DNA of 22,972 nt from a virus, in IMG/VR virus record IMGVR_UViG_3300020166_001433, positions 1 through 22,972 of that record. The stretch is one strand, 5' to 3'. A model generated the notes under the pieces. That model ran no database searches, had not been told where the DNA came from, and worked only from the letters and a program-made list of their open reading frames with translations. Positions within the stretch are counted from its first letter, which is position 1. Every line of letters begins with the position of its first letter. This document shows positions 1 through 22,972 of the stretch, piece by piece. The translations under genes were made by a program, and so were the position numbers.

Positions 1-6
1 CTTTCT

Positions 7-35
7 ATAGTAATCGAAAAAATACATATTGTCAA
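7..35 (-). promoter_or_regulatory. sigma70-type promoter reading out of the left edge
   Basis: On the minus strand a -35 TTGACA (positions 30-35) is followed by exactly 17 bases and a -10 TACTAT (7-12). The -35 overlaps the stop codon of the zf-CHCC gene. It should drive a gene lying beyond position 1. The CTTGACA context matches the other early promoters in the window. Confidence 0.6.
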
Positions 36-256
36 GTACTTTTATCAATCAGCCATAATTTGCTGCAATAATAACATACTGCCCATGGTTTACTATATGT
101 TATATTGATAGAAAATAATGGATGGTCATTGTTATCACAGTATCCACTCCATTCGTCTGTTAATAGTACTTTTTCTTTTTTTTCTATCAAATCTGCCTGT
201 CTTATATTTTTCTGTTCTTGTTCTACTTGACTCAAATTAAATCTTTTTTTTCGCAT
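32..256 (-). CDS. small zf-CHCC-type zinc-binding protein
   Basis: This 74-aa protein has a charged N-terminal half and a C-terminal pattern C40-x4-H45-P ... C61-x2-C64. The spacing and the HP and CxYC context fit the zf-CHCC family (PF10276), known from the NDUFS6 subunit of complex I and from short alphaproteobacterial proteins. Zinc binding is inferred from the four ligands. Its role in a phage is unknown. The ATG follows the stop of the nucleotidyltransferase gene by one base, so it is the last gene of the kinase / radical SAM / nucleotidyltransferase unit. The family call rests on the motif alone. Confidence 0.6.
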   Translation of the reverse strand: MRKKRFNLSQVEQEQKNIRQADLIEKKEKVLLTDEWSGYCDNNDHPLFSINITYSKPWAVCYYCSKLWLIDKST

Positions 257-257
257 C

Positions 258-650
258 TTACTCTAAACTTCCGTCTTCTCTCATTTGTTTTCTAATTTGG
301 GTGGCACTAATATCATGTATATCTGTTCCTAAATCGTGTTCTGTAAATGTGTATCCCACCCCTCTGCCATAACTTATATCAATGATATTTGGTACTTTAG
401 CAACTTCATAGTCATGATGTAATTTATATCCATACTTCTCTAATGCAGATATGATATTAGTTCTTACATCATAGTAGTCCCACGGATTATCGTCTTGGCC
501 TGGTCCAGAATTTTCACCTTGTACATCCCTACACATAATAATAACTTGTCCAGTCAATTTAATTGATTGTTTGAATAATTCAGTATGCCCTTCGTGCCAT
601 GGTTGCCATCTACCCAGCATTTGTACAGTTGGTGATTTAAAACTAAACAT
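258..650 (-). CDS. HxGH-type nucleotidyltransferase (NMNAT/cytidylyltransferase superfamily)
   Basis: This 130-aa protein has the nucleotidyltransferase alpha/beta phosphodiesterase superfamily signatures. They are GRWQPWHEGH with H19-x-G-H22 near the N-terminus and ISATQIR at 114-120, the equivalent of ISxTxxR. Such enzymes transfer a nucleotidyl group from ATP or CTP to a phosphorylated small molecule, as in NMN, pantetheine-phosphate, sulfate or sugar-phosphate adenylylation or cytidylylation. The substrate cannot be read from the sequence. The gene starts 2 bases after the radical SAM stop, with AGAGGA upstream, and is followed directly by the zf-CHCC gene, so the four minus-strand genes from 2242 to 32 look co-transcribed. 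It is short for NMNAT or CoaD (about 160 aa or more), which suggests a minimal phage version. Confidence 0.8.
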   Translation of the reverse strand: MFSFKSPTVQMLGRWQPWHEGHTELFKQSIKLTGQVIIMCRDVQGENSGPGQDDNPWDYYDVRTNIISALEKYGYKLHHDYEVAKVPNIIDISYGRGVGYTFTEHDLGTDIHDISATQIRKQMREDGSLE

Positions 651-652
651 TA

Positions 653-1777
653 TTATAATTTCCTCTTTGGAATCTTTGAGTCCGCACTACTAACACAACT
701 CTTACTTATACATGGCATTGGTTTGTCAAATAGTTTAAATCCACTTTCGATATATCCCAATGGCTGGTCTGCACAACTATAACTACGTTTTATACTACCG
801 TCTGGTTCACGTATTATTATACCTTGATACCCACTGTTACAACTCCAGCCTTCAAAGTTATTAAAATTAAACGCATTGAAACGCTCGGCCTGATCCATAT
901 ACCATTTCTTACCGTTTGAGTCTGTAAACTCTACTTGCATATGCCAAGGTACACTTTTATCATTTTGACCAATTGCATACTCTGGAACTTGAAAGTTGGG
1001 TTTTGGTCTATCATTCCATTTACGTTTTACCTCAGTATACGCAAGTTGTGGCATACCATTCCACAATCTTTTCATCTGTTCTTCTGTATACCCATCAACT
1101 ACACGACTTGCAGTGGGATCCGATTGTGGCTTCAATGTTACATTAATACCTTGTTCATGAAAAAATAATGCATTATCCCAATCACGTTCAAACCAGTCCG
1201 GGACCATAACCATGTTCACTGTAATTTGTACATCATTTTCTTGACACAATATAAGTTTATCTGCAAACTCTTGCATCTTATCTCTTGTATTAAGATGCTC
1301 AGTATGTAAACTAGCAGTGATACTTGCACGATGAAATGGTTTAACTCGCTCTACATAATCCTCATGCCATTTAACATTACGTGACATATTAGTTGTCATA
1401 TGGACACTTGTGTAGTTAGTATTTGATACATCATCTGCAAGATGACTCAAAATGTCCAAGTAGCCAGGGTGGAAAGTAGGTTCTCCACCAGATAACGAGA
1501 AGTGAAAACTATTAAATCCGTTTTCACGTGCCTGTCTCTTTATTTCATCTATTGTCCGTAAACATAATTCTGTAGGACGATGGTCTTTACGATCACTGCG
1601 GGCATAAGGCCAACAGTAGGAGCATTTGTAATTACAGAATCTTCCGAGGAGCCAACTAACAGTGAATAGATCACGATACAGCAAGGTACGCTGACCGACA
1701 CTAACAATGTCATCAAAGGGTATTTTAGTAAAGTCATAATTACTCCATTTTAAATCTTCGCTCATACCATTTCCCAT
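653..1777 (-). CDS. radical SAM protein with SPASM-like C-terminus
   Basis: This 374-aa protein has the radical SAM [4Fe-4S] motif CNYKCSYC (C48, C52, C55) and SGGEPTFHPG at 96-105, the GGEP SAM-binding motif. Four C-terminal cysteines (C313, C335, C356, C361) resemble an auxiliary-cluster (SPASM) domain. SPASM enzymes modify peptides (anSME, PqqE, mycofactocin types) or other substrates by radical chemistry. The substrate here is unknown. It lies between a CysC-like P-loop protein and an HxGH nucleotidyltransferase, suggesting a small-molecule or surface modification pathway. Two ATGs are possible, at 1777 and 1765. Neither has a strong Shine-Dalgarno, so the start is uncertain by four residues. 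Confidence 0.85.
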   Translation of the reverse strand: MGNGMSEDLKWSNYDFTKIPFDDIVSVGQRTLLYRDLFTVSWLLGRFCNYKCSYCWPYARSDRKDHRPTELCLRTIDEIKRQARENGFNSFHFSLSGGEPTFHPGYLDILSHLADDVSNTNYTSVHMTTNMSRNVKWHEDYVERVKPFHRASITASLHTEHLNTRDKMQEFADKLILCQENDVQITVNMVMVPDWFERDWDNALFFHEQGINVTLKPQSDPTASRVVDGYTEEQMKRLWNGMPQLAYTEVKRKWNDRPKPNFQVPEYAIGQNDKSVPWHMQVEFTDSNGKKWYMDQAERFNAFNFNNFEGWSCNSGYQGIIIREPDGSIKRSYSCADQPLGYIESGFKLFDKPMPCISKSCVSSADSKIPKRKL

Positions 1778-1801
1778 TTTTTATATCTAACATTAATAAT
1801 A

Positions 1802-2242
1802 CTATTCATTTACTCTTTGTTCTTCATGCCATTTACTGTATCTGTCTACTGCAAGCATAAGTGTATTATGGGTATCATCAAACCAATCTTGAACACGATA
1901 GTCTATATTAATTGGTGGTTGAAATATTTGATTGGTATCATCATATATACTTTCTTTGATAGTATCCATCCATACTACAAAATCTGCATCAAAGGCTTTT
2001 CTATTTTCATTCATTGGACAGATAAAGTCAGCAACAACAATTTTACCTGTCATTTCAATTCCATCTGCTAAATGGCGCATACGTTGTGCTTGTCGTGCCC
2101 GCCCTTGTATACTAAAGTCCCAATCATCGTACTTTGTTCGTACAAAATCTGCATTCAGCCATACCCCATTAATTAGTCTCGTAAAGGGTTCAGCCAACGT
2201 TGATTTGCCACTTCCCGGCAATCCACAAATTAATATTTTCAT
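1802..2242 (-). CDS. P-loop kinase resembling adenylylsulfate kinase (CysC-like)
   Basis: This 146-aa protein begins with a Walker A motif, GLPGSGKST at 7-15. A later NADFVR segment and a GRARQAQRMRHLAD segment parallel the DxDNxR and (R)xNIRRxxxVA regions of APS kinase. The downstream VVADFICPMNENR resembles TAFISPYRxDR of CysC. The known CysC reaction is ATP-dependent phosphorylation of adenylylsulfate to PAPS. This protein is shorter than typical CysC (about 200 aa), and its substrate may be another small molecule. It is the first gene of the four-gene unit running to position 32 and lies just after the terminator of the phasin-like gene. A lone TATAAT-like box precedes it, without a good -35. 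Confidence 0.7.
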   Translation of the reverse strand: MKILICGLPGSGKSTLAEPFTRLINGVWLNADFVRTKYDDWDFSIQGRARQAQRMRHLADGIEMTGKIVVADFICPMNENRKAFDADFVVWMDTIKESIYDDTNQIFQPPINIDYRVQDWFDDTHNTLMLAVDRYSKWHEEQRVNE

Positions 2243-2267
2243 ATGTTATTATATCCAAAAAAGTAAA

Positions 2268-2292
2268 ATGGTCTGAACATTGTTCAGACCAT
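2268..2292 (-). terminator. rho-independent terminator after the phasin-like gene
   Basis: A perfect 11-bp stem (ATGGTCTGAAC paired with GTTCAGACCAT) closes a 3-base loop. On the minus strand it is followed by TTTTACTTTTTT. It begins a few bases after the stop codon of the 116-aa gene. Confidence 0.85.
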
Positions 2293-2298
2293 CATTTA

Positions 2299-2649
2299 TT
2301 ATTTTCCTTTGTTTACGAAATTGTAAAATTGTTGCGCTGCTTCAAGAATTTGTTCTGTTCCTGGAACTTCTGGCATTTCTACCTTTGTCACAACTTCATC
2401 GTGCTCTTTTCGAACAGATGTTTCAAACATGCCATATTTTGCATAATAGTCTTGCCACATTTGTGATTGTGCCATTTCTAATACTTGAGTACGAATTTCA
2501 TAACCATTTTTATTAAAAGTTACTTTAGGAAGTGAAGGAGGTGTCATTTTCTGAAATGCTTCTGTAAATGCCTCTGGTTTCATTCCTGTGTTTTTGTATA
2601 AATCGCTGAATTTTTCAGCCATTTCAGTCATTTGTTTAATATCGAACAT
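2299..2649 (-). CDS. phasin-like small protein (tentative)
   Basis: This 116-aa soluble, helix-rich protein has no signal peptide or membrane segment. The C-terminal half, with IRTQVLEMAQSQMWQDYY, VVTKVEMPEVPG and EQILEAAQQFYNFV, gives an impression of phasin-like proteins, which coat polyhydroxyalkanoate granules or act as chaperone-like helical proteins. This is pattern recognition without a decisive motif. AAAGGAGAAC sits at good spacing before the ATG. It lies directly downstream of the tmRNA gene with no intervening promoter or terminator that I can see, so tmRNA and this mRNA may share the promoter at 2954-2984. A strong terminator follows the gene. Confidence 0.45.
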   Translation of the reverse strand: MFDIKQMTEMAEKFSDLYKNTGMKPEAFTEAFQKMTPPSLPKVTFNKNGYEIRTQVLEMAQSQMWQDYYAKYGMFETSVRKEHDEVVTKVEMPEVPGTEQILEAAQQFYNFVNKGK

Positions 2650-2679
2650 ATTGTTCTCCTTTGTGTTTATGTGTGTGTG

Positions 2680-2945
2680 TAGTGTAACTATTCTGTTGCT
2701 AGGTCAGTTACCAACCCCCACGTACTTAAATTAAGCCGCTAATGCCATTTCTGGCGCTTTATTTGCGTTTGCAATTAAAAAGTTTATTCGCGGTAACGGC
2801 GCTTATATCCCGGTAACTCCATTCATCTATCTTGTCAGTCGATCCTAGTTCAGCCCCATAAGAAACACACTTATCTAAATGTGCTTATGGTGGAGCTGCG
2901 CGGTACTGCCCCGCGGTCCTGTCCAATCGTCAAATCACTTCAACG
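2680..2945 (-). ncRNA. ssrA: circularly permuted two-piece tmRNA (alphaproteobacterial type)
   Basis: On the minus strand the acceptor piece comes first and ends in CGCGCAGCTCCACCA (CCA at 2890-2888). Its T-arm-like hairpin is CGCGG/CCGCG. After an intervening segment (2887-2858) that forms a hairpin (CCATAAG paired with CTTATGG), the coding piece starts at 2857 with GGGGCTGAACTAGGATCGAC, the classic tmRNA 5' end. GGGGCTG pairs with CAGCTCC, giving a seven-pair acceptor stem with the G3-U70 wobble that AlaRS recognises. A tag frame follows at 2772-2731. Gene order acceptor piece, spacer, coding piece is the permuted arrangement known in alphaproteobacteria. The outer ends (about 2945 and 2680) are estimates. 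The long P2 helix between pieces was not resolved by eye. The product would rescue stalled ribosomes with SmpB. Confidence 0.93.
2731..2772 (-). other. tmRNA proteolysis-tag reading frame
   Basis: Reading from a GCA resume codon gives ANANKAPEMALAA followed by TAA. With the alanine charged on tmRNA the tag would be A-ANANKAPEMALAA. The hydrophobic ALAA end is the type of degron recognised by ClpXP, and AN-rich starts are common in ssrA tags. The resume codon is inferred from its resemblance to other tags, since upstream codons in this frame do not define it. Confidence 0.88.
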
Positions 2946-2953
2946 TTACATTC

Positions 2954-2984
2954 TATTTATAACATATTTTGATAGTGTTGTCAA
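2954..2984 (-). promoter_or_regulatory. composite sigma70 and T4-late-type promoter of tmRNA
   Basis: On the minus strand TTGACA (2979-2984) is followed by 17 bases and TATAAATA (2954-2961). The latter serves both as a -10 (TATAAA) and as an exact T4 late promoter box. About 31 bases are identical to the pstS promoter apart from one substitution. The predicted start, near 2947, fits the 5' end of the acceptor piece. Confidence 0.8.
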
Positions 2985-3016
2985 TAGAAAAGGCAGTGTG
3001 TCGATTCACTGCCTTT
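2984..3016 (-). terminator. rho-independent terminator after the Pit-like gene
   Basis: A 10-bp stem, AAAGGCAGTG paired with CACTGCCTTT, has an 8-base loop and is followed on the minus strand by a T-rich stretch. It lies directly after the permease stop codon and abuts the -35 of the tmRNA promoter. Confidence 0.8.
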
Positions 3017-3021
3017 AAATA

Positions 3022-3993
3022 TCAAAGTCCGTTAGGTACAATGATATAATGAATCATTAGCACAAGTGCCACTGAGGCACCTAAACCAACCATCATCTTG
3101 CCAAAGTCCTTAGCAACTAGTGGAAATACTGACTTCGTTTTCTTTTTACCAAAGTATGTTGCCATTGCAAGTTCTCTACCTGCAAGCAAGCCCACGAATA
3201 CCCAAGTTGTTGACATTGGAATATCGTTTAGTTCTTTGAAGAAGTATAAGCACAACCAATAGAACAAATCAATCAGCGTTGCTGACCTCACGTATCTTGT
3301 GTTGTGTTTCTCTAATACAATCTGTTGTATCTTACCGCCACGTTCTCTAAACATAAAGAACAAGCCTACTACAAACACTAAACTTATAAACACCATTAGG
3401 TCAACTGGAATAACTCTTGGTAAGAACACTGCAATGTTGGCAATGTCATGTGACAACCAAGTCCACCACAAGCCGCCTGTTGCTACCCATTGTGCTATTC
3501 GCCAATAGTTTTTGTTGCTTTCGCTAACTGGCTTTGTTTCATCATACCATTTGCCAAAGTATTTGTGTATTGCAAACCATACTACATATGCAAAGCCTGC
3601 CGCTACACCATAGCCCATGATTGATTTCATAAGCATCTTCTCCAACACAAAGGTTGAAGCAAATACTGATAGAACCAAAAATGAAGTTGATACAGGTACA
3701 CCCATTCTAGTTAGCGCAACTAGGATAAGAGGCGCTGCAGCATGATACCACTGCACTTCTTGCCATGGAATCTTATTAAGTCTGCCGTAACTGATGTCTC
3801 CACCATTTACAACCCAGCCATACCATAGTGTTGCTAATAGAACACCTGATGCTGATAACCATAATGTTTTGTAACTAAATCTCTCATTGTTTGATGCCAT
3901 CCATGTACCGAGAGTTTGTACTGAATCGTTTGCTATAACTGCATATGCAGCAAGCAGGAAGCCAATAAGGCTCCATAGAGTGAGTGCGTCCAT
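3022..3993 (-). CDS. Pit-family (PiT/PHO4) inorganic phosphate permease
   Basis: This 323-aa polytopic membrane protein has the duplicated PiT signature. The first copy is ANDSVQTLGT (21-30) with GVPVSTS (98-104). The second is SHDIANIAVF (181-190) with NDIPMSTT (256-263). These correspond to the GANDxANAxGT and PxSTT motifs of PitA and PHO4 carriers, which import phosphate, usually as a metal-phosphate, with H+ or Na+. It is clearly shorter than PitA (about 500 aa), with reduced loops, but both half-repeats are present. AGAGGAGAAA lies upstream of the ATG. It follows pstS in the same direction, separated by a leader nearly identical to that of pstS, so both genes are probably under common phosphate-linked control. 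The family call is firm and the direction of transport is inferred. Confidence 0.87.
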   Translation of the reverse strand: MDALTLWSLIGFLLAAYAVIANDSVQTLGTWMASNNERFSYKTLWLSASGVLLATLWYGWVVNGGDISYGRLNKIPWQEVQWYHAAAPLILVALTRMGVPVSTSFLVLSVFASTFVLEKMLMKSIMGYGVAAGFAYVVWFAIHKYFGKWYDETKPVSESNKNYWRIAQWVATGGLWWTWLSHDIANIAVFLPRVIPVDLMVFISLVFVVGLFFMFRERGGKIQQIVLEKHNTRYVRSATLIDLFYWLCLYFFKELNDIPMSTTWVFVGLLAGRELAMATYFGKKKTKSVFPLVAKDFGKMMVGLGASVALVLMIHYIIVPNGL

Positions 3994-4066
3994 TGTTTTC
4001 TCCTCTGCTTGATGGCTTTACACCATCGCTCACGTTAAAGATAGGCGTGCTTTTATACACGCCTAC
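3994..4066 (-). promoter_or_regulatory. structured 5' leader of the Pit-like gene, copy 1 of a repeated element
   Basis: In RNA sense the leader has hairpin I (TAGGCGTG at 4065-4058 paired with CACGCCTA at 4049-4042), then CTTTAACGTGAGC. Hairpin II follows (GATGG 4027-4023, loop TGTAAAG, CCATC 4015-4011), then AAGCAGAGGAGAAA just before the ATG. The loop UAAAG can pair with the upstream CUUUA (4040-4036), forming a pseudoknot. The same block precedes pstS. Hairpin I may also serve as a weak terminator of pstS. I do not recognise it as a named riboswitch class. Confidence 0.7.
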
Positions 4067-4080
4067 ATTATACATTATTA

Positions 4081-5061
4081 TTACCAGTTGGCGACCATTT
4101 CTTGTGTTTTTGCTAGTTCTGGATCACTCACCAAACCATACTGAGCGAGTGGACCATCTGGGCCAGCAATTTCATCTGACACAAAGAACTGTATATATTC
4201 TTTAAGTCCTGGCACGACAGGAATATGTGCCATTTTCACATAGAACTGTAGTGGTCGGCTGATTGGATATTCACCACTTGCAACTGTTTCTGTGGTTGCT
4301 TCAACGTCATTAATTGTTGCTGCATAAATTGTATCTGTGTTGTTTAGCAAAAAGCTCAAACCAAACACGCCAATCCCATTGGGGTTAGAACTCAAGCTTG
4401 CGAGGGTTTCGGTATAGTCACCATCAATATCAATAGATCTAGAGTCTGTACGAACTGTGTAACACTCTTTCTTTGCTTTTTTCTTGTCACCTAATTGAGC
4501 AAGAAAAACATCGTAATCACCTGCTGTTTTACAGCCAACTTCCATGACCTTCTTTTCAAACACTTCACGTGTTCCGTGCTTTGTGCCTGGAAGAAATACT
4601 AAGATTTCTAAAGCCGGCAATGTAGGATCAATTTCATTCCACATTGTATACGTGCTATTCTTTTGCAGTGCTTTATATAAATGTTCTGGTGTCATATTTT
4701 CAAAACCTGGTGTATCTAACCGAGCGGCAAATACGATACCGTCATAACCAATTCTAACTTCTTTTACTTCACTTTGTAGTGATGTTTCGCATCGCTCCCA
4801 TTCATCTTGTTTCATAACAGAACTTGAGTTTGCGATATCCACAGTATTTGAGCCAACGCCTTCGCACATACGTTTACGTCCTGCTCCTGAGCCACCTGAC
4901 TCAACTACTGGTGTTGGGAATTCAAAATTTTCGCCAAACGCTTCTGCTACAATAGAGGCATATGGTAGAACGGTTGACGATCCTGCTATATGCACGTAAT
5001 CACGTGCCTGTGCCATAGTGGCTGTTGCCCACAAGGCAACTATCATTGTTAATAGTCTCAT
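4081..5061 (-). CDS. pstS: periplasmic phosphate-binding protein PstS
   Basis: This 326-aa protein has a signal peptide (MRLLTMIVALWATATMAQA, cleavage expected near residue 19). It is followed by a periplasmic-binding domain with HIAGSSTVLPY (25-35) and ESGGSGAGRKRMCEG, the phosphate-coordinating SST and SGGSGxG loops, and RIGYDGIVFA. PstS binds phosphate in the periplasm and hands it to the PstCAB ABC transporter. No pstC, pstA or pstB is present here, so it presumably feeds the host transporter, as proposed for the well-known cyanophage pstS genes. AAAGGAGAAAG precedes the ATG at ideal spacing. It has its own composite promoter and a structured leader, and the Pit-like gene follows in the same direction. 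No sequence matching a classical enterobacterial PhoB box was seen. Confidence 0.93.
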   Translation of the reverse strand: MRLLTMIVALWATATMAQARDYVHIAGSSTVLPYASIVAEAFGENFEFPTPVVESGGSGAGRKRMCEGVGSNTVDIANSSSVMKQDEWERCETSLQSEVKEVRIGYDGIVFAARLDTPGFENMTPEHLYKALQKNSTYTMWNEIDPTLPALEILVFLPGTKHGTREVFEKKVMEVGCKTAGDYDVFLAQLGDKKKAKKECYTVRTDSRSIDIDGDYTETLASLSSNPNGIGVFGLSFLLNNTDTIYAATINDVEATTETVASGEYPISRPLQFYVKMAHIPVVPGLKEYIQFFVSDEIAGPDGPLAQYGLVSDPELAKTQEMVANW

Positions 5062-5128
5062 TTCTTTCTCCTTTGCTTGACGGCTTTACACCATCGCTCA
5101 CGTTAAAGATAGGCTCGACATTGCCTAC
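5062..5128 (-). promoter_or_regulatory. structured 5' leader of pstS, copy 2 of the repeated element
   Basis: It is nearly identical to the leader of the Pit-like gene. Hairpin I is GTAGGC paired with GCCTAT around a different, shorter loop. Hairpin II is GATGG, loop TGTAAAG, CCGTC, where the base change relative to copy 1 turns a U-A pair into U-G and so keeps the stem. The invariant CUUUA upstream can pair with UAAAG in the loop. The Shine-Dalgarno AAAGGAGAAA follows immediately. Confidence 0.7.
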
Positions 5129-5132
5129 ATCC

Positions 5133-5163
5133 TATTTATAACATATTTTTATAGTGTTGTCAA
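5133..5163 (-). promoter_or_regulatory. composite sigma70 and T4-late-type promoter of pstS
   Basis: TTGACA (5158-5163), 17 bases, then TATAAATA (5133-5140) on the minus strand. The -35 overlaps the end of the hydrolase gene. It differs from the tmRNA promoter at one position within the spacer. Confidence 0.8.
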
Positions 5164-5738
5164 GTGTTGAATTTATTTTTAATAATTTCAACTACTCTGT
5201 CAGATAGAACTATCTCATAATGGTTTCTATCTACTTCTGCATATTCTATATCATTACGACAAGTCATACTTTTACGAGTGACAATGCCATCATTTTCACC
5301 TGATATCCAAGGTACATCGCCAACTGTTGTGACTATCTGAAGCCAATTACACGAAATATCAATATTACGGCTACCTCTGATAAATCTACTATGTGTTGTA
5401 ATGTCACTAAACATTTCATATCCAGAAAAGAATTTCATTGTTGCTCCCCATACAGCAATCTCACTGCCGTTAAATGGAGTTGCTAGACTTACAACTTTTT
5501 TAATACTATCAAATTCGTTCTGTAAATATGTAGCATATACTCCACCAAGACTATGTGCAATAACAAAAAATTCATCATCTATTTTGTTTAAAGTGTCTAT
5601 CATTATAGCAAGATTATCTTTAGCAGAAGTTTTCTTATTATAATTTAAATAGATAGGATTTTTGGATTTTAAAGACTTTTGTATAAACGCAAAACTTCGT
5701 TCACTGGCTGTCGCACCATGGATATATACTATTCTCAT
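5160..5738 (-). CDS. alpha/beta-hydrolase, lipase/esterase-like
   Basis: This 192-aa protein has the N-terminal strand and HG oxyanion motif IVYIHGAT (3-10). It also has the nucleophile elbow AHSLGG (61-66, Ser63) and plausible acid and base residues in GENDGIV (Asp150) and DRNHYEIV (His173). This order matches a compact alpha/beta-hydrolase of the lipase / GPI-inositol-deacylase-like type. The substrate is unknown; possible roles are lipid or ester hydrolysis, or envelope modification. No signal peptide is evident, so it is probably cytoplasmic. It begins 12 bases after the corrinoid-protein stop and is probably co-transcribed with it. It is short for the family but appears complete. Confidence 0.75.
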   Translation of the reverse strand: MRIVYIHGATASERSFAFIQKSLKSKNPIYLNYNKKTSAKDNLAIMIDTLNKIDDEFFVIAHSLGGVYATYLQNEFDSIKKVVSLATPFNGSEIAVWGATMKFFSGYEMFSDITTHSRFIRGSRNIDISCNWLQIVTTVGDVPWISGENDGIVTRKSMTCRNDIEYAEVDRNHYEIVLSDRVVEIIKNKFNT

Positions 5739-5750
5739 TTTGACTACAAC

Positions 5751-6440
5751 CTAAATTGAATTATGTTTACGGTTCATAAACATTTTTGCTGTTTCAACTG
5801 CGACTGCTGCATCTCTACAATACGCATCTGCACCAATTGCTTTTCCAAATTCTTCATTTAGTGGTGCGCCGCCTACTAGTATTGTATAATCATCACGCAT
5901 ACCTTTTTCAATCATTACATCAATAACAACCTTCATATACGGCATTGTGGTTGTAAGTAATGCACTCATACCTAATATATCTGGATTATGTTCTTCGATT
6001 GCATCAAGATAAGCCTGAACATCGTTATTAATACCAATATCGTGTACATCAAATCCTGCACCTTCCATCATCATACCAACTAGATTTTTACCAATGTCAT
6101 GTATATCACCTTTGACTGTGCCAATTACCATAGTGCCAACTTGTGGTGCACCAGTCTCAGCAAGTAGTGGTTTTAGAATTGACATTCCACCCTTCATAGC
6201 GTTTGCGGCTAATAATACTTCAGGTACAAATAAAATGCCATCTCTAAAGTCGATACCAACAATAGTCATTCCAGCAACCAGTGATTCTGTTAGTACACGA
6301 TATGGTTCCCAACCACGTTCTAAAAGAATATTAGTACCTTCTTCGACTTCCTCTTTGAGACCATCATACAAATCGTCTCCCATTTGAATTACTAATTCTT
6401 CATCATTTAATTCAGAGAGTACAATATTATCATCTTCCAT
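5751..6440 (-). CDS. cobalamin-binding corrinoid protein (MtbC/MttC-like, MetH B12 module)
   Basis: From the ATG at 6440 this is 229 aa. An N-terminal helical cap (residues about 10-90, with PEVLLAANAM at 73-82) precedes a Rossmann-like B12-binding domain. That domain has the diagnostic GDIHDIGKNL (D112-x-H114-x-x-G117, His being the lower cobalt ligand), SALLTTT (159-165) and VGGAPLN (189-195). This is the two-domain layout of methyl-carrying corrinoid proteins of methylamine or methoxy metabolism and of the MetH cobalamin module. Such proteins shuttle methyl groups between a substrate methyltransferase and an acceptor, and no partner methyltransferase is in the window. A GTG at 6452 in frame would add four residues but lacks a Shine-Dalgarno, so the ATG with AGAAG upstream is preferred. 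A TATAAATA box lies 32 bases upstream. Confidence 0.88.
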   Translation of the reverse strand: MEDDNIVLSELNDEELVIQMGDDLYDGLKEEVEEGTNILLERGWEPYRVLTESLVAGMTIVGIDFRDGILFVPEVLLAANAMKGGMSILKPLLAETGAPQVGTMVIGTVKGDIHDIGKNLVGMMMEGAGFDVHDIGINNDVQAYLDAIEEHNPDILGMSALLTTTMPYMKVVIDVMIEKGMRDDYTILVGGAPLNEEFGKAIGADAYCRDAAVAVETAKMFMNRKHNSI

Positions 6441-6471
6441 TATTCTTCTCACTTATATAAGTTAACATATC

Positions 6472-6479
6472 TATTTATA
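6472..6479 (-). promoter_or_regulatory. T4-late-type promoter of the corrinoid gene
   Basis: TATAAATA on the minus strand, 32 bases before the ATG and just after the porin terminator. No good -35 (only CTTTGC) is at 17 bases, so a late, gp55-like-dependent promoter is more likely than a sigma70 one. Confidence 0.6.
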
Positions 6480-6485
6480 AGCAAT

Positions 6486-6514
6486 AAAAAAGGGATGCAA
6501 AGCACCCCTTTTTT
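6486..6514 (-). terminator. rho-independent terminator after the porin-like gene
   Basis: A 13-bp A/T-flanked stem (AAAAAAGGGGTGC, loop TTT, GCATCCCTTTTTT in minus-strand sense) with its own T-tract begins 19 bases after the porin stop. Confidence 0.85.
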
Positions 6515-6533
6515 CTCAATATGTTTTCTTATA

Positions 6534-7307
6534 CTAAAATGCAAAACTTAGTGTAACTGATGGTGTTACTGTTTCATCATCCACATTATAGTTAACATCT
6601 GTTTCTACAGTTGCACCAGAAAAATCAAATTCATGTCCTACGCCGATGTTTTCTAGTAAATCATCTTCGTCACCATTGATATATGTTGTTAGACCGTATG
6701 TACTAACCGTAGAATCTAATTCGTATGCTAATGTATCTGTTTCATATGATACAGTTGTACCAAGTGCAACACCTGTAACTTCTACCGTATCAACCCGTGC
6801 ACCCCAGGTGTATTTTTCAGATGTGCGATTATAATCCATAGATGCAGTTACATCTACCAATGCCAAATCAACATTATATGCAAGTTGTACATTTGACACT
6901 TCAGTAACATCAGTTGTGATATCAGTGAAACCAACTGCTACCGCGGCTGGACCGTATGATAATGTCAATGATTCATCAATAGTTGGTTCTGCGATTGATG
7001 AAAAATCGGATGTTGCTTCTACAAAAACACCATCCTGGTCACCAAATGTTACGGTTGTATCTGCAACTTCTGTGCCAACATGCCATTTATCTAGTTTGAT
7101 TGTGTCACCATCAACTGATTCAAACTCTAGTCCAACGTTTGCCACTCCTTCGCCTGCATCAACATCAATACCGATTGTGGTTGTCGCTTCATACTTATCG
7201 GTTGCTTCATTTTCAGCAACTTTCATTTTAGCAGAAACACCAATGTCTGCTGCAAATGAAGTCGTAGCCAATACCATAGCGGCTACTGTTGTTAGTAATA
7301 GTTTCAT
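6534..7307 (-). CDS. porin-like outer-membrane beta-barrel protein
   Basis: This 257-aa protein has a clear signal peptide (MKLLLTTVAAMVLATTSFAA, cleavage near residue 19-20). The mature part alternates short amphipathic strands and acidic turns, is rich in Thr, Val, Asp and Glu, and has no cysteine. It ends in VTLSFAF, an aromatic C-terminal strand with final Phe as required by the BAM assembly machinery. This fits a trimeric-porin-like or small OMP barrel of about 12-14 strands. Possible roles are solute uptake through the outer membrane or alteration of the cell surface against competing phages. It is framed by its own promoter and attenuator-like hairpin upstream and a strong terminator downstream, so it is a single-gene transcription unit. 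The exact family is not identified. Confidence 0.75.
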   Translation of the reverse strand: MKLLLTTVAAMVLATTSFAADIGVSAKMKVAENEATDKYEATTTIGIDVDAGEGVANVGLEFESVDGDTIKLDKWHVGTEVADTTVTFGDQDGVFVEATSDFSSIAEPTIDESLTLSYGPAAVAVGFTDITTDVTEVSNVQLAYNVDLALVDVTASMDYNRTSEKYTWGARVDTVEVTGVALGTTVSYETDTLAYELDSTVSTYGLTTYINGDEDDLLENIGVGHEFDFSGATVETDVNYNVDDETVTPSVTLSFAF

Positions 7308-7327
7308 TATTATATTTCCTTTTAAAC

Positions 7328-7357
7328 AAAAAAATATGAGCAGGTTACCTGCTCATA
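7328..7357 (-). terminator. terminator-like hairpin inside the porin gene's leader (possible attenuator)
   Basis: An 11-bp perfect inverted repeat (TATGAGCAGGT paired with ACCTGCTCATA around one central base) is followed on the minus strand by seven T residues. It stands between the porin promoter and the porin ATG, only about 15 bases into the predicted transcript. It may stop transcription arriving from 7454-7705, act as an attenuator, or both. Confidence 0.75.
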
Positions 7358-7373
7358 CTACTCTACTTATACT

Positions 7374-7402
7374 AATATAATACATTTTTGCTTTATTATC
7401 AA
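7374..7402 (-). promoter_or_regulatory. sigma70-type promoter of the porin-like gene
   Basis: TTGATA (7397-7402), 17 bases, TATATT (7374-7379) on the minus strand, downstream of the 83-aa gene and upstream of the porin hairpin. Confidence 0.6.
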
Positions 7403-7453
7403 GTAGGTACAAAGTTAATATTAGTATATGTGTCATTTATATCACACTATTAA

Positions 7454-7705
7454 TTATGCTTTAGTATTTTTCTTTACATTCTTTTTTGTCTTAGTTTTAG
7501 GTTTAGACACTGGCTTTTTTGATTTGGTAGTTGGTATGATTTTCTTATCATACCAACCCCACCGTTTTAATAATGGTTCGACTGCATATTTAACCTGCGA
7601 ATCATTCCAATTATATAACTTTTTAACATCAGTAAAAAGTTTATCTTTATCGTCATAGATAGCCATCATATTAATAATGTTTTTATCTATGTCTATCCAA
7701 TTCAT
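7454..7705 (-). CDS. small unknown protein with a lysine-rich tail
   Basis: This 83-aa protein has an N-terminal helical part (MNWIDIDKNIINMMAIYDD...) containing KKLYNWNDSQVKYAVEPLLKRWGWYDKK, followed by a strongly basic tail of Lys, Thr and Pro repeats. The tail suggests nucleic-acid or nucleoid binding. No family is recognised. Its ATG overlaps the stop of the 51-aa membrane protein gene (ATGA), so it is the last gene of the epimerase / CDF / membrane protein unit. Confidence 0.7.
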   Translation of the reverse strand: MNWIDIDKNIINMMAIYDDKDKLFTDVKKLYNWNDSQVKYAVEPLLKRWGWYDKKIIPTTKSKKPVSKPKTKTKKNVKKNTKA

Positions 7706-7857
7706 TCAGATTTCCAGATAGTCCATATACCATATGCAATTGCCGCATATGCAATTAAATCAACTGGCACAATAAGCATTGCGATTCCAGTTGCAACTAG
7801 TGCGGCACCGTCGAGTGTTGTACGCTCCTTTAGTCTATTTTTAATCCAATTAATCAT
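7702..7857 (-). CDS. small membrane protein, 51 aa
   Basis: From ATG at 7857 to TGA at 7702-7704 the frame encodes 51 aa. A basic N-terminus (MINWIKNRLKERTTLDG) is followed by a hydrophobic stretch from about residue 18 to 47 (AALVATGIAMLIVP then IAYAAIAYGIWTIW). This looks like one or two membrane helices. It overlaps the end of the CDF gene by 8 bases (ATGATTAA) and the start of the next gene by 3, which is translational coupling typical of phage. An AAAGGAG-like string lies inside its own coding sequence, not before it. Function is unknown; similar tiny membrane proteins occur in marine T4-like phages. Confidence 0.75.
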   Translation of the reverse strand: MINWIKNRLKERTTLDGAALVATGIAMLIVPVDLIAYAAIAYGIWTIWKSE

Positions 7858-8779
7858 TTTTTTTCTCCTCTAATAATTTATTATAAAACAGTTCTTCATC
7901 TGGACAATTATTATGTTCAATTTGAATAGTTGTGTGTACTATTTTATAATTATCGATTAATAGTTTCTTGGTATTATATATTGTATCATCGCATTCGCCA
8001 TCATCCAATATATTGATGTGCATAGCGGCTGAAATTTGTCCGCTTGCTAATTCCCATATATGTATATGGTGAACATTATTAACATGATCGATATTTGTTA
8101 TAATATCTTTTACTATAACATCAATATCAATATGTTCTGGTTTTCCAGTCATTAGTATTCTAAGACAATCTTTTAATAATTCCCAACCACTTTTTAATAT
8201 TAAACTGGCAAGAAGTACACTTATAATAGGATCAATATAATACCAATCAGTAAAATATATTACGATACCACCTATAATGGCACCAACACTGCCTAAAATA
8301 TCAAGTAAGATATGAAGTATCACTCCTCGCATATTAATATTATGACCATCATGGTGATGATGCACTACTTTAAATAATACCAAATTAACGATTAATCCAA
8401 TAATCGCAATTGGTAACATCCAATATATATCAACATGCTCAGGATTTAGTATTCGATAGATTGCTTCGTATATAATATATGCAAAAAGTCCAATCCACAT
8501 CAGTGCATTTAAAAATGCTGCAATAACTTCCGCTCTCATAAATCCATATGAGTATGTGGCAGTCGGTGGTTTTCTACCAATCCAAAATCCAAATACGGCA
8601 ATAATCATTGCTAACGCATCGGTTGAAAGATGCAATGCATCACTTAATAATGCAAGTGAATTACTTATATGTGCACCAAATAACTCGATAACAACAAATA
8701 GTATTAAAATAAAAATACTTATTTTTAATGCACGTTCTTCTTTGCCGGCTTTTCTGATATGATATTGATTATGCTTCAT
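7850..8779 (-). CDS. CDF-family cation efflux transporter (CzcD/ZitB-like)
   Basis: This 309-aa protein has six predicted membrane helices in the first 200 residues. It has the zinc-site residues of the family: SDALHLSTD in helix 2 (D47, H50, D54) and HILLD in helix 5 (H156, D160). A His-rich loop, VVHHHHDGHN (138-147), lies between helices 4 and 5. The C-terminal 90 residues form the cytosolic ferredoxin-like metal-sensing domain, with HHIHIWELASG. CDF proteins export Zn2+ and related divalent cations by proton antiport across the inner membrane. Length and motifs are those of a complete protein. The ATG lies within the end of the epimerase gene (11-base overlap), so the two are translated as one unit. 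Confidence 0.93.
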   Translation of the reverse strand: MKHNQYHIRKAGKEERALKISIFILILFVVIELFGAHISNSLALLSDALHLSTDALAMIIAVFGFWIGRKPPTATYSYGFMRAEVIAAFLNALMWIGLFAYIIYEAIYRILNPEHVDIYWMLPIAIIGLIVNLVLFKVVHHHHDGHNINMRGVILHILLDILGSVGAIIGGIVIYFTDWYYIDPIISVLLASLILKSGWELLKDCLRILMTGKPEHIDIDVIVKDIITNIDHVNNVHHIHIWELASGQISAAMHINILDDGECDDTIYNTKKLLIDNYKIVHTTIQIEHNNCPDEELFYNKLLEEKKND

Positions 8780-9692
8780 CTATACTTTTCTTTAGATTAT
8801 AAAGGTCTCTAATACCAGTTTCGGTATCTATTAAAGGTTGCCAGCCTAATAGTTTTTTTGCCTTAGATATATCGGCAAGAGTATCGGTTGCATATCCTTT
8901 AGGCTTATCTTGGTATTCTATTTCCAAATCTGGAAAAAACTCACGTAATATATTTACTATCTGATTTACCGAATAACTTTTTCCTGTTCCCACATTAAAG
9001 ACTTCACTTTTTACTTTGGATTCCATACTCGCAATACATGCACTTGCTACATCGCTTACATGAATATAATCTCGTTTAAATTCACCATCGCCATGAACGG
9101 TTAATGGATGGCTATCATTTGCTAAACGATAAAACTTACTAATCATTAATCCGTTATCGTCGTCCGATGGTTGTTCTGTTCCATAGGTTGTAAAGAAACG
9201 TAATACATTATAGTTCAAGTCAAATACATTTTTATACTGTTTGCATAATTGCTCACCGAATAATTTAGTCATTGCATAATAATTCAATGGATCTGGTTTA
9301 TGAAATGGTTTATGTGGCGGAGGATTATTACCATATATACTAGATGAACTAGCATAAACAAATTTCCGTATACCAACCGCATGTGCGGCAGTTAATACAT
9401 TTCGTGTGCCAGTTACATTATTATCAAAATAAGTATCAGGATCAATAAAACTTTGTGGTATTCTTGCTTTTGCTGCAAGATGAATAATATAATGTTGACC
9501 AACTGCTGCCATAACACATTTAGCAGCACTTTGTATGTCACCTTTAATATAACGTACATATTTAAAATCTTGTGGCTTTTCAGATTTATCTAACACCGTT
9601 ACTTCATACCCTTTTGAAAGTAGTTGTCTGACAACTTCTCTGCCTATGAAGCCTGATCCGCCAGTGACAAGAACTTTACCTTTTACTAACAT
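8769..9692 (-). CDS. NAD-dependent sugar-nucleotide epimerase/dehydratase (extended SDR, GalE-like)
   Basis: This 307-aa protein has an N-terminal GGSGFIG (11-17) Rossmann dinucleotide motif, a GDI at 51-53 and HLAAKARIP (71-79). It also has the catalytic SSSS region (115-118) with YxxxK (Tyr139, Lys143), and an RDYIHVSDVA segment typical of UDP-glucose or UDP-GlcNAc 4-epimerases. It acts on nucleotide sugars in the cytoplasm, supplying precursors for surface polysaccharide. A GT-A glycosyltransferase-like gene at 12550-13374 may use such products. The precise substrate cannot be assigned. AAGAAAG lies before the ATG and a promoter lies upstream. It leads the unit of epimerase, CDF exporter and two small proteins. 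Confidence 0.88.
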   Translation of the reverse strand: MLVKGKVLVTGGSGFIGREVVRQLLSKGYEVTVLDKSEKPQDFKYVRYIKGDIQSAAKCVMAAVGQHYIIHLAAKARIPQSFIDPDTYFDNNVTGTRNVLTAAHAVGIRKFVYASSSSIYGNNPPPHKPFHKPDPLNYYAMTKLFGEQLCKQYKNVFDLNYNVLRFFTTYGTEQPSDDDNGLMISKFYRLANDSHPLTVHGDGEFKRDYIHVSDVASACIASMESKVKSEVFNVGTGKSYSVNQIVNILREFFPDLEIEYQDKPKGYATDTLADISKAKKLLGWQPLIDTETGIRDLYNLKKSIDEA

Positions 9693-9748
9693 ATTAATTC
9701 TTTCTTAATTTCTTGATTCAACATATTTAGTCTATTATTGTTTGTATC

Positions 9749-9777
9749 ATTATAACAAAATAATAACCAAATAGCAA
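9749..9777 (-). promoter_or_regulatory. sigma70-type promoter of the epimerase unit
   Basis: TTGCTA (9772-9777), 17 bases, perfect TATAAT (9749-9754) on the minus strand, about 57 bases before the epimerase ATG. Confidence 0.65.
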
Positions 9778-9874
9778 GCATTATTTAACTTGATGAAGTG
9801 TCACAGTTGCACTACACGCATACCGAGTCTTCGCAAAATGCAGTTGTTTTTAGTGTTTTTTAGTGTTATATTAC

Positions 9875-9882
9875 TATAAATA
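9875..9882 (+). promoter_or_regulatory. T4-late-type promoter of the plus-strand small-protein operon
   Basis: TATAAATA on the plus strand, about 100 bases before the first ATG, leaving a long leader. A weak TTGTTT lies upstream, with TTATAT as an alternative -10, so sigma70 use cannot be excluded. Confidence 0.6.
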
Positions 9883-9890
9883 AAAGTGTA

Positions 9891-9960
9891 AGATAAGCGA
9901 CCTCAGCTTATAAAAAATGAGTGGCACTGGGAAAGACTAGGGTATTGCTTCCCTCAAGCA
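9891..9960 (+). promoter_or_regulatory. candidate structured RNA leader of the DUF1127 operon
   Basis: The stem ATAAGC/GCTTAT (9893-9898 with 9906-9911) closes the loop GACCTCA. The loop's CUCA can pair with UGAG at 9918-9921, an H-type pseudoknot. Downstream, GGGAA (9929-9933) can pair with TTCCC (9949-9953). That competes with AGGG/CCCT (9939-9942 with 9951-9954) and GCTT/AAGC (9947-9950 with 9956-9959). Mutually exclusive pairings ending about 20 bases before the ATG suggest a regulatory element. No known class is recognised and the folding is by eye only. Confidence 0.45.
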
Positions 9961-9982
9961 TCAAAAAATTTGGAGAAACTGA

Positions 9983-10177
9983 ATGACACTAAACCTATTT
10001 AGTGCCCTAGCAAATCTTTTTGGAGGATTTCCTAATAGGGCAACAAAACGCTCAGACTTAATGACTTGGGCAAAAACAGAGTATGCACGTGATTGGGAAT
10101 TTGCTTACCAATACATGCTTGATAATCGTGGCAAAGCGCCATCACATAGATACACACAAGGAATAACACATGATTAA
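9983..10177 (+). CDS. small unknown protein, first gene of the DUF1127 operon
   Basis: This 64-aa protein starts with an amphipathic hydrophobic segment (MTLNLFSALANLFGGFP). A basic/aromatic part follows, containing AKTEYARDWEFAYQYMLDN and a C-terminal SHRYTQG. TTTGGAGAAA provides a good Shine-Dalgarno. Its stop overlaps the next start by 8 bases (ATGATTAA), the same coupling seen at the end of the CDF gene. No domain is recognised. Its context beside a DUF1127 gene suggests a host-derived or host-mimicking regulatory protein. Confidence 0.75.
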   Translation: MTLNLFSALANLFGGFPNRATKRSDLMTWAKTEYARDWEFAYQYMLDNRGKAPSHRYTQGITHD

Positions 10178-10406
10178 TAAACTAGTAGTAGCATACAAAA
10201 ATTTTAGAACCGAAATGGATTATAGAAAGAAAGTTCGTACAACAATCAAAGAACTGTCTGCACTTTCAAACTATGAACTAAATGATATCGGAATTTCACG
10301 TGGTGAAATATATAATATTGCAATCACATCATATAATAAGCCAGAACGTCTAGTAGTTGAAGATGTTGAAATAACAGTAAATGAAAATCTAAGAGGGGCA
10401 GTATAA
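10170..10406 (+). CDS. DUF1127 (YjiS-like) small protein
   Basis: This 78-aa protein has the DUF1127 core at residues about 19-50 (RKKVRTTIKELSALSNYELN then DIGISRGEI). It matches the family pattern R-x-x-R-x-x-x-x-E-L-x-x-L-x-x-x-x-L-x-D-I-G-(I/L)-x-R-x-x-I. The family is abundant in alphaproteobacteria. Characterised members, including Rhodobacter CcaF1 and Agrobacterium proteins, are small basic proteins linked to RNA turnover, stress, and phosphate or carbon regulation. A C-terminal extension of about 25 residues is not part of the core. It is translationally coupled to both neighbours. In a phage it could redirect host RNA metabolism; that role is inferred. Confidence 0.88.
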   Translation: MINKLVVAYKNFRTEMDYRKKVRTTIKELSALSNYELNDIGISRGEIYNIAITSYNKPERLVVEDVEITVNENLRGAV

Positions 10407-10579
10407 TGACTACATTAGTAATGAACTACACGGTTAATCCTTTTTGGACTGCACTTAAATCTTTTGGTCGCGGAGTATGGGCTTTTGGTGAATCAGCAGG
10501 TAGAGCAAGAGCAGCCGCTGAACTACATCGTCAAGGCTACACCGAAGCTGCAAAAAACCTAATGTTGGAGAACAAATAA
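10406..10579 (+). CDS. small basic protein, 57 aa, paralogue of the next gene
   Basis: From ATG at 10406 (TAATG overlap with the DUF1127 stop) to TAA at 10577-10579. The protein has an aromatic N-terminus (MTTLVMNYTVNPFWTALKSF) and an Arg/Ala helix, RARAAAELHRQGYTEAAKNL. The helix matches the pattern A-x-E-L-x-x-x-G-x-x-x-E-A of the next protein and resembles short helices of DUF1127-type proteins. Upstream AGAGGGGC lies about 7 bases before the ATG. Function unknown. Confidence 0.75.
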   Translation: MTTLVMNYTVNPFWTALKSFGRGVWAFGESAGRARAAAELHRQGYTEAAKNLMLENK

Positions 10580-10713
10580 TGTTTAAACGTTTTATCAAAG
10601 CAATGGAATACCGTTCATACTGTATGGCAATTCGTGAATTACGCAACAAAGGCTTATATAAAGAAGCACAACGTGTCAGTGAATATAAGCACAATATGTA
10701 TCCTACTACTTAG
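10579..10713 (+). CDS. small basic protein, 44 aa, last gene of the operon
   Basis: ATG at 10579 overlaps the preceding TAA (TAATG), and the stop TAG is at 10711-10713. The sequence MFKRFIKAMEYRSYCMAIRE continues as LRNKGLYKEAQRVSEYK. It shares A-x-x-E-L-x-x-x-G-x-x-x-E-A with the 57-aa protein, so the two probably derive from a duplication. TTGGAGAAC provides the Shine-Dalgarno. The frame converges on the minus-strand gene at 10728 with no clear terminator in the 14-base gap. Confidence 0.72.
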   Translation: MFKRFIKAMEYRSYCMAIRELRNKGLYKEAQRVSEYKHNMYPTT

Positions 10714-10727
10714 TAGTATGATCGAAG

Positions 10728-10979
10728 TTAATTAGGACCAGCAATGAAATGTAGTTTGAGCATTATGCCTTCTACATCTGCTGGTTCAAGATAAGGTATA
10801 ACATCATCTCCTGTATGTATACCAGGTAGTTGAACAAAATTATTATTCTTGAACACCGCAATTTCATAAAGTTTTTTGCCTGGTTCTTGAATCACACTCA
10901 AATCATAATTACCAAAAGATCGCTTGGCTTGAAAGTGTTGTGGTCGTATTTCATTAAATTTTAAATCACAAAAATTCAT
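10728..10979 (-). CDS. unknown 83-aa early protein
   Basis: From the ATG at 10979, with GAGGA eight bases upstream, the protein is MNFCDLKFNEIRPQHFQAKR and so on, 83 aa. A TTG start at 10994 would add five residues but is less likely. It shows predicted beta strands (YDLSVIQEPGKKLYEIAVFK) and an acidic C-terminal half, with no recognised motif. It overlaps the SWIM-protein gene by 14 bases and is the last gene of that unit. Confidence 0.7.
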   Translation of the reverse strand: MNFCDLKFNEIRPQHFQAKRSFGNYDLSVIQEPGKKLYEIAVFKNNNFVQLPGIHTGDDVIPYLEPADVEGIMLKLHFIAGPN

Positions 10980-11187
10980 TGTTTGTATCCTCAAATTTTT
11001 CTTCTATTGATTTAATATGTTTGCATTTTTTAAATGCTGGACAATCACATGTAAATCCCTTGTCAGACATTTTAATTGTGTATATATTATCTTTGCTGCC
11101 TGATACATTCCATTTAGTATCAACTGCCCAATGACCCTTAGTATTAATCAGGTCACTAGGAAATATACGTGGTCCATACTTTGCCAT
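10966..11187 (-). CDS. small SWIM-type zinc-finger protein
   Basis: This 73-aa protein contains CDCPAFKKCKH (C47-x-C49-x5-C55-x-H57). This is the CxC...CxH SWIM zinc-binding pattern, preceded by a strand (IYTIKMSDKGFT) as usual in SWIM domains. SWIM fingers bind DNA or proteins in SWI2/SNF2 helicases and MuDR-type transposases. A stand-alone one in a phage may be a nucleic-acid-binding early protein. Its start overlaps the stop of the 113-aa gene by one base (TAATG). Confidence 0.75.
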   Translation of the reverse strand: MAKYGPRIFPSDLINTKGHWAVDTKWNVSGSKDNIYTIKMSDKGFTCDCPAFKKCKHIKSIEEKFEDTNNEFL

Positions 11188-11528
11188 TATATAGATTCGA
11201 ATCCAAAGTTTGCTACAACCGAACGATTACCATCGACATCTTCAATAATATTTCCAACTGAAATACTAGACATTTTTCCAAACCGCTCAATGCGATCTTC
11301 TGGTCCAATATTTCCTACTTCAAAAACATGATCAAGACTATCAGCAACAATGTTGGCAACGTGAGTATAACATTCATCGAATTTCATAGCAGCCGCTTTA
11401 AAATTTCCAAATGTTGCATCTGCATATGCAGTTGCTTTTTCATGACAATTCCAGCCCTCTTTATTAACCAGTTCTACTAGTTTTTCATCTAATTGAATTT
11501 GATAAACTTTGAAAATTTGAACTGACAT
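11187..11528 (-). CDS. unknown 113-aa early protein
   Basis: This protein begins MSVQIFKVYQIQLDEKLVEL and is a mixed alpha/beta protein, acidic overall, with no signal peptide and no recognised motif. Its promoter, leader and Shine-Dalgarno (AAGGAAA) lie in a 72-bp repeat that also precedes the gene at 11592-11903. It heads the operon with the SWIM protein and the 83-aa protein. Confidence 0.75.
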   Translation of the reverse strand: MSVQIFKVYQIQLDEKLVELVNKEGWNCHEKATAYADATFGNFKAAAMKFDECYTHVANIVADSLDHVFEVGNIGPEDRIERFGKMSSISVGNIIEDVDGNRSVVANFGFESI

Positions 11529-11594
11529 ATGAGATTTCCTTGTTGCTATCTATACATTCTTTATAGACTGATTCGTTTGAATTGTCAAGTATTA
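11523..11594 (-). repeat. 72-bp exact direct repeat, copy 1 (promoter and leader)
   Basis: It is identical over 72 bases to 11898-11969. It contains the -35, -10, leader, Shine-Dalgarno and ATG of the 113-aa gene. It begins inside that coding sequence and ends at the stop codon of the helix-hairpin-helix gene. Confidence 0.95.
11560..11588 (-). promoter_or_regulatory. early sigma70 promoter of the 113-aa gene
   Basis: TTGACA (11583-11588), 17 bases, TATAAA (11560-11565) on the minus strand, continuing GAATGTATA. The spacer holds the partial palindrome ATTCAAACGAAT. Confidence 0.85.
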
Positions 11595-11903
11595 ATTATC
11601 AGGAATATCTAAACCATATTTGTCTTCGAGCCACTGCTTTATATATCCAGCTTGCCTTTTTCCAATACCTGGTATTTTCATTATACTTTTTAGTGTTATT
11701 GGGTCATTATTCTCCACTGAAGGATGCGATTGCTGCAACCGCCGAAGGTTGAGATATCGCGGAAATATCCCATGTGATCGCTGGCATCTTTGAATTGCTC
11801 TATAAACATGAGGAGGAGATAAATCAATATCATCCTCCATTGAATCCAGTGTTGTAAATAATTCACCCATTGTTGTTGCGTGATGCAATGATGCTATTGA
11901 CAT
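11592..11903 (-). CDS. helix-hairpin-helix DNA-binding early protein
   Basis: This 103-aa protein has a C-terminal segment (residues 70-92) with MKIPGIGKRQAGYI, a helix-hairpin-helix with the GIG hairpin that contacts the DNA backbone, as in DNA repair proteins and ligases. The N-terminal half is a short helical region containing several His and Arg residues. There is no catalytic motif, so it may be a DNA-binding accessory protein. The gene lies between the two copies of the 72-bp repeat and so forms a self-contained promoter-gene cassette. Confidence 0.7.
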   Translation of the reverse strand: MSIASLHHATTMGELFTTLDSMEDDIDLSPPHVYRAIQRCQRSHGIFPRYLNLRRLQQSHPSVENNDPITLKSIMKIPGIGKRQAGYIKQWLEDKYGLDIPDN

Positions 11904-11969
11904 ATGAGATTTCCTTGTTGCTATCTATACATTCTTTATAGACTGATTCGTTTGAATTGTCAAGTATTA
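11898..11969 (-). repeat. 72-bp exact direct repeat, copy 2 (promoter and leader)
   Basis: Identical to 11523-11594, offset by 375 bases. It carries the promoter, leader, Shine-Dalgarno and first codons of the helix-hairpin-helix gene. Confidence 0.95.
11935..11963 (-). promoter_or_regulatory. early sigma70 promoter of the helix-hairpin-helix gene
   Basis: TTGACA (11958-11963), 17 bases, TATAAA (11935-11940) on the minus strand, inside repeat copy 2. Confidence 0.85.
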
Positions 11970-11986
11970 TTTCACACTTTTAAATA

Positions 11987-12172
11987 TTAAGCCTCGTCAA
12001 TTAGAGTAAAATATTCCTCTTCATCTTTGCTCAGGTAAATCGCATCAAAAAGATTTTCTGGCACAACGCCCAGACCAACTGCACGCCGAGTTTGACAATA
12101 GTGTGCATAATCTTCACAATCTTTAATTTCTGGTAGATATGGGTGTGATGAAACGATGATTTCTTGTGTCAT
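11987..12172 (-). CDS. unknown 61-aa early protein
   Basis: An acidic protein (MTQEIIVSSHPYLPEIKDCE and so on, ending in EEEYFTLIDEA) with no recognised domain. AAGAGAA provides a Shine-Dalgarno about 6 bases before the ATG, and it has its own early promoter. Small acidic early proteins of phages often bind host enzymes, but nothing here names a target. Confidence 0.65.
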   Translation of the reverse strand: MTQEIIVSSHPYLPEIKDCEDYAHYCQTRRAVGLGVVPENLFDAIYLSKDEEEYFTLIDEA

Positions 12173-12203
12173 GTGATTCTCTTTCTTGTTAACTTATACA
12201 TAC

Positions 12204-12232
12204 TTTATATCAGTCGTATGTTAGGTTGTCAA
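12204..12232 (-). promoter_or_regulatory. early sigma70 promoter of the 61-aa gene
   Basis: TTGACA (12227-12232), 17 bases, TATAAA (12204-12209) on the minus strand, continuing GTATGTATAAGTT. It overlaps the stop of the 83-aa gene at 12229. Confidence 0.85.
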
Positions 12233-12480
12233 GCAAATAGAGGTTTCATTGTTTCGAAAACTTTGTTGTAAGCATTTACTTCTGCTTCATAGTATTCATA
12301 AAAATCTGAGTCGTCAGTAAAATGAGCATGGTCACAATTATAACTGGCACAATGTTCATCCCATACACGATTCATTGCTTCCATACCTTCAAGCAAATCA
12401 CCACGACCATAAGAAGTCATTACTGTTTTGGCATCTTCAAAGGAAGTATCAAACTTATAAAAACTAGGGATTCTAAACAT
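12229..12480 (-). CDS. unknown 83-aa early protein, acidic and aromatic
   Basis: MFRIPSFYKFDTSFEDAKTV and so on, rich in Asp, Glu, Tyr and Phe, predicted helical, with DHAHFTDDSDFYEYYEAEVN near the middle. There is no known motif. ACGGAGAA gives a Shine-Dalgarno before the ATG. It is transcribed alone from its own early promoter, with the next promoter overlapping its stop. Confidence 0.68.
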   Translation of the reverse strand: MFRIPSFYKFDTSFEDAKTVMTSYGRGDLLEGMEAMNRVWDEHCASYNCDHAHFTDDSDFYEYYEAEVNAYNKVFETMKPLFA

Positions 12481-12513
12481 ATTGTATTCTCCGTTTTTCT
12501 AACTTATACATTC

Positions 12514-12542
12514 TTTATAAAGTGATTCGTTTAGAATGTCAA
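12514..12542 (-). promoter_or_regulatory. early sigma70 promoter of the 83-aa gene
   Basis: TTGACA (12537-12542), 17 bases, TATAAA (12514-12519) on the minus strand, continuing GAATGTATAAGTT. The spacer carries TTCTAAACGAATCA, close to the repeat promoters. Confidence 0.85.
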
Positions 12543-12549
12543 GTAAAAA

Positions 12550-13374
12550 CTAAGAAAAAATATTGTTTATATTGCCTTCAAATATAAAATGTCCAGTGTG
12601 GTCTAATTTTACCAAAGGATCAAGCCATATCTTACCATCAAGATTTTGCCATCGTCTACAAAACGCATAGTCTTCTGAAAGATATCTTTTTGTATCAGAT
12701 TCTAGATATGTATCAAAGAACAAGTATGTCCATTTTGCAAACTCTGGATCCATATTCAAATCGTTATTAAAATAGAGATCGGGATATTCTTCAATCATTT
12801 TCATAATCACTTCACGTTTGATTAACATGAAACCTGTTGCGGCATCTTTTAATTCTGTGAGACCATCTGTCATTTGTATTTGTGGTTCATCGTTATCTAA
12901 ATGATATTTAAAATTAAGTGCATAGTTTGAACCAACTGAATTTAATAAGTTTGCATCAATTGATGTATTATTTACAACATTATGTTTTATATTATTCCAG
13001 TTCAAATCTTTTTTAGGATATGCACCAACAATAATATCTTTATCATGTTGTAGCATATGTAAGATATCAAGTGCATCAAAATTTATATCTGCATCAATAA
13101 ACATCATATGTGTTGCTTCTGGATTAGCCATGAAATATGCTACCATATGACATCTAGCACGTGATACTAAACTTTCGTTTGCACTGGTAGTCAGGGAGTA
13201 TGGGATTTCATGTTTTGTGAACATCATATGTGCACGTGTCCATGATCTAAAAAACGGTTCAGTTACTTGTCCGCCATAACAAGGGGTGCAGTAATGTACA
13301 TGTGTTTTTCGTATGAAATCTAAATCAATTTCTTTTCTAAATTGCAGGCAATGCTCTAATGCGCTATTGTTCAA
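12550..13374 (-). CDS. GT-A fold glycosyltransferase-like protein
   Basis: This 274-aa protein has VHYCTPCYGGQVTEPF near the N-terminus, a helix with RARCHMVAYFM and MMFIDADINF (91-100). The D94-A-D96 is the metal- and nucleotide-sugar-binding DxD of GT-A glycosyltransferases. A later DAATGFMLIKREVI and SEDYAFCRRW match the acceptor-site pattern of Anp1-like and related enzymes. It would transfer a sugar to DNA, protein or surface glycan. The frame opens with TTG at 13374, directly after an in-frame TAG. The next Met is at residue 50, inside the domain, so a TTG start is likely. It lies 29 bases below a promoter. Confidence 0.75.
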   Translation of the reverse strand: MNNSALEHCLQFRKEIDLDFIRKTHVHYCTPCYGGQVTEPFFRSWTRAHMMFTKHEIPYSLTTSANESLVSRARCHMVAYFMANPEATHMMFIDADINFDALDILHMLQHDKDIIVGAYPKKDLNWNNIKHNVVNNTSIDANLLNSVGSNYALNFKYHLDNDEPQIQMTDGLTELKDAATGFMLIKREVIMKMIEEYPDLYFNNDLNMDPEFAKWTYLFFDTYLESDTKRYLSEDYAFCRRWQNLDGKIWLDPLVKLDHTGHFIFEGNINNIFS

Positions 13375-13409
13375 TTTCTATCCGCTTCATTAATTTATAG
13401 TTAGATTAT

Positions 13410-13438
13410 ATTCTACACGATTCTAAAGTATTTGTCAA
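13410..13438 (-). promoter_or_regulatory. sigma70-type promoter of the glycosyltransferase-like gene
   Basis: TTGACA (13433-13438), 17 bases, TAGAAT (13410-13415) on the minus strand. The -35 overlaps the stop codon of the P-loop ATPase gene. Confidence 0.75.
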
Positions 13439-14112
13439 CTTCTTTGATCTTTAATCCAATTCTTGGCCGGTGGCATAGATGGCGCCTTATTTAAAAATTT
13501 ATCAATTGCTCTATCAACTTCTAAGAAATTTGCTTTACGTTCTGGATCTTCTAGTCCACCAGAGTTATCAACAATATGAAAATTTCCTGCACCGAATAAC
13601 TGTTGGAACTTCATAAGATTCTGCTGTACTGCTTGCCACATCTTAGTTACTTGTTCTCTTGGTAAACTTCTAGGACGATTTTCATTACGATCTTGTGCAA
13701 CATCTTCACTCGTATTAACAAACAACATCATTGTTTCATAGCCAAGTTCTTTTAGTTGTTCACTTGCTTTTTGAACTTTTGCTACATCTTTACCAGTGCC
13801 ATCAATAATAAGCCCTAGACGGCCTTCGATATGTAATTGTTGTTTATTTTTTGTAATCTGTTTTGCACGATTACGAATTTCTTGACCTTCATCAGAATAG
13901 ATATCATCTGGAGTCAATTCTTTTCCTGCTTTGTTCATCATATATTCGTAAATGTCATCTGAATTTACTGTTCTGAGCCCAGTACCTTGGAGCATCTTAT
14001 TAGCAACAAAACTTTTGCCGCTACCTGGACCGCCTGCTAAGAATACTGCTTTGAAAATATGAGGATCATTCACGCCCTCTTCCATAGATTGTATGATTTC
14101 TTCTATTTTCAT
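13435..14112 (-). CDS. P-loop ATPase/kinase, zeta-toxin-like
   Basis: This 225-aa protein has FLAGGPGSGKS (24-34, Walker A) and a following NSDDIYEYM. It also has GLIIDGTGKD, a Walker-B-like strand with the DGTG motif of zeta-toxin-like and polynucleotide-kinase-like P-loop enzymes, and an Arg-rich RNENRPRSLPRE lid. A 20-residue N-terminal extension begins MKIEEIIQSMEEG. It sits at the end of the tail gene block behind a late promoter, which suggests a virion- or assembly-associated role, not a toxin. The substrate is unknown, and no antitoxin gene is next to it. Confidence 0.78.
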   Translation of the reverse strand: MKIEEIIQSMEEGVNDPHIFKAVFLAGGPGSGKSFVANKMLQGTGLRTVNSDDIYEYMMNKAGKELTPDDIYSDEGQEIRNRAKQITKNKQQLHIEGRLGLIIDGTGKDVAKVQKASEQLKELGYETMMLFVNTSEDVAQDRNENRPRSLPREQVTKMWQAVQQNLMKFQQLFGAGNFHIVDNSGGLEDPERKANFLEVDRAIDKFLNKAPSMPPAKNWIKDQRS

Positions 14113-14145
14113 TATAATCTCCGATTAGATAATACTATTATAGTG

Positions 14146-14153
14146 TATTTATC
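14146..14153 (-). promoter_or_regulatory. T4-late-type promoter of the P-loop ATPase gene
   Basis: GATAAATA on the minus strand overlapping the stop codon of the 708-aa gene, 34 bases before the next ATG, with no -35. Confidence 0.6.
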
Positions 14154-16275
14154 TAGGTCCTAGAATTGATTGAGATTTAATGGATTCCCATGTTTTATTA
14201 ATATTTTCGATTTTAGGCACGATTCTATCAATAACTCTTTGTTGTGGTGCCTTAACTTCATTTATATAGTATCTACGAATTTGTTCTTCTTTAGAGTTAT
14301 CTAAATCGCCACCTGGTGATTGATATACAAATTTATCTCTTACTTTATACAAGGCTCTTAGTGTCTTCTTATGTGATAGTAGTTCTTCTTCTAGAATTAT
14401 CACTTGTCTTCTTTGACCTTCTTGGAAATATGTCTTTGTTGATCCTATATAATTTCTTATATCAGAAAGTATTGTTCGTATTAATTTCTGTTGTGCCTGT
14501 ACTTGAACTGCAATTTGTGGTCGCCATTCTGATTTTTCAACTTGTGCACGAACTGGTAATGTTGCTAATTTTCTATTTTTATTATCGTAAATAGGCTCGT
14601 TTGCAGATGTATTGATTATACTTGCGTCACTCGTATTTGATGATAATTCAGGACTTAGTGCATCACTACGGGTTAAACTATCTGCTATCGGTTTTACAGA
14701 ATTACCGGCTGTTGTCAGTGAAGCCAAATCTGATACACTTCCCACTGAGTTACCTAAATTTCCTATCTGACTCGTTAAATCAGAAAGATCACTTGGAACA
14801 AGATTAGGTATAGACTGTAATCCACCAGAAATAATTCCATCTAAGTTTGATATGCTAGGAATTGAATCTATCTGTGGCAATCCTAGTTGTGATGGTTGTC
14901 CTAGTCCCAATGTTGAGGATGTATTTTCTATATTATCACTCAATGATGGAGCAGGGTCTAAATCATGTAAATATCCATCAATAGGCTCATATAACTTTGC
15001 GGCTTCACTAAATGGAGTTTGCGGTACACCTGGTAATCCACTTGCTATCGATTTAGCATCACCCATAATTGCGTCTACTTCGCCAACGAATGCTCTTGGA
15101 TCTGGTGCAGTGGGAATATTAAATTCTGGTAATCCAGTAGGAAGCGGAGCATTAAGTAATCCCGCTGCACTTTTTAATGCTGGTGAACCAGTATTCATTA
15201 GTACTGATAATTTGCAAGGATCTAGCATTGCTGCTGCCATTGCTATTGATGCAAGTTTGTCAGAAATTTGAACTGCCATATCTGCAATTTTTGAAATCTC
15301 TCCTAGTATTTGATTAGTAACACTAGAAACTGCATTTAATGCACTAGCGGCAATATCACCTAAATTACCCAGCATGCCTTTAATGTCAGGTAAAAATCCT
15401 ATAACATTTGATAATGCTTCATTAACTTTAGATGTTATTCCATTTATTAGTGAACTAATGTTATCTGATATATTTCCTGTTAATCCTGAAATTAAACCAG
15501 AAATATCACTAGTTAGAGTATTAAACATATTAATAACACCTACTTCATTTAAAATATTAAGCAGTTGATCTTTTGCTGTACCTAGGATATCAAATGCACT
15601 ATCAAAGCCACCAGACATTATGCCCATTAATTCATTAAACAAACTACAACTATTATCTTGCTCTCCAAAACTTTTATTGAGACCTGATAACATATCTGCA
15701 TCTTGTAATGTTTGCGGCAAATCAGATATTTGACTAGAAGTATGTGTATTTAGACTAGCAAACATACTTAATGCATTATTTCCTAGAGAACTTGCAGCAA
15801 GTATTCTATTAAAATCTAAACCGGTATTAGAAAGAACACCTGCAATAATCGTACTTTTTGCAAGTTCTGTGCCACCTAAGGTAGGATTATTCAATAGTGA
15901 AAATGAATCATTTGCGGCATTTAATGAATTAAAGCCGGGACTTGAATTAAATTCAGTAAAATCAGCAGTTCCATTTGATGCTATTTGCGCGTATGGATTA
16001 GTAAAATTATTCTCTTTAAGTTCATTTGAAATTATTGAAAGTGCTTGTTTTCTATTGAATTGCTCTTCTGCTGCATTTAATTCTGCCAGTTTACTGGGTG
16101 ATAAATTAATATTATTAGTTTCACTGTAATATGATGCTGGAGTGTTTACTGTTTCTCCTAAACTATTTAAAATAGTATCAGATGCTCCAGGAACATTTGA
16201 TCCTGTTAGACTTCCGCCACCTCTTCTTAAAAATTCTTGATATAATCTTTCAAATTCTGCTTCGCTCAATGCCAT
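14149..16275 (-). CDS. large phage structural protein, probably tail or baseplate associated
   Basis: This 708-aa protein has a Ser/Asn/Gly-rich N-terminal third. A central stretch (about residues 230-380) of amphipathic, Leu/Ile/Gly-rich helices follows, with LTGNISDNISSLINGITSKV and similar repeats. Next is a proline-rich linker (about 380-470), and the last 130 residues form a charged coiled-coil-like domain. The central part looks like tape-measure or hub-associated proteins, but the length is modest for a myovirus tape measure. It follows the PAAR gene by 5 bases, and the phage late block continues after it. I cannot name the T4 equivalent. Confidence 0.7.
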   Translation of the reverse strand: MALSEAEFERLYQEFLRRGGGSLTGSNVPGASDTILNSLGETVNTPASYYSETNNINLSPSKLAELNAAEEQFNRKQALSIISNELKENNFTNPYAQIASNGTADFTEFNSSPGFNSLNAANDSFSLLNNPTLGGTELAKSTIIAGVLSNTGLDFNRILAASSLGNNALSMFASLNTHTSSQISDLPQTLQDADMLSGLNKSFGEQDNSCSLFNELMGIMSGGFDSAFDILGTAKDQLLNILNEVGVINMFNTLTSDISGLISGLTGNISDNISSLINGITSKVNEALSNVIGFLPDIKGMLGNLGDIAASALNAVSSVTNQILGEISKIADMAVQISDKLASIAMAAAMLDPCKLSVLMNTGSPALKSAAGLLNAPLPTGLPEFNIPTAPDPRAFVGEVDAIMGDAKSIASGLPGVPQTPFSEAAKLYEPIDGYLHDLDPAPSLSDNIENTSSTLGLGQPSQLGLPQIDSIPSISNLDGIISGGLQSIPNLVPSDLSDLTSQIGNLGNSVGSVSDLASLTTAGNSVKPIADSLTRSDALSPELSSNTSDASIINTSANEPIYDNKNRKLATLPVRAQVEKSEWRPQIAVQVQAQQKLIRTILSDIRNYIGSTKTYFQEGQRRQVIILEEELLSHKKTLRALYKVRDKFVYQSPGGDLDNSKEEQIRRYYINEVKAPQQRVIDRIVPKIENINKTWESIKSQSILGPR

Positions 16276-16280
16276 ATTAT

Positions 16281-16586
16281 CTATCCATTTACAATAACTT
16301 TTTGTGCACCAGTTGCTACTTTAATTCCACATGAATGCGAATCATTAACTCTACCGAGCTGCTTACCATTTACATAAACATTAGGTGAACCTTGTACTAG
16401 TGGCGTAACATGTGGAATACATGATGGAGGTGATCCCACATAGATAGAGTGTGGAAAAGTAACATCAGTAACACGGTATGCAAGTTTACCTTCAATAATA
16501 ACATTGTTACTGCCCATGCCGCATTTTCCTGGAGGACAGGGCGAGTGAGGTGTTAACATATCAGTTGTTCTTGCGGCTGCTGGCAT
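16281..16586 (-). CDS. PAAR-domain spike-tip protein
   Basis: This 101-aa protein is a complete PAAR domain. It starts MPAAARTTDMLTPHSPCPPG and contains NNVIIEGKLAYRV, a central CIPHVTPLVQGSPNVYVNGK, GRVNDSHSCG and a final VIVNG. The conserved Pro-Ala-Ala-Arg N-terminus, the His and Cys ligands (H14, C17, H59 region, H83, C85) and the NVxVNGK repeats are those of PAAR proteins. These cap the central spike of contractile tails (T4 gp5.4) and type VI secretion needles. It overlaps the LSm-like gene by one base (TAATG). Confidence 0.93.
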   Translation of the reverse strand: MPAAARTTDMLTPHSPCPPGKCGMGSNNVIIEGKLAYRVTDVTFPHSIYVGSPPSCIPHVTPLVQGSPNVYVNGKQLGRVNDSHSCGIKVATGAQKVIVNG

Positions 16587-16897
16587 TATGTAATTAATCC
16601 TGTTTTCTCGGGTACAACAAGTCCTGACGTTGCAGCACGATATGACTGGGCAGTATCATCATTTGTTTTCATTATAGCAATAATATGATGGCGAGTAATA
16701 GTCACTTCACCTTGACTTGCACCAGTTACAGTAAATGCTTGAAATGTTACTCCTTGTTGACTAAAGGCAATAGTCAATGGTTGAGATAAGACCACATGTG
16801 TTTCTTCTTCTCTTATCAACTTTCCTAAAACTTCTTGCCCGCCCGGAAGAGCAATAGTAACAATATCATTTTGTTTAAATTTTGGTTGTACTAACAT
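16586..16897 (-). CDS. small beta-rich protein, LSm/SH3-like, structural block
   Basis: This 103-aa protein is predicted all-beta: FKQNDIVTIALPGGQEVLGK, LIREEETHVVLSQPLTIAF and VTITRHHIIAIMK. A short beta barrel with a G-x-E/V-x-G-K turn resembles Sm-like folds. Its position immediately upstream of the PAAR gene, under a late promoter, points to the tail or baseplate. The fold assignment is weak and its function is unknown. Its ATG at 16897 has TGAGGAAAA upstream. Confidence 0.7.
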   Translation of the reverse strand: MLVQPKFKQNDIVTIALPGGQEVLGKLIREEETHVVLSQPLTIAFSQQGVTFQAFTVTGASQGEVTITRHHIIAIMKTNDDTAQSYRAATSGLVVPEKTGLIT

Positions 16898-16922
16898 ATT
16901 TTCCTCATTCTGCTGTATAAAT

Positions 16923-16930
16923 TATTTATT
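16923..16930 (-). promoter_or_regulatory. T4-late-type promoter of the LSm-like/PAAR/708-aa unit
   Basis: AATAAATA on the minus strand, 26 bases before the ATG at 16897, with no -35. The variant first base is the kind seen in marine T4-like phages. Confidence 0.5.
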
Positions 16931-16950
16931 CTTTTTATTAACTATGTATA

Positions 16951-17394
16951 TTAAATATCTCTGAATTTTAATGTATCAATAATAAAATCTTTTGAAAAAC
17001 GTTTTAATATGTCAATATCTTTGCTCACATCTTCTAATTTTTCAACAATACCATTGCGTCTGTTTAATATCCATCCGTCAACAACGCATATCAAATACAT
17101 GTCTCCATAATACAAGTCATGTATTAACATTAATTCTGGGTCTAAAGTAACGTCACTATGATAAACTGTATAGAAACATCCTAAACCATTTCCACTATTA
17201 GTATAGAATTGTTCACTGATATATTCCCATACATCTGGCCATGTAGTTGGATTGTCATAATTAAATCCGTTATGGTGATAATTCAACTTTTTCCACCAGG
17301 TAACTACATCTTGTAAATTATCTTTTGTAAAATCATTTTTTAACTGTAATCTAATTTGTCGCCACTCATAAAGTAGTGTAGATTTGTCTTTCAT
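16951..17394 (-). CDS. unknown 147-aa protein beside the fibre gene
   Basis: MKDKSTLLYEWRQIRLQLKN and so on, rich in Trp, Tyr, Asp and Asn, with no signal peptide or membrane segment. Its ATG follows the fibre gene's stop directly (TAAATG) and has no Shine-Dalgarno, so it is probably translated by reinitiation. Such tiny partner genes after tail-fibre genes are often fibre assembly chaperones or adhesin tips. That is inference only. Confidence 0.7.
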   Translation of the reverse strand: MKDKSTLLYEWRQIRLQLKNDFTKDNLQDVVTWWKKLNYHHNGFNYDNPTTWPDVWEYISEQFYTNSGNGLGCFYTVYHSDVTLDPELMLIHDLYYGDMYLICVVDGWILNRRNGIVEKLEDVSKDIDILKRFSKDFIIDTLKFRDI

Positions 17395-19587
17395 TTACAT
17401 GGACCATCTCTTAACAGTATAACTAATTTCTACATCATATCCAGCATCTTGCGTAAAATATATTTTTAAACGATCACCCTTTTCTACAGTAGCAGTTTGT
17501 GCTGAATTTACCAAATCGTTTACTACGGTAGTATAATCCCATAGAGGATCTTGGCTTGTAATTATTACATCATCCCCATCTTGCTTCGTTTTCCCTACAA
17601 ATCCGCTTGAGTTCAGTGGCGTTTCAAACCAATTATTAATTGCTAACTCTGTTTGATTTGTAACACGTATTATATCTTCACGTTTTACATCAAATTGAAT
17701 ATTAGAAAATTCTACTTCCGGTGCCACTGGTGGCGCAGGTACCGCTGGCGGTTCAGGATACAATGGGTTAGGATACATCTCTGCTATACCATCTGTATTA
17801 AGATCCTGCCATAATTCTGTACTTTCATCTGTTAACTTAACTTGATTTACACCATGTGGATAACCATTTATTACTTTTATGGTACCAGTTCGCAAGAATA
17901 GATTTCCTGCACTAATACTTTTTTGTTTTAATGAATAGTCAATAAAAAATGTGCTACAACTGTCAAAATGATAACTTAAAAAAGTATCATGTTCAATTGA
18001 ATAAAGTTTTTTGAATAAACTAGAACGTTTACCACTATGATGTGAATGTGATGATAGATGCTGGTCTGCAAATAATTGATTATACGTATTTTCTGTTAGA
18101 ACTTCAACATTTCGGCGAGATCGTGCATAATATGGTGCTTCAAATTCAGGTACGTCTATAAATTCAACATTTACGGTATCAGCAAAATCTACATCTGATG
18201 GACTACCAATTAATGATTTAGTATAGTAATATTCTCTATGCATATTATTATAGTTATATAAGGTATAATCATTCGTTCCTGCTTGATCACGTTCCTTAAT
18301 AAAGATAGTGGCATTATTTAATGTTAAATCTGGTAATGCCCATACTAATTGATACTCTAATAAGTTCAGTGATGCCAATGCATCAGATGCATACACAGGT
18401 AATGTGGTATCATCATATCTATAATAGTTGTTAACTTCTTCTAATGTCATTGACGAAAGAATACTATTTACTGGAACATCTGCAATTCTAGGAGATAAAA
18501 TATCAAATTCAGAAAGAATTAATTCTAATCCATTCTGTATATCTCGACTATAATCTATGTAGTAATCATTATTTACAAGAGGAGTTCCATCACTGCGTAC
18601 ATTTGGAATTGCAATTGGAGTATCTGATATATTTTGATTATCTACATCAGTTGTTCTAAATTGAAAATCTTGATCACCGGTGCCTAAAAGTTGCCACGTT
18701 ATGTTGCTTTTATACCAATATGTAACTCTATCTGGACCGGTAATTACTGCAACATCACCTTCCAATCCAAGACTACTGACTGGAGAATTTGTGGTATAAT
18801 CTATACTTGCATTTAGAGGATCATAATTAAGAACATAATCAATAACTTCTGGTATCCACTCAGTATTATTCCACTTAAATAGTCCGAAGTTAGATTTATT
18901 CATATAAGTTGAGTTGTTATTTGGAGCAATATCCTGTGATGGCATTGCTGCACCATGTCTCATATATAGTGATGTGACAGTTACATCTCTTACTGAGTCA
19001 TAATATGACGATGTGACAATTCCTTGTGTGTAATCTTCAACTCCGATTACTTCTAGTACTTCGCCATTACCGTTCAATGGTCCAACTGCATTAGATTTAA
19101 ATTTTACATTTACTACATTATCGCTTGCGCCCATTATATAGTAATCAGTGTTGCCTAATTCTTTTATGATATAAGTTTTACCAGGATCAATTTCCGATGA
19201 TGGAATTCTGTGGTCATCATATAAAAATCTTTTTAGATAAATTGTTTCACCTGGCGATAAATTTACATTTCCTTTCCATTCTACATTATGTAGATAGAAA
19301 TGCATTGCCCGAATTAAAGCATCAACATCGTTGACATTACGAATTACTAAGTCTTCGTCAACTGTTAGTCCAGGTTCTGGATTATTTGCACTATCCAACC
19401 AAGACTGAATAACTGCATGTGCATTTTCGAATGCACCAAATTGAACTTCGTCAATCGCATCATCTATACCAACGAATAACTGATTCGTATCTATAGTGAA
19501 TCCCATTTCGCCAGTTTCAAATGTGTCAACGCCGATTTCTTCACGTAAACCGCGTCTTAGTAGAATTTTTACGTTTGTTATAGCCAT
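17395..19587 (-). CDS. tail-fibre-like structural protein
   Basis: This 730-aa protein begins MAITNVKILLRRGLREEIGV and continues ETGEMGFTIDTNQLFVGI. This is the short N-terminal motif (R-R-G ... GE-G-F-x-x-D-T-x-x-L-x-x-G) shared by many phage tail-fibre and tropism-determinant proteins. Much of the rest is Asn/Asp/Tyr-rich beta-type sequence, with a Pro-rich linker (PYPEPPAVPAPPVAPEV) near residue 610-630 before a small C-terminal beta domain. A His/Ser cluster (HLSSHSHHSGKR) could bind metal. It is probably a receptor-binding or fibre protein. It lies behind a late promoter, with the 147-aa gene coupled downstream. Confidence 0.78.
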   Translation of the reverse strand: MAITNVKILLRRGLREEIGVDTFETGEMGFTIDTNQLFVGIDDAIDEVQFGAFENAHAVIQSWLDSANNPEPGLTVDEDLVIRNVNDVDALIRAMHFYLHNVEWKGNVNLSPGETIYLKRFLYDDHRIPSSEIDPGKTYIIKELGNTDYYIMGASDNVVNVKFKSNAVGPLNGNGEVLEVIGVEDYTQGIVTSSYYDSVRDVTVTSLYMRHGAAMPSQDIAPNNNSTYMNKSNFGLFKWNNTEWIPEVIDYVLNYDPLNASIDYTTNSPVSSLGLEGDVAVITGPDRVTYWYKSNITWQLLGTGDQDFQFRTTDVDNQNISDTPIAIPNVRSDGTPLVNNDYYIDYSRDIQNGLELILSEFDILSPRIADVPVNSILSSMTLEEVNNYYRYDDTTLPVYASDALASLNLLEYQLVWALPDLTLNNATIFIKERDQAGTNDYTLYNYNNMHREYYYTKSLIGSPSDVDFADTVNVEFIDVPEFEAPYYARSRRNVEVLTENTYNQLFADQHLSSHSHHSGKRSSLFKKLYSIEHDTFLSYHFDSCSTFFIDYSLKQKSISAGNLFLRTGTIKVINGYPHGVNQVKLTDESTELWQDLNTDGIAEMYPNPLYPEPPAVPAPPVAPEVEFSNIQFDVKREDIIRVTNQTELAINNWFETPLNSSGFVGKTKQDGDDVIITSQDPLWDYTTVVNDLVNSAQTATVEKGDRLKIYFTQDAGYDVEISYTVKRWSM

Positions 19588-19603
19588 TTCGTGTAACTCC
19601 TAG

Positions 19604-20293
19604 TTACATGTATTTATCAAAATACTCTTGAACTTTATTTGCCCATTGCAAGGAGTAGTTATCAAATTCTTCACCTTCTACTACAAACTCTTGGTAATTT
19701 CCTAAATTATCTGCCTCTGCATCCCATCCAATCATCATAATAACAATTGTACGAATATTTGTTCCATATAATTCATTATGAGCGGCTGCATATGCTGCAC
19801 CTTGTAAAAAATAATCGTCGATCCATGCCCGCTTTTTTGGCTTACGAGTTGTTTTAAAGTCAACAATTGCTTGCTGTCCTTTATATACACCAATGCAATC
19901 AGCAGTTCCAGCATATAAACCCGGATAATATAATGGTACTTCTGTGCCCCATACCTCATTAATTTTACTTAGTCCAGATGAAATTACAATATCTGATAGT
20001 TCTTTTGCCATCTGATGTATTAGATTACTACCAGACGGGCGATCTTCTTCTAAAATAAATTTCTCTAAATGTAAGTGTACCTGAGTGCCAATACCTGTGG
20101 CAAGGCGCATAATACGGTCCGCCTCTTCGTTGCCAACACGTTTTCGCCATTCATGAATAGCGGCTTTATCTGCAAGTGCACTTAAAACTGTCGTGACACT
20201 AGGCAAAGGTTTCCCGTCAGGTGTTTGATAATGTCTAGAGCCATTAACATTAACACGGGACAAAGGAGCATATGAATAAGTTTCTTTTAACAT
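19604..20293 (-). CDS. PD-(D/E)XK nuclease, RecB/Cas4-like exonuclease
   Basis: This 229-aa protein has motif I GTQVHLHLEKF (69-79, with His73 and Glu77). Glu118 (WGTEVPLYYPGLYAGTADCI) precedes Asp132, and VDFKTTRK has Asp145 and Lys147 (the DxK core). Gln164-x-x-x-Tyr168 follows, the QxxxY motif of RecB- and Cas4-type exonucleases. Such enzymes act on DNA ends in replication, recombination or host-DNA degradation. The Shine-Dalgarno is absent. The first base of the ATG lies where transcription is expected to begin from the promoter at 20300-20328, so the mRNA may be leaderless. Confidence 0.87.
   Translation of the reverse strand: MLKETYSYAPLSRVNVNGSRHYQTPDGKPLPSVTTVLSALADKAAIHEWRKRVGNEEADRIMRLATGIGTQVHLHLEKFILEEDRPSGSNLIHQMAKELSDIVISSGLSKINEVWGTEVPLYYPGLYAGTADCIGVYKGQQAIVDFKTTRKPKKRAWIDDYFLQGAAYAAAHNELYGTNIRTIVIMMIGWDAEADNLGNYQEFVVEGEEFDNYSLQWANKVQEYFDKYM
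19611..19618 (-). promoter_or_regulatory. T4-late-type promoter of the fibre gene
   Basis: GATAAATA on the minus strand, 23 bases before the fibre ATG and inside the end of the nuclease gene. The ATG is preceded by TAGGAGT. Confidence 0.6.
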
Positions 20294-20299
20294 AGAGTA

Positions 20300-20328
20300 A
20301 TATTATCATATAAATTTAGACTTGTCAA
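20300..20328 (-). promoter_or_regulatory. sigma70-type promoter of the nuclease gene
   Basis: TTGACA (20323-20328), 17 bases, TAATAT (20300-20305) on the minus strand. Only six bases separate the -10 from the ATG at 20293. Confidence 0.8.
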
Positions 20329-20358
20329 GAAAAAAGCGCAAGATATTATATCTTACGC
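20329..20358 (-). terminator. rho-independent terminator after the scaffold-region genes
   Basis: A 10-bp stem, GCGTAAGATA, loop TAA, TATCTTGCGC, then TTTTTTC on the minus strand. The one non-Watson-Crick pair is U-G on the minus-strand RNA but C-A on the plus strand, which supports minus-strand use. The -35 of the nuclease promoter follows directly. Confidence 0.88.
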
Positions 20359-20389
20359 TCTTATAATAATTATAATTCACTGAATAATA

Positions 20390-20884
20390 TTACAAATGCG
20401 GTTTTAAATCAGCAATCATACGATCTTTTGTATTTCTACGATCCAATTGAATTCCTAAGTTTTCATCTGCCCAAATATCAATTTCTTTTTTGGTCATTTT
20501 AGTAAAATCTGGAACAGTGTTTTCATTTGAAACTTCTTCTTTTGTTTCAATTATTACAGATACAGATGCATTTGTATCAACTGTAATTGGAGCAACGGTT
20601 TCTACTACCGCGTCTTTAACTTTTTCAGAAACTGCAATTTCAATTTGTTCTTTTTCTTTTTTTAGTTTTTCTGCCGCGGCTTCTGCCTTTTTCTCTGCCA
20701 TAAGTGCAGAATTTTTTCTTGCTGATTTATTTGCCAAAGTCTCCCGGCGTTTTTCTGCAACCTCTGGAGATAAAGTTTTTAATACTTCTTCTGATGTACT
20801 ACTTTCAATAGATTTAATTATGGTCTTCATTTCTTTCTTAGAAACTATTCTCGGCTCTTTACCGCCTTTAATTATAAGTGGCAT
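20390..20884 (-). CDS. unknown charged protein with coiled-coil, structural block
   Basis: This 164-aa protein begins MPLIIKGGKEPRIVSKKEMK. A central Lys/Glu/Ala-rich helix (about residues 60-90, coiled-coil-like) is followed by a Val/Thr-rich part. The C-terminal domain runs FTKMTKKEIDIWADENLGIQ to DRRNTKDRMIADLK. That last segment resembles short SAP/HeH-like DNA-binding helices in phage proteins. It lies in the scaffold-like unit (TAATG overlap with its upstream neighbour) and ends at a strong terminator. Probably a head or neck protein; no family is named. Confidence 0.65.
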   Translation of the reverse strand: MPLIIKGGKEPRIVSKKEMKTIIKSIESSTSEEVLKTLSPEVAEKRRETLANKSARKNSALMAEKKAEAAAEKLKKEKEQIEIAVSEKVKDAVVETVAPITVDTNASVSVIIETKEEVSNENTVPDFTKMTKKEIDIWADENLGIQLDRRNTKDRMIADLKPHL

Positions 20885-21204
20885 TATTTTATTCTCCTTG
20901 ATGTTGCTTTCGTAGCAAGTTTTTTAACAGCTTCTTTAGAACTATCATCATTATCTGATGTAGGGACAAATTCTAATTCTATACTGCTATTAGTCGCACT
21001 ATTAACATATTTACTATTTGTAAGTAAGTCAACTAAGCCTTCGATAGTTATCGAATGGCCAAGATCATTTAACTCGCGTACCATTATTTCAGTACCTATA
21101 CTATTAATATCATTTGCTTTTAAGCGAACAAGATAAACATTAATATCATTCATAAGTTGAGACTTATAATTGTCATTTTCGCTTAAAAGTGTAGAAATTT
21201 TCAT
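20884..21204 (-). CDS. unknown 106-aa protein, structural block
   Basis: MKISTLLSENDNYKSQLMND and so on: an N-terminal helix, a middle part with NDLGHSITIEGLVDLLTNSK, and a basic C-terminus (KKLATKATSRRIK). Small proteins with this kind of start occur beside the prohead scaffold genes of T4-like marine phages. It follows the scaffold-like gene by one base. Its exact role is unknown. Confidence 0.65.
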   Translation of the reverse strand: MKISTLLSENDNYKSQLMNDINVYLVRLKANDINSIGTEIMVRELNDLGHSITIEGLVDLLTNSKYVNSATNSSIELEFVPTSDNDDSSKEAVKKLATKATSRRIK

Positions 21205-21205
21205 T

Positions 21206-21676
21206 TTATGTTCTCTTTGTTCTGCCTAATGGTTCATCATCCGGACCAGATGCCGCTTCATCACCACCTGCAAAAGCATCGCCATCTAATTCAACATCAT
21301 CTTCAAAATCATCTTGCATATCGCCGCCGATTTCAATATCGCTTGCCATATCATTTGATGGTTTTTCACCATTAAGAACTAGAACTGCATCATTAACAGT
21401 ATCTTTTGTTGAACGTGCCTGTCCCAATAGACCAGAAATAGCATCATTCACTGACTCTTTGAATGCTGTTGCACGATCTGCACCATGTGAGTATGCCATT
21501 TCATCTGATAGTGGTCCAAGTTGATCATTTTGTAATTTACCTAATTTTTCAATCATATCCTGTAGTTCATCTACCATGCCACGCGCCGCCATCAAAACTT
21601 CGGCTTCTGCTGCATCACTCTCAAGCAAGGTATTAAGTTCTGCTAATAAGTTTTCTTGAATTTTTTGAGTTGACAT
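21206..21676 (-). CDS. nested 156-aa product from an internal start in the scaffold-like gene
   Basis: ATG at 21676, in the same frame as the 471-aa protein (residue 316), is preceded by AAAAGGAATATAAA, a Shine-Dalgarno at good spacing. The product would begin MSTQKIQENLLAELNTLLES and contain only the helical acidic domain. Its start coincides with the junction between the Asn-rich linker and that domain. It may be a separately made core protein, or two genes fused in frame. Confidence 0.5.
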   Translation of the reverse strand: MSTQKIQENLLAELNTLLESDAAEAEVLMAARGMVDELQDMIEKLGKLQNDQLGPLSDEMAYSHGADRATAFKESVNDAISGLLGQARSTKDTVNDAVLVLNGEKPSNDMASDIEIGGDMQDDFEDDVELDGDAFAGGDEAASGPDDEPLGRTKRT

Positions 21677-22621
21677 TTTATATTCCTTTTGACCGTTGAA
21701 AGTATTTGAAAATTCATTTTGTGTATTTACTTTTGGTGCATCGCTTTCATTTTTATTGCCGCCAAGTGCTTTAGCAGCAACTGCACGTGTTGCAACATTG
21801 GCTGCTGCGCCAGCAACTTTACTACCAACCTTTTTTGCAACCGCGCCGCCAACTGCTCTTGCTGCCATACCAACTAATGGCACTAATGGTAATACTTCGT
21901 CGGTGCGTTCTTTGCCTTCGGCATGCATTGCTGCCATATGTGCTTTATATTTCTTGGTACCTTTTTTATGAGGACTTTTACCTTCTTTCATATATGAAGA
22001 TTCTTTTACCCAGCAATCTAGTGTAGGATCATTACAATCATTTTTACAATCAGTTGTTGGCTTGCCGAAGGTATCACCGCAATCTTTACATACTGCTTTC
22101 ATTGCATTTTCCTTTGATGCTTCGTAAGTTGTCATTGTATCAAACTCATCGTCATCAAATTCGCCAAATGCTGGGTGTTCACCATGACCGAAAAACTTTT
22201 TAGCTTTTTTAGTAGCTTTGCCGATTTTCTTACCTGCTGCTTTCACCGTGTCTTTGATGCCTTCATCTACTGACTCGCCCATTTCTTCTGCTTTTGACGC
22301 ATGTTTGGCTTTCTTCTTAGCCGGCGATTTGCCTTTTTTCTTTGCATCTTGATATGCTTTTAAACCTGCTGGTAATTCACCTTCCGCAACGTGTGCTTTC
22401 AATAGTGATTTGATTGTTTCAATCATAAGCATGTTTTCAACATATGCACGATCCTGGTGGTCTGCAGTCATTTCACGCTTTTGTGCTTCTAATTGTGCTT
22501 TCGCTTCTCTCAGTGATTCAAGATCACCATCTACTTCATAACCAAAGTTGCTTTTCATATACTCATTCATTTTTGAAGAGATAGCAACTGGGTCAGAGTT
22601 GTAAAAAATTGTTTTTCTCAT
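21206..22621 (-). CDS. prohead scaffold-like protein (tentative), with probable internal start
   Basis: This 471-aa protein has an N-terminal domain (about 1-100) with two amphipathic helices. A Lys-rich linker follows (KKKGKSPAKKKAKHASK, and again near 130). Next comes a cysteine-rich segment (CKDCGDTFGKPTTDCKNDCN, near 178-197), then a Gly/Ala/Val-rich hydrophobic stretch (about 245-290). The C-terminal 156 residues are helical and acidic (EDDVELDGDAFAGGDEAASG). The alternation of basic linkers and acidic helices fits internal head or scaffold core proteins. An in-frame ATG at 21676 has its own strong Shine-Dalgarno. The scaffold assignment is by composition and context, not motif. Confidence 0.6.
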   Translation of the reverse strand: MRKTIFYNSDPVAISSKMNEYMKSNFGYEVDGDLESLREAKAQLEAQKREMTADHQDRAYVENMLMIETIKSLLKAHVAEGELPAGLKAYQDAKKKGKSPAKKKAKHASKAEEMGESVDEGIKDTVKAAGKKIGKATKKAKKFFGHGEHPAFGEFDDDEFDTMTTYEASKENAMKAVCKDCGDTFGKPTTDCKNDCNDPTLDCWVKESSYMKEGKSPHKKGTKKYKAHMAAMHAEGKERTDEVLPLVPLVGMAARAVGGAVAKKVGSKVAGAAANVATRAVAAKALGGNKNESDAPKVNTQNEFSNTFNGQKEYKMSTQKIQENLLAELNTLLESDAAEAEVLMAARGMVDELQDMIEKLGKLQNDQLGPLSDEMAYSHGADRATAFKESVNDAISGLLGQARSTKDTVNDAVLVLNGEKPSNDMASDIEIGGDMQDDFEDDVELDGDAFAGGDEAASGPDDEPLGRTKRT

Positions 22622-22654
22622 GGTATTTGCCCCAATACATAAAGTTATATCATG

Positions 22655-22662
22655 TATTTATC
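22655..22662 (-). promoter_or_regulatory. T4-late-type promoter of the scaffold-like operon
   Basis: GATAAATA on the minus strand, 34 bases before the ATG at 22621, with no -35. It should drive the unit down to the terminator at 20329-20358. Confidence 0.65.
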
Positions 22663-22683
22663 TTTTTAGTTTCATTTTCTAAT

Positions 22684-22972
22684 TTACTTAATCGACTCAT
22701 ATATGGATTTTATACTACGTTTAGCACTTCCTGCCTCAGATTTAGCACGTGTAAATCGTGCTTCTGCAATATCCATCTTATTAGTGTCCTTACGCTTCTT
22801 TGCTTTGGCATATGAATCTTTGAACTGAATAGCATCAAAATAGAATTTTTCGAATAATGCGTTACTTGCCATTATTTTTGTTAATTCTGGTGAGTTTATT
22901 TTCTTTCCAGAATTCAAATGCCTTGTTATAACATATGCAGTTTCATACAAACAAATTTCCTCAAATAATGTA
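22684..22972 (-). CDS. partial small basic protein running off the right edge
   Basis: The frame is open to the window edge. Visible residues include LFEEICLYETAYVITRHLNS, then a helical middle and a C-terminus rich in Lys, Arg and Ser (AKKRKDTNKMDIAEARFTRA). A TTG at 22950 is possible but the upstream codons (T-L-F-E-E-I-C) read through, so the real start is probably beyond 22972. Two long helices are likely. Function unknown; its position beside scaffold-region genes suggests a virion protein. Confidence 0.6.
   Translation of the reverse strand, partial: TLFEEICLYETAYVITRHLNSGKKINSPELTKIMASNALFEKFYFDAIQFKDSYAKAKKRKDTNKMDIAEARFTRAKSEAGSAKRSIKSIYESIK

Follow-up and report, generated by a model that had tools for sequence, protein, structure and literature searches.

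tmRNA releases stuck ribosomes and marks unfinished proteins with a tag. Two-piece forms of it are already known from phages, namely Melnitz and Mosig, and have been proposed to serve recycling or the maintenance of host machinery (PMC9004378). Huge phages carrying both tmRNA and SmpB are also known (PMC7162821), and mycobacteriophage DS6A has a tag-less tmRNA that acts as an inhibitor of tmRNA in E. coli (PMC11915505). For the role of tmRNA in lytic phages, the data presented here offer a case open to test: the gene occurs widely among marine phages, which seem to maintain a bacterial quality-control system in a version of their own. The locus under study lies in a marine phage DNA stretch of 22,972 nucleotides, positions 1 to 22,972 of IMG/VR record IMGVR_UViG_3300020166_001433, hereafter called the window. 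Loci of its relatives are designated by L and a number.

Anatomy and structural conservation of the phage ssrA gene

The minus strand from 2995 to 2681 is a complete, circularly permuted ssrA, which matches the full covariance model RF01849 (cmscan; 119.7 bits, E 1.7e-32) and, at 2949-2731, also RF04321 (109.2 bits), well above the respective gathering cut-offs of 50 and 47. ARAGORN likewise finds a permuted tmRNA with the tag ANANKAPEMALAA*. The gene had been recognized as a permuted two-piece tmRNA in a first-pass annotation, made from the letters alone, that proposed the search with RF01849; the three matches bear this out and add the strand, which had not been given. The anatomical details of that annotation are equally accurate. 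The seven pairs of the acceptor stem, formed by GGGGCUG (2857-2851) with CAGCUCC (2898-2892), include G3 at 2855 and U70 at 2894 and are accompanied by discriminator A at 2891 and an encoded CCA (2890-2888), all at the positions claimed, and the ends predicted for the two pieces, 2888 and 2857, are correct by sequence anatomy. The intervening hairpin is present as the fold of the 30-nt spacer at 2887-2858 (-8.0 kcal/mol, z -3.2), and so is the tag frame ending in ALAA, with the A-A degron end and stop expected of a permuted tmRNA. Along the transcript, a terminator-like hairpin, the promoter, the 3' acceptor piece, the spacer, the 5' acceptor strand, the pseudoknot region and the tag frame follow one another (table 1). 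The terminator-like hairpin, whose U run lies mostly within the stem, is not listed by a consensus terminator scan.

Table 1. Coordinates of the ssrA locus, its neighbours and the spacer genes of relatives
Feature	Location	Strand	Basis and remarks
Permuted ssrA (tmRNA) gene, RF01849 bounds	2681..2995	-	cmscan, ARAGORN
3' (acceptor) piece: P2 strand, T arm 2915-2899, acceptor 2898-2892, A73, CCA 2890-2888	2888..2949	-	Rfam match, covariation; 2949 not an established mature 5' end
Intervening spacer with hairpin, predicted to be removed on maturation	2858..2887	-	Fold, position in Rfam alignment
5' (mRNA-like) piece: acceptor 5' strand GGGGCUG 2857-2851, P2, pseudoknot region, tag frame	2731..2857	-	Rfam match; mature 3' end further downstream
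Tag reading frame ANANKAPEMALAA with stop (TAA 2733-2731)	2731..2772	-	ARAGORN; tag kept in phages
GCCA-GAAA-UGGC GNRA hairpin over tag codons 6-10	2744..2755	-	51/61 distinct phage tag sequences; codon 6/7 third bases invariant in 85/85
Double promoter TTGACA-N17-TATAAATA (sigma70 -35 and T4-late-type -10)	2954..2984	-	Pattern scan; kept upstream of phage ssrA
Terminator-like hairpin between permease gene and ssrA	2989..3016	-	10-pair stem, -14.7 kcal/mol, z -6.2
Phasin-like small protein gene, directly downstream of ssrA	2299..2649	-	ORF; ssrA neighbour in viral relatives; name from sequence character
Phosphate-permease-like gene, directly upstream; cassette gene, outside ssrA	3022..3993	-	ORF; adjoins ssrA in several relatives; name from sequence character
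Second double-promoter copy, before PstS-like gene (4081-5061)	5133..5163	-	38-nt repeat, 95%
62-aa spacer gene	L438 1501-1686		AAGGA ribosome site
26 further loci with 62-aa spacer gene	L439-L451, L460, L472, L485, L488, L489, L492, L493, L496, L497, L499, L508, L509, L514

The structure of this RNA shows evidence of selection and is conserved far beyond chance. In an alignment of 36 phage relatives, 20 pairs in four helices show 99.6% standard pairing, compared with 82.3% in shuffles, which ignore relatedness, and at most 46.4% for slid structures, which allow for it. Two-sided (compensatory) changes occur in 11 pairs spread over all four helices; those in the P2 and acceptor helices provide covariation support for pairing between the two pieces, and G3-U70 stays G-U in 36/36 relatives. 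The claim of conserved structure rests on covariation because folding of the whole transcript is not decisive by itself (z -1.7).

Promoter, cassette and spacer genes

The double promoter upstream of the gene combines a sigma70-like element with the box TATAAATA, which is the T4 late consensus (PMC5587285); the copy at 2961-2954 qualifies as a T4-type late promoter box. Read as a sigma70 promoter, the same stretch is TTGACA-17-TATAAA, which goes unlisted in a strict scan demanding a final T in the -10 box. The double pattern occurs twice in the window (0.02 expected). Among 83 distinct upstream regions of phage ssrA it is found exactly in 57, with up to one mismatch in 68 and with up to two in 76 (0.55 in shuffles), the promoter spacer being variable in sequence and 17 nt long in 61 of 63 regions. 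None of 70 host ssrA upstream regions contains it within two mismatches; host genes mostly have a TATAT-type box and a short leader hairpin. The combined early/late promoter proposed in the first-pass annotation is thus real as sequence and conserved in relatives, its function being predicted; if it works as predicted, ssrA would be synthesized throughout infection. A 155-kb relative has fewer copies of TATAAATA than its shuffles (18 vs 37); 11 of the 18 precede an ORF by no more than 150 nt, and the double form is present once only, before ssrA. A gp55-like late sigma (phrog_234) is found in 6/40 records of relatives, the window itself being a fragment, and no gp55 match is seen in the 155-kb genome, the closest long relative and perhaps a fragment too.

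The second promoter copy belongs to a pair of 38-nt direct repeats (2947-2984 and 5126-5163) which correspond to the ssrA promoter and flank the PstS-like and permease genes. The 155-kb relative shows an empty site (L423, ~16825), with one promoter copy at the exact junction and neither gene. An intermediate form with the permease only is found in L009-L011, where the junction falls in a second repeat, a 56-nt leader. In the window, the permease and PstS-like genes each have such a leader in front of them (3991-4046 and 5059-5114, respectively; 93% alike); both leaders fold into a hairpin close to the ribosome site and match no Rfam family. With copies of the leader and of the ssrA promoter at their borders, the phosphate genes look like a recombination cassette. 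The permease-like protein has no Pfam match, and the phasin-like protein has none in Pfam or PHROGs. (Elsewhere in the window, a gene at 5751-6452 resembles corrinoid proteins, with two B12-binding domains [Pfam E 1.3e-25 and 3.2e-15], lies among host-like metabolic genes and is preceded by a TATAAATA box at 6479-6472. At 9983-10579 the otherwise minus-strand window is interrupted by a short run of plus-strand genes for small proteins, two of which resemble DUF1127 in sequence character.)

The spacer of phage ssrA is longer (25-247 nt, median 65) than that of the hosts measured (10-45 nt, median 22), and in some relatives it seems to house protein genes. Frames of at least 25 codons are about as common in shuffled spacers (27 of 68) as in the real ones (32), whereas frames with a ribosome site number 9, as against 2.1 in shuffles. 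One family of 62 aa (MEIIWHILLTVC...) lies wholly inside the spacer of an intact permuted ssrA in 27/80 loci (found through the protein), and the Rfam models match across the insert. Its median pN/pS is 0.27 over 148 pairs, all below 1. The family also occurs elsewhere, within tRNA arrays or immediately before the ssrA promoter. The spacer of L266 (247 nt) holds a 73-aa frame matching PGDYG (PF14083) at 29.2 bits (cut-off 27), and the 30-nt spacer of the window is too short for a gene. If these readings are right, a single transcript would be both tmRNA precursor and mRNA. One tRNA within such a tmRNA spacer is on record (PMC11915505). In the literature searched we found no earlier report of protein genes inside a tmRNA spacer, which would make them, if confirmed, a gene arrangement new to that literature. 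Of note, L091 has a decayed second ssrA copy (9180-9600) with the same promoter, no T arm, a further frame inside and a tRNA-like gene (9254-9336) in the spacer; the spacer of its intact ssrA also contains a T-arm-like stretch.

Function, tag and lineage

These features are best accommodated by a working, phage-owned two-piece tmRNA that cooperates with host SmpB and is made both early and late, a reading we consider probable. Anatomy and conservation are observed here, and the transcription phase, processing, charging, tagging and proteolysis are extrapolated from known tmRNA biology. Early in infection, host RNA polymerase would transcribe ssrA from the sigma70-type part of the promoter, and later a phage-modified polymerase would use the TATAAATA part. 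Excision of the 30-nt spacer by tRNA-processing enzymes of the host (RNase P and 3' trimming) would leave two base-paired pieces, and host AlaRS would charge the RNA via G3-U70. With host SmpB and EF-Tu, the phage tmRNA could then release ribosomes that have stalled on damaged mRNA of host or phage, and add ANANKAPEMALAA; since this tag retains the ClpXP-type A-L-A-A end, we propose that proteolysis of the tagged fragments makes their amino acids available again. As first noted, the window offers no SmpB partner: none of its ORFs reads as SmpB, and PF01668 has no match in 48 viral records of relatives. Dependence on the host protein is most likely, judging from this absence in records that are partial.

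The tag pattern A-N-x-N-x-A-P-E-M-A-[LMI]-A-A is present in at least 120 viral contigs of IMG/VR, retrieved with the DNA pattern A-N-x-N-x-A-P-E-M-A-x-A, which presets some residues and leaves the last A and the stop free. Genuine host DNA among 84,980 species genomes contains none. Two of these genomes do match; since genes of phages (nuclease, cell-wall hydrolase, NrdB or bS21-like protein, named from sequence character) are present at each of the two loci, we read them as phage contigs binned into MAGs and rejected them as host evidence. (In one, a MAG labelled Neomarinimicrobiota, the ssrA-bearing phage contig L169 has a gene at 7187-7438 with the sequence character of ribosomal protein bS21.) The other MAG belongs to an order labelled Rickettsiales (0.9-2.0 Mb, ~30% GC) that, from genome size, GC and uniform tag, is presumably the SAR11 order. 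Hosts of the SAR11 order have the tag ANDNEMALAA almost without exception, and other Alphaproteobacteria combine ANDN with varied ends. The comparison with host tags proposed at the outset shows that ANANKAPEMALAA differs from each of ~70 alphaproteobacterial ones.

Part of the phage tag appears to be fixed by an RNA hairpin, and the tag would thus be an RNA element too. In 85 distinct phage sequences, A1, N2, N4, A6, P7, M9, A10, A12 and A13 are always kept (some being preset by the pattern) and synonymous bases vary at codons 2, 12 and 13, yet codon 6 is GCG and codon 7 CCA in 85/85, with third bases that were free in the search. The stop follows codon 13 in 122/122 loci, chosen by the tag pattern. 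The fixed third bases are apparently due to a GNRA hairpin, GCCA-[loop]-UGGC, seen in 51/61 distinct tag sequences, with a loop of GAAA, GAGA or GCAA. Where codon 6 encodes Ser (TCG) or Gln (CAG) instead, as in two phages, the pairing G is retained. No hairpin of this type was found in SAR11 tags, and other GNRA hairpins occur in 2/49 further host tags. Aligning host ANDN-EMALAA with phage ANxN-xAP-EMALAA places the three extra codons in the left arm of the hairpin, and these codons may have arisen by insertion.

The altered tag, and not simply extra capacity for ribosome rescue, could be the purpose of the gene, if the phage RNA competes with host tmRNA and re-routes tagged proteins to faster, slower or adaptor-independent proteolysis. 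Its presence in so many viral contigs and in genuine host DNA of 0/84,980 species would fit, as would the shorter tag of SAR11-order hosts. Nevertheless, the A-[LMI]-A-A end is retained, part of the tag is set by the hairpin and not by the peptide, divergent phages (Melnitz included) have other tags, and an SspB adaptor was sought and found in 0/40 viral records, so that we hold this explanation to be rather unlikely. A still poorer fit is a decoy role, in which the RNA would capture SmpB or ribosomes and thereby shut down trans-translation in the host: an inhibitor of this kind is on record for DS6A (PMC11915505), but the DS6A form has no reading frame, whereas conservation here extends to the tag frame, the stop, the resume region, G3-U70 and the CCA, which makes a decoy very improbable.

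The phage tmRNA belongs to a lineage of some standing. A tree built without the tag columns places the window with 82 of the 85 other phage rows, across a 100/84 branch from 69 host rows and 3 phage rows; the tree samples the hosts, draws most of its phage rows from searches with the tag, has rough support values and leaves 69 of 150 inner branches unresolved, and one of the three host-side phage rows (L377) is doubtful in origin. A topology constrained to a single phage clade is not rejected (p-AU 0.45), and one that joins the window to SAR11 alone is disfavoured (p-AU 0.057). The sampled phage ssrA genes thus seem for the most part to form one lineage apart from the 69 alphaproteobacterial host sequences. 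The idea that the phage carries its own complete permuted ssrA stands; that of a recent host copy does not, the window gene failing to group inside host sequences and belonging instead to an established phage lineage. By routes independent of the tag, permuted tmRNA was found in 16/22 contigs chosen by the permease and 9/10 chosen by the phasin-like protein, large contigs being preferred and several already known to carry it.

That the gene is a passive scrap of host DNA (a prophage attachment-site remnant, a recent capture or the chimeric assembly that the first-pass annotation had allowed for) is already contradicted and scarcely credible, even if ssrA is a common integration site and the authors of the Melnitz study raised such an origin (PMC9004378), since the same locus and flanks recur in independent contigs of several metagenomes (L009, L010, L011, L090, L091), the lineage is separate, the promoter is of phage type in place of a host leader, and covariation is strong.

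Searches of 50,697 phage records with the whole window and with 600-base pieces gave no match, nor did the 708-aa protein (14149-16275), the permease or the phasin-like protein, and an exonuclease matches only distant jumbo and T4-like phages at below 60% identity, too remote to fix taxonomy or host. The nearest cellular relatives of the permease, 54-61% identical and found in 5/289 alphaproteobacterial genomes, are too far to name a host.

Taken together, the evidence leans modestly towards a broader picture, in which marine phages keep a long-standing ssrA lineage as an infection module, with an early and late promoter, a hairpin-coding tag unused by hosts and, in relatives, an excised spacer nesting protein genes. 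The distinct tag could serve to tell phage from host tagging within one cell by mass spectrometry, and the Melnitz-OM43 culture is an existing system.

Comparison with known systems

The window gene shares with alphaproteobacterial two-piece ssrA (alpha_tmRNA, RF01849; tmRNA_permuted, RF04321) the gene order, acceptor stem with G3-U70, encoded CCA, spacer, T arm, P2 and A-A tag end. It differs in having TTGACA-N17-TATAAATA in place of the 5' leader hairpin and host promoter, and a 13-residue tag unseen in hosts. The ssrA of Pelagibacterales (SAR11 order) is permuted too, and its tag has the same ANDN start and EMALAA end, but this tag is of 10 residues without xAP, the resume codon is GCC, the double promoter is absent and the genes form a separate clade. 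DS6A also encodes a tmRNA-related RNA, which lacks the tag frame, whereas the window gene is complete.

The isolate Melnitz, an OM43 phage (PMC9004378; MZ577097), likewise has a permuted ssrA, with exactly TTGACA-N17-TATAAATA directly upstream, of which the Melnitz paper mentions an early promoter only (PMC9004378). Melnitz differs in its tag, ANDNYVPVDYALAA, and in having ssrA followed by a glutamine riboswitch and a late-transcription coactivator gene; no Rfam riboswitch match lies near the window ssrA. (In L466, as in Melnitz, ssrA is directly followed by a glutamine riboswitch aptamer [RF01739, 60.1 bits], at 1521-1574.) The kind of system is already known, and the variant is richer than first described.
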